A stretch of 64,000 bases of DNA, taken from contig NC_065539.1 of assembly GCF_932294415.1 (NCBI RefSeq), positions 50,921,501-50,985,500 of the forward strand, read 5' to 3'. Position 1 is the stretch's first letter; every line of letters starts with the position of its first letter. A model generated the notes under the pieces. That model made no database searches. It saw nothing but the letters and a program-made list of their open reading frames with translations, and was not told the origin of the DNA. The stretch is from Quercus robur (taxonomy: Eukaryota > Streptophyta > Magnoliopsida > Fagales > Fagaceae). The translations under genes and the position numbers were made by a program. This document shows positions 1-64,000 of the stretch, in pieces.

Positions 1-970
1 AATTATATCTTTAATGATCATCATATTTAAAAATTAAAAACTTATTTAATATATTATGCATAATAGTGATATTTTTTCACTTACTATTATATGAGAAGTA
101 AATTTTTAAACTAATAACAATCATAAAGTAACAAATAGATTATATTTTCTAAAATATTTGGAAAAAAAAACTCAAAAAAAAAAAAGAAAATACAAAAAAT
201 TATAAGTTTTTAAAATATAATTTAAAAACTAAACATATTTTGATAAGATAAAGGTAAGACATGCTTTAAAGATTTGAATTTAAAATTCAATGGAAACCAT
301 GCATAATATCACTAAGAAAAAAAAATGAAGACTCTACTAAAAATATTCAAACACTTACCGTCTTGTAGAATGACTTGAGGGAATTGTTTAAGGATAGAAT
401 AAGAAAAAATTGAACAAGATAAATTATCAAGACATTTCTTATAACAAATATGACATTAATTATAAAGATATGTTTATGGTGATGTTTATATTTTTCATCT
501 ACTATTGTCAAGTAAATTTTCATACTCAACAAAATCACAAATTAACTTAAAGAATTTAAAAAAAAAAAATGAAAGAAAAAGTACTCACATGTAAAGTAAA
601 ACAAAAACATACAATTATATGTCTATAAAATAAAAAGTGTGAAAACGCAAACAAAAACCAATTGTATTTTGGAAATATAATATTTGAGACATATTTAAAA
701 ACTTTTAATATAAGATTTCACGGGAGCCATGTATAATATTAATACTACGCTAGAAAAATAAATGAAAGTTTTAAGAAAATATTAAGACATCAATTACTGG
801 TAGAATCATTTTGGAGTTCATCTAAGGTTATAATGAAGAATTAAACAAGTATGATCATTTTCCAAGTCATTTCCTACCACAAATATAACATTCAAATTAA
901 CAAATAAATATTTAGACTTATATAAACATATGTTGATGGTGGTATTTATGTTTTTCACATTTTAATGCCT
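1..970. repeat. Diverged tandem units of about 420-480 bp
   Basis: A landmark (a stretch like gatgtttatgtttttcatc followed by gaagtaaatttt) recurs near 80, 497 and 957. The same units recur near 10090, 10568, 10985 and 11448, and inverted copies lie at about 17780-18440. The units are strongly diverged, so this resembles an old satellite-like or transposon-derived array. Its family was not recognised. Confidence 0.55.
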
Positions 971-1345
971 ATGAATTGCGTATCACACCCGAAAATTGGT
1001 ATGATTTTAGCTAGGCTTCATGAGCAATTCTTTTGTATCACTTTTCATATCTAGAAATAAAGTTTTGTACCTTTCATATCTTTTGGCCAGTGAAACTATT
1101 ATGTTGGTTGTTCTTGGTCATGTAAAAATTGAACTCAATAGGTCATTATTTCATGATACAATTCTCCAATTTCATCCCAAATTTATGCATAATGCACAGC
1201 TTGATTCTACGAGGGAAAGTATAGCTTAAATATAACTCTCCATTGTCTACCAAAAGAACAAAAAAAGAAGAAGTTTCCCTTTAATTTGTTAGCTACCATT
1301 GATTATGAGCTATATCAGACCTATTAAAGGCTGACCCAACTTTTG

Positions 1346-1513
1346 AAAAACTACTGTGCACTCTTAGTGCGGTGGTCACTCCACAAATATTAAGTGCTTG
1401 TGGAGTGTGGGGGTAAGGGTCGGGATTCAAGTCTTTAGGAGGAAACTCCTCACACATATACACATAGATTAGGTTAGAGTAGAATTTCTATCTTGTATGA
1501 AAAAAAAAATAAT
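1346..1513 (+). mobile_element. SINE, family 1
   Basis: A tRNA-type SINE. A box A-like stretch (tagtgcggtggtcact) is followed about 50 bp later by a box B-like stretch (gggattcaagtc), and the 3' end is A-rich. It is flanked by AACTTTTG direct repeats at 1338-1345 and 1514-1521. Copy B has no insertion at the matching place (about 12975-12985). Relatives lie at 1881-2055 and 53961-54143. Confidence 0.75.
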
Positions 1514-1880
1514 AACTTTTGCCGAAATTAGATAATAATTATTTTTAGAAGAATAATAATTTCTTATTTATTGTTATGAAATGCTACATAAGTTACAAGG
1601 ACCAACCTGTATGTAAATTTTTATTTGTTATCAAAATTACTACTTAGACAATGTCCCCAAAAAAATCGGATTTGTTATTTCCTAGTGGCTACTAAGAAAG
1701 AACCTTATCCTTTCAAGATTAAAAAAAAAAATTGTGAGTCATGTGCTGTACCCACCTAAAAAAGATAAACGTTTCAGGTAAAAACTTAAAAAAAGAAAGA
1801 AAGAAGAAGATAAACACTGCTTATTTACTCCCCAATGGAAAGACCACTAAAAAGAGTCCAAAATATCTAGTCAACAGAAC

Positions 1881-2055
1881 ATTATTATTATTATTATTTT
1901 TTTATATATGCAAAATGGAATTTCTATTTTAGTCTAATTTAAGCGAATATGTGTGTGAAGCCCCCTCTTGGAGACTTGAACCCCGACCCTTACCCCCACA
2001 CCCCACAAGCACTTATACTTATGTAGTGACCACCGTACTAAGGATGTGCGGTGGT
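1881..2055 (-). mobile_element. SINE, family 1
   Basis: The same family as 1346-1513 but reversed. The minus strand reads box A (acggtggtcact), then box B (ggggttcaagtc), then an A-rich tail seen here as the ATT/T-rich stretch at 1881-1906. It has a 13-bp target-site duplication, TAGTCAACAGAAC (1868-1880) and TAGTCAACAAAAC (2056-2068), with one mismatch. Copy B is uninterrupted at the matching place, near 14640-14650. Confidence 0.82.
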
Positions 2056-2183
2056 TAGTCAACAAAACTTAGAAACCCCCCAAGACCTTATCCTTTCAAT
2101 CTTAGCCAGCCACAGCATCCCACTCCCACCACAGCGCCATTTAACTACCATTTATTTTTTTCCTCTTCACAAACACACACCAA

Positions 2184-2186
<3 letters not shown>

Positions 2187-2263
<77 letters not shown>
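2187..2263. repeat. (CT)n microsatellite, about 77 bp
   Basis: Uninterrupted CT dinucleotides. In copy B the same place is a short CT stretch in the 5' leader of the EDGP-like gene (about 14820-14840). The repeat therefore marks where copy A loses the gene. Confidence 0.95.
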
Positions 2264-2266
<3 letters not shown>

Positions 2267-2538
2267 GAGCTAACCATTTTTTTATGTAGAAGTGTCCAAC
2301 TCAATACTTTATTTCTTTTATAAAAAAAAAAAAAAAAGTTTCTTTATTACTTAGTTCATTTAAATAATTATTTTTTCTCCCTTGTCTCTCCTTTCAACAT
2401 ACACAGCCACCACCGCACCATAGCTAGCCACCACCCACCACAACAGCTAGAGACCACCACCACCATAAACAACCATGTGTAAATAAATTAATAATTATGT
2501 ATTACACTTTAAATATAATCAAAACACAAATAAATTGA

Positions 2539-3406
2539 TAGGGCCGATCCTAGGCCTAGGCCAGTTGCCTAGGGCCCTATTAGAGAAAGGCCCCCAAATT
2601 TTGGGGCAATAAATGATATTAAAATTTTTTTGAGATATAGGAAAAAAATTAGTTTTACACTTTTTTGAGCTTTTTCTACTTTTAAGAAATCCCAAAAAAT
2701 TGAGTAAAGTTAGAGATAATGCAACTTTTTTGAGAGAGTTTCAATCTATAGCGTCCACTTATGATAATAGCTCTTTATTATCAGACCAAGACACCAATCA
2801 GTTTTTGGTGTAAGCAAGAATTGAACTCTAGATTTCTTATACAACCATCACAGATTTTACCTAAGCTAACTAGAATCCACGAGATAATACAACTTTAAAT
2901 ACATGAGTCATACAAATACACGTGTCATTAATCATAATAAATAATTCAGATAGGAAATGCTAGAAATACTATAAATTTTATTTCAAAACCTTTACAAATT
3001 GATATGACAGCTAATATGATTTATGGACTTCAACAACTTATTAAATGCATTTTTGAATTACTTTTTTTTTTTTTTGAGAAGGAATTACTATTTTGTGGTT
3101 AATAATACATATTAGTAAGGTTCATGTTTTAAAATTTATAATACACCTAACATCATTCATTTAAATACTTGTTTATTATGTTCTTAAAGTGTTACTAATA
3201 ACATTCATTACTACATTATTTGTAAGTTTTTTGTAGTAAAATTTGTTATAATTTTAACATTTTTCAAAAAAAAAAAGAATGATTTTTTATTAAAAAAATT
3301 ATTATATTAACACTAATTATATATTATTTAAATGATAAAAAAATTATAAAAAAAAACCTATTTAAATATATCAACTTAGGCCACCAAATTTTCTGAGCCG
3401 ATCTTG
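2539..3406. mobile_element. hAT-like non-autonomous element with 8-bp TSD
   Basis: It starts TAGGGCCGATCCTAGGCC and ends GAGCCGATCTTG. It is flanked by a perfect 8-bp repeat, TAAATTGA, at 2531-2538 and 3407-3414. An 8-bp duplication and GGGCCGGCCC-like ends fit the hAT superfamily. The inside is AT-rich and has no recognisable transposase. A family-2 SINE is nested at 2729-2880. Confidence 0.7.
2729..2880 (-). mobile_element. SINE, family 2, nested in the hAT-like element
   Basis: The minus strand reads a box A-like start, then a box B-like stretch (gagttcaattct), then a conserved end containing ctgataataaagagctat. The flanks are GAGATAATGCAACTTT (2713-2728) and GAGATAATACAACTTT (2881-2896), a 16-bp duplication with one mismatch. 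Related copies are at 16595-16718 and about 27040-27175. Confidence 0.75.
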
Positions 3407-3414
3407 TAAATTGA

Positions 3415-4148
3415 GACAACAAAATGATAAGAAGGTGCTAGGCGGAGAAACATCGGCTAAAAATCAATTAAATGCCCTCTAGCTCCATGATCCAAGTTCC
3501 AAACACCTTCTCTCAAAAAAAAAAAAAGGTTCCAAACACCTCCATTTACTTTCTCCTCAATTTTTTACATCCACATCCTTATCTTTACTTTTTGACTTCA
3601 ATTCTCCACTTCTCTTTTTTCCCATCATTCTTTTCATCTTTTTCGTTTTTGATCCCCCCTCTATCTCTGCTTTGTCTTCCTCTTAAGCAATAAGGAAGTT
3701 TCCGCTTGAAACTTTAGCATTTTCTGAGCAATATTCATGAGTTTTTTTTTTTCTTGGACAATTTTCGGCCTCCATTCGCTTGGTTTTTTAGGCATACCTC
3801 TACAGGTTTGCGCGTGCATTTCCTTTATATTAGTGGTATTTTTGGTGAACTTGTACTAGTTTTTCTTTGAGAGAGTGAGAAATACATTCCGGCTGAATTT
3901 TGATTTCAGCCGGTATAGACCAAAACTGTAACGTGAGAAAGAGAGTGAGGACAAACCACCACAGCAATGCACCACCACCATAGCCCCTGCTCCGATGTCC
4001 ATACCACCGATAGGTTCACTCTGATCAGTGGCTTAAGAGAGAGAGAGGACAAAGCAAGATAGAAGAAGAAGAAGAGAGAGAGAGAGAGAGAGTTGAAGCA
4101 AAAATAAAATGCTCTGACACGTGCCTTTTTTTGTGGACCAACATTTTT
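3415..4148. other. No gene seen; CT/GA-rich spacer
   Basis: This holds pyrimidine-rich tracts (about 3540-3680), a GA microsatellite near 4070-4093 and a short perfect hairpin. The hairpin arms ccggctgaa and ttcagccgg are at 3889-3897 and 3905-3913. The reading frames are low-complexity. Confidence 0.6.
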
Positions 4149-4156
4149 ATTGCAAA

Positions 4157-5343
4157 TAGGGATGGCTAGGCTTGTCCACAGGTCGGTCCGGGTCGGGTTT
4201 GCGCCCAACCCGGAACCAACCCGATTACTTTGGGTCTACCATTTCTAGACCCACCGCCGACCAGTGAAAGGGGTCGGTTCGGGTGGCCAGACCTCCCCGG
4301 AGACCAATCGGTTCTCAATCAGGGTTGAAAGTTGCAAAACTCTACCGGAATCTACTAAAATCCACCGGACCTATACCAAATCGGGTCGGATATGCTAAGA
4401 TCTAGCCGGATCTCGACGAGATCTAGCCGAATGTCGATGAGATCTCGTCGGATCTCAAAGAGATCTGGCCATTTCTTGACTGATCAGACTAAAACCATCG
4501 GCGAAACGCTCCCATCAATGGAAAACAAGGACTTTTCTGGTGTAATACGATCAAATTGGTTTTTTTTTTTTTTTTTTTTTTTTTTTCATGTTTAGATCTG
4601 TCAACCGACCCACCGATCTTGGGTTCTGGGGGTGGCAACCTGACGCCGACCTGTCACCGACGTCGGGTCTGCCGGTTCTTAGATCGGTTCAGCCGGGTTG
4701 GCCGAGTGGGTTGGTTGGCGGGTTGGTTTGGACACCCTTAGGGATGGCAATGGGGTGGGGTGAGGCTGAAAGATGGGGTCTTCGTCCCCACCCCGCATGG
4801 TTTTGTCTTACCCCATCCCCGCCCCACCCCGTAAAACTCTACTTTTTGTTAATTTGCCCTACAACTAGTACAATTTTTTAATGAAACCTATTTCATTAAT
4901 AAAAATATACTTGAAATTACAACTAAATTTATCCCATTAAATCAAATCAATTTTTAGAAAAAATTGAATAATATATCTAAGTGTTTAACAAGACAATCAT
5001 AATAGAAAAATTATAAAAAAATAAAAAAAAATCTCATAGTATAGCACATAACAAAATAAAGGTAGAGAACCATATTGGGTAGAATAAAATGAGCTAATAT
5101 TGACATGTTTGTTTAAATAGTACGGTTTTGGGGTATGAAAAATTTACAATTATAACCCTTAGCAACGTGGGGTGGGGCAGGGACGAGGAGGGGTGGGGGG
5201 TCTAAAAAGTTTAAACCCATCTCCACCCCGCCTTGTGGTGCGGGACTAAAATCTTACCCCGTCCCCGCCCCACCACCATTGCGGGGTGGGGAAAACCTGC
5301 GCGGGGCGAAGCGGGGAGGCACAGGGAAAAATTGTCATCCTTA
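4157..5343. mobile_element. hAT-like MITE, interrupted by a second element
   Basis: The ends are TAGGGATGG (4157) and TTGTCATCCTTA (5343), and the 8-bp TSD ATTGCAAA is perfect at 4149-4156 and 5344-5351. The left end is split by a nested element (4166-4738). Without that insert the element is about 605 bp. It is rich in G/C runs near both ends and AT-rich in the middle. A relative in the opposite orientation lies at 51549-52183 and shares most of its internal text. No coding capacity. Confidence 0.82.
4166..4738. mobile_element. Second hAT-like MITE nested in the first
   Basis: The ends are CTAGGCTTGTCCA (4166-4178) and TGGACACCCT (to 4738), an imperfect inverted pair. TAGGGATGG stands on both sides (4157-4165 and 4739-4747), so the host element's terminus was duplicated on insertion. 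The inside is rich in cgggt/gatctcg motifs and includes a 26-base T run near 4560-4586. No gene. Confidence 0.72.
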
Positions 5344-6193
5344 ATTGCAAAGCCTCCTCTTGCTGGCCCGACTCATCCTCAACGTCGCCGCCACCGAAGC
5401 TCGATGTCATAGACCCTCCAGCCGTCCCAAGCCACCGATCAGTCAGACCCATGCTGCCATCCGCCTCAGACCCATGCCGCCAATCAACTCAGACCCATTT
5501 TTCTTCCGCCGATCCACGTCAGGTCAGCTGTCTCTGTCTTCTTCATGTGAATGCTTGGGATTTTTGATTTGGGTATAACATCAAAGAATGGGGGATTTTT
5601 GATTTGGGTATAACATCAACGAATGTGGTCAACGATTTCTTTTTCTTGTTCTTTTAGTTTATTATTTTAGATGCAATAATTTTTTTGTTGTTCTTGCTCA
5701 ATGAAAAGTTTTGTCATTTGATCTCAAAGCATCCATTCGTTTTGATTCAGAGCATCCATGAATGGATAGAATGTATTTGTATTGAAATATATTGGGAATT
5801 TTCTGTTTGTAAGAATTTGTTGTGTGGTTTTCTTGTAATAGAAGTTCTTGTCCTAGTTTTATGTTCTGTTACACAAAACTAGAAACAGAAGCACACAAAA
5901 AGGATTTCTTGTAATCATTTTAATGAGAAATTGTTAGTTTGGTTTTGAGATGCTCAAAAATGAATTTGTTGTTTTCTTTATCAGTGGGATTAAGCTACAT
6001 GTCAAATTAAGTATTTATGCATAATCATGTTCTATTGTTATTATTTTAAGTATTTTAAGTTTTGATATAAATGTTAGTTTGAGAATTTTCTGTGTGCAGG
6101 GAAGTTTACATTTTTTTTCTTCTTCTAATTTTATGGAGTCACGTAGAGACATGGAGTCACGTAGAGACCTAACATATTACACAGGTATCATGA

Positions 6194-7159
6194 ATGGGGG
6201 ATATAGATATTGACTCACAACTTTTGGGAACATCTCAAAATACTCTTATGTTAGTTTCTGATTATCCACCTCAAGTTGAAAATGCATCTTCTACAAAAGG
6301 AAAACGGGGCTCTAACTTTAGTGTAGAGGAAGATCAACTCCTAGTGTCAGCATGGTTTAATACTAGTGTTGATGCCATACACAGTAATGAACAAACACAA
6401 AATACATTTCGTCAAAATGTTTGGGAATATTTCATGCAGTACAATACATTTGGTACCACACGTACTACTATCTCCTTGATAAGTCCGGGTGCATGGCTAA
6501 ATAACGCACATTATCAAAGTGGTATAATCGTATAAATTATATTACAATAGTGTTAACATACCCATTCTCCAATAGTTTGAAGATATTAATCATGTTATAT
6601 TTCTTTTAATTTTTTTTAGATCAGCAATGCGAAGGCTTTGTATAAAGAGATGCACAAGAAACCCTTTCTTCTTGAACGTTGTTGGTTCATGTTAAAGGAC
6701 CAACCAAAGTTTGCTGATCCTAATGGAAGATTGAGAGCATCCATGCCTTCAACTCCGGAGTCAAAATCTATTGGCGAAGGGGATTGTGGATCTGGACTTG
6801 GTGATAATTCCAATTTTGAGAGGCCAATTGATAGGAAGGCCGAAAAGGCCAACCGAAAGAACAAAGCCACCGGAAAAGATGTAGGGGAATATTTGACCAA
6901 GAAATTGAAATTTATTGAGTAGGTAACTCGATTGGAAGAGGAAAAAATGTTTATTGGGAGGGAAAAACTTACGATTGAGAAGGAAAGAAATGAAGAAAAA
7001 CTTAAGATTGAGAAGGAAAGAGTCATGATTGAGAAGAAAAAATTTGAGATGCAATATATGTTTGAGGAGGAGAGAATCATGATGAAAGATACATGTGGCT
7101 TGACCGGAACACAAAAAACTTTTTATGAACAACTCCAAGAGAAAATCATGGCAAGATGA
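6194..7159 (+). pseudogene. Harbinger ORF1: Myb/SANT-like protein with NAM-associated C-terminal domain (broken)
   Basis: The accessory DNA-binding protein of PIF/Harbinger elements. In this superfamily it works with the transposase to bind the element ends. The first part (6194-6535) includes the SANT-like start ([17 protein letters not shown]). After an intron-like gap with an acceptor near 6620, the second part (6622-6922) continues at the stretch [17 protein letters not shown], typical of the NAM-associated domain. The last part is a charged coiled coil (6932-7159) rich in EKER/EEK. Between the first and second parts the middle of the domain is missing. A TAG near 6920-6922 separates the last two parts in the same frame. 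Host proteins called glutathione S-transferase T3-like share this domain, but the neighbouring transposase makes a mobile-element origin far more likely. Confidence 0.75.
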
Positions 7160-7279
7160 AGTTCACATAATTAATGGGTTTGATTGCATTTTGGATGTAG
7201 CTTATGCCTTTATGTATTTTGTAGTGGCTTATGTAGGCCTTTATGTGTTTTGGTAGTAACTTATGTATTTTGTAATGGC

Positions 7280-7770
7280 TTATGTCACATAACTTTAATC
7301 TTAAACTAGATGTATGTATAAACATTTAAATTTATTGTTCATCTTGTTTGTGTTGTGACTTGTGTGTGAATTGGTTATATTCATTTTGTAGTGGCTTATG
7401 TCTTTAATCTTAAACTAGATGTATGTATAAATCTTTAAATTTATTGTTCATCTTGTTTGTGTTGTGACTTGTGCGTGAATTGGTTATATTCATTTTGTAG
7501 TGGCTTATGTCACTTGACTTTAATCTTAAACTAGATGTATGTATAAACCTTTAAATTTATTGTTCATCTTGTTTGTGTTGTGACTTGTGCGTGAATTAGT
7601 TACATTCATTTTGTTGTGGCTTATGTCACTTGACTTTAATCTTAAACTAGATGTATGTATAAACCTTTAAATTTATTGTTCATCTTGTTTGTGTTGTGAC
7701 TTGTGCGTGAATTGGTTATGTTCATTTTGTTGTAGCTTATGTCACTTGACTTTAATCTTGCATCTATAGT
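7280..7770. repeat. Minisatellite, about 116-bp unit, four-plus copies
   Basis: The landmark cttatgtcac recurs at 7280, 7395, 7504, 7620 and 7736. Two intervals are exactly 116 bp. The second copy lacks about 8 bases (acttgac-type gap). The array lies exactly between ORF1 and the transposase of the Harbinger element. Confidence 0.88.
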
Positions 7771-7791
7771 AATAATTGCTTTCCAATTGTC

Positions 7792-9054
7792 TTGAAAGTT
7801 GCATCCATGAATTGCTCTTTGTTTTGCAAGTTGCTTCTTGATGACTCAGATGAGAATAAGATAATCAAAGAACTTGTTATGGAAACATCACAACCTAAAT
7901 GCTGTCACTCTATCCAACGTAATCATTTAGTAGGCCGTGAGAGGTTTTTTCTTGATTATTTTGCTCCCACACCAATATATCCACCCGCTTTATTTCATGG
8001 GAGATTTCGGATGAAGCGTTCTCTTTTTCTCCGTATTCAATTTAAGGTAGAAGCTCATGACTCTTATTTTGTCCAAAAAAGAAATAGTGCTAACAAACTT
8101 GGTTTATCTTCATTATAAAAGCTAACTGCTACACTTAGAATGCTTGCATATGGAGTATCGGGTGATTTGATAGATGGATATATGCGGATTGGAGAAACTA
8201 CTACATTAGAAAGTTTGAAAAAATTTGTTATTGCGGTAATTGATGCTTTCTCTAAGGAATACTTGAAAAAGCCAAACAATGAAAACATTGTTAGACTGTT
8301 AGCTCATGGCGAATGCTGAGGTTTTCCAGGTATGTTAGGATCAATTGATTGCATGCATTGGAAGTGGAAAAATTGTCCATCTGCATAGAAAGGTCAATAT
8401 TGTGATCATATTCATGAGCCTACTATTATTTTGGCAACAGTAACATCATATGATCATTGGATATGACATGTATTTTTTGGGTTACCTAGGTCAAATAATG
8501 ATATTAATGTGTTAGAGAGATCTCATATATTTAATGAACTTGTTGAAGGACGAGCTCCTGCAATACATTACTCAATCAATGGTCATGACTACACAATGGG
8601 ATATCACCTTACTGATGGCATATATCCAAAGTGGGCAACATTTGTGAAAACAATCTCAGCTCCACAAGGACATAAGCGAAAATTATTTTCAGCAGTCCAA
8701 GAGGCGTATAAGAAGGATGTTGAGCGTGCATTTGGAGTGCTTCAAGCACGTTTTGCAATTGTTCGTAGACCTGCACAATTTTTCCATCTTAAAATACTCC
8801 AAACGATCATGAAAGCGTGCATAATTCTCCATAACATGATTGTTGAAGATGAGCGGGATGATAATGAAGTAGTAGACTTGGATTATGAACAAATTGATGG
8901 AGTGGATAATCCTTCTATGCAAGTGTTACATGAACAAAGTGATGGATTTATGTCATACATTGAGAGGTATAGGCGCATTAGAGATCAAGAAATTCATTTT
9001 CAACTCCCGTTGGATCTCATTAAACATTTATGGCAATTGCAAGGCGAGTCATAA
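7792..9054 (+). pseudogene. PIF/Harbinger DDE transposase (nonsense-inactivated)
   Basis: A HARBI1/ALP1-like nuclease domain that in active elements cuts and rejoins transposon ends. One reading frame runs throughout, interrupted by four stops near 8116, 8318, 8386 and 8464. The catalytic triad is still visible: first Asp in GSIDCMHW (about 8340-8365), second Asp in RSNNDINVL (about 8490-8512), and Glu in KDVERAFGVLQARF (about 8715-8755). The C-terminal open part alone is 8509-9054. The opening frame begins with an alternative codon, so the true start is uncertain. Each stop can be explained by a single C-to-T type change. No frameshift was noticed. Confidence 0.88.
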
Positions 9055-9454
9055 GAACTTCCTTTTTTATATGTTGAGAAGCATGAGTCATAGGAACTTG
9101 TGCGAGTGTGTGAGTTTTATTGTAATTTGGTTTGAGTTATGTATGTGAGTAATCTATGGACTATATTGTTCTAGCTATAATATATGTTCTATTTTATATG
9201 TTTTCTTATAAAGTTCCTTCATTTCATAGTTCACATTATTCCAAGATTGTTTCTGGACAATTGAGATGATAATAGGCTATCATGACGATTGAGAAATTTT
9301 TTTTAGTCAAAAGATATATTTGCATATATATAATTTGGGGTTAAAACAAAATATTATTGTTACTCTAGTTTCTTATTTGCTATCATGATGATTGAGAAAT
9401 TGTTTTAGTAAAAAAAAATGTATAAGTATAATTTGGGGTTAAAAAAATCACTTG
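9055..9454. other. 3' region of the Harbinger transposase, no gene
   Basis: AT-rich sequence with two related stretches (catgacgattgagaaat near 9280 and catgatgattgagaaat near 9382). No coding sequence supported. Confidence 0.5.
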
Positions 9455-9479
9455 TTAACACTAGACGATTATTTGCTAT

Positions 9480-9680
9480 CATGCGGCGGCAGCGGTAGCG
9501 GAAAAGTCGGTGGTGGCAACGACGGTGGTGGGGTTGGTGGTGGAAGAGTCGGCAACGGCGACGGCGATGGTAGTGGCAGCGGTAGCAATTGCGGTGGCGG
9601 TGGAAGAGTTGGTGGCGGCAGCGGTAGTGGTGGCGATAGTGGCAGCGGTAGCGGTTGCAGTTGCGGTTGCGGGTTGTTGT
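9480..9680. repeat. GGN-type (glycine-codon) minisatellite
   Basis: A GC-rich island of GGT/GGC/AGC triplets in an AT-rich surround. It would read as Gly/Ser-rich peptide in one frame and Val/Ala-rich in another. It lies near the right end of the Harbinger element and is best taken as simple-sequence expansion, not a gene. Confidence 0.8.
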
Positions 9681-11674
9681 GATTGTTGTTTATTGTAGTG
9701 GATATATTATTTTATTATAGTAGATATATTATTTTACTATGATATTTATATTATTTTAATATGTTAAAAGCTAAAATAGATCCACTACTACAACATGTGA
9801 GTAGGTAAAATAGATAAAGTAACTTTTTGTAGTGCTAAATAGCTAAATTTTTAGCTCCTCTGTTGTGGATGCTCTAAGACAACACTCTAGGGATTGGTGA
9901 ACCTTCGTATGAAAATTAAGATGCTTAAATACCTGTACATCAACCACTTTTAGATCTGTCAAAGTTTAGCACGAGGAAGAATTGAACTAGTATGCTTGTT
10001 TTTCAAAATTATTTGAATCACAACTATGACATTTACATTAACAAGTACTTTGAAACTTATACAAACATATGTAAATGGTGATGTTTATGTTTCTCATATC
10101 TGTGAAGTAAATTTTTTATACTAAAAATCATGAATTAAATTTAAAATTATATGTTACTAAAACATTTGAAACAAAAAGTTATTCCCTGCAAAAAAACAAA
10201 AAAAAAAATCCAAATAATTAAAATCTTATGAAATTAAATTTGAAAAATAGATTAAAACTATTTATAAAAAATCATGCATAAAGCAACATTGGTAAAGAAA
10301 AAAAGAATCAAAACTTAACCAAAAAAAAAATAAAATACAAAACACTTCTTTACTAGTAAAACTATCCGTGGAATATAACGAAAAACAGTCTTCCCATTAA
10401 TAGGCAACCGTTATTATGACGACGTTCTTTATGTAGACTTAAGGCAGAAAAGACCAAGACCTGTACTACTATTAAGCAACTAGGAAGTGTACCATTCTTT
10501 AATGATAATCAAATGAATAAATTTAAAACTTATATAAATATATTATGTATAGTAGTGATTTTTTTTTCAATTACTATTATATGAGAAATAAATTTTAAAA
10601 TAAAAATTATAAAGTAATTCAAAGGTTATATTTTCCAAAAGATTTGGGAAAAAAAACCTCCTACAAAAAATAAACAAATACCAAAAATTATAAGTTTTTA
10701 AAATATAATTTAAAAATAAATATATTTTGGTGAGATAAAGGTAAGACATGCTTTAAAGATTTGAATTTAAAATTAAATGGAAACCATACATAATATCACT
10801 AGGGGGGAAAAAAAGACTCTACTAAAAACATTCAAAACACTAACCGTCTTGTAGAACGACTTAAGAGAATTGTTTAAGGATAGAACAAGAACAAATTGAA
10901 CAAGATCAATTATCAAGACATTTCTTATAACAAATATGAAATTAATTATAAAGATATGTTTATGATGATGTTTACCTTTTTCATCTACTATTATGAAGTA
11001 AATTTTCATACTCAACAAAATCACAAATTAACTTAAAGATTAAAAAAAAAAAAAAAATTGAAACAAAAAATACTCACATGTAAAGTAAAACAAATACATA
11101 CAATTGTATGTATTTAAAATAAAAAGTGTGAAATGGCAAACAAAAACTAGTTGTATTTTGGAAAGATAACACTTAAGAAATGTTTAAAAACTCTTGATAT
11201 AAAATTTATTGGGAACTATGTATAATATTAATACCACACTAGAAAAATAAATGAATGTCTTTAGAAAATTTTAAGGCACTCAATTATTGGCAGAATCATT
11301 TTGGAGGTTCATCTAAGGGTTATAATGAAGAATAAAACAATTATTCATTTACCAAGTCATTTCCTGCCACAAATAGAACATTCAAATTAAAAAATAAGTA
11401 TTTAGACTTATATAAACATATGTTGATGGTGATGTTTATGTTTTTCACATCTCATTGCCTATGAAGTGTGCCCACAATTTGTTAAACTAGAGGAAATTTT
11501 CAAACGCATATCATATCAAAAATTGGTATGATTTTAGCTGGGCTTCATTTTTGTACCACTTTTCATATCCAAAAAAATGTTTTCTACCTCTCACATCTTT
11601 TGGTTAGTGAGACTATTATGTTGGTTGATTTTGATCATGTAAAGATTGAACTCAATAGGTCATTATTTAACAAA

Positions 11675-12790
11675 GGTAACAATGCACTTTTGGCCCCTAC
11701 ATTTTGAGCCTATTTTCATTTTGGCTCCTAACTTGATTTCACGCCTACTTTAGTCCTTGAAAACAGAAAATCGCATTCATTTTGGTCCTTGCTGTCAACC
11801 CAGTAATAGAAAATACATATGTAGCAAATAAAGTGCCTTGTTTGCTGATATAACGGTGACATGACCCTTAAAATATTATTAAAAAATTTACTTAGGCATT
11901 TAAAAATGCTCAATATTTTTATTAAAAAAATTAAAACAAAAAAAATTTTGATTGCACAACTTTAATTTTAATTTAAAAAATTACTTTTTCAGTTTTAATA
12001 TCTAAAGCTCGCTCTCTCTCTCTCTCTCTCTCATCAAAATCTCTAGAGCTCCATGACTTGCTCTTAAAAAATCTCTTACAAAAATTAACTTCTTTAGATT
12101 AAGCCAATGCCTTGGCAAACGAAGCTGGTTTCTTTGGATTTTCAAACCCATTAGCCCCTACAACCCCATCATCCTCAAAATCAAGCTCACCAATGTTTAT
12201 GTTTCCCAATGGAACCAATCTAATCTTTGAGAAAACCTCATCAATTTCAGGGTTAGCTAAGAACTTCATAGCCCCAACTCTGCAAGGAATGAGAGTTAAT
12301 GTTCTAGGTAAAGAGCTGAAATCTACGTGAACCTGAGCATGCTCTGCATGGCCCTGAAGGAAACAGAAGTCCTTGGAGTTAACCAAAGGCATCTGATTGG
12401 CGGCTTCTGTTTTGGTTTTAGTTTTGGTTTCACTGTGTTGATGGGTTTGCTGGGTTTCAAGAACATGAAGTACATGTTCTTCCAAAAAAAATAATGAAAA
12501 GAAAATAAATTATTATTATTATTATTTTTTTAAAAATCATAAGTTTAGAATTTTGTTTATTGTTTTTTTGACGTGGTTTTTTTTTTAAATTATAATGATG
12601 TGGCATTTTTTAAAATTCTACTAAATTTTTTATATTATTTTATTAGCTACATCAACATCTAACATGCCACTTATGCATTCCGTTTGTCACATATGCATTT
12701 TCCATTACTAGGTTGACGGCATGGACTAAAATGGATATGATTTTCTGTTTCCAGAGACTGAGATAGGCGCGAAATCAAGTTAAGGACGCC
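11675..12790. mobile_element. Mutator-like element carrying a captured ARF fragment (Pack-MULE-like)
   Basis: Long terminal inverted repeats: 11723-11830 matches the reverse complement of 12674-12790 over roughly 110 bp, for example ggctcctaacttgattt versus ggcgtccttaacttgattt. The left arm has about 48 extra outer bases starting GGTAACAATGC that the right end lacks. Copy A (1138-1170) shows the empty site, ggtcattatttcatgatac. The left flank TTTAACAAA and right flank TTTCACTAT may be a decayed 9-bp duplication. Inside is a reversed ARF gene piece (12102-12398). Confidence 0.75.
12099..12485 (-). pseudogene. Captured fragment of an auxin response factor (ARF10/16/17-type)
   Basis: The 128-codon minus-strand frame contains an ARF N-terminal segment. 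QMPLVNSK and QGHAEHAQVHVDF are followed by CRVGAMKFLANPEIDEVF, SKIRLVPLG and finally KPASFAKALA. In intact ARFs this order leads from the N-terminal dimerisation region into the B3 DNA-binding domain. Here it ends at the B3 threshold with a TAA at 12099-12101. The homologous part is about 12102-12398. The first ~29 residues (repeats of KT/ET) are not ARF-like. The frame is open, so a chimeric or antisense transcript is possible, but it lacks B3 and cannot be a working ARF. The EDDGV and ASFAKALA spacing points to the ARF10/16/17 clade, from memory of the family. Confidence 0.85.
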
Positions 12791-12984
12791 TTTCACTATA
12801 CAATTCTCCAATTTCAGCCCAAATTTGTGCATAATGCACAGCTTAATTCTAGAAGGGAGAGTAGTGCTTAAATATACTTAATACCCCCATTTTCTACCAA
12901 AAGAACAAAAAAAAATCCCTTTAATTTGTTAGCTACCATTGATTATGAGCTAGGTAAGGCCTATTAATGGCCGATCCAATCTTT

Positions 12985-13950
12985 GCCAAAATTATATAAT
13001 AAATGAGTAATGTCATGGTCACAAACTATTTTATAACATTTTTACAAATTGTTGATGTATCCAACTTCTTATTAGTTTTCATTAGACCCACCATTAATAT
13101 CACTTTTTTATTTTCTAATAATCACTTATCAGTGTGAGTTAAAGAGGTTTAAAACTTGTGCTGTGTATCTAAGAGTTAGGCTTTTTTAGATATACACCAT
13201 TGTCAATTTTTTTAACACATTTTTCTCTCTCCCCATGTGTGTGTGTGTGTTAAAAATACTTAATATTCTAAATAAAAAAAAAGAATAATGAGTTAATCCC
13301 ACATTGGAAAATGAGTGTAGGTTAAAGAAATTTAAAGTCTGTGCTGTGTATCCAAGAGTTAAGTCATTTTGGATATACACCACTATCAGTTTTTTTAAGA
13401 TATTCTCACCCTTTTGGAAATTTAAAGTCTGTTTTCAGTTTCTAATTTTTTAAAAGTCAATGAAAACACACATTTAATTTAATGAATCTGTCTCATTTAA
13501 TGAGTTGGCAATTAGAGTTCAAATCCTAGGAACAACATATTTTAGTATTTTCTTTTTTTTTCTTCAAAACCTATCTTTTTCATTTCAACAAACAAAACAT
13601 GTTTTTGATTTCAAAAATATAAGAAAATTGTTTTTTCTTTATATTCCTCAAAACAAGTTTTTAAAAATAGAAAACAAAAACTGTTACCAAACCTAGTCTT
13701 AGTATTCTAAAAAAAAAAAAAAAAAAATTACTCATCACATTAGTAGTTTGTAAAAATTAATGTTACAATCACAAACTATTTTACAATATTTTTACAAATT
13801 ATTGATGTGGCCAATTTTCTATTGGTTGTCATTTAGCTCACCACTAACATCAATTTTGTACTAAACAATAATCACTCACCACCTCAACTATTTTTTTAAA
13901 AAAAAATTGTATTTCTAGAATTACTTTTAATTTTTTATTTGAAAAGAATA
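12985..13950. repeat. Block of small repeats absent from copy A
   Basis: Two related stretches (about 13013-13135 and 13760-13880; shared text cacaaactattttacaa and atttttacaaatt) flank a second pair of direct repeats (about 13137-13210 and 13312-13400; shared text gtgctgtgtatc and agagtta). Also present are a (GT)7 near 13239 and poly-A near 13710. These look like MITE remnants. No gene. Confidence 0.5.
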
Positions 13951-13953
13951 TTA

Positions 13954-14303
13954 CTCTCTCTGTCCCAGTTTGTTTGTCCTCTATTCCATTTTGGGATGTT
14001 CCAAAATATTGTCATGTTTCTAAAAATAAGAGTCATTAATTTACTAATGTTTCTATTATATCTCTATTTTATTTTCAAAATTATTTGAAAAGAAAACTAA
14101 CAAATATTTTAAAAATTTTATCTAATTTGGACACATTTTTAGTTGCCTCATTAAGAATAACTTTTTTATAAAAAAGCTGATAAATTTATTTTAGGATAAT
14201 TTTATAAACTTATAAATTTTTATAAGGTAGACAAGACAATATATAATGTTCTCTTAGAAAGTTTAACTTTTCAAATATAACAAATAAATTGAGATAGAGG
14301 AAA
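13954..14303. mobile_element. Stowaway-like MITE (Tc1/mariner type)
   Basis: The left end CTCTCTCTGTCCCAG matches the hallmark Stowaway end CTCCCTCCGTCCC. The right end gagatagaggaaa is its imperfect reverse complement. TA flanks both sides. The inside is AT-rich and non-coding. Copy A has an uninterrupted site near 1548-1562. Confidence 0.75.
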
Positions 14304-14672
14304 TAATTTCTTATTTAATGCAATGAAATGCTACTTAAGTTATAAGGAGCCACGTGTACGCACATTTTTATATGTTATCAAAATTACTAAATTACCCAAT
14401 GTCTACAAAAAATCGGATTTGTTCTTTCCTAGTGGGTACCAAGAAAGAACCTTATCCTTTCAAAGATTTAAAAAAAAAAAAAAAAAAACGTGAGTCATGT
14501 GCTGTACCCATCAAAACAAGATAAACGTTTCAGGTCAAAAAAATAAAAATAAAAAAAAGAAAGAAGAAGAAGGAGAAGATAAACACTATTATCACTTTCT
14601 CATTGGAAAGATCACTAAAAACAGTCCAAAAAATATCTAGTCAGCAAGACTAGGAAAGCCCCAAAGGCTTCT

Positions 14673-14705
<33 letters not shown>

Positions 14706-14847
14706 GGAAAGCCCCAAAGACCTTATCCTTTCAATCTTAGCCAGCCGCGGCATCCCACCGCCGAACACCCTTTAACTACCTTTTATTTTTTTCCTCTTCA
14801 CAGACACACACACCAAACACACTCTCTCTCGTCTCTCTCACACTTAC

Positions 14848-16095
14848 ATGTTTCCTTCTATGGCTTCTTTAATTCAGTTTCTTCTTCTTATTCTGTACCT
14901 TACCCACAAATCTCAAGCTCTGAGTTTTCACTTACCAAATGCTCTAGTCCTTCCCATCATCAAAGATGTTACAACCCTCCAATATGTGACCAGAATTCAT
15001 CATGGCACTCCTCTTGTTCCCATCAATCTTGTAGTCGATCTCGGCGGTCCATTTATCTGGACTGATTGTGCCTCAACACACGTGTCATCGTCTAGCCGTC
15101 TGATCCCCAATCGCTCAATCAAGTGCTCAAGAGCCAAAGCCCATGGTTTTGAGAGTAGGTCTAGCCTTTCTAGTACTCAAACGTGTGAACTTTTCCCAGA
15201 AAACAGGGTCACAAGAATGTCCACACGAGGAGATCTTGTAGAAGACATCGTAGCCGTTCAGTCCAAAGCTGCTGGCTCAATCACCACCGTCAATGACTTC
15301 CTCTTCTCTTGTGGACCGACATTTTTATTACATGGTCTTGTTGGTGACACCAAAGGAATGTTAGGCCTAGGAAGAACTCGTATTTCACTTCCATCACAGA
15401 TTTCCACAGCGCTCAACACTGCCCAGAAATTCACAATCTGCCTATCATCATCAAATGGCATCATAGCATTCGGCGAAGGGCCTAATGACTCAATTTTTGG
15501 CACCGAAATTTCAAGGTCGCTCATGTACACACCCCTTGTTACTAACCCAGGTGATGAATATTCAATACAAGATTACTTTATTGGCATCAATTCCATCAAA
15601 ATAAATGGCAAGCTATTATCCTTGAAAGCAACATTAGGAGCGAGCAAATTGAGCACAATTGTGCCTTACACCACCATGGAGAGCACAATATATGGTACGT
15701 TTATTAGAGCTTATGTTAAGGCTGCTAGTTCTATGAATATGACTAGGGTGGCTTCGGTGGCACCTTTTGGCCTTTGCTTTAACTCAAAGGGCATTGATAG
15801 CACACATGAGGGGCCAAAAGTGCCAATTATTGAATTGGTGCTACAAAGTGAGACTGTGATGTGGAGGATATTTGGTAGAAATTCCATGGTTCAGGTAACC
15901 AAGGAAGTTATGTGCTTGGGATTTTTGGATGGAGGTTTGAACCCGAAGGCTTCGATTGTATTAGGGGGATATCAATTGGAGGACATGTTGCTACAATTTG
16001 AAATGGGTACTTCCATGCTGGGATTCAGTCAATCGCTCTTGAAGAGGCAAACAACTTGTTCCAAATTCAAATTGGATTCCTGGGCTGGCGAGTAG
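14848..16095 (+). CDS. EDGP / basic 7S globulin / xylanase-inhibitor-like aspartic protease homologue
   Basis: A single-exon gene for a secreted protein of the A1 (pepsin-like) fold, 415 aa from 14848 or 411 aa from the in-frame ATG at 14860. The ATG at 14860 has the better plant context, ATGGC. A hydrophobic signal peptide ends near Ala24. The usual active-site DTG is replaced by VVDLGG (Asp64). The second catalytic motif region reads STIVPYTTMES, with no Asp. The protein is therefore probably not a protease and is more likely an apoplastic inhibitor or binding protein, as in EDGP, gamma-conglutin and TAXI. Other family marks are GLGRTRISLPSQ (173-184), ASVAPFGLCF (302-311) and GGYQLEDMLLQFE (373-385). 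It has eight cysteines where the family usually has twelve. The Cys-rich loop after IKC (91-93) is shortened. The CT-rich 5' leader is shared with copy A upstream. A gene with no tandem relative left intact in the window. Confidence 0.93.
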   Translation: MFPSMASLIQFLLLILYLTHKSQALSFHLPNALVLPIIKDVTTLQYVTRIHHGTPLVPINLVVDLGGPFIWTDCASTHVSSSSRLIPNRSIKCSRAKAHGFESRSSLSSTQTCELFPENRVTRMSTRGDLVEDIVAVQSKAAGSITTVNDFLFSCGPTFLLHGLVGDTKGMLGLGRTRISLPSQISTALNTAQKFTICLSSSNGIIAFGEGPNDSIFGTEISRSLMYTPLVTNPGDEYSIQDYFIGINSIKINGKLLSLKATLGASKLSTIVPYTTMESTIYGTFIRAYVKAASSMNMTRVASVAPFGLCFNSKGIDSTHEGPKVPIIELVLQSETVMWRIFGRNSMVQVTKEVMCLGFLDGGLNPKASIVLGGYQLEDMLLQFEMGTSMLGFSQSLLKRQTTCSKFKLDSWAGE

Positions 16096-16225
16096 CTAGA
16101 AAGCCATTGTAAATTGTTTTCTTGTATTCTTTTTCCTTGGTTTGGAGCATATGTTAGAGTTGTAAACAAATCAAGTGTGGATTATACTCGGTTAATACAT
16201 GGTTGTCTCAACATAATTCGGGTTT

Positions 16226-16594
16226 TTTATTTATTTATTTATTATTTTTTTTTTGAGAAACATGCCCACGCCTATATAGGAATTTTATTAAGAAATATGG
16301 TAATCAGCATAAACAAAAGCAGCAACATCAGATGGGACATCCTCCATCCAAACTAGTAAAGGAAAAGATAAACGAGCTTTCTGGACTAAGGCACGTGCCA
16401 CGGCATTGCCTTGCCTAACAATATGAGAGAGAGAAAGAAAAATCCAAAAACGAATTAACAACAATTAAAGTATCTCTAATTAAATGGCCAAAAGATGAAG
16501 AGGATATATCCCCTCCATTAAGAGCCTTTATGATAGTTTCTGAATCACCCTCGAATTGGCATTTTTGTAGGCCAATTTCTTGTGCAATTTTGGA
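16226..16594 (-). mobile_element. LINE 3' fragment with RNase H-like domain
   Basis: The minus strand encodes part of a plant LINE RNase H-like domain, LQKCQFEGDSETIIKALNGG, then SSFGHLIRDTL and, in another frame further on, RQGNAVARALVQKARLSF. The Asp of FEGDS is a typical catalytic position. The 3' end is an A/T-rich tail seen here as the T-rich stretch 16226-16255. It is 5'-truncated, broken and not functional. Confidence 0.72.
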
Positions 16595-16718
16595 GTTCAC
16601 ATGATAGCTCTTTATTATTAGATCAAGATATAAGTCAATTTTTGGTATAAACAGATATTGAATCTCGAATTTTTTATTCAACTATTAGAGATTTTACCAA
16701 TTCAACCAACTTGGAACC
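16595..16718 (-). mobile_element. SINE, family 2
   Basis: The minus strand begins ggttccaagttggttgaatt, continues with a box B-like gagattcaatat, and ends with gatctaataataaagagcta. It is the same family as 2729-2880. Its 3' end abuts the LINE fragment. A clean target-site duplication was not found. Confidence 0.6.
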
Positions 16719-16976
16719 AACAACATAATTTGGGGTGTAAGTTATCTCTCATCTGCATAATTTCACTTTACGTTTTTTTCCGGTGTATTATTTAAGGTAA
16801 CATTAAAGTCGTGCCCAAAAAAAAAAAAAAAAAAACCTTTAAAGATGTATATTCTTGTACAATTCTTCTTATTGAAATTATTGCATGAATTTTAAATCTA
16901 TTAGAAAAACATAAACATAACCATTCACATATGTATATGTGGGGGTGACAAACTAGGAAGCCCATACCAATGTATA

Positions 16977-17582
16977 TGTTGGGCCAAGGGTCCAGTCCAA
17001 GAAAGAACTCCTCCTCAGACAGGTAAGGCCAAGGACAAAAGGAACGGCCTGAAATCGAGAGTGACACTCCGGGCCATTCCATGGAATAGGATAAGTATTA
17101 AGAAATCAAAGGATAAAGGAAGGCATAGAAATATCTAAGAGAAAGCTGCTACTATTGCATTATGTACTATGCAACTAATAGAACCATACTTTTCAGCCTT
17201 TACAACCATTCCCAACGACTTTGGGGATGGGCTGATGAGACAAGTATTAACATTATCAATCTAAATCTACACGTGGACGGTGGAAATGGGAGGGAGATGG
17301 TATAAAATAGAGGAGAAGGGGAGAACAAAAGGGGACCCGGATTGGTAACAAAGGATTACGAACAATATATTAGGAATCAACCTCCTTGGATAAAATCCGA
17401 GGACGTCTCTCCCCAGTAAACCAATGTTATTTCTTCTTTCTTTATCACTTAGACTTGTTGGTCGATCGTCTGATTCGGTAAGGACCCAGTTTCCAACTCA
17501 TTCTCTACAAATTCATTGTATTGGGCTCATTGGACTAAGACTCCATACACCTTGGACTTGGTCCTAAAATTGTGACCCTATA
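16977..17582 (+). mobile_element. Solo LTR, 606 bp
   Basis: It starts TGTTGGGCCAAGGGTCC and ends GTGACCCTATA (one base off the usual CA end). It is flanked by the 5-bp duplication GTATA at 16972-16976 and 17583-17587. A TATA-like tataaaatag lies near 17301. There is no internal retroelement sequence on either side, so the element was lost by LTR-LTR recombination. The family was not identified. Confidence 0.78.
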
Positions 17583-17587
17583 GTATA

Positions 17588-18481
17588 AATAATTATGTCT
17601 AAATGCACTTGTCATTATAATTATTATAGAAAATGTATTGGTAAAAGAACTTTTTTTTTTTTTTAATTTATATTCTTCCTCGTAGTAACCTTGGATGAAT
17701 CTAGAATTGTTCCAAATGTAACTTAGCATTTTCAAAAAAAATTTAATGCCTTTGTTTCTTTTTCTAGTGTTTTATTATGCTTGGCTCCCAAAAAATCTTA
17801 TATCATGTGTTTTAGAGCGTGTCTTAAATCTTATCTTGTTAATACACTTGACTTTTAATTTTTTTTCAAAAATTTATTTTTTAAGCTTTTGAAAAAAAAT
17901 TACTTAACAATATTTTGTAACTCTATAATTTTTTTACTTTACATGTGAGTAATTTTTGCTTCAAATATTCCCAAAAAACATTAATCTTTAAGTTAATTTG
18001 TGATTTTTTTAAGAATACAAATTTAGTTCACATGTAATAGAAGAACCAAAAGATAAACATCACCATTCACATATGTTTATATGTAATGTCATAATTCTGA
18101 TTGGAGTTATCTTATTTAATGATCATTATTGTTCAATCAATTCTTATTCTAGTCTTAGAAAAATATCTCAATTCGTTCTCTAAGTAGGCAAGTGTCTATA
18201 AGAAGAACTTCATTAGTTTCTTTATTGCTACATTCGGTAAGGTTTCCAATGATTTTTAAATTCAATACTTTTGAGCATGTCTTACTCTTATCTTGCGGAT
18301 ATGTGGTTTCCAGTAATTGCCATTTTCAAACTTTTATTTTATAAATTTTTTGTATTTTAAAAAAATTTTTGTATGAGTTTTTATTTTGAGTGAATATAGT
18401 CTTTGAGTTGGTTTATGACTAAAAATAAAAAATAAAAAAAATTGTATATGTTATTGTAAGGTTGAATTTAATCAACCATCT
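17588..18481. repeat. Inverted copies of the diverged tandem unit; no gene
   Basis: About 17780-18440 reads as the reverse complement of parts of 200-620 and 10740-11100. For example, tactttacatgtgagta with ttaagttaatttgtga near 17936-18006, and gagcatgtcttactcttatc near 18272. At least two units are present. No reading frame is supported. Confidence 0.55.
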
Positions 18482-18920
18482 TGTTGGCTTTATTCCGTGT
18501 CAAATTTGCTTGTAATTCAGCATTTAGAAACCCTGTATTTAGGTGGGAATCATGTAAGGATAGTGTGTGAGAGAGTGTGAAGAAAAAGCTCAAGAATGTG
18601 CACTCAACAGGGCCTCGCGACTGGATCTCACGACTAGCTCGCGGCTGGCAAGTTGTCAAAGCTAACACACGTGTGAAGCATGCAAAGGAGCTGAAGAGTC
18701 ACGCCAGCTGAAGCACTACATGACAAAACTTCCAATCTAGCCGGGCAGTTAGCACACGACTTAGACCCGCGACTCAGTTAAGTCGCGAGGTCAAGTCGCC
18801 AGATCACTCTGTTTGGGAAAAACTGACCTTTCGCATTCCAAACACACACCAGTATAAATACCCCTTATACCCACATATTATAGAGAGTTTCTAGAGAGAA
18901 TTTTGAGAGAGATTGGTGCA
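18482..18920 (+). mobile_element. LTR-like fragment, 5' part only
   Basis: It begins TGTTGGCTTTATTCCGTG and contains repeated cgcgact/gcgagg motifs (18615-18800) and a TATA-like tataaata near 18855. It is cut off where Ty3/gypsy integrase text begins (about 18925). A related stretch in reverse orientation ends at 22382. Confidence 0.5.
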
Positions 18921-18925
18921 GTGCT

Positions 18926-19756
18926 TATGCTAACAGCTACAATTGTAAGTGATAGGGATCCTGTTTTCACTTCTCATTTTTGGCAAGAGTTGATGAGGTC
19001 TCAACTTATCATCCTCAAATAGATGGACAAATTGAAGTAGTTAACAAGAGTCTAGAACATTATTTGAGAGCATTTGCAGTTGATAGACCTCAGACTTGGG
19101 TGGAATGGCTACCATTGGCTAAATTTTGGTTCAATACCAATTTTCATACCTTTACCAAGTTAACTCCTTTTGAGGCTTTATTTGGCTACCCTCCTCCCAA
19201 GCTATTGGATTATATTCCAGGTACCACTAAAGTTGATAGTGTTGATGTGCAATTGAGGACTAGACAGCAACTTCTGGCCTTGTTGAAGCCAAATTTGGTA
19301 GCAGCTCAGGAAAGGATAAAGGTGAATGCTGATAAGCACAAGACTAAAAGGGAATTTGTTGAGGGTGATTGGGTATACCTCAGGTTGCTACCTTACGAGT
19401 AGAAATCAATGAAGCAGAAACATTTGGGTAAGTTGGCACCTAGATATTATGGACCTTTTCAAGTTTTGCATAGGGTGGGCAAGGTATCCTATAGGTTGGA
19501 TCTACCACCAGATTCTAGAATCCACCCTACATTCCATGTTTCCTATCTTAAGGAGAAGTTGGGCAAGCATGTGGCTGTGGTTCCTTCATTACCTTCTGTG
19601 GATGCAGCTGGCAGTTTGAGTCCTAAACCAGTGGCTATTTTGAAGACTAGAACTCATAATTTGAGAAGCAGAACTGTTACTCAAGTCCTGGTGCAATGGC
19701 AAGGGGAAAGTGTGGATGATGCCACCTGGGAAGACCTGTACTTGCTACAACAATAG
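18926..19756 (+). pseudogene. Ty3/gypsy integrase C-terminal half with chromodomain-like tail (broken)
   Basis: The 3' end of a gypsy pol gene. IVSDRDPVFTSHFWQEL (about 18940-18992) holds an integrase-core Asp. After a small deletion and frameshift the frame continues at STYHPQIDGQIEVVNKSLE. The integrase C-terminus GKLAPRYYGPFQVL and HPTFHVSYLK follow, then the chromodomain-like VQWQGESVDDATWED near the end. A TAG stop at about 19400-19402 splits the frame. Protease, RT and RNase H are missing. The 3' LTR follows directly. Confidence 0.88.
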
Positions 19757-19783
19757 TATCCTCACCTTATGGGCAAAGTGTTT

Positions 19784-20220
19784 TAAGGGGAGGGTATTAT
19801 TAGGGATATTTGTGGGGATATTTTGTAGTATGATTGTAATGGGATATTTGTGGGATATTTGGGGGTATGACTATAAGGCCATTATGCATGTGTAGTGTTG
19901 GATATTTGGGGGTATTATGTAGTGTTGGGTTGTAATTGCTGGTGCTACAATTGTGTATGCAAGGCAGTGACAGGGTGGCAGGTCAGTTAGTTAGGATATT
20001 GGGTTAGTTGGAGTGGTACCAGACACGGGTTAGAGGGCAAAGCATTAGTCAAGGGTATAAAAGGAAGTTTGTACAGAAAATATCAAATAAGATGATTGTT
20101 TCCAAATTTACTTTTCTATTTCTCTGTTTCCTTTCTCTGCTATTTTCTCTTTTCCATTGGAGGACCAGCTGACCTCAAATCAGCTAGAGAAACCCAAATC
20201 CATCTATTCCACTTCTAACA
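19784..20220 (+). mobile_element. Polypurine tract and 3' LTR of the gypsy remnant
   Basis: A purine tract (taaggggaggg, 19784-19794) precedes a 426-bp LTR from TATTATTAGGGATATTTG (19795) to CACTTCTAACA (20220). The usual first dinucleotide TG is TA here. A TATA-like ggtataaaagg lies near 20065. No 5' LTR is present in the window. Confidence 0.7.
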
Positions 20221-20432
20221 GAAGCATATCTAAATCTGATTCTTCGGGATCCTAGTGGTTGGAATATTTGTTGTTATTGAGACTTTTATTGCAAGAATTC
20301 TTGGCCCACTTCTAAACTTGTCAATAAGAGGTCCAAATGAGTCAGTTCAAAATAATGCATAAACAATTTCCAACAGTTAGTGTTAGAATGATATCTTATG
20401 TGAAAGCTTAAATAGTATAATGTTGGATATAA

Positions 20433-21219
20433 GGTTGTGTTTGATTCAGTAGTAATTGATCTTTGGAAAATGTTTTACACCACTAATGGTGTTTGGCATC
20501 TCAAGAAATTACGGTCAAACTGAAAATACATTCAGTTGATCGTAAAATACCCCCCCTTAAAGTGTAAAATGTTTTACACTTTGAAATTACCTTCAAAGCA
20601 TTTCCACTCCTCACAAAAATCCTTTCCTCACTCACACTCTCATCACTCATGCCATGCCCAAGCCAAATGAAGGAGAGAAGCACTGTCGGTGAAGCCCAGA
20701 AACAGCCACCGATCCACGGCTCTGCCATCGTGCCTGCAATCCCACCACCGGTGAAGGTAGTTTGAGCACTTCTCTCTTCCTCCACCGACCCATCCCTCGT
20801 CCTCCCCCAACCCATCTCCACGAACCCATCCCTCTTCCTCCCCTGACCACCTCCACCAACCCATCCCTTTTCCACCACCGACCCATCTTCCTCATTTCTT
20901 TTCCCTCAAGATCCACATTCTCAAATTGAGATCTTGAGATCTGGGATTTTATGGGGTTGTTCCCATTTACAATGTAGTGTTTTTTTTAGTTTTGTTTTCA
21001 TGATTTGGTTGAGGTAATAACAGTGATTTGTTCTTGGGTTGCAATTTATTTGTTCTCTAGAAAATGTTTTACATTGGAGAACCAAACACCGAAAATACTT
21101 TTCCAGCGAATTTCTTAGAACACAACCAAACAGATGAAAATGTTTTCCTTTCATTAAGATATTTTCAACTGAAAATATTTTACACTCGGAAATTATTTTA
21201 CATGTTGCCAAACACAGCC
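20433..21219. mobile_element. Tourist-like (PIF/Harbinger-type) element, family T1
   Basis: The ends are GGTTGTGTTTGATTC and CCAAACACAGCC, with the 3-bp duplication TAA on both sides (20430-20432 and 21220-21222). The terminal regions repeat motifs such as gaaaatattttacac on both arms. The middle (20600-20930) is a C/A-rich stretch with open minus-strand frames but no recognisable protein. It matches 52936-53720 in size and text. Confidence 0.72.
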
Positions 21220-23260
21220 TAAATCAATAATTTACTTTTGTGATTAACCAAAAAGAACAACATATAGATCTAAATATAAGCAATAACACAAGTAGATATG
21301 ATAGCAAAAGTAATAAATAAATATTGTACATATATATAAAAAGAAATCTGTAAATAATTAATAACCTACAGACCAAATGCATGAATGATGAATGATTCAA
21401 ATCAAGTCTTATATTTGACACAATCTCCTTAAATCAAATTTCATGGGCGTCTGTGGTGCTTTTAGACTCATGGGCGTCTGCCTCCCAAGATAAAATGACC
21501 TACAACACGGAAAAGAAGCATACAAGGTCTGTGTTCTATGAACTACTCTATGTCTTTTTCTCTCTCTTTGACTCACATGAATGCAAAAAATATTCTCTCT
21601 AAGAGAGTTTTTCTAAAAAATTAGTTTTCATGAATAAGGGACTATGAATTTATATACGTTAGTGAATAGACACACTATTCAAAGAAAAAGTGTTGCGCAC
21701 AGACTGACTGACTCAAAAAATAAAATAATAAAAATTATTATTTGGACAAGAGGGCCCAATCCACATATGCCAAAACCCACCCAAATTACATCTACCATTG
21801 GAAGGAGCCATTGAGTAATGGCTTCTTCCAATGCTTCCCATATGCACCAAAACTTCTCTCAACACTTAGATTAGGTGAGATAAATGTTTGGGCTAAAAAC
21901 CTCTCAAGAATGTGTAGATGGAGAGGTAGGAGTAAAGGAAAACTTTAGAGAAATGTTGTAGATGATTATGGGTATACAATTTCTAACTCGCAAGTGTTTA
22001 GTTAGGGTTTTTTTTTCTCAAAAGTTTCTTAGAAAAACTCCTTACAATTTCGTGGGTAATGAGGGCTTGTATAGTATTGATAAAGGTATGAAAAAAAGCA
22101 CACTCAAAAAGCTCCAGGCAAAGAGTTTCGCAGGTCACTTGCGACTTTGCCTAAGTCACAAAGTGACTCACAAAATCCAGCCTAGCAAAGAGACTCTTCA
22201 AATTCTAGCATGTGCTTCTCACGTGGGTAGTCATGAGCCAGTTGCAAGCTAGTTGCGAATTCTTCATCTTTACAGAATCTTCACCAATCTCTCACACATG
22301 GCCCTTTCATTAAATCTCACAAAAATACAGGAAAATGATTAAACAAAAATAGAATCAAATTTAACAAGGAATTAAATCCAACATAAAACATAGTTGTAAA
22401 TCATAACTTTACATTATGTTATGACCACTATGGCATGATTTCGTTGGCCCACTTCAAAAGACATCAAGCAATGTTCAATATTAAAGTTCCTCTCTTTTAT
22501 CTTGGTACTTTCTATGAAGTCATTCTTGATACGAAATGTAATTTCCAAAATCCCAACAAGAGTAAATGTGATTTTTTTTTTAAAAGAGTAAACGAAAATA
22601 AATAAACAAATATGAGGGATTTTGGAGACAAATATGTGAGAATAAGGTCAATCTCAAGTTCACATCGGAATTGTATAGTGTAAATCATCTGGGAGTTGTG
22701 CACAAAATTAGAAACTTGATACTATTTGTGGCCAACAGAAAATGAAAATGAAAATGATACCATACATCAAGCAAACCAATTTACCAAGCTGTGCTTTCGA
22801 TAAACAAAGTTGGGGAAACTGTTGGAAATCATGTGTATCAAATACATATAAGAGGAAACATTACAAAGATTAATAAACAACCAATTTGTGCTTGTGCCTA
22901 AATCCAATAGAGTCAAGTTAGGTCCAAATACTAACACAAATTAATTGGGAGTGAGAGGCTATCTACAAACTCTTTAAGCCCCACATCCCATTGGAAAAAT
23001 TAAATGGGCAAAAAAAAAAAAAAGAGAAGAAACTTTCAGTGTACAAAATCATCAAAATGCTTGTGTTTGGAGAACCAAATTAAGATTGTTGGGGAAAAGA
23101 TGGTTGACGTCTTAAATTGAGATAGTTAAGAAGCATGGATTACTCTTTTCCTCCTTTTGAAAGAGACGCATGAATTGTGTTGCAACCCCAATTTCATTTT
23201 CCTCTCAAAACTTCAACCCTCCAACTCCAAAAGCACCAAAATTGTGTGAACAACAAACAA
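21220..23260. other. Intergenic; reverse-oriented LTR-like fragment near 21980-22382
   Basis: The minus strand from 22382 begins TGTTGGATTTAATTCCTTG and contains gcgac/ctcgcaac-type motifs similar to those at 18482-18920, so an LTR of the same family is likely. The inner boundary is not clear. The remainder holds no supported gene. A poly-A run lies near 23009-23022. Confidence 0.4.
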
Positions 23261-23266
23261 CTCTAC

Positions 23267-23274
23267 TATATTTA
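23267..23274 (+). promoter_or_regulatory. Possible TATA box of the NIP gene
   Basis: TATATTTA about 180 bp upstream of the start codon in an otherwise suitable AC-rich leader. It is a positional inference only. Confidence 0.35.
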
Positions 23275-23454
23275 ACCCACCCTCTTTTAGACCAATGACT
23301 ATCCCATTTTCCCATTGCAAGTAAAAAACTGATGCTTTTCTATTCTACATGTTCTTTGCACCTCTAGAATTCTAAAACATCATTAAAGACTCAGTTACAT
23401 GCTTGTTTGAACTTACAAAACTCTGTTCTTTGAGAGTGAATGTGAAAGTTGATC

Positions 23455-25875
23455 ATGAAAGGCTTGTTGGAAGAGCAACTACCTCATCACAATTCAAACA
23501 ATGCATCAACTTGTGACCAGTCTAAAGATGATCAAGAAATGGGCTCTAGTGCCATGTCAAAGAGTGGAAATGTCTTCAGCAACTCAGGCTTTAGCTGCTT
23601 TCCACGAGGAATGGATCTAAATCTTGGACGTGTGGTAAGAGAGATTAGGCCCTTTTCACAGTCTAATGGGCTTAGAATAATTGGCTTGCCACTTAATTTT
23701 CCTAAATGAGATTGTGATATCATTTACAAATTACAATCCACCCAAGGATTGAGGCAATGCTTTTGTTCTTAATGGTGATTCAAACTACTTGCACACCATA
23801 TGCGGCCTTTACTGGCCATTTTTGCTAAATAATAATTTTTTAAAACATTTGCTTAATGTTTGAAAGTTATTAAATAAAGGGTTCTGTCAGTGAATGCCCT
23901 TATCAAGGTAAAATTTTATGATGTAGTCGATCTGTTTTTTTTAAGGAGTCAAGACACTTTTAGTTTAAAGAACAGATTTTTATTAATTTTTGCTATTTTC
24001 CAATGAAGGTGGAAACCCTTGTCAAGCCTCCTTAACTGGCACACAAGGACACCCATTAATAAAAACGTTTAAGAAATTAGCCCTTTTGATATTTTGACTC
24101 TTGTATTTGTAGAGATGAGTATCGAAGTCTCTTCAAAAGACGAGGTTCACCTCCATACTAGACATCATGTTCAAATGGAAATGGTCTTTTGGAAAGAGTA
24201 ATTTCATGTTTTCAAAGACTATCTTATCAAATAACTTTCAAACATTGCTAATTTTAACCCTAAATTTAATTTTAAAAAATTATTTAGCAAAAACGGCCTG
24301 GCTTTACTACTTACTCATCCAATTACTTGATCATTTGCTAAATTTTAGATTAGTTATGATATGGACTTGTAAGATGTTGGTTCAGCATGGGAAACCAAGC
24401 ATATAGACTCATTTAAGCAACAACTGAGGAGAAGTAAATTAACAATATTCAAATCTGGATCCCTTGTGTATAGTAAAGAAAGCACAAGACAGAGAGGGGC
24501 TGAACTCTAATAAACAAGCCTAGCTTAGGAATTAGGAGTTGCTAGAATGGAATTTTATGAAAGGGTAGTGTAATGCTTTGTTCAATCAACAATGTAGACA
24601 TAATTTCCTTTTCTTTCTAAAGCAAGAAAATGCTTTAAATAAGTTCCAGTTTTCAAATTCAAAAGTAATCATATGCTCAATATGCTAATCAATTCAGCAA
24701 AAGCTAGAAGCTCTAAAACTTTCTATACACTAGAAGCAAAATTTTAGCATATAAAAATTTGTCTAAAGTTTGATTGGAAGGCTGTGACTTCTTCACTAAA
24801 GATTATTTTGGTAATCATACATGTGAGTTTGATCTAAAATATATGCAGGCTTTAGCAGAGATGGTAGGGACTTTCATTTTGATGTTTTCAGTATGTGGGA
24901 TCATAGCATGCACCCAGCTGTTGAAAGGCGAAGTGGGTCTCCTGGAGTATGCAGCCACAGCAGGATTGACAGTGGTGGTTGTGATTTTCTCAATAGGGCC
25001 TATCTCTTGTGCGCATGTTAATCCTGCTATCACAATTGCTTTTGCAAGCTTTGGTCATTTTCCATGGTCCAAGGTATATAATTTTAGTTTTTGGATATGT
25101 ACAATGTGTAGCAGTGTAGGTACTAAAATTGAAGTTGTCCCTTAATTGTGTGACTGTGTAACAGGTTCCACTCTATATAATAGCACAAATATTGGGTTCT
25201 GTATTGGCAACATATGTTGGACAGTCAGTTTATGGTTTAAAACCAGAAATTATGATCACCAGGCCACTACAAGGTTGCAATTCTGCCTTCTGGGTGGAGC
25301 TCATTGCAAGTTTTATAATCATGTTCCTAGCTGCATCATTGACATACCAAGCTCAATCTGTAAGAATTTTGAACCTTTACTGTGTGTTGGTTCAGCTTGT
25401 ACTACGATTAGGACTAGGATTTTGCTTGCTTTAGAAGTACATGGACCCAAGAGTGTCCAAGATACCTTTAACAGCATTAATGAAGAGTTTATAATTTCCA
25501 TTAGTTAAATTGAAAACATTTTGCAGGTAGGCCACTTGTCTGGCTTTGCTGTTGGAATAGCCATTGCACTAGCTGTGTTAATCACAGGGTAGGTTCAAAC
25601 CTTAAACTTATTTGCAATTGATTTGAATTCCATTTTCTTTTCTTACTATTATTTTTCTTGTATAAACTTCTCTGGCTTTGCATATCAGGCCAGTTTCAGG
25701 AGGATCAATGAATCCTGCAAGGTCATTAGGGCCTGCAATCATTTCATGGAAGTTCAATGACTTATGGATATATGTAACTGCCCCAGTCATTGGAGCTGTT
25801 ACAGGTGCTCTACTGTTTCGTGTTCTGCATCTTCAATGCCAGCCATGTAGTTCAATGCCTAACCCATCTAGTTAA
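23455..25875 (+). CDS. NIP7-1: NIP-type aquaporin, NIP7;1-like (five exons)
   Basis: A membrane channel of the nodulin-26-like intrinsic protein family. The NIP7;1 group is known to pass small neutral solutes such as boric acid, mainly in anther tissue. Exons: 23455-23634, 24849-25073, 25165-25359, 25527-25588 and 25689-25875, all GT-AG, giving 282 aa. Exon 1 ends in the family's pre-TM1 pattern (CFPRGMDLNLGRV). Exon 2 holds TM1, TM2 and the first NPA (118-120). Exon 5 holds the second NPA (229-231). The inferred ar/R filter is Ala98, Val209, Gly226, Arg232, the A-V-G-R signature I recall for NIP7;1. The Tyr of LLEY (Tyr94) is kept; it is probably the residue linked to gating in Arabidopsis. 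Odd: the loop before the first NPA reads GPISCAHV instead of the usual GHISGAH. The in-frame TTG at 23449 is ignored in favour of the ATG. Confidence 0.92.
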
Positions 25876-26391
25876 ACATTCCATGGACTTTGGTTCAAAT
25901 TAGTGCACAAGAAAAATGTATTTGATTAGACATCTTTTATGGATGCTTATAACCAAACTAATGCAGGAGCAGAAGATTCAGTTGCAACCACATTTTGAAG
26001 TTCTTTGAATTATTCTTTTACATTTTTCTTTTCTTATTTTCTGTGGGGAATGGGGTCAATAAGACAGAGTTGAACCCTTGTATGTGTTGAGAATAACAGC
26101 TTCTTCTAGTTTCTTGAAAATGCAACATGCTTTAATGCTTCAAAATACAGTAAATATAATGAAGTAAATAAGCATTGATAAAATTGAGTTGGTCCCTAAA
26201 CTTTGTGATGTACTGATGCTCATAAGTTTTTTTCTTTCTTATTGCCATTTCTTGAACTCAATGGCAAAAACAGAACGATTCTTAGCACATGTTAATGTGC
26301 TAGAAACATAAGGGGAGGTTTCTTGACTTCCTTTTTATTTCATATTTGTATGCGATTTGATTTGCTTGAAAATAGGCACTAATGCTACCCC

Positions 26392-26422
<31 letters not shown>

Positions 26423-27240
26423 ACCTAGCCTAAGTTCAACTAACCATTAAAATCAGGTTATCAAACAAAGTGTTTTAACCAACCCAGAAGTTTTGATACC
26501 TCCCATTTCCAACTGCTTGATCTCCTTGAATTGCATAACAGCTCCCAACTTTTTGTTTAGGGATAGGCTAGAATAAAAATTAGTATACTTAATGGGGCAT
26601 CTTTATTGTTTCTCCATGCCCATCAATGTAGTTTATACATAGATATGGAAGCCATATCATCTAAAGTAACCATATTTTGCAATATATAAAGAAGTAATGC
26701 TACAGACACAACATTTTTCACAATTAATTTGTCAATTTTTTTTCTAATTTTCATCGATCCACCGCTAATATCATTTTTTTATCTATCAATAACAACCTCC
26801 AATCTCAGCAATTATAAATTTTTTTCTACCTCTAGATTTATCATATATTATTGGGCCATAGAAACTCAATTTTATTTTATTAATAAGCAAGGAGTTATAA
26901 TAAGATATTAAGATGAGAGAAAGAGAAAATTCCAATGGAATTCTAGCTAGATGATTGACATTTGCCCCTTTCTAAGCTTGAGAGGATATATAAGACATTC
27001 AACATATGTAACCAATATCTCTCATAGGGGTGGGTCTAATGTTTTTAGAGTTTACTTCTATATAAGAGGTTAAAGTTTTTGATAGTTGCATAAGAAATTT
27101 GAGATTCAATTTTTGTCTACACTAAAAGTCGATTGATAACTTAATCTAATAATAAAAAATTATTACTAAGAATGAATATCATCTAAAAATAAAACAATCT
27201 CATATGGTAAAACGACAGTTTCTTTTGGAGCTGCCGGGCC
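25876..27240. other. Intergenic between NIP and SPC3 genes
   Basis: The NIP 3' UTR is followed by a 30-base A run (26391-26419) and AT-rich sequence. A stretch at about 26695-26815 resembles the small repeats at 13013 and 13760. No gene. Confidence 0.55.
27040..27175 (+). mobile_element. SINE, family 2 (diverged)
   Basis: The box B-like gagattcaattt near 27107 and the ending cttaatctaataataaaaaatt match the 3' half of the SINE at 2729-2880 (reverse complement). The 5' half is poorly preserved. Confidence 0.5.
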
Positions 27241-27530
27241 CAGCCCAAACTGTTGTAGTCGTAGTCCACCCTCACCGTTGGTAAATACAAAAAAAGTAAC
27301 GTAAGTAAAACATGTTGAACTTGAAGCTGACTCTTTAAATTCAGAAAATCTTCGATTCGTCGGAGAAAGATTTTTAAATCTCCGACCTTAAACACAGGCA
27401 GAGAGACAAAAGAGTGTGTGTGTGAGAGAGAGAGAGTGTCTCTGTTTGATAAATAGGAGTAATTAAGATTATTACTTAGTATATTAGATCTTAGTTTGTT
27501 TAGGTTGAAAAAGAAAAAGAAAAGCCAAAA

Positions 27531-30500
27531 ATGCATTCGTTTGGGTACAGAGCCAACGCTCTGATAACGTTGGGGGTTACCGTACTTGCCCTCATGTGCG
27601 CCATGGCTTCTCTCTCCGACAACCTCAATTCCCCCACTCCCTCTGCCCAAGTCCAGGTCTCTCTCTCTCTCTAACAACCTCAAATCAATTTTGTTTTTTG
27701 TTTTTTTTCAAAATTTTGGGAATTTGATTGTCTGATCCTATGTGTTTGTTTGTCCTGTAATTTTAGGTACTCAATGTTAATTGGTTTCAGAAGCAACGCA
27801 ATGGAAACGAGGAGGTAATCACTTTTCTTTTTCTTTTTTTCAATTTCGTTTAATATTCTGGATTTTGGGTATTTATAATGTGTTAATTGTGTCATAGGCT
27901 TTTAGATTGTACAAAAATTTTGAAATTTTCAATCGAGTTTGATTCAAATTCGAAATCTTTGTGCTTGCAATGTGTAATGATTATGACAATAATCTATGTA
28001 GAAAAAAGGCTTAAATGTACTGTTTGTCTCGAAAGTGTAGCTTTTGAGTGATTTTAATCCTCAAGTTTGATCGCTTTTGGTCCCTTAGATATGACATGGC
28101 CGAACTAAAAATTGACATGCCATCACTACATAGGGAGTGATCACTTTAAGTTTTTCAAGGACTAAAATTGATCACTTAAAATTTGAAGGAATAAAATTGC
28201 TTATGCGCTAAGGTTTAGGGACCAATAATGTACTTTATATGTATGTAATTATTGGTCTCAGTGAAACCAAGCATCACTAGGTATATGGTTATAATTTATG
28301 AAAATGAAAATGTTTGTGACCAATTTTTTCTCTTTTGAAGCTGCGTATAGTAGGTAAGTTTTTGGATGATGAAGTATTTGTTCTGTTATTGTGTTTTGAT
28401 GTTTTTATGTGTGTAGACTCTATAAGAACCATGCTTTCTGTCTTATTTTGAAACCTTTCTTATGAATTTTAAAATTTATTTTTTTTGATACAGGTTAGCT
28501 TGACATTGAATATCTCAGCTGATTTGCAGTCGATGTTCACGTGGAACACTAAACAGGTTAATCAATCAACCAATTACCACCTGCTGTTTATGTCTTGTCT
28601 CCTATTCAGTGTTTGATTGGAATTATAGATTTAGTTACTTTCACATAGCTTTTACAATCTCTTTTGTTAGTGTTTGAAGTTTTGTAGCATTCTTACACTT
28701 CCTCTTTTCCTAGATTTGGAAATTATACTTTTTGCATCTAAGCTATTATCCTATCAATATGGGTGACTCAGTACTAGATCAAAAGTGATTCAAGCTTGAA
28801 TGGCTTACTGTGGGCCTTCAGAAATGATATCACAAATATCACTAGCTATGTTGATGCGGGAGATGCAAAAAGATTGTTATTTAGTATTATTTATGTTTGT
28901 AAGTCAATTGTATTTTTTATGTTTTAGGTCCTAGTAATTTATTAGGCTATTATTATTTTAATTTGGAAGCAAGGTTATTTTCATAATAAAACAATTAGGG
29001 TTTCCTAGCCAATTAGAACTAGGGTTTAGCAATTTTTTATAAGCAACCTATTATACTCCTTGAGGAGATAGTTGATATCTTGATGAATGAAAAAAATGAC
29101 CGTTTGGTCTTTCTTTGGTCTGGTGTTGACTTTAGGTCTACCCTAGGTGCTGACTCCTAGTGGTTTCCCCACTTGGTGCTAACTCCAAGCAAGGCCTAGG
29201 TTCTAACTCTTAAGTCATATCTCTTTATTTTTGTTTCAGTTTTGTTTTGGTTGTCCTGCGTCAATTTTGGTATCAGAGCAAACACCGATCTGTTTGAACT
29301 TTGAAGCGTAGTCAACCCAGAATCAAAAAAATCACAAAAAAAAAAAATCCAGTGCAATCATTATTTCCTAACCATCGGAATACCATCCACTACAGTAAAC
29401 CAGATTTCCCAGCCAAGCAGAAAATAACTACAGTCGCCAGCCTTCAAAACCACTGCCGGATACGCTGCTAGCAGCGGATCCCTTTTGCACCAGCAACCCA
29501 CTACGAGCACCTTCCATCCCTGCCTTGCGCCGCCATGACCTTCTCTTGCTCACTGTCGTTGATCTCAAAGGTAACCCAGTACAGCCCCCTCTGTGTTATT
29601 CACTTCCTTTAGCCAAAAAAAAAAATTCTTACTAACCCATTTTAGAGACATAACCCTTGCCTGACCCATTTGTTAACAAGCCCAAAGCCCACATTTTACA
29701 ACACCAGTTTTTAAGAAAAAAAAAAAAAAAAAAAAAACCAGATCCAGCCCACGAAATCCAAATTTGTCAACCAGCCTAGTTCCAACAACTATTTGAGAGA
29801 ATAGTCTTAGAAGCCCATTCCAACGACCTGTACAAAGAACATCACAGCAGCCCAGGTTCTTGTTCCAACTTCCAACTATTTGTTGACGCACTATTTTAGA
29901 GAATCATGGAAATATTAGAAGCACCTTATTTTGATGGTTATGAAACTTATCCATGAGATTTTGTCAACTGGATGAATGGGATGGAGCAATTCTTTGAGCA
30001 AGCAAATTTTGCAGATAACAAAAAGGTTAGGTATGCCAAGTTGAAGTTAAGAGGTAAAACACGAAGGTTTTGGGAGAATCTTGAATATTCCCGCTATATG
30101 AAGTATGAACCTACCATTAGTGTGTGGGAAGATATGAAAGAAAAGCTTTGTGATGAGTATTTGTCACCATACTATCGAGCTATCTACCCCAATCTCAATG
30201 TGGCACTTTTCAAGTTGAAGCAAATACGATGAATCCTCATCCTCATCCCATTTCATGTCCTTAATGCACTTTTGAACAATCTATCAAAGAATTATCTACC
30301 AAGGAATTAAAGGAATTATCTATAAAGCTCATGAAAGATGTTCAGGACAGAATTGCTCAGATGAAGCAAATGAAGACTCAAACCGATTCAATTGGGAAAC
30401 CAAGGATAATTGATCACAATGAACTTATTGCTGCCCCCATAGAAGACAACATTGATGATGATATCTTGGTCATGGAGAATCCTCAAGCAACACCAAAGCC

Positions 30501-33500
30501 TAATGTTGACACAGATATACATGCCTCAACAAGTGTTGCTTTAACATGTGTGCAAGGAAATGAATTTATTGAAGAGTAGCAAGGTGAAGAAATGGTGCCT
30601 AAAGAGAGTATTATGTTATAAGGTGCACGTGATGTGATATTGGAAGCTAATGAATCTGCTTTTGATCAGCCTTCCATGGTGCATGAAGACAAACAGTTTG
30701 CTCAAGTGGAGAAAGTGGATAACATAGTGCTTCCAATGGTTCAAGCAACACCAAAGCCTAATGTTGACACAGATGTACATGTCTTGACAAGTGTTGCTTT
30801 AACATGCGTGCAAGGAAATGAATTTATTGAAGAGCAGCAAGGTGAAGAAATGGTGCCTAAAGAGAGTGTTATGTTATAGGGTGCACATGATGTGATATTG
30901 GAAGCTAATGAATCTGCTTTTGATCAGCCTTCCAAGGTGCATGAAGACAAACAGTTTGCTAAAGTGGAGAAAGTGGATAACATAGTGCTTCCAATGGTTC
31001 AAGATAAGATTATGTTGATTCCACACATTGATTTTGTTATTCCAGAAGAGTTTGACATGGTGGAATTCAAGGTTTTTCTTTTCTCCATGCTCCCTAGGGT
31101 GATTCTAGACTTGAAGCAAGTGTTACTTGTTAGCATCCTAATCCTTCAACGCTTTAGAACTCGAGGTCGAGTTTTCTCCAACCAGAGGAGAATGATGCAG
31201 GAGACGCAAGAAGATTTTTATTTAGTATTATTTATGTTTGCAAGTCAATTGTATTTTTTATGTTTTAGGTCCTAGTAGTTTATTAGACTATTATTATTTT
31301 AATTTGGAAGCAAGGTTATTTTCGTAATAAAGCAATTAGGGTTTCCTAGCCAATTAGAACTAGGGTTTAGCAATCCTTTATAAGCAACCTATTGTACTCC
31401 TTAAGGAGATAGTTGATATTTTGATGAATGAAAAAATGGTCATTTGGTCTTTCTTTAGTCTGGTGCTGATTTTAGGTCTACCCTAGGTTCTGACTCCTAG
31501 TGGTTTTCCCACTTGGTACTGACTCCAAGCAAAGCCTAGGTGCTGGCTCCTAGGTCATATCCCTTTATTTTTCTATTGTTTCAGTTTTGTTTTGGTTGTC
31601 CTGCGTCATATGTAGCACAAGCATATTATGAAAAGTCATTATAATGTAGTCCAATCACCAAAGTGTTTTTACTATTGGACGTTTCATAAAGCCTAATTAG
31701 TAGATCCTTCTTATGCACACTTCAGCCAGTTATGTGTTGATTTCTACCAATTCGTTTTTCTGATTCACTGCTTTATATTCCTCCTATTTCTTAAGGATTT
31801 ATTTACTGGCATCTCTCTATGCTGGACAACTAAGTCTGGCAGGAGAGCTCTAGAGTTTCTTTTTGTTACATTGACTTTAAGACCGTATAGATTTGAATCC
31901 ATTGTTCATAAATTCTACATTATTCTATAGTCATTATAATCAATGAAACATTACATTGATTCAAGATCTCCTGAAATGTTGTTGATTTTTTCTATGTTTT
32001 AAATAGTTTATGTTAGGGTCAAAACTTTGCGTAACTATTAACTACCCTATATACATTGAACACACTGGTCACAGGGCTTCATTTTCTTTTTGCTGCAAAC
32101 TGTCCTTTTCTCTATATTACTAGTCGCTGTCTAGTGAATTTGAGTAACAGTTGAAGCATGCATTTTTTCTCACCATTACTTTAGTGCTGTAGGTCTTTGT
32201 CTTTCTAGCTGCTGAGTATGAAACCCCAAAGAATTCTCTGAATCAGGTATGCTCTAGTGCATTATGATGCACTATTACAACAGTGCTATTATTTTTATTC
32301 TGTTCTTATTTTGGTTAGTTTAAAAGGATGCTTAACATTTATGTTGCTGGATAATATGGACTAGGACAGTCAGCTTGGGACCTTGCCTCATGAAATGGAG
32401 GTTGCTAGCTTGAATGTCTCAATCCCCATCCCCTTGGGGCCATAAATATTACTTATTAAAATATACTTTTTATCTCACCACAGCTACGTAACTGCACTAT
32501 TTGGAAACAAATTCTGTATACTTATTTGGTACTGCTAGCATTTGGCAAATTGGGTTTTGATGGGAGACATAAGCAGTCTTCTGTAGAGTAGTACTTTTCC
32601 TCTCCATGACTTTTGCCCTGGTTTTGCTAACTAAGCAACAAATAATGTTAGTACAGCCACTTATCGAAGTTTATGTTAGCATAGCCACTGAATTCTAAGT
32701 TGCCTAAGGAGATTGTCCATTGAAATTGGATACCTCACGTTTAGGACAAATGACTGTTGTGCCTCTATTTTCCCATGGCACATCCTCTAAAAGTGTTACA
32801 CTTCCTCGTGCTCAAGTGTTCTGTGGCTATGTATTAATCCATGAATGCACAGGTCCAGAGGAAAGACACTCCCTCTTCCATGGAGAGTATGAAACCTTTT
32901 CATAGACCAGAGAATTTTCCGACAGTCTCCATTCCCTGCTTTCCCACCTTTCAGCCCAACCGCCTTAAATCCTCCTCCAGTGGCTCTTCACAATCTTGCT
33001 TTTAATAGGATTCTTTGTACACTGCAATAGGAAACTCTAAATTTCAGACCCGTTCATGACACTTCATGGACTCCATTCAAATGGTATCTCACCCTGCCAT
33101 GGGGTGCCTTTTCATGTCCAATTCTACACACTTTTCATGTCTGCTGTCTCCCTTATTATTTTTAATTATGATGGAGGTGTTTAGTAGGATGGTGAAGAGA
33201 ATGGAGGGGGCAGGATTACTTTGTGGCTTTAGGGCAGATGGCAGGAGGGGCAGAGGGGAATGTGTTTCGCATTTACTATTTGCGAATGATACCATTTTGT
33301 TTTGTGAGGCAGCAGTGGAGCAAATCCTTCATATTCGATTGTTGCTACTTTGTTTTCAGGCTATGACCGGTTTGAAGGTTAACGTAGCTAAGAGCGAAAT
33401 GATTCCTATAGGAGAGGTAAATAATGTGCATGCTTTGGCAGAGATATTGGGTTGTAGGGTTGGGTCCCCGCCAATGACTTATCTTGGTATGTTGCTGGGA

Positions 33501-35616
33501 GCGTCCCATAAAGCCCCCTCTATTTGGAACCCGATATTAGAAAAAATTGAAAGAAAGTTAGCAGGTTGGAAGAAGTTGTATTTGTCAAAAGGTGGCAGAT
33601 TGACATTGCTTAAAAGCACACTATCTAGCCTCCCTACTTATTTCTTATCTCTTTTCACCATTCCTACACTTGTGGCGAACAAAATTCAGAAGCTGCAAAG
33701 GGACTTCTTGTGGGGTGACACTAAGACACATTTGTTGGGTTGGGATAAGGTGTGCATGCCTAATGGTGGTTTGGGTATTAGGAAGTTAACCATGTTCAAT
33801 AAAGCCTTACTTGGAAAGTGGCTTTGGCATTTTGGGATCGAGGAGAATAGGCTGTAGTGGAGGGTGGTAGCTTTGAAATTTGGGGAAGAATGGGGGTGAT
33901 GGACCTCTAAGTTGGGAAGGGGTGCTCATGGGTGTGGTCTGTGGAGAAGTATTCGGATGGGATGGGAAATGTTTTGCAAAAATGTCCACTTTAAGGTTGG
34001 GGTGGGGGATAGAGTGAAATTCTAGACAGACAGGTGGTGTGGAGATCTTCCTCTCCAGTTGGCTTTTCCGATCTTGTACACTCTTGCTGCAAAACAAAGA
34101 AGCTTCCGTAGAATCATCTTTGTTGTGCCAAGGAGCGGAGAACAGGAGAACTTGGGATGTTCGCTTCATTCGGGGTCCTAATGATTGGGAGGCAAATGTG
34201 GTGGATGATTTCTTCCGATTCTTGGCATCCAATCTACCCCTTGTAACTGAGGGTGATCGTATGAGATGGAAGTTGACAAAAAAAGGGGATTTTACTATCC
34301 GCTCATTTTATCACAAGTTGCATTGTTCTTCTTCCATTGTCTTTCCATGGAAAGGTATTTGGAAGGTTAAGGCACTCCGGCGTGTCTCTTTCTTTGTTTG
34401 GACAACGGCATGGGATAGGATTCTCACAGGAGATAATTTGAGGCTTAAGGGCTATGACTTTGTTGATTGGTGTATTATGTGTCGGTGTTGTGGGAAGACA
34501 GTGGATCACTTGTTGTTACATTGTGGAAAGGCTTATCAACTATGGTGCTTTGTCTATAGAATCTTTGGGATTTCATGGGTCCCCTCTGGTACGGTGTCAG
34601 ATCTTCTTTTTAGCTGGTGGAATTGGCTGGGGAAGCATTCATCTCACATTTGGAATTTAGTTCGATTGTGTCTGATGTGGTGTATTTGGAGGGAACGCAA
34701 TTGACGAACATTTGAGGATTTGGATAGATCCGATGACCAAATGCTCGCTCTTTTTTTTGGTTCCCTTTTTGATTGGGTTAGGGTTTGGGGACTCACATCT
34801 AGTGATTCTCTCCCGTCCTTCCTTAGCTCTCTTCTTCTTTGTTCTTAGTGTTATTCTTCTTTTATGTTTTTTCTTTTCCTTCTTTTCTTGTACGTTTGAT
34901 ATGCTAGTGCTTCTTTGCATTTAGCAGTTTATTGAATATACATGTTTCTTACCTATCAAAAAAAAAAAAAAAAAAGATTTCTTGTGCATGCTTATTGTCT
35001 TAATCTGGTCCATCCTGCATAATTTGATGGACTGGTTGGATCTTATTGTTATGGAACAGGTTTCCCTTTGGGATGATATTATACCATCTAAAGAACGCGC
35101 AAAGTTTTTGATTCACACCACAAATAAGTATCGCTTTATTGATCAGGTAAGCCTTTGGTATTTAGCACTTTTCATGTGTAGACCAGAACTGTTTTTGATT
35201 CACACCACAAATAAGTATCGCTTTATTGATCAGGTAAGCCTTTGGTATTTAGCACTTTTAATGTGTAGACCAGAACTGTCTGGCCTACGTAACAAGCTTG
35301 TATCCATAGTAGATACATATTTCAGAATTTCATAGTAACTGTGCTTCTCATTTGGTGGTAGTCACTGTGCTTATCTAGCAGGACAGTGAATATAGTCCAA
35401 TTTTATAGTCTGTTTTTAACATAGAAAACCACTGCTTACATTTTACTGAGTATGACTGGTGATCTGTCTTCTTCCTTTTGTTACTCTCAGGGAAGCAATC
35501 TGCAGGGTAAAGAGTTTAACTTGACTCTGCACTGGCATGTCATGCCCAAAACTGGCAAGATGTTTGCTGACAAAATAGTTATGACTGGATACCGTCTGCC
35601 AGAAGAATATAGATAA
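27531..35616 (+). CDS. SPC3: Signal peptidase complex subunit 3 (six exons)
   Basis: The noncatalytic luminal subunit (SPC22/23, SPCS3) of the ER signal peptidase, which removes signal peptides from secreted proteins. Exons: 27531-27656, 27767-27814, 28494-28556, 32193-32246, 35060-35146 and 35491-35616. All are GT-AG and all junctions are in phase 0, giving 167 aa, the length of the Arabidopsis proteins. The start [15 protein letters not shown] begins a single signal anchor (about 12-28). The rest is luminal, with NIS (64-66) and NLT (136-138) glycosylation sites, [18 protein letters not shown] (74-91), and the conserved end [17 protein letters not shown]. The 5' leader contains gggcccagcccaaac (27236-27250), a site II-like motif common in housekeeping promoters. 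Introns 3 and 4 are swollen by a gag-only LTR element and a LINE. The end of exon 5 is duplicated in intron 5. Confidence 0.95.
28008..28240. mobile_element. MITE in SPC3 intron 2
   Basis: Inverted ends gcttaaatgtactgtttgtc and the reverse complement of gggaccaataatgtacttta. The inside repeats motifs such as ttttgagtgattttaatcct versus aggactaaaattgatcactt on opposite strands, which gives a hairpin-like structure. A clear duplication of flanking bases was not resolved. Confidence 0.5.
28852..29263 (+). repeat. 5' LTR of the gag-only element
   Basis: 412 bp, ending ttgtcctgcgtca. It is highly similar by eye to the 3' LTR at 31193-31608, with scattered differences and a few short indels, so the insertion is not brand new. 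Confidence 0.9.
29268..29279 (+). promoter_or_regulatory. Primer binding site (initiator Met-tRNA)
   Basis: TGGTATCAGAGC, the standard complement of the plant initiator Met-tRNA 3' end, four bases after the 5' LTR. Confidence 0.9.
29907..31190 (+). pseudogene. Retrotransposon gag-like protein, broken, with internal duplication
   Basis: The gag-like domain is clearest at 29972-30232: [20 protein letters not shown], then [15 protein letters not shown] and [19 protein letters not shown], the pattern of the plant retrotransposon-gag family. Reading can be pushed upstream to an ATG near 29907 only with an in-frame TGA at about 29954. Downstream, three open pieces (30331-30579, 30634-30879, 30892-31275) are separated by stops, and two of them are copies of one another. 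No zinc knuckle was seen. The capsid-like function is inferred from family only. Confidence 0.72.
30484..30999 (+). repeat. 258-bp tandem duplication inside the gag region
   Basis: Copies are 30484-30741 and 30742-30999. Landmarks caagcaacaccaaag, ggtgaagaaatggtgcc and gatattggaagctaatg recur exactly 258 bp apart with few mismatches. The unit is a multiple of three, so protein sequence repeats too ([22 protein letters not shown]). Confidence 0.92.
31193..31608 (+). repeat. 3' LTR of the gag-only element
   Basis: 416 bp, TGATGCAGGAGACGC to CTGCGTCA, followed by TATGT. See the 5' LTR. Confidence 0.9.
31614..33065. other. Remainder of SPC3 introns 3 and 4; possible SINE near 32365-32455
   Basis: Apart from exon 4 (32193-32246) this is intron. 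At 32365-32455 a stretch with cttgggaccttgcc, a box B-like gcttgaatgtc and ccccttggggcc resembles a tRNA-derived SINE body. Its ends are not defined. Confidence 0.35.
33145..34975 (+). mobile_element. 5'-truncated L1-type LINE in SPC3 intron 4
   Basis: The 3' half of a plant L1 ORF2 in broken frames. RT C-terminal part at about 33145-33857: [16 protein letters not shown], the YADD-box equivalent [31 protein letters not shown] and [18 protein letters not shown]. Then a frame break, and the zinc-binding RT-associated domain at about 34261-34560 ([45 protein letters not shown]). An 18-base A tail ends the element at 34958-34975. It lies in the same orientation as the host gene. A candidate flanking repeat (gattctttgtacactgc near 33010 versus gatttcttgtgcatgc at 34976) is weak, so the 5' boundary is uncertain. 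Confidence 0.88.
35104..35277 (+). repeat. 87-bp tandem duplication of SPC3 exon 5 end plus splice donor
   Basis: Unit 35104-35190 is repeated at 35191-35277 with a single mismatch (ttcatg versus ttaatg). The unit covers the last 43 bases of exon 5, the GTAAGC donor, and the first 44 bases of intron 5. The period is a multiple of three and the frame stays open through both copies, so the second donor (35234) is usable in frame. Confidence 0.93.
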
Positions 35617-36634
35617 GGATGTCTCTCTTGGATTTTAATGCAACTATAATCTTTGTTACAATGAGGGGTATTTGAGTTTGGATTGTCTCAAAAATGAACG
35701 GAGGACCCTGAAATTAGTGAAATTTTGTTATGAAGGATTCAGTTTCCTTGTATGATGATCATCAAGTAGTTCTTTATCATGAAAGGCTGCTACTAGTGAA
35801 TGGTCTATAATCTTGAGGGTCTAATGGATCTATTTTTATGCTGCATTTTGATTTAAGGATTTAAAATTAAGTGATGTGAAGAATAATTTCTTGATATGAA
35901 TTTGAACAACACATGATAGATTTAAGCTTAAAATGGTTTTACTCCAACAAAATTACTTGTTATAATTTTTTGTTTTTTGCAAAGATAGTTGTTATGAATT
36001 TGCCATGACATGTTAATTCTAATTAATTCAAATCTATGTATTAATAAGATTTTAATCCATACATTAACTTCATCAATTTTATATAATAAAAAAATGTATC
36101 CAAATCCTCCTCTAAAAAAAACGGTCGAATTCAAATTGCAATTTGTGCCATTATGGCTTTATTCCATTGGAGAGTCTCCTAGATGATGTGGTTTTACATG
36201 TTTCTGCCACATGTATGATGTATTCACCCCCATTTGAGAGGGCAGATACATGTAATGGAATGTAATGAAAACACAATAGATTTTCCTCTCCTGGACACCA
36301 GTGCTGTGCTAGTAGCCTAGTAAGTGTCAAAACCATGGATGACAAATCTATTCCATGGCTAAAGATTAAAGATGGATCATTATTGAAAGGGTGTGATGGG
36401 GCCTCCCTGTTATCAATTTGACAAACAACCCTTCAGTACCATATATCCCACTTGATTTCATGGATATATGATTTATCAGATTCCAAAATAAAAATCTAAT
36501 TCGCATAAAGTAAAATTTCACATCCCAATCAAGCATCCAATTGAATTGAACACAACACAAGATTCTGATTCATCATAAGTGCAAGAAGTCCATGATTCCC
36601 ACATCAAAAAAAAATAACCAACTGGGCAAGTAAA

Positions 36635-36670
<36 letters not shown>

Positions 36671-36970
36671 CCTTGTTTTGTATAAGTATCTCCTCCTCTT
36701 ATTTATCGCAGTTGTAGTTCCAAAAATGATCATGTTTAAGGTAAGCTAAAAGTTTTTATTTTATCATAACCATAGCTCTCATCTCAATGACAATGATTTG
36801 TTACATTCAAACAATGAGCAATTATATATTTGAAAAGATAAATTTTCCTGAAGAAACGAGGCAGATATTGGAACATACGTAAGCCTCGCATTATGCTCCA
36901 AACAAAGAGGATTAAGCTCCAAACAAAGAGGCAGACAAGCCATCCACTCTCCTCCAATCCAAACATCTTG
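35617..36970. other. 3' region of SPC3 and intergenic DNA, no gene
   Basis: AT-rich, with a (CT)n microsatellite at about 36639-36667. Short frames only. Confidence 0.6.
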
Positions 36971-36977
36971 GGTGTGC

Positions 36978-36985
36978 TATAAATA
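36978..36985 (+). promoter_or_regulatory. Orphan TATA box
   Basis: TATAAATA within gtgctataaatagccc. A CT-rich leader-like stretch (37046-37070) follows at the right distance for a plant core promoter, but no protein-coding start or frame of note lies downstream within 2 kb. It could be the promoter of a non-coding transcript or of a lost gene. Confidence 0.35.
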
Positions 36986-37079
36986 GCCCAACAAGATCCC
37001 TTTACCTGGCTCCTTAACCTGCTTTTATTTTATATACAGTCACTGATCTCTCTCTCCCTCTCTCTCTAAAAACAATACA

Positions 37080-38959
37080 TTCAAATCAAGAAGGAACCTC
37101 CTAAGTCCAACCAAAACCGCCCCCCCAAGAAAAAAAAAATGTGACATACAAGCTAGATAGATTGTGCCAGGATTGGGACATATTGAATTTAATCAATATT
37201 TCTAATGGATATAACGTACGTGTAATGATGTTTATAGCGGTCCCATTATGTTAACCTATGGTATGACAAACACATTTGGGACCAACTGGTTTGTAGTGAA
37301 AGTATCTAGCACATTGCTATCTCGTATGTTGTTCTCATTTGGAAAATACCCCAAGGTCAAAGTAAATGGAAGAAATTGAGGCTAAACTTTGCCTCAACAA
37401 AATATTAAAAACTTAAAATTTTTTCATAGGTCTTAATCGTTGGTGGTAGTGGGTTTGCTAAGTCTCTTTAGGCCTCTTATCTTTGGTGGAATCGTTCTCA
37501 CTTGTCAAATCCAACTTTCTTTTGTTTGGATTTTTGGCATCTTTACACATTGCCCGTTGCATCGGGTCCCCATCCAGGACCAACAAGTACCACCAACCAT
37601 TCCACTTCTTTTCTTTTTGTGTCTTTCATATTTTCTTTTCATTTCTAGCCTTTTCAAACTCAGATTTTAATGCATGGTTTTATCCTTTCACAATTATTGC
37701 TGATGAGATTATTGTGCCTTGTTATGCTGGATCAATTTGAGGGTCCGTGATTTTCGACTCTCAAGCCTCGGCTGAGCAGTATTTACTATCAACAGTCACA
37801 TCCAGTTAAAAATTGATCCATGACCGGAATCTCAAAATGAACCACAGCCTTTTGATTTTTCCTACCAAAGGGCCTTTGTAAAAACATATTCAAAAAGAGG
37901 GCTGACAAGACAGAGCAACCCTTTTTCTTCAAAAATCATCCATTTCTCCGGTAAGTTTGTGGACGCTTATTAAAAATAAAAATAAAAATAATGATTGATT
38001 TTATAAAAGTAATTCTCGTCTCTCACAATTTATTGTTGATAACTTGAACAAGTTGTAACGAAAATTATATCCCTAAATTTATTGTATTAGTTAACATATT
38101 TTAGTACGATAATCCACCTCTAATTATAAGTGGGTCTAGAGCACTCATGTATGAGATTGAAAGGAATATTACACCTAGTTTATAAACATTTTCTCATATA
38201 TAAAAAAATACAACAATAAGTATATAAGTAGTCATTTCTTTAGGATTAAATTGTAGTTTTGTCCTTTTAAATTTACAGTTTTATTTATTTATTTTTGTCA
38301 TGTAGTTTAAATTTTTTTAATTCCTCATATTTGAGATTATTTTCAAAATATTCCTCTTGTCCATCACTGTGAGTAGGGTTATTCAATCTTCACCTGGCAT
38401 CGATTAACACCAACCTCTCTGCACCAAACCGACCTGCAGGTTAGCAACTAATGGAAGCACAACATGTATGAGATGCTTGCTACATGTCAAATGCTACTAC
38501 ATCTTTAAAATAATAGTTTTTTATTTCATTTTCTCCCCAATTCCCATGCACCTAGAGAAAGAGAGACAGAAATTTGGCATACTACCAGCAAGAGCAGGCA
38601 TATACGCAACATAGGATTGGGCTTTTTCAGCATGATCAAATGATTACGACTATGAATCTAATCTAGTTTTAACATGCAACTTATGCAAGTACTCAATTTG
38701 GCTTTCTTCTCTCGTAGAAAAATGCAAAAAAGTACTTCCAATTGTTTATGGATTATGTTATGTTGTTAATAAATAATAAGTGCCTTCGGAGAAATTGTTA
38801 ATAAATTGTTTTAGGAAAATTTTAACACAATTTTTATGGAAAATAAAAAATAAAAAAAGCAATTAAAAATTAATTATTTTTTTCTTTTCCCAAAACAAGT
38901 TTCTAAAAATACTTCCTAAACTAATATTCTTATAGCATTCATTAACTTTTCTCCTTCTT

Positions 38960-39002
<43 letters not shown>

Positions 39003-39201
39003 CTTACAAACTAATATGCTAATTCATGTGATGGGACATATCAACAAAATAATAAATAAATTTCTTAACAATTTTTTTTTTTTTTGTGTGTGTTGAAGGT
39101 TGACACATTGGTTTTTTTTAAGGATATGTAATAAAATTAATGCTAACCTAGTATCATTCCCTCTCTTGTATTATATAACTATTCTGTAGATGACTAGCAT
39201 T
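37080..39201. other. Intergenic, no gene; AT microsatellite
   Basis: Short frames around 37440-37740 have no recognisable domain. An (AT)n tract sits at about 38960-39000. Poly-T near 39070-39084. Confidence 0.55.
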
Positions 39202-39206
39202 ATTCT

Positions 39207-39959
39207 TGTATGGGTCAGAAATCCGACAGCTCAAAAAGGAATTGGGCTTGGATCAAGGTCTACCACAATTAATTTATAGAGATGGGAATCCAGACCAATA
39301 GTTGAACCTTTTTATAATAATTCTTATTTAAACATAAAAATATGACAAGAGATTTGTAAATTTAGTTATCTTATCTTCTTTGGAATGGCCAAAGAACCTT
39401 TTACACTTAGGAAAATACAAGTATGAATATTCTTTTCTCTCAATTTAATAATCTTACTCGCTTTTATCTCCCCTCCGATCCTTGTTTCCTAGGGATCTCT
39501 TCCCTTTTATAGTAGTCCTGCTTTGATCCTAACCATCCATTTGGAGGATTGTTGATTCTTCATCAAGGATACTTGTCTCATCCTTCCTTTTAAAGCCATG
39601 CTGAGTAAGTAATAGGCTATGTTGGCACTGTTCAAGTGTCATTCAGTCATTAATGTGATTGGCCTGATTAGTGCAGTGCACTTAATGCAGAGGTAATGAC
39701 AGCTTTTCAGGGAAGTTTCCCCCTCTTCTTATCCACAATGGTTGTTGCTTCCTTCTTCAAATTAGCACCCTTGGCTTTATGCGAGCTCCTTCCCAATCTC
39801 TTCGAATTGTCTTTGTCCGAGAACCTTCCTCAGGCTAGACACTCTTCGGAAATATCTTCTTCTTCATGGTCAGATCGGGACCACTTGTGTTTGGTGAAGG
39901 TTAGGCCTTTGGACTCCTTGGATCACACCCAATGAGACTAATCTTTCTAGCCTCCCACA
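39207..39959 (-). mobile_element. Solo LTR, 753 bp
   Basis: TGTATGGGTCAG at the left end, CTCCCACA at the right end, and the 5-bp duplication ATTCT at 39202-39206 and 39960-39964. On the minus strand a ctataaaaggg TATA-like motif (about 39505-39515) suggests transcription from right to left. No internal domain is attached. Confidence 0.8.
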
Positions 39960-39964
39960 ATTCT

Positions 39965-41178
39965 CCTACAATGAAAATAGATTAAAAATCATATATAAAC
40001 TGAATAAAATATTTTGATGACATTATTGAAAATTAACAATAAATAGATATTAAATATAAAAGAATAAATATTACTTTAACTTAAATAATGAAATTTGGAT
40101 GAAAAATGTTCCTCCAGACATTTTCAATATTATGCTAGCTGATTTACCGACCAATTGAATAAAGTTAAGTTGAAAGATTTTTATAAATAAATAAATAAAA
40201 TAAAAATAAAAATAAAAAAACCTTACATAATGAAGGCAAATAGTATGAGTTCGGGTTTCTATCAAAACTAAGAATTATATATATTATTAAAATAGTTTAA
40301 AATAAATAATAAAAGTTCTTTAAATTACATACTAAAAACACTTAGTAATAGAATTTTGATTACAGTAGTATTTCCAAAATTTACTAAAATTTTGTTGATA
40401 TAATAGCAGGGCATGTTAATGATTCTAATATACTTCAAAGGTTATCTTGAACCACAAAGCACAAGAACAAGATATAAAACTTAATCATGTCTAGGGGAAC
40501 CCGGCCAAAACGTCACCATGTAGCAGATTGCTTAGTTAAATCCGTAGAATTATTGGTGAAGACGTTGAATGTTCACCATTTATTACTCACCATATTTATT
40601 GTTAATTAGTCTCTACTCTCTCTCTCTCTCTCTCTAGATTTCTTCTCTACCTAAAAACTCAACACGTAAATAATATAGTGCTAATAAATGTGTCACAAAT
40701 TGTGTCAGCAATCAGCGTACGAAGAAATGCTCTCTTGCTCATTTTTTATTCAATAAATAAAGAAATGCTTCTAAGTTATTTGCACAACTTTTCTATATAA
40801 AAGAATATATATATATATATATATATATTAATTACTTTTTTATGTTTACATTATACTTGCAATGTAAACTTAATACAAGTAGACATACAAAAAATGATTG
40901 TACAATTTTTTGAAAATATATATAATATTGGCCATCTTTTGCAAGTTTACAATCTAAATTTGTACAATAAATAAATAAATATATATATGTTTATTTATAT
41001 AATATATCCTTCAGTGTGCCATCAATTTCAGTTCATTAATTTGTTGGTCCTTTTAGCTGAATTTTTATACTTTCGATTTTGTTATCAATTTATCGTGCCG
41101 TTTGGTTCACGACGTCTTAATTTCAATATTTTAGACATTTTAATTTTTTTTTTTTTAAGTACCAGACTTTTTAAGATT
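39965..41178. other. Intergenic, no gene
   Basis: AT-rich with (TAAA)n-type stretches near 40185-40215, (CT)n at 40614-40635 and (AT)n at about 40806-40830. Confidence 0.6.
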
Positions 41179-41183
41179 CTTAT

Positions 41184-42122
41184 TGTTAAATATTAGCATT
41201 CATACACCATGTTGAATATGCCAGTATAGATGCGGAAGCGAAAGCATAAAGTATAAAACACAATAACACACGAGAGTTACGTGGTTTAGCCTAACGGTCT
41301 ACATTCACGGAGGAAACCCTAAAGGGCTACATCAATAATATATTAAAATGTAGTACAAATCTTGTGTTACAATAAATTATAACATGTGTATATATAGTAG
41401 ATTAAACCCTAGACTAATAGATTTCTAGTACAAGTAGGAGACTTAGCTTGCACACAAAATAGAATTAGGCTTGGGCCTATGCTAATGGGTTAATATATCT
41501 CTAACACTCCCTCTCAAACTCAAGATGGAAGCTTGATGAAATCTTGAGATTTGATAAGGTTGAGAAAATCCCTTGAATAAAGTTTGGCTCTGTGACGGTA
41601 GTTTGAGGAAGGTAATGGTCTTGCAGTGTTGATGCGACTTTTAACGATGGCTTGACTATACCAGAGAGTTTTGACGGCAGCAGTAGGAAGCCAAAGAAGA
41701 TAAACGCAGCAAAGAAAAACACTGAGGAAGACAAAAATTGCTCTTAAATATACCGTAAAGACAGAAAATCATGGTCACAGGAAGGTGGATCTGATACCAT
41801 GTTAAATATTAGCATTCATACACCATGTTGAATATGTTAGTATAGATGCGGAAGCGAAAGCATAAAGTATAAAACATAATAACACACGAGAGTTACGTGG
41901 TTCAGCCTAACAGCCTACATCCACGGAGCAAACCCTAAAGGGCTATATCAATAATATATTAAAGTGTAGTACAAATCTTGTGTTACAATGAATTATAACA
42001 TGTGTATATATGGTAGACTAAACCCTAGACTAATAGACTTCTAGTACAAGTAGGAAACTTGGCTTGCACACAAAGTAGAATTAGGCTTGGGCTTATGCTA
42101 ATGGGCTAATATATCTCTAACA
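41184..42122 (-). mobile_element. TRIM (terminal-repeat retrotransposon in miniature), 939 bp
   Basis: Two 323-bp terminal repeats (41184-41506 and 41800-42122), both TGTTA...TAACA. The 5-bp duplication CTTAT is at 41179-41183 and 42123-42127. On the minus strand the right LTR is the 5' one. It is followed directly by a Met-tRNA-type primer site, TGGTATCAGATCC (41799 down to 41787). The other end of the 293-bp interior is a purine tract (minus strand, gagtttgagagggag). No protein is encoded, although the interior shows an open minus-strand frame (41501-41734). Confidence 0.93.
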
Positions 42123-42127
42123 CTTAT

Positions 42128-43310
42128 CTTATTAATCTCTGACTAGCGGGAATTACCCAAGGCATTCCTATTTTTACAATGGATTTCTATGGAAAAATGG
42201 ATTTTTATTTATTTATTTATACGGATTCCATGACTTTGTGAATTTTTTATTTTTTATAAAATAATTATACCCTAATTTATTTTGTTTGACTAAAAAAGTA
42301 TAATTATTTTCTCACCTTGTCAATCTTTATTTCCTCTCTGTATTGTAATTACAACACAAATAATTTCTATAAGATTCTTGAGAACTAGCTGAAAACTACT
42401 CATGTATCGCATTCTTGAAAATCTTATTCAAGTACTAATCATTAATCAAAGGAAATTAAGTAGGCATTGGGCTAGACTTATGTTGTGGAGAATTTATTTG
42501 CTTAAGACTGAAGTAAAACAACAGTTTTAAGCTGACTTTAAGCACATAAGTTAACTTATTTGTTTAAACTTTAAAATCATTTTCTACCTTGCCTTTAAAC
42601 AAACAAATTATCAAAGTATAAGCTAACCAAATTCACTCTAAGCATCATTATATTATTTGGACATACAGACCACACCCCAAATAGAGATTAATATATCATA
42701 AATCTAAAACTGTTCCATAACAAATTGGTGTCATACTTGACTTGTTTAAATGGCGAGTTGGGGTGAATCAACTTATGGGTAACACTAGTAGACATATTTT
42801 AAGGGTTTTTTTTTTTTTTTTCTAATTTTGTGTAATTGTATTAGGAATTTGAAGTTGACACAGTGTATTTAAAAATTAAAAGAGTCAAAACTTCTTCTTT
42901 TTTTAAGAGGAAGATAAGTTTGGAAGAGTCTAATTAAACTTAACCAAAAGCTACATATAAAGTTGGATGTTCTCTTTCGAAAAAAAGAAAAGAATTACAA
43001 TTTTTTTTTTTTTTTGAGTTCTATTTAATTGCAGGCAATCTCTTGAAAATTCCTACAAAATAATATATAATCCATGTAATTTATTTACCCATTTTTATTG
43101 TATAATAAAGTTATATTAAATTATATATTTAAAATGAAAATATTAACAAAATTAATCTCCAACTTAAGATGCAATTCTTAAATATGAATATTTCTAGTAG
43201 ATTAATGTTCAATTTATACTAAATATTTACTTCTTTTTCTTTACTTTTTTTTTTTCAAGAAACTTATTTTTCTTTACCTAACACAGAATATTTTACTCAA
43301 AAAAGTTTCA
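42128..43310. other. Intergenic, no gene
   Basis: AT-rich with several poly-T tracts (42808-42822, 42998-43016). No supported frame. Confidence 0.6.
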
Positions 43311-43319
43311 TACATTAAA

Positions 43320-44266
43320 AGCAAAAATGCAAAATTGACCCTCTAACTTTTAGCTTTTGTCATTCCAATCCTCTAACTTTCAACTTTGTCATTTTAGTCC
43401 TCTAAGTTTCAATTTTTGTTAATGTAGTCTTCTATTAGAACTCAATTATCTTTTTCCATTAAGTAACCCTTTAACTTTCAGCTCTTTTTTTTTTTTTAAT
43501 AATAATTTTCATAATTAAAAGGAAAAAAAAAAAAAAAAAAAAGCAAGTAAGGGGAATGACGTTGTTCCCCTTACCTGTGAAATCAAAACCTTGAACATGT
43601 TGGAGAAGTCCAATTCATGAGCCTACATCTGAGTCCCAAATGAAACGTAGCCAACAAGGGTGTTCTCTGGCAACAAGCCAATGGCACGCCGCACGCCTCA
43701 AAGCCGATTTGACATAGCCCATCTCCTCCTCGATCATGCAAGTATCGAGCACGAAAACGAAAACCGGTTTTGCAGCGAAGATGAAGACGACGCAAGCGTA
43801 AGGGTTGAGAACAAAGGCACAGGTTTTGCAGCGAAGCAGAGCGTAGGGGAGCGTGAGGATGTCAGGGTGAGGGCGGATTGGAGAAATGGAGGCAGTGAGT
43901 GGGATTACGCACTTGCTCGCTTCAACCTTCGTTCATGTCCACACGTTCCAACTCATTCGAACTCCGTCGATTCCCTTTGGATTTGCGTTCGCCATTTTCG
44001 ATATGTTTTCCGACATGTTTTTTTCTTTTTCTTTTTTACAGCTTTTTTTTTTTTTTTTTTAGTTTTCTTTTAACTATGAAAATTATTATTAAAAAAAGGT
44101 CAAAATGGTGTAGTTTTGATCACTTAACGGAAAAAGATAACTAAGTTCTAACGAAAGACTACATTGACAAAAATTGATACTTAAAGGACTAAAATGACAA
44201 AATTGAAAGTTAGAAAACCGAAATGACAAAACTTGAAAGTTAGAGAGTCAGTTTTGCATTTTTACC
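43320..44266. mobile_element. Mutator-like element carrying a SEC23 fragment (Pack-MULE-like)
   Basis: Long inverted repeats of about 200 bp: 43320-43525 matches the reverse complement of about 44060-44266 (ends AGCAAAAATGCAAAATTGAC and GTCAGTTTTGCATTTTTACC). A 9-bp duplication with one mismatch flanks it, TACATTAAA (43311-43319) and TATATTAAA (44267-44275). These are the marks of a MULE. The interior carries a reversed piece of a host SEC23 gene. Confidence 0.9.
43577..43995 (-). pseudogene. SEC23: Captured SEC23 N-terminal fragment
   Basis: SEC23 is the COPII-coat GTPase-activating subunit for SAR1. The minus strand starts at an ATG (43995) with MANANPKGIDGVRMSWNVW. A TGA stop follows, then [20 protein letters not shown] and [14 protein letters not shown], the family's opening and zinc-finger start. 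About 50 residues are then missing. It resumes with [20 protein letters not shown] (trunk-domain start), a frameshift near 43690, then [19 protein letters not shown], a TAG stop, and [12 protein letters not shown]. It ends at a splice-donor-like CAG|GTAAGG at about 43576, so the capture was from genomic DNA, including an exon-intron border. Not functional as SEC23. The opposite strand is open over 43660-44073, probably by chance. Confidence 0.93.
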
Positions 44267-44275
44267 TATATTAAA

Positions 44276-46343
44276 TTATCTTTGTAGATTATTTATCTTT
44301 ATTTCATTATTTACAAGTGACAAGTGCACCTAGTTTTTTTTTTTTTTTTTTTTTTGTGGTGATAATAAGATTAGTAAACCTTGAAATATATAAACTTAAG
44401 AAATCAGGTAAAGGTATAAGCTTTGTAATCAGTTTAGGACAACTTGTTTTTAACACGAATTGGATATGATCCATTCAAGTCTAACCTAAATTCAATTTAC
44501 CTGAGTCCTAACCTATGAAAAGGTATTTGGTATATATCAAATGATATCATGTCAATGATATCAAAATTCAATAAGTGTAAGACATGTCAGCAAAAAATAA
44601 TTACCTCACTAACAAATAAAAGACACGTGTTAGTAGGTAGTTATTTTTACACAGATATTTCTCAATTATTGAATTTTAATACGAATGATATAGTATCATT
44701 TGATATAAAATATTTTTTCCCTAACCTATTTGTCAAGTCTACTATAAATTGACGTTCTAAATTTTTTATAATCATATTTTCTACACATTCTTCTCACACA
44801 TACAAGCTATGATTACAATCAATCTACAGTATTTGCAGTAATAATTTTTCAGTTTCAATAAAATAAGTAATATCCAAACACACCTTAAGTACCTGTTTCG
44901 ATACTGAGTCTATGTTCCACGTCCAACGTTTCACTTTTTCTTTTTTTTTTTAGAAGAGCAGATTATGTTTTTCCAGTGGGTTACGTGCATTATTCATGTG
45001 ACTCACAAGTACTTTATTCAACAACTTTTTTTTATTAAAAATAGGTTTTACGGTACTATTCACACATTTAAAAATTATTTTATTATAATATTTTCAATTT
45101 TTAGCAGTATTCAAATACACCCTAAGTCTCTTGTAAGCTATTTTTGATGAGTCTCTCGAAAGTTATTTGTCTCATACGATTATGAGACCTATATCTTATA
45201 ATAGTAAACATGCTGTATCTGATGAATGAAATAATGACACAAAACCAATCCTTTCAAACAATGGGCCATCAGCAAAACCATGGGCACACGCTCACTTGTC
45301 CTTCCATCACAATCCCTGGTATGGAACTTATCCACAATGAATCTACACGTCATTTCTTTAACTTTCGTTAATATTCTTCCTTTTACTCCTTTTTCTTTCT
45401 TCTTTTTTTTATTTTTTATTTTATTTTATGTTATTTCTATTTTTAAGATGAGACTGGGATCTGGATTTTTCACCACTTGGACAAGCCAGTCCCCCCCGTA
45501 TCTACTGCACACCAAACACAGAAATTATTCCACCTAAAGCTACATCACAAGTTTTAATCATTATGTAGGTCCAAAACTCCTTCCCACTTGGGTGGATCCC
45601 AGTCCCACCACAATTTTCCTTGCACTCCCTATCTTGGGGTTTTTATTTTTTAATTTTAATATGAATTTTCTATATACATTTTTTTTTTAAAAGAGGTTAT
45701 AGGCCTATAATAACTTTGGGTTCTTTTAACTTTTTGAATTTTGGACTGTTATTATTATGTCATCAATGAATGTCAAAATTTATAATTTGTAACGACAAAT
45801 TTATAATTATGTCATTCTTTCAGAAATATAGCAATAAAAAAAAAAAATGTAATCCGTTCATCATTAATGCCCTCAAATATCTTAAAATTATGTCATTCTT
45901 TCAGAAATATTGCAATTAAAAAAAAAATTAGTTTAGGGTCTTTAATCCAATCTTGACATAAGAACCACATTAATAGTGATTTTATTCTTGGATTGGTAAT
46001 TATAAATTTTAATACTTTGAGAGATGATACTGACAACTACCCTAAAATCATATAAGACAAAAACGTATTATAGCAAAATAATAAATGATATTATTAAAAA
46101 TTATGCCAAGAACAAGACTTATTTTTCTTTTTCAAAGGATAGGAAACTAACTAATTAGTGGAAGACCTTTAAATATGATTATAACAACACTCTGTCATTT
46201 AAAATTAAGTGGTTTGAATAATGACGCCTTCAATAAATGTGTTTTACTCACTATAATAATCTCATCAAGGTATATATCTTTACCGTCATCTATTATAAAG
46301 TTGATGAGTGCACACCAAAAACTCTATTATTATTATTTTTTTT

Positions 46344-46387
<44 letters not shown>

Positions 46388-48559
46388 ACTTGCTACTGCT
46401 ACTGTTACTGATTGAGGAGGACTGAAAGCACAAGATTCTTTTTTTTCTTTTCTTTTTTGGTTTCTGGGAGAAACAAAGCACAAGATTCTTATTCAATCTG
46501 TTGGGATATTTACTCCATCACCAACTCCCTTCGATCCTGACCTTTCGTTATCAATGACAATGAGTCAATATAAGTATATCTATTAAAATAAAATAAATAA
46601 TAATCACAATATAAGTTGGGGAGGAATTTTTTCCCCCCTAATCTTTCTACATAATACAGAAATTTCCAGCTTTTATTCCATTCTTATCTTGAAAACTTCA
46701 TAGAAATTATCGTACACAACACTATATGTTCATTTTTTCAAACCGTATTTCAAAATTGGCATATATTTGAAGCATCAATAAACCAGAATTTATTAAAGTT
46801 CAAAGTACTTAATTAAGGAAGAAGCTAATTACCCTTTTGCCTTGTTTATGACCTGGAAAAGCACTTAACATTAATATCTATAATATTTGTAATTATCAAA
46901 CCCAACATATAGAATCTCTGGTGTCTGCTCTGATTGTCCTATGTAATTGGCATAAGATCTCTAACAAGTTTAATTTAACATCTTATTCCTATGGACATTT
47001 TGATACTCAGCCGCACTATAAGTCTTCTATTATTTTTTTTTGGTGCCCAGACCCTTAATTTAGATCCAAGTTGCAATCAGAACACAGAAACCTTAGACCC
47101 ACCCATGGTTTTGAATGTAAAAAACTTAGACCCAACTAATTTTAAAATATGATTGAATGAATCAAGCCACTATCCAAAGTTCTTAGTTCAGGGGCTAGAT
47201 TATATAAAACATTGAAAAACAGTCGAGGTTTTTCCCTTTTGATTCCAGTTTTAAAGATTATATTTGAGCACTATATTGTAGCATATTAATAGTATAATAG
47301 TACTAAGCTTTCAACATCATGAAGGTGGCATGTTGTGGCAAGTTGAGAGGGGATTGCATCTTGTGTCCCCTATGCATAGGACCGCAGAGGCAAAGCCAAA
47401 AATGCTAGGGAGGTAGCTTCCTTCAATTATGACTCATATGACAAGGCTATTGTGGCCAAATTTGATTGTGGTTTTCATTCAAAATAATTTTTCTTCGATC
47501 TTTAGTGACATTAATTTCCTATAAAATTTGCCAAAACAAGACACTGTTAAAGTGGAATACAGCTTGTGTTCAATACTTTTTTATACTGGACATGCTACGA
47601 TGCGAACACATGTCCAAAATTGGACACATGTCTGAATCTTATCGTTTTCAGTGTTAAAATGCACTGGACATAAACTTCACCCATTAAAGTGAATGTTCAT
47701 ATTGATTATTCTTCCAAAAATAAAATTGTGATTACGTGGTTTACTATGAGATAAGAAATATGATTTGAATTTCCCTCACTCACTTATTGTAACCATTTTT
47801 TTAAATGTCCATCAATAATTTATCTGTTCTTAATTCTTTATGATTGAATTCCTTTTCGAAAAATGTCATACACTTAGAAAATCACCAATGACTAGGACCA
47901 AAACTTGAAAATTACATGTTTCCATAATATTTGACCACATGATCATTTCACAATTAATTATTTATGAGCACCAAATCATGTTGAGTGAGTGATACTTGGA
48001 AATAAAATTATATATATTTATTATGTCATGACACTAAACACATTTATTGATCTTTTTTTAAATAAAATTTTTATAATAAATTAAATAATAATTTTGACAT
48101 TTTCTATCACTGTAACCGGCTGTTAAGTTAGATATCACCAAATTTAGCAAGCTCGAATTCAATGAATAATTTAATATTCAAACCAAACTTAAATAGGTCA
48201 ATTCAATTCAGCTCCAGTTCAAACTACAACGAAGCCAAAACTTAAGCCCACGAAAAAAGAAAAGAAAAATACCAAGCTGAAACTTCCAAGGTAAAAATAT
48301 TCAACTAATAGTTCTTCATGTATTTTCTATATTTTAAAAATTAAAGAAACAGAAAATAGTAAAAGAGTTTGGCTTCCTCAAGAGTTTTTGTGCATTGGAT
48401 GCGATACGAGCATAATTACGGGTCCAAAAATGGAAATCAAAATTGCTTTGAGAGCAATTGCATGTGTTGAAATAAAAATTTGCGAAAAACAGAAATCAAA
48501 ATTGCCTTGAGAGTAATTGTATGCGTATTGGTATTAAATTAAAATTTATTTGACCCTAA
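44276..48559. other. Intergenic, no gene; a few short repeats
   Basis: Contains a 36-base poly-A near 46350-46386, a roughly 30-bp direct repeat with attatgtcattctttcagaa at about 45805 and 45890, and other homopolymer tracts. All reading frames are short and low-complexity. No gene is supported. Confidence 0.6.
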
Positions 48560-48815
48560 GGTTGTGTTTGTTTGAAGTGAAACAGGGTGAATGGAAAACT
48601 TTGGAGAGAAAATAGAAAGGAAAACTTCTTTGAGATGTGTTTAATTGGGTGGGGAGAAAGGAAAATAAATGGTGAGCCCAGATGTTTTCTCCCCGGACCC
48701 ACCATGTTTTCCCCCCAAAATTGAGAGAAAGCTAAGTGGAGATGAATTTTTTTTTTATTGACAAAAATGCCCATGTGAACATGGGCTTCTTCAAGTTGCC
48801 TTTATTTTTTTGGGG

Positions 48816-49180
48816 GGTAAAATGCAAAACTAATCCTCTAAGTTTTTTCAGATTTCATTTCAGTCCTCTAACTTTGTTTTTGTTCATTTTAGTTCTCTAA
48901 CTTTCAAGTTTATTCAATTAAGACTTTCCATCAACTTTTGTTATATGTTGTGGTTAATTTTTCAATTTTATAAATTTTTCTTCAAATTTTTTAAATTAAA
49001 AAAATTCAATTAATGATTGAAAAATATTTTCTAGATTTCTTTTTTCAAAAAATTAACAAAAGTTAACGGAAAGACCTTAATTGAATAAATTTGAAACTTA
49101 GAGGACTGAAATGAACGAAAGCAAAGTTAGAGGACTGAAATAAAATCTGAAAAAAGTTAGAGAATCAGTTTTGCATTTTA
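48816..49180. mobile_element. MULE-type MITE
   Basis: Inverted arms of about 130 bp: GGTAAAATGCAAAACTAATC at the left and the reverse complement of cagttttgcatttta at the right. The ends resemble those of the SEC23-carrying element at 43320-44266 (gtaaaaatgcaaaactgac). No captured gene inside. Confidence 0.75.
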
Positions 49181-49307
49181 GTTTTTTTTTTTTTTTCTTC
49201 TCCCATGGGTAGTAATGTTGTCCTTTTTTTTCTTTTCTTTTTTTGGGCAACGTTGCCTTTTCTTCTTCTTCTTTTTTTCTTTTGATTTTCTAAGCTTGGG
49301 TGTGCCT

Positions 49308-49338
<31 letters not shown>

Positions 49339-49350
49339 CCTTCTTCTAGG

Positions 49351-49726
49351 TGTAGGGAATTAACTCGAAATTCCCAACCTGTGAGAAACAAAAATAGAGA
49401 AAAACACATGCCAAAGAAAAAAAAAATCACACGCACAAGACATTATTTACGTGGTTCGACAATTTGCCTACATCCACGAAATTGCAAGGATTTCACTATT
49501 ATCAGGGAAAAATACAAAGTGCGGCAGTACAGTGTTTCAGTCTCTCAAGAACGACAACAATACAAAACCCTAATCACCAAAAAATGGTTTTTACATCCTA
49601 TCAACCCAAGCCTCCGCTCCATAGACTAAGTCTCAGAAAATCTCCCATTAAAAACCACGCAACATTATTTGGTTAGATCGAATCATCAACCGGATAAAAT
49701 ATAACTAGGTTCTACAAAACCCAACA
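49351..49726 (-). mobile_element. Solo LTR-like sequence, 376 bp
   Basis: TGTAGGGAATTAACTCG to AAAACCCAACA. The stretch acgtggttcgacaatttgcc with catccacg is typical of LTR ends in small plant LTR elements and also resembles part of the TRIM LTR at 41277-41310. The flanks CTAGG and CTGGC are only a loose duplication. Confidence 0.6.
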
Positions 49727-50675
49727 CTGGCAGTAATGTTAACGTTACCTCTTTTTTTTTTCTTTTTTTTTTTCCCCTTTGATTTTCTAGGCCTAGGCAT
49801 GCCTTCTTTCTCTTTTTTCTTTTTTCTTTTTTTCCTTCTTCTGGGCAACCACGTTGCCTCTTTTTTTTTCTTTTGATTTTCTAGGGCCTCGGCGTGATAG
49901 TTGTTGTTGTTGTTGTTTTTTTAACTAGACGTGATTTTTTTTTTTAACATGATTTTTATTTTTTCAATAAATTTGGGTGATTTCTATTTTTTTTTTTTTT
50001 TTTGGTTATTTGTCACTTTTTTGTTTTAATTGGGCATCATTCTTTAACAAGAGTATATGAGTAAATATATTCAAACTCATTTTTTCTTTCCCTCCACTTT
50101 TCCACTCCCAATCAAACAAAAAAAAAGAGAAAATAAAATATTTTCTATCCTCCCACCATTTTCTATTTTTTTAAATAAATTTGGGTGATTTCTATTTTTT
50201 TTTTTTTTGGTTATTTGTCACTTTTTTTGTATTTAATTGGGCATCATTCTTTAACAAGGGTATATGAGTAAATTTATTCAAACTCATTTTTTCTTTCCCT
50301 CCACTTTTCCACTCCCAATCAAACAAAAAAAAAAAAAGAGAAAATAAAATCTTTTCTATCCTCCCACTATTTTCTATCCTCCCATTTTTCCACCCCTCCA
50401 ACCAAACGGGCCCTAAATGCATCATTATTGATTTCATCAGATGTTTCGCATGTTGCTAAGGCATCAACCTGTTTACTACTTGGATTGTTTAGGCATCAAC
50501 TTGTTTAGTCAACATAATAATGAATTACTTAGCTTCTTGGAATTGGATAACATTGAATCATACTAGAATTTAGGAAAAATTACATTTTTCTATCATAAAC
50601 TACATCTCATTTTATATTTATCTCTTGAATTACAAGAATGCACAATCATACCCTCAAACTAAAACAAATGTAACC

Positions 50676-51219
50676 ATGGTTGTCAGAATCCCGATTTGGA
50701 TTCTACGATCCTACAATTTTACAATTCCACCTGCCTAAAACAATCTGAATCTTTTAAGGATCTTTGCAATCATTTAAGATCGGTAGAATTGTACAATTCA
50801 GACAATCCCAAACGATCCTAGTTTCTTGTAATCATTTTTAACTTGATAGAAGGCTTAGTTAAACCCAAATGAAAAATAACATCCCAATAGACCAAGTTTT
50901 GTTATTTTAATGTAGAGAGATAAAGTGACAGTTGGATTCAAATAAAAAATAACATCCTAATAAAGTGTCACGTTTTAAGGTTTTTGGCCTATTTAAATGA
51001 TACTTACAAATAGATGTGGTGATGTATGGTAATTACATTAAATAGATGCAAATTTTTGGTTTTTTATGAATGAATGTATAATTTATGTAATTATTTAACA
51101 TACCAATGTGTATTTTTTTTTTCAAATAATATAGAATCTTACAATCCTAGGATTTACGTTCCCACCTAAGTCGCTACCTCCTACGATCCTACGTAGGATT
51201 CCAATTTTGACAACCTTGG
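50676..51219. mobile_element. hAT-like MITE, 544 bp
   Basis: The ends are ATGGTTGTCAGAATCC and the reverse complement of TTTTGACAACCTTGG. The 8-bp flanks are ATGTAACC (50668-50675) and ATGTAACA (51220-51227). The arms are rich in ctacgatcctac. Non-coding. Confidence 0.72.
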
Positions 51220-51548
51220 ATGTAACATTTTCCCCCCTCTCGTGACTTTCTCAATTAAGTCTAATAAAATGTCTTATTAAAAACCAATTTATTCACTATC
51301 ATCTGTTTTGGATGGATAGGTGAATTGGTCTTTTAATGCTAAATTTCGTTAAATTTAATTCAAAAATCGATGACATAGGATTAAGTGTTACAAAATTTAT
51401 AACTTTTGAGGTCAATCATGCATTTTAATAATTCAAAAGGAAAAAGTGTAAATTAGAGTATAGTAAAAAAAGGTACAAAATTTAATCTCATACTTGTTAA
51501 CTCATAATTGCAATTCACTTTCCATAGTTTACTAGCATCTTCTCCATT

Positions 51549-52183
51549 TAGGGATGGCAATTTTTCCCCACCCTGCTTAACCTACTTTGCCCTACACAGG
51601 TTTTCCCCGCCCCGCAAAGGTGGTGGGGTAGGGATGGGGCAAGATTTTAGCCCTGCTCCACCCCTCCCCGTCCCCGCCCCGGCCCGTGTTGCTAAGGGTT
51701 ATAATTGTAAATTTTTCATACCCTAAAATCCTGCTATTTAAACAAACATATCTATATTAGCTTATTTTATTATGCCCAATGTGGTTCTCTGCCTTTCTTT
51801 TGTTATGTGTTATACTATAAGATTTTTTTTATTTTTTTTTATTTTTTTTTTATGATTGTCTTGTTATACACTTAGATATATTATTCAATTTTTTTCTAAA
51901 AATTGATTGGATTTGATGGGATAAATTTAGTTGTAATTTCAAGTATATTTTTATTAATGAAATATGTTTCATTAAAAAAATTGTACTGATTGTAAGGCAA
52001 ATTAACAAAAAGTAGAGTTCTACGGGGTGGGACGGGGCTTCACGGGGTCCCAATGGGCGAGGATGGGGTGAGAAAGTTTTCTCCGTCATGCGAGGCGGGG
52101 CAGGGAGGGGGCAAAACAAAACCATGCGGGGCAGGGATGAAAACCCCATCCTTTGGCCCCGCACCACCCCATTGTCATCCCTA
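51549..52183. mobile_element. hAT-like MITE, relative of 4157-5343
   Basis: Ends TAGGGATGGCAA and TTGTCATCCCTA. 8-bp flanks TCTCCATT (51541-51548) and TCTCCATC (52184-52191). The interior matches the reverse complement of 4757-5330, including agagttctacggggtgggac versus ccccgtaaaactctact. Here it is uninterrupted and 635 bp long. Confidence 0.85.
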
Positions 52184-52191
52184 TCTCCATC

Positions 52192-52935
52192 AATCTCAAA
52201 AGTCGTCTTAATTATAAGTAATATTGAATTAGTCCATAATCAAAGCAGTTAAAAAAAAATTAAATGATCAAACAATGTGCATTGCATTTGTCATGCAGTC
52301 ATGAGTCAACATGTGCCAATAAAATTGCTCCACGTAATAAGATAAGGAGTAAAAGCAATTGCAATATGGCCACGAAAGCAACAAGCGGGGCCCATGTAAT
52401 CATTTCACTGTCAATAATATTTATTATTTATCATTCTCCGAATAAAATGTTTTTAAAATAATTTCTAAACTAATGTCCTAAGAGTATTGGTTAACATTTC
52501 CCTATGGACTTCCTACTTTTTACTAACCAACGACTATTTATAATTGTACAAATCAACAAGTTGTGAAATAATAAATTTAGATACATTAGGTTCTCAAATT
52601 GAATTTCACTGCTTGCTTGCATTAACTAATAAAATATAAATAATGTTATTTCTTTTAGAAGAATTAAATTTAACAACGAAGGTTTAAATTCAATTAAAAA
52701 ATCTTATATATTACATATAATTTTTATTTTTATAAAATTAGAATACAAATTATTTGTCTCATTTTTTTTTATAGTTTTATTTTACATTTTTACATGTCAC
52801 TCATCATAACTTATCATCCATTCATTTACATAGGAAAAAGATGATTTGTATTCGTGAAATTTGGTGTCGCTTGACTGGTTTGACAAATACTCCCTCTAAA
52901 GGGTAAAGTCTCACAAAACAATCAAGCATCGCTAA
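52192..52935. other. Intergenic, no gene
   Basis: AT-rich, no supported frame or repeat boundary. Confidence 0.6.
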
Positions 52936-53720
52936 GGGTGCATTTGTTTTGGCTTCAAACAATTTCCGGAAATGATTTTCCATAAAAGTGGGTGTTTGGT
53001 TGTTACTGAAAATTGGGTCAAACTGAAAATGTTTTCAGTGTTGACCGTAAAATAAGGGCAACGGGGAGTAAAATATTTTCCGTTGTTTTTTTCACTTCAA
53101 ACCATTTTCGGAGATGTGCAAAGAGAGAAAGAGGGAGAGAAAGAAGGACTCACAAACACGCAAACAGAGAGAGAGAGAGAGAGAGAGATCGCACTGTCGA
53201 ACCCACAATCGCGGTCCTTGTCCCCTCCACGCGACGATGAGTGCTCTGTTCATCCAAGCACCACTGAGATCGCACACCAGCACTGGCGAGATCAATCCAC
53301 ATCCAAGAGCTTCGATCCCTCCTCCATGAGCTCCGATCCACATGATCCACCCATGCCCGACCTCTCCCTTTCCCTCACTTGTCGATCACTTTCTCTTCCT
53401 CCTTCTCTCCGTTTGACCGAGATTTTGGTGTTAACAAATGTTTCGTTCTGATTTTTGTTTGGTTTTGTTTGTTTTAAGTTTATATATTGAAAATTTTTAT
53501 TATGAAATTTGTTTGGAAGCTGAGAAAATGGTTGAGAAAAATGTGAGAAACTAGTAAAAAAATAGTATTTTCAGAACACAACCAACACACTAGAAAATAT
53601 TTTCCAAAACATTTTTTGGAATGCAACCAAACACCTGAAAATATTTTCCTTTCTCGAAAATATTTTCACCTGAAAATATTTTACACTTGGAAAATATTTT
53701 ACATTCAACCAAACGCAGCC
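52936..53720. mobile_element. Tourist-like element, family T1
   Basis: The ends are GGGTGCATTTGTTTTGG and CCAAACGCAGCC, with TAA at 52933-52935 and 53721-53723. It is 785 bp, almost the size of its relative at 20433-21219 (787 bp), and shares aactgaaaat and gaaaatattttacac motifs. The middle is GA/CT-rich with short open frames on both strands that look like low-complexity sequence, not proteins. Confidence 0.72.
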
Positions 53721-53960
53721 TAAAAGAAAAATAAAAAATAATGTCAGAAAAATATAATTTGACACAATTTTGTATCACAATTCGTCACTTAATCAGTTAT
53801 AATCGATAAAAGTGTCTTTACATTACCTACCATTATATTTTTACTAATGTGGAATATACTTTTACCAATCATAACTTATTACGTGGGGAGTTATGGTATA
53901 AAATTATGACAAATTATTTGTCTGTAACATTTACTCTTAAAAGAAAGACCAAAGTTACCA

Positions 53961-54143
53961 CCACACATTTTTGGTGCGATGGTCACTCTGTAAGTAGTAT
54001 AAATACTTGAAAGGTGTGGAGGGTAAGGGTTGAGGTTTAAGTCTCCATGATGAATTTCATACACATATACACTTAGATTATGTTTAGATTATACTATAGT
54101 AGAATTTTCATCTTTTATATAAAAAATAAATAAATAAATAAAA
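53961..54143 (+). mobile_element. SINE, family 1, in the AILP1 promoter region
   Basis: Box A-like tggtgcgatggtcact, box B-like gaggtttaagtc, and a (TAAA)n tail. The 13-bp duplication ACCAAAGTTACCA (53948-53960) and ACCAAAGTTTCCA (54144-54156) has one mismatch. The insertion ends about 145 bp upstream of the AILP1 TATA box. Confidence 0.85.
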
Positions 54144-54288
54144 ACCAAAGTTTCCAGTGGGCCCGAGAATCCTAACACGTCATCTCGTCCTTATCCCGAG
54201 GCTCGAGAATCATCGCCCTAATAAAAGGACCCCACACACACAAAGGTTGAAAAGACGAAAATACCCTTACTCATTTTATCTGTTTCGC

Positions 54289-54295
54289 TATAAAT
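54289..54295 (+). promoter_or_regulatory. TATA box of the AILP1-like gene
   Basis: TATAAAT in cgctataaatggcagccc, 137 bp upstream of the start codon. A GA-rich leader (54351-54367) follows. Confidence 0.7.
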
Positions 54296-54425
54296 GGCAG
54301 CCCAGCGTGTTGTCCCGGATCCCATGTTCGAGCTCTGAAAACTTTTCTAACAAGAGAGAGAGAGAGAATTTTCATTTTCATTTTGTTTCTGTTTTTGTTT
54401 TTTGTTTTTGTTGTTGTCGGTGAAG

Positions 54426-57400
54426 ATGCTAGGAGTTTTCAGTGGCTCGATCGTGTCGCCGCCGGAGGAGCTGGTGGCTGCTGGTTGCCGGACTCCGTCG
54501 CCGAAGATAACGTCGGGGGCGCTGGTGAAACGGTTCGTGGAGACCAATGCATCCACGGTGTCCGTGCAAGCCGGAGACCACGTGCAATTGGCCTACACTC
54601 ACCACAACCAGTCTCCTTTGCTCCCCAGGTAAATATATCAAATTAACAAAAATAAAAGGCTTACAGTTACAATTACAGTTACAGACTTACAGTTACAAAC
54701 TGTGTCTCCACTGCGACGTCTTTTTGCTTGGTTTCCGATAATTAATACGCAAAATTTTGGATAGACTAAATAGTATCTGATCAAATCATCTTGACCGTCT
54801 GATCTGTGGAATAATTTTCTTTCTTCTTTTTAACGGCTTAACTATAATTGTAATTGTAATATGATTAATACAAAAGTCTAATTATTCGATTCAATTAATT
54901 TTTGAAAAAAAAAAAAAAAATCCTTTAATCAAAGAAGATCGGTAGTGACTGGGTTTAAAGTAAAGGTTGGTTTGGATCGATCGGCGTCTGCGTTTCAGTC
55001 TTTTTTTTTTTTTTTAACCCAGTCATGAACAGTGCAAGAGGGTAATAAACAGTAATTTTCTGGTAAACATTGATTCGAAAAATATTTTTTTACTCTATTT
55101 TTTTCCTTTTTAAATTTTCAGTAAAATAAATTATATTCAAATACTAAATCAAATCAATCGGTAAAAAAAAGAAAGGAAAATTTTTTTTTTAAAAAAGGTG
55201 GAAAAATTATTTGATACGTCTTGGGTGTGGAGATCGGACGGTCATGATTTTATTAAAATCAATCATATTTGAGTGATGAGCGGTTAAGATTTCGTTATGG
55301 TTTTCCGTGTGGTGATGTTAGGTTCTGTTTGTACAGTGTACAACTTGGATTCTACAACACGTGGTTAGATCTCGTTAATTAAGGTTGTCTTTTTTTGTTT
55401 AAATCGCCAACACGTGGACGGTCGGATGATGGTTTACGTGAGATGGACATTGACTTACGTATGAATTCTTTTGTCTTCTACCCTTCTTTGTCGTTGTGTT
55501 TATGATTTATGAAACTCATTTTTTGTTTTATGAAATAAGCTGAATCTGGTCACTCGTCTGATAAGAGATTAAAAAAAAAAAAAAAAAAGCAAGCAAAAAA
55601 TAGTAATGACTTTATGAAGCAATACGTTATCTACAAAATGCGTTAAAATCTTAAAAATTAAATTTATTTTAAGGTTGTTACCAAATATTTGAATAAATAA
55701 GATAGTTTTCTCTCTTAAAAAAAAAAAAAAGAAGAAGATAGTTTTCTAAAAAAAATAATTTAAAAAAGTGTTAATGCCGAAATATAAGGAAATTTATTGA
55801 TGTTTTGGATGATGACAGGGACGGTTACCATGAAATGCGGTGCCATTAATCTAACAAGTCAATACACTGAAATTGCTATGAAAAATGTTATTTCTTGTAT
55901 TCTTAAAAATATTTTATTTATTGATAATTCAACAACAACAACAATGAAACTATAGTTCCAAAATTTTGTAGTTGAATAAGGATTTTTAACAAAATAGTTG
56001 GGTTAAACATATGTATTTTTTGTCATATTACTTTACCTGAGATCATATTCTTTATTACTCTTTTAATGGATACGTTGCTTGTACTATTTCTATTAAATGT
56101 TTATTAATAATTAAACTCTTAAAATAATTTAGTATATAATAATAATTTTTTTTTTTGGATAAGAAGTATATAATAAAATTTGATGGTCAGAAATTTTTTT
56201 CTTTTTCCCCTTTTAAAGATTTCACTTGGACCATATACTTTCTTTTTCCAAATAATAATGTACATGAGATCTATTATTTATACAAGAGGAATGCATATAA
56301 TATGCGTATGCATGTGGATGCAATTAACTACCTCTTGTCATATTGACTGTCACTCCACCAATAATCGTATATATATGGTCATAATAGACTTACAAGTTAC
56401 AAGTCACAACCAATCTTTCTAAATCATTGCTGGGTATAGAGGTTTGAATTATTCGTGGGTCCATATTTGGTTGCCATAAAATAGCAATGAATAAAACTAT
56501 TGACTATTGTGTTGTATGCGAGCATTTTTAGTTCTCTTTTTTGGGTTAATGACAGACTTATATTTAGGATGAAGTTGGATGGAACATGATGGCCATGTGC
56601 CATAAAAGCTATTTTGGACTTGGACTGGAAAAAGTAGTGGAGACTTGGAATGAGGAATTGAGGATAAGGATTACATGACTTCCAAGGGGGACCCAAAAAA
56701 AGGTTATCTAATCCTAGGCCCTCAGGATATTCAATGAATGGTGTAAAAAATGAGTGTTAGTCACAATCTAATATTATGTTGTAACTGTTGGTCAGCCTCA
56801 AATCACGGGGATACCATGTTTATTCAGGGACTTTGGTCTCTCAACAAAGTCACAAGTATGACTTGAAATCATGTTTATGTTATGTATGGGACTAATACCT
56901 ATTGTCAATTTGTCATGCTTCATGTGGCACATGTATTTGGCAAGGCTCATATGTTGGGCATGGCGTCTTGTGATAATAATTAATAAACATGGCCGTATGG
57001 GCTAGTGGATATGACCGCTTGGATTCCATTCCCTTTATTAGGATATCCTCTATTTGAAATGGATTAGTTTCATGGTTTAAATTAAATATTACAAATTTAA
57101 ATGTGTATCAAATGACACGCTATTTAAAATTTCAATTTCAAAAGACGTATCACTCTACTGTTAAATCCAAGAATTAAAATCTTAATTATGAATAGATTCT
57201 TTAATCTCTCCACGCTTGAAACAGTGAGGATCCGGTTCCTTCTATAGAGGTTTAGTTTCGAGTCGAATCCCCTTATCTACACTTAGCAAAAAAAATTTGT
57301 TATTTCATTGCTTTGAGTTTCATGATAACCCTATGGAAATCTAACAATTGTGGATGGGAATGGCAGGTCGTTTGCAGTGAAGGATGAGATATTCTGCTTG

Positions 57401-59399
57401 TTTGAGGGAGCCCTAGACAACTTGGGAAGTTTGAGGCAGCAATATGGGCTCGCAAAATCTGCAAATGAGGTGGTTTTGGTCATTGAGGCTTACAAGGCAC
57501 TCCGTGACCGTGCACCTTACCCTGCCAACCATGTTGTTGGCCACCTTAGTGGGAATTTTGCTTTCATAGTCTTTGACAAGTCTACCTCTAACTTGTTTGT
57601 TGCTTCTGTAAGTTAGCTCACCTACCGAATGCCTTAGTAAAGTTAATAGATGTGGTTAATTTCTAACATCAATTGGGTTGGTGTTAATTGTGACAGGACC
57701 AAGATGGTAAGGTTCCTCTGTATTGGGGAATCACTGCTGATGGATATGTAGCCTTCGCTGATGATGCAGATTTGCTCAAAGGTGCTTGTGGCAAGTCACT
57801 TGCTTCTTTTCCTCAAGGTGGGTGAACAATATATATATATATATATATATATATTTTTGTGTGTGTGTGTTTGTGTATTTAAAAAAACTGTGACTACATA
57901 TGATACTATTGATGATTTAAAAAAGATAAATATAGAGGTGGCTTCTAATTAGTTTAACTAGTAAAATCTCTTGTCATTATCTAGGATTGAGAATCCTGTT
58001 TAAACCAAAAAGAACTTTATTGGTGTTTTGACCTGATGGTAACGAGTAATAATCATAGAGAAGATGTCATAGGTTATATATAAGGGATAAACATTGAGGA
58101 TGTTGGAATACAATGAAATAGGATTATTATCATGGTCACCCAATGATCTCACTAATTTCCTACTCTTTTTTCTTTTGGAACAAAATTTTCTTAACATCCT
58201 TTTGAATCCAATCCAGTCAATTTGATTTGGCATTTGCTCCATCATTAGTATTTAATTCAATTTATTGACAATTCTACTTTGGATCCTGTAGGATGTTTCT
58301 TCTCAACAGCAATAGGAGGACTAATGAGCTATGAGAATCCTAAGAACAAGATCACTGCAGTTCCTGCTACTGATGAAGAGATCTGGGGTGCAACATTCAA
58401 GGTAGTGACAAATTTTTATATACAAAATAAGTTTGTTTTCTGTTCCAGATCATTCTCTGTGAATCTCCTCGACTCCTCTTGTGTTTGATGTCCTAACCAT
58501 AGCATCAGAATTATCATACTAGACTTTTTAATAGTGCAGGAGGGTGTTGTTAGTAAATATTTCAAGTGCTATTATTTTATTGAATGGACATAACAATCTA
58601 TTTTCAATAACATATTATGTCACTTGTACGCTGTCGCTTTTATACACAAAAAAATAAAATAAAAAAATGGAATCTGTCTCTATAAACTATAATGTAAGTT
58701 TTTAGTAACAGAGAGTAGTGTGAATATTAAAATGATGTGTTATGAAATGATTCTAACCATGGTAAGATATGTCTTTGAAAGTTACAAAACTGTGGTGTGA
58801 ATTAAATATGGACAATTGACGTATTCTTCAAAAGAAACGTATTGACTAAGATACTGAGAATAAAAAATGAAGTCACTTTCTTTCATTTGGAGATGGAGTA
58901 TGTTGTAGATAAAGTATGAGTTTCTTGTGTTGTTTTCTTTCTTCTCTCTTTCCTTTTTAACCAAATGTAAAATGCACCTATTTGTTGTCTTATTATTTAG
59001 ACCCATAGGTTGAACTTATATATTTCCAAACGTCACCCAACAAATTTGATGACTCAACTTTTGGAGTCGATTGATCCATTATCAGTCTTATTTTAGAATA
59101 TAATATGCAAAATTTCCACATTTTTGTCTCTTCATATGAGAGACCATGGCAATTTAGGGTCTTCTTCCTGGTGTTGTTTGAACTGGGTTTAAGCTGTATT
59201 TTGTGCAAGTAATTTTTTATATGAATGGTGATGCTTTTTTATTTTTACATAATTTTTTTTGGCATGGATTTAAGTGTGTCTAGTTCCATGGAATTTATTC
59301 AGCCACAAACTACTATTACATTATGTTGTACTGATTGGTCAATTTGTTGGGGTGGAATTTCAGGTGGAAGGGCCAGCAGTTTTTGCAGCCACAGAGTAG
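54426..59399 (+). CDS. AILP1: AILP1/TSJT1-like protein, DUF3700 (YGL and LRDR motifs), five exons
   Basis: A plant protein with a class II glutamine-amidotransferase-like fold, induced by aluminium, auxin or dark in known members. Its molecular role is not established. Exons: 54426-54628, 57367-57607, 57697-57817, 58292-58401 and 59364-59399. All introns are GT-AG and the exons add up to 236 aa plus stop, close to Arabidopsis AILP1 (234 aa). The start is MLGVFSGSIVSPPEELV. Position 2 is Leu, so the N-terminal nucleophile Cys of true amidotransferases is absent. YGL is at 94-96 and LRDR at 113-116. DQDGKVPLYWGITADGYVAF and ENPKNKITAVPA follow, and the protein ends VEGPAVFAATE. The first intron (54629-57366, 2.7 kb) is long. 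The last exon encodes only 11 residues, so it is easily missed by predictors. Confidence 0.94.
54629..57366 (+). other. Intron 1 of the AILP1-like gene
   Basis: AT-rich intron. It contains short acagtta repeats (54660-54700), poly-A/T tracts, and near its end (about 57225-57297) a SINE-like 3' piece with ttcgagtcgaatccccttat followed by an A run. No second gene seen. Confidence 0.55.
57829..57855. repeat. (AT)n then (GT)n microsatellite in AILP1 intron 3
   Basis: An AT run at 57829-57854 followed by gtgtgtgtgtgt, just inside the intron after exon 3. Confidence 0.85.
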
Positions 59400-60309
59400 A
59401 GATTTTACTTCACTGGTGGACACTAGACAAACAAAATGTATATCTATTTGGGAGAGAAGGGTTTTTTATATGGCTAGGTGCGCATGAGGGGCCATGTAAA
59501 TACCTGAGTATGTGATAAGTGATAAGTCGTTAGTAGAGTGGGGATTTGTGGCAGAAATGGCTTTGTTTTTATGGGTAGTTTGTCTTTCTATATTAGCATT
59601 TGCTCTAGCTTTCGAATGTATAGTTGTCTTTTCTCGTCTTATAATGCAGTCTGTAAAAGGATTTGAAATCTACCAATTAGTCATCAGTCTCTTTGACTTA
59701 TTGTTCTCTTTCAGAAAGCATTAATGCTTAGCCTTAAATTCTATGCATACCTTAGATAAGTCTTAGTTAAACACCTGAGACTGGTGCTGATGGTGCTGAT
59801 TATTCTCTTTTGATTTTATCTGAAAAGGAAAACTGTGAGTTTGATGTTTCCAACTTACACAGACAAAACCATTGCCATAGACTCCTGGTACATACCTCAA
59901 GTAGCAATCGACGATTCTCAAAAAAAGAAAAAAAAAAAGTAGAGTTCAAGATGTTTCCAATCCCTAAAATTTGCTGCACTGAAAAAAGAGTAGAATTTCA
60001 GGTACAAAAAACATAGACAAAACCAGCTTTTATGTAAGCACAATTTGTAAATATAATATTATTCTAATGATAATTATTTAAATTGAAATTGTTTCAAAAC
60101 TATTTGAGAATAACCTTTTTAAAAATGTAAAAAAAAAAAATCATGTTTAAAAACACAATTTTAAGTGGTGAAATCATGTATTTACATAGTGTTAAAAACA
60201 CGATTTCACTTAAAATCCAGCGAAGTCGCTGAAATTGTGTTTTTTATTTATTTATTTATTTATTAAAAGTGATGAGGTGTGATTTAAAAAACAAAAAGTA
60301 AAAAGAGGC
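59400..60309. other. 3' region of AILP1 and intergenic DNA
   Basis: Contains the 3' UTR and AT-rich sequence. No further gene. Confidence 0.55.
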
Positions 60310-60317
60310 TAGAGCTA

Positions 60318-61711
60318 CAGGGGCGGAGCCACTTGGCTCCTTGCCCCCCCCCCCCCCCCAGAATTTTTCTAATGTCCATTAGAGTATATAAAAAATTGAC
60401 ATGGGCCCCCCAAAACTAAATATCCGGCCCCCCAAATTATTTCAACAATTCTTCTAGACTTGCCCACAGCCAGCCCCACCAGCCAGCCCCAAATTCCTAA
60501 TAAAACAAAAATTTACTCCTTTAAACTAAACACACTTCCAGTCCAGCCCAACCCTAAATCTAAAATGCCTAATCAAACAAAACAAAGGTATCTTCAAATT
60601 TTAATCCTCACCGTTAGAAAATAGGAGAAAACAATCTGATTCTCACGCCTATGCCTTATTTTTTTTTTCCCTTCTGTTCTCAATTCACACCTCCATAGTG
60701 TCACGCCTGACGCCTCTCCTTAGAGACAATCTCCTCAGATCTCGTCCGCTTGTCATGACACCACAAACTCCACTAGCCCGCTGACTTGTTAATCACCTCT
60801 CAAGCCCTCATCTCAATCTCAATTTCTCAAGGTATCTCATTCTCATCTCACTTCTCTCTTTTTTTCTCTACAACTAAACTAAATATTGAAGTCTAAATAG
60901 CAGAATAGAAATATCAAATATGTGTATGTGAATATCCCTTTGCCAGCAAAGCAATTTATGCTTATTTGACTATGTCTTTTTGTGTTTATTGTTATTGTAT
61001 TCTTTATTCTTGACCCACTGACTCCACTAGCTCTATGACTTTTGGCTTTTGTGTTGTTTGTCTCTTCAGTTGGGGCAGGGTGGGGCTTGCATTGTGTAAT
61101 TGGGTAGTAAAGTAAGTAAATTATAAATGAAAAAAAAAAAAAAATCTATGGAAGGCAATTGGGGTGAGGGCCGTGAGTTTGTGTATTTTGTTTATGTTGT
61201 TTGTTTATACTTTTGATTGATTTGTTTATTTACTTTTTTTTTTATCCTAAAAGGTCATTACTTAACTAAAGGTGTATTTATATTATAATTCATGTAAGAA
61301 GGAATTTTATATGATAATTTATTATATCTCTCTCCCAAGTTAGTTATGAAGCTGTTAAAAACAAGACTTCGCAATAGAATGGAAGAAGAGCTTTTGGCAG
61401 ATAATATGATAGTTTATATAGAGAAGGAAATTGCAGGAAATTTCACTATAGAGATGATAATGGATGAAATTTATTCCATGAAAAATCATCGCCAGGCATG
61501 ATTTGATGTGAATGTTCTTTTTTTTTGAGAAAGAATGTTCTTTTTTGTATGTCTACATTGAACTAGACATTTTTTCATGTTCATTAATGTACAAGAATAT
61601 GATGATATATGAAAGTTGATAATTTTGTATTCAATAGACTTATGAATTATATTTAGTATATCTCTACTACAACCTGGCCCCCCCAAGTAATTATTCCTGG
61701 CTACGCCCCTA
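60318..61711 (+). mobile_element. Internally deleted hAT element
   Basis: The ends are CAGGGGCGGAGCCA and TGGCTACGCCCCTA (12 of 14 match as inverted repeats). The 8-bp flanks are TAGAGCTA (60310-60317) and TAGACCTA (61712-61719). A C run (60344-60359) lies near the left end. Only the end of the transposase gene remains. Confidence 0.85.
61345..61501 (+). pseudogene. hAT transposase C-terminal remnant
   Basis: Open for about 52 codons to a TGA: MKLLKTRLRNRMEEELLADN, then IVYIEKEIAGNFTIEMIMDE. This is the family's C-terminal end, as in TTF/MYM-type zinc-finger transposases. The catalytic core is missing. Confidence 0.78.
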
Positions 61712-62046
61712 TAGACCTAGATGCCCAAATAATAATAATAATAATAATAAATAGTACATCAGCTAGAGGTAAAAATTTTGAAGGAACGTGCAAATAGATG
61801 TTTACATCGTTAAAATGCCGTATAGTACGTTTGGTTTGAGTTAACTTAGTTCATAAAGTCTTTTTTTTTTTTTTTTTTTGACTAGTAGTTCATAAAGTCT
61901 TTTATCGTAATCATCAAATTATCAATAAATAAAAAATGACTTGTGAAAAATCATAAATATATATAAGCTTGCAGGAAATGACTGCACAAATAAAATATGT
62001 TCAAGTCTAGGTCACCTATCCAAACCTTATATATATACACTAGACC

Positions 62047-62335
62047 TTGAGCACGCACGTGAGTGTGTACTCAGAGGCACTTCTATTTTTTTTGGTAAAA
62101 ATTAATAATTTTCATCTATTATAATATTATAATTTGAGATTACTATATTTTTTATTCACAAAAAAATCTAGGGGTGTGATGAATATTATGCGTTTGTGGT
62201 GTGATAATTATTATGCGTTTCATCACACCCCTAGATTTTTTTGTGATTGAAAAATATAGTAATCTCAAATTATAATAGATGTAAATTATTAACTTCTACT
62301 CAAAAAATAGAAGAGCTTCTGAGCATGCGCTTAAT
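62047..62335. repeat. Palindromic hairpin MITE
   Basis: A left arm (about 62050-62190) and a right arm (about 62215-62333) are near-perfect inverted repeats, for example caaaaaaatctaggggtgtg versus cacacccctagatttttttg. The two arms could pair over more than 100 bp with a loop of about 25 bases. Confidence 0.85.
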
Positions 62336-62558
62336 AACAATTATCATTTTTTGTTTAATCCTAAAATTTAGTTTTTAAATCCTAAAAGTTAGCCACTTAC
62401 TACACATTCATAACAAAAGTTAAAAATGGCTTAAATTTAAAATTTAGCAACTACCTTCATAACATTTTTGATGAAGTAAATTAATAATTATATATAAAAA
62501 AAAATGTAAATTGAATTTCACATAGAATTATACAAATGATATATATGTGCCTTCTATT

Positions 62559-63105
62559 ACAAAAGAACTTTTTTTACAACAATTTCTTAGATAACAACCA
62601 TTTCATGTGAGGTTTGAATCATAACAACAATTTCATTCATTATTATTCAAAGTTGCTACATTTTTCAATTTCAATAAAACCTAGGGTATGATGAAATTTA
62701 TGCATCTATGAGTGAAATAATTTTTTGGTATAAATATCTTCATACCCCTAAATATTTTTGTAGTTGAAAAATATAGTAACTTCCAATAACGGCAAATGAA
62801 AACTTTACAAATGATAAATATAGTTTTTTTACAAAAGAAATTTTTTTTTATAACAATTTCTTAGATAACAACTGCTTCATGTGAGGTCTGAATCATAACA
62901 ACAATTTCATTTATTATTATTCAAAGTTGCTACATTTTTCAATCACAAAAAAACCTAGGGTGTGATGAAATTTATGCATCTATGAGTGAAATAATTTTTT
63001 AGTATAAATATCATCAAATCCCTAAATATTTTTGTAATTGAAAAATATAGGAACTTTCAATAATTATGAATGAAAGCTATTATGATAACAAAAATAGAAT
63101 AGCCT
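62559..63105. repeat. Tandem duplication, about 273 bp, of related hairpin units
   Basis: The text from acaaaagaa at 62559 recurs at 62831. Landmarks aatttcttagataacaac, gaatcataacaacaatttc and gaaatttatgcatctatgag repeat at the same spacing. Each unit contains the same arms (tacatttttcaat ... gttgaaaaatatag) as the hairpin at 62047-62335. Confidence 0.82.
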
Positions 63106-63168
63106 TTAGGCGTAGCTCACAGGCTAGTATGATAAAGTGAAAAGTTTTCATTAGAACTGTAGCCTTTA

Positions 63169-63930
63169 GGGTCCGTTTGGATGGAGGAGTGGAAAAGTGG
63201 GAGGATGGAAAATTGTGGGAGGATAGAAAAGTGGGAGGATGGAAAATATTTAGTTTTCCCTCTTGTATGTTTGGTTGGAGGGGTGGAAAAGTGAGAGGGT
63301 GGAAAACTCTTTTGTTTGGTTGGAGAGAAAAAGGAAATGATGAAAAATGTAATTTATATAAATTGACTATTATACCCTTGTTGTATAATATGTAAGAAAT
63401 AAATTTATTTATACTTATTGCATAATATTAAATTTTTCACATCACATATATAAATTTATATTATTATTTTTATTATTATAATGTAAAAATTAGATCAAGT
63501 CATATTTGAAAAAAAAAAAAAAAAAATTCAGGTCACGTTGAAAAAAAAAGGTTCAGGTCACATGAAAAAAAGAAAAAAAAAACAAAAAAAGGAGAACATT
63601 TCAGGTCACAAAAAAAAAAAAAAAAAAAAAAGGAAGAACGTTTCAGGTCAAAAAAAAAAAAAAAAAAAAAAAAAAAGGAAGAACGTTTCAGGTCAAAAAA
63701 AAAAAAAAAGGAAGAAGGGAGGGCATTACCGTAAGGCAGTTTTTCCCCCCTTGCTTTTCCTCCCAATTTGGGAGGAAAAAATTTGTGGGCCCAGGGAGAA
63801 AATTTTCTCCCTAGTTTTCCACTCCCCCTATTTTCTTCTCATTCCCAAACAGTGGAAAACTGAGTTTTTCACCCCATTTTCCCTCTTATATTTTCCATCC
63901 TTCCTATATTCCACCCATCCAAACACAGCC
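63169..63930. mobile_element. Tourist-like element, family T2
   Basis: The ends are GGGTCCGTTTGGATGG and CCATCCAAACACAGCC, with TTA on both sides (63166-63168 and 63931-63933). The arms carry repeated gtggaaaagtgggaggatgg motifs. No coding sequence is supported. Confidence 0.78.
63528..63715. repeat. Compound repeat: poly-A tracts with a ttcaggtca linker
   Basis: Five poly-A tracts are each separated by linkers ending ttcaggtca, at about 63529, 63552, 63600, 63643 and 63687, with ggaagaacg before the later ones. It lies in the interior of the Tourist-like element. Confidence 0.85.
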
Positions 63931-64000
63931 TTAAGGTTCAAAGGATAAGTCCGTCCAAAAAAAAAAAAAGTTTCAGCGGATAAGAATTTGGTGTGTTAGA

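Follow-up and report, generated by a model that had tools for sequence, protein, structure and literature searches.

At positions 43320-44266 of the 64-kb stretch of DNA that we analysed (the window; C6:50921501-50985500 of a source genome that was searched over 785,749,727 bases in 42 contigs) lies a decayed, non-autonomous Mutator-like element (MULE) of 947 bp, whose features are collected in Table 1. The first-pass annotation had placed the element ends at these positions with inverted ends of about 200 bp, and BLAST alignment agrees, revealing terminal inverted repeats (TIRs) of ~225 nt with 81.9% identity over a 226-column alignment (181 of 224 compared columns identical; K2P 0.23). The sequence GGCAAAAATGCA, or a close variant of it, forms the terminus of most sister copies. 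A 9-bp target site duplication (TSD), likewise predicted, is present as TACATTAAA and TATATTAAA, which match at eight of nine positions; the chance of a match of at least 8/9 is 0.00075 per random local pair, uncorrected for the few boundary choices. The mismatch in the TSD and the limited similarity of the TIRs are both explained by the age of the element. TIR length, TIR identity and TSD all fall within the limits for MULEs given in PMC3310237, namely TIRs of ~100-500 bp that are at least 80% alike and a TSD of 9-11 bp with at most two mismatches.

Elsewhere in the window, a gene for a DUF3700 (aluminium-induced) protein starts at ~54426, ~10 kb beyond the right end of the element, and is the nearest gene recognised among ten open reading frames scanned; a TAXi-type protease is also encoded. 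Together with a Plant_tran transposase, these genes make it evident that the DNA is from a plant. Remnants of other mobile elements include a transposase at 8509-9054 (Pfam Plant_tran, 1.9e-52), which we take to be of PIF/Harbinger type, and reverse transcriptase and zf-RVT sequences at 33066-34704, presumably of LINE type.

Table 1. Coordinates of the Pack-MULE, its parts and a related short element in the window
Feature	Position	Strand	Remarks
Left TSD TACATTAAA	43311..43319		9 bp
Left TIR	43320..43544	+	~225 nt; inverted-repeat alignment
Transposon subterminal hairpin	43544..43577	-	13-bp stem, 8-nt loop; contains supposed donor
Supposed donor CAGGTAAGG	43569-43577	-	inside transposon hairpin
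3' capture joint	43586..43590	-	GGTTT (5 nt), shared by transposon and SEC23 exon 1
Captured SEC23 exon-1 fragment	43586..44016	-	start to ~codon 197 of parent; frame broken
Joint of window-specific deletion	43763..43780	-	filler-like sequence, 94% repeat of 43819-43836
Right TIR	44041..44266	-	82% identical to left TIR
Right TSD TATATTAAA	44267..44275		8/9 match to left
Short element with related TIRs	48817..49182		105-nt arms (90%); without SEC23 match

The 496-nt interior of the element contains no transposase and consists of SEC23-derived sequence with short transposon edges. GC content is 51% in the captured part, 24-25% in the TIRs, 28-29% in the flanks and 33% in the window as a whole. 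The SEC23 homology is in reverse orientation, as had been claimed: the minus-strand translation matches the PDB SEC23A with E 3.5e-13, and tblastn of human SEC23A against the window (E 7.4e-14) returned residues 15-152 and 151-192 as two collinear pieces that lie in different frames. The best second match of that search outside the element reached only E 4.1, and SEC23 homology thus does not extend past both inverted repeats. Pfam matches of the broken window translation to SEC23 domains stayed below cut-off (E 0.016 and 0.056); the family assignment is based on the PDB match, the human tblastn search and genome-wide protein matches of the parent exon. A 137-aa plus-strand open reading frame at 43660-44073 was rejected as a gene, being antisense to the SEC23 fragment.

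Searches of the source genome located the parent exon at C6:26471807-26472616 (C6:26.47 Mb; locus L015), which has an open reading frame and bears SEC23 zinc-finger and trunk domains. The window element aligns with this exon at 91% over 226 nt and 87% over 183 nt, whereas the next paralogue (L031, C4:42.21 Mb) reaches 68% over 186 nt. Only element positions 267-449 and 464-689 are matched by the parent exon, and the captured fragment has 89.6% DNA identity to its parent over 413 compared bases; its upstream limit (43996-44016), which contains a small duplication, is approximate. Protein matches to the parent include the paralogues at C4:42.21 Mb (57%), C6:40.64 Mb (46 and 51%, two pieces) and C41:8.65 Mb (25%), and range from 48 to 93% for the five SEC23-bearing elements described below, a spread explained by the matched stretches being short and frameshifted. 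Over the first 1000 nt from the ATG, the parent has a GC content of 48-58% in steps of 200 nt, compared with ~30% at 400-200 nt upstream.

SEC23 sequence lies between TIRs of the window family in five copies: the window element and four further elements, at C40:48.61, C38:12.82, C38:34.63 and C6:24.89 Mb, which were recovered, together with a partial duplicate of the window copy at C5:67.25 Mb, by the search for other copies that the first-pass annotation had called for. With the C38:12.82 cargo as query, all eight candidates were scored: the parent, the C5 duplicate, one element of a different family, and five elements of the window family, among them the query and the window copy. An earlier genome search had scored 40 of 1071 candidates, so that the 144 matches it gave set a lower bound on the size of the TIR family. 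TSDs are perfect over 9 bp in three of the five copies and match at 8/9 in the window, none being clear at C6:24.89, and those of four copies are mutually different; the whole element has transposed to independent sites. The parent gene and the sister copies uphold the proposed Pack-MULE-like capture of the start of SEC23, in that a non-autonomous element carries a host-gene fragment whose parent lies elsewhere, with homology ending inside the TIRs and movement as a unit. The element is almost certainly a Pack-MULE, that is, a non-autonomous Mutator-like transposon that acquired ~600 bp of the first exon of the C6:26.47 Mb SEC23 gene, reaching from near the ATG to ~codon 197.

The first-pass annotation had further read a donor-like CAG|GTAAGG, close to where protein homology fades, as a splice donor at the end of the homology, and had concluded that genomic DNA rather than a cDNA had been captured. 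In such a capture, exon 1 would have been taken up together with the start of intron 1. Exon 1 of the parent, however, runs from the ATG at L015:4808 to a donor, inferred from sequence, near L015:5616; cargo homology ends at ~L015:5399, and the exon continues, with no intron at the joint, for ~215 nt beyond it. Genome searches found no other parent with an intron at this position. The donor-like stretch is, moreover, the transposon's own. A comparison set of 12 TIR-similar elements (L016-L027), all devoid of SEC23 matches at E 0.001, was aligned across the joint with the five SEC23 copies, giving 16 rows after omission of L024, whose match was too short. All 16 rows share the block ATCAAAAC without change, and a GGGGAA / TTCCCC stretch occurs in most; an exact scan found TTTTGATTTC in six of the 11 SEC23-free elements, one of which (L025) continues AGGTAAGGGG. 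In the donor region, L017 and L020 read TTTTGATTTCAGGGGAAGGGGAAC and L025 reads TTTTGATTTCAGGTAAGGGG, and one SEC23-free sister carries CAGGTAAGG itself. Among the five SEC23 copies, CAGGTAAGG occurs only in the window; C40 has CATGTAAGG, C38:12.82 has TAGGTAAGG and C6:24.89 has CAGGTTACT, and C38:34.63 is without it.

The presence of the donor-like sequence in SEC23-free sisters and the extension of exon 1 past the joint identify the supposed donor as subterminal transposon sequence, and we regard the capture of exon 1 plus intron start as exceedingly improbable. The hairpin that contains this sequence is unusually stable (z -4.76; none of 200 shuffles as stable); half of it is missing in C38:34.63 and most in C6:24.89. 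Donor-site statistics for the window (14 matches with at most one mismatch, two of them exact, vs 8.84 expected) were uninformative and were set aside. Genomic capture can thus be inferred wrongly from a donor-like motif that borders a captured fragment, since the motif may be transposon sequence. An intron-free fragment that starts near the ATG might suggest a cDNA or mRNA intermediate, yet the fragment lies wholly within one exon, so the absence of introns is uninformative and genomic and cDNA capture are not distinguishable from the fragment. It contains no exon-exon joint, MULEs are commonly regarded as capturing genes at the DNA level, and we consider a cDNA route very unlikely.

The parent match starts at element position 267 (43586) and the matches to SEC23-free sisters end at 270 or 271 (43590), so that GGTTT is common to both sequences; the joint is readable in four of the five copies, though not equally well in all, given the hairpin losses in C38:34.63 and C6:24.89. 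Judging from this one joint, capture of the exon into the Pack-MULE may have proceeded by template switching or gap repair at the 5-nt microhomology. Alternatively, neighbouring insertions might have fused, a route proposed for Pack-TYPE elements in PMC8903248. Mutator-type transposase acting in trans would then have relocated the element to new sites.

Lesions within the cargo refine two further claims. The internal deletion, put at about 50 codons, is real and larger, amounting to 180 nt (60 codons) relative to the parent; 65 nt of this gap are common to all five copies, and a further 115 nt net are missing from the window copy only. The element does carry the SEC23 N-terminus; the ATG at 43995 taken as the start codon is, however, the parent's internal Met-4, the parental initiator aligning to ATA, and another in-frame ATG comes from the small upstream duplication. 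Three lesions interrupt the reading frame of the window copy: a stop at codon 21 of the MANANP frame, a 7-nt insertion and a further stop in the next frame. At the window-specific joint an 18-nt stretch 56 nt away is repeated (94%), which we infer to be filler DNA, part of which could be retained parental sequence. After transposition, the window copy would have lost its additional 115 nt net, with short filler apparently copied from nearby, and then decayed. Substitutions in this copy fall evenly on the three codon positions (15/12/16), as would be expected of a non-coding relic.

The 65-nt deletion (parent CDS 352-416, counted from 0) and the 7-nt insertion before parent CDS 495 are present in all five copies, pointing to one capture that was already frameshifted and was then followed by transposition. 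From these shared lesions, the frameshift would have arisen before or early in the spread, and what spread would have been a non-coding passenger. Pairwise identities are 0.87-0.90 between copies and 0.88-0.90 between copy and parent, similar values that are consistent with spread soon after capture. A tree of the copies and the parent has weak support (0.68-0.77) and places the parent next to C38:34.63; it is the shared indels and the joint, rather than this tree, that speak for a single capture. Third-position changes number 28 of 57 in C40 and 31 of 62 in C38:12.82, more than in the window copy, an excess that may reflect a coding phase or another history, although the shared frameshifts argue against this.

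The copy at C5:67.25 Mb was rejected as a transposition event, as it is a 1.34-kb duplicate that also carries flank. Window positions 43910-45231 equal C5:67249814-67251151 (L014, L028+L029) at 98%, the duplicated block comprising a portion of the Pack-MULE and 965 bp of adjoining host sequence, with clean edges. No TSD was evident and no vehicle recognised at the edges of this block.

The search for paralogues also revealed a second MULE family, of which three copies were found, at C38:5642145 (L032), C1:32347212 (L033) and C4:34779882 (L041). Each carries, between long inverted repeats, the start of paralogue L031 (C4:42.2 Mb), from ~31 nt before the ATG to ~codon 148-150, with DNA identities to L031 of 94.7, 92.1 and 81.6%, respectively; between L032 and L033, identity is 88% over 2 kb. 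The TIRs are longer than those of the window family and different from them, matching only in short A/T-rich stretches. By eye, L032 has a perfect 9-bp TSD (TTGATGATA), L033 a run of A and L041 an 8/9 match. L032 and L033 have stops within the SEC23 part, and the frame of L041 is shifted and then stops, so that reading frames are broken in all eight SEC23-bearing copies, five of the window family and three of the second. At the level of sequence, these data demonstrate that two MULE families independently captured the start exons of two different SEC23 paralogues. The second capture could serve as a case of selection, or of MULEs preferentially taking up GC-rich gene starts. A different cargo occurs within the window TIR family: L019 (C40:404600-407700) carries a pentatricopeptide-repeat fragment (Pfam PPR_2, 5.5e-10), and L021 (C1:43344600-43347700) has a seemingly PPR-like frame on the strand opposite to that of L019, so this family has captured more than one gene.

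Most likely the window element does nothing now and is an inert relic. Retention of the copies for small RNAs acting in trans on SEC23 would be favoured by long TIRs that could form double-stranded RNA and by exact 21-mers shared with the parents: of the 790 in parent exon 1, the window copy shares 36 and its four sisters 40-47 apiece, and the three second-family loci share 76-109 of 469 with their own parent. These exact 21-mers are few, however, and the copies are decayed, and we consider such a role very improbable. More broadly, the SEC23 start exon could be pictured as a recurrent capture target whose eight dispersed copies form a trans-acting small-RNA brake on COPII dosage, a long shot of which the regulatory part is speculation.

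Pack-MULE or Mutator-like gene fragments with Sec23 were not reported in the literature searched, in which neither the TIR letters nor independent acquisition, as worded, found a match. Relatives of the TIR pattern in IMG/VR were limited to one locus on a 52-kb contig, with a chance-like 27-nt match, and pattern stretches for the SEC23 piece (63 in viral_contigs, 262 in genome_contigs) gave no confirmed case. The nearest known counterpart is tomato PM-ZIBP-1, which, according to PMC3310237, is likewise non-autonomous and of similar size (944 vs 947 bp here), with TIRs 87% alike (82% here), a 9-bp A/T-rich TSD, one gene fragment, an identifiable parent and several family copies. Compared with that description, the window element has SEC23 as its cargo and no visible tandem TIRs, and the interior of its family was frameshifted before or early in its spread. 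PMC4858842 reports GC-rich captured exon sequence in rice Pack-MULEs and genic MULEs and a bias toward GC-rich capture; the GC-rich cargo and parent exon are in line with that bias, although the source here, with a window at 33% GC, is not a grass-type GC-rich genome. For animal Pack-TIRs, PMC8277862 gives capture-joint microhomology of 1-36 bp (median 2 bp), which the 5 nt found here resemble, and describes single-copy elements that are mostly near their parents and untransposed, unlike the multicopy, dispersed window family. The process is well known and the window element is a real but ordinary example of it, adding one Pack-MULE family that has been traced through its parent, its joint, its copies and the order of its lesions.
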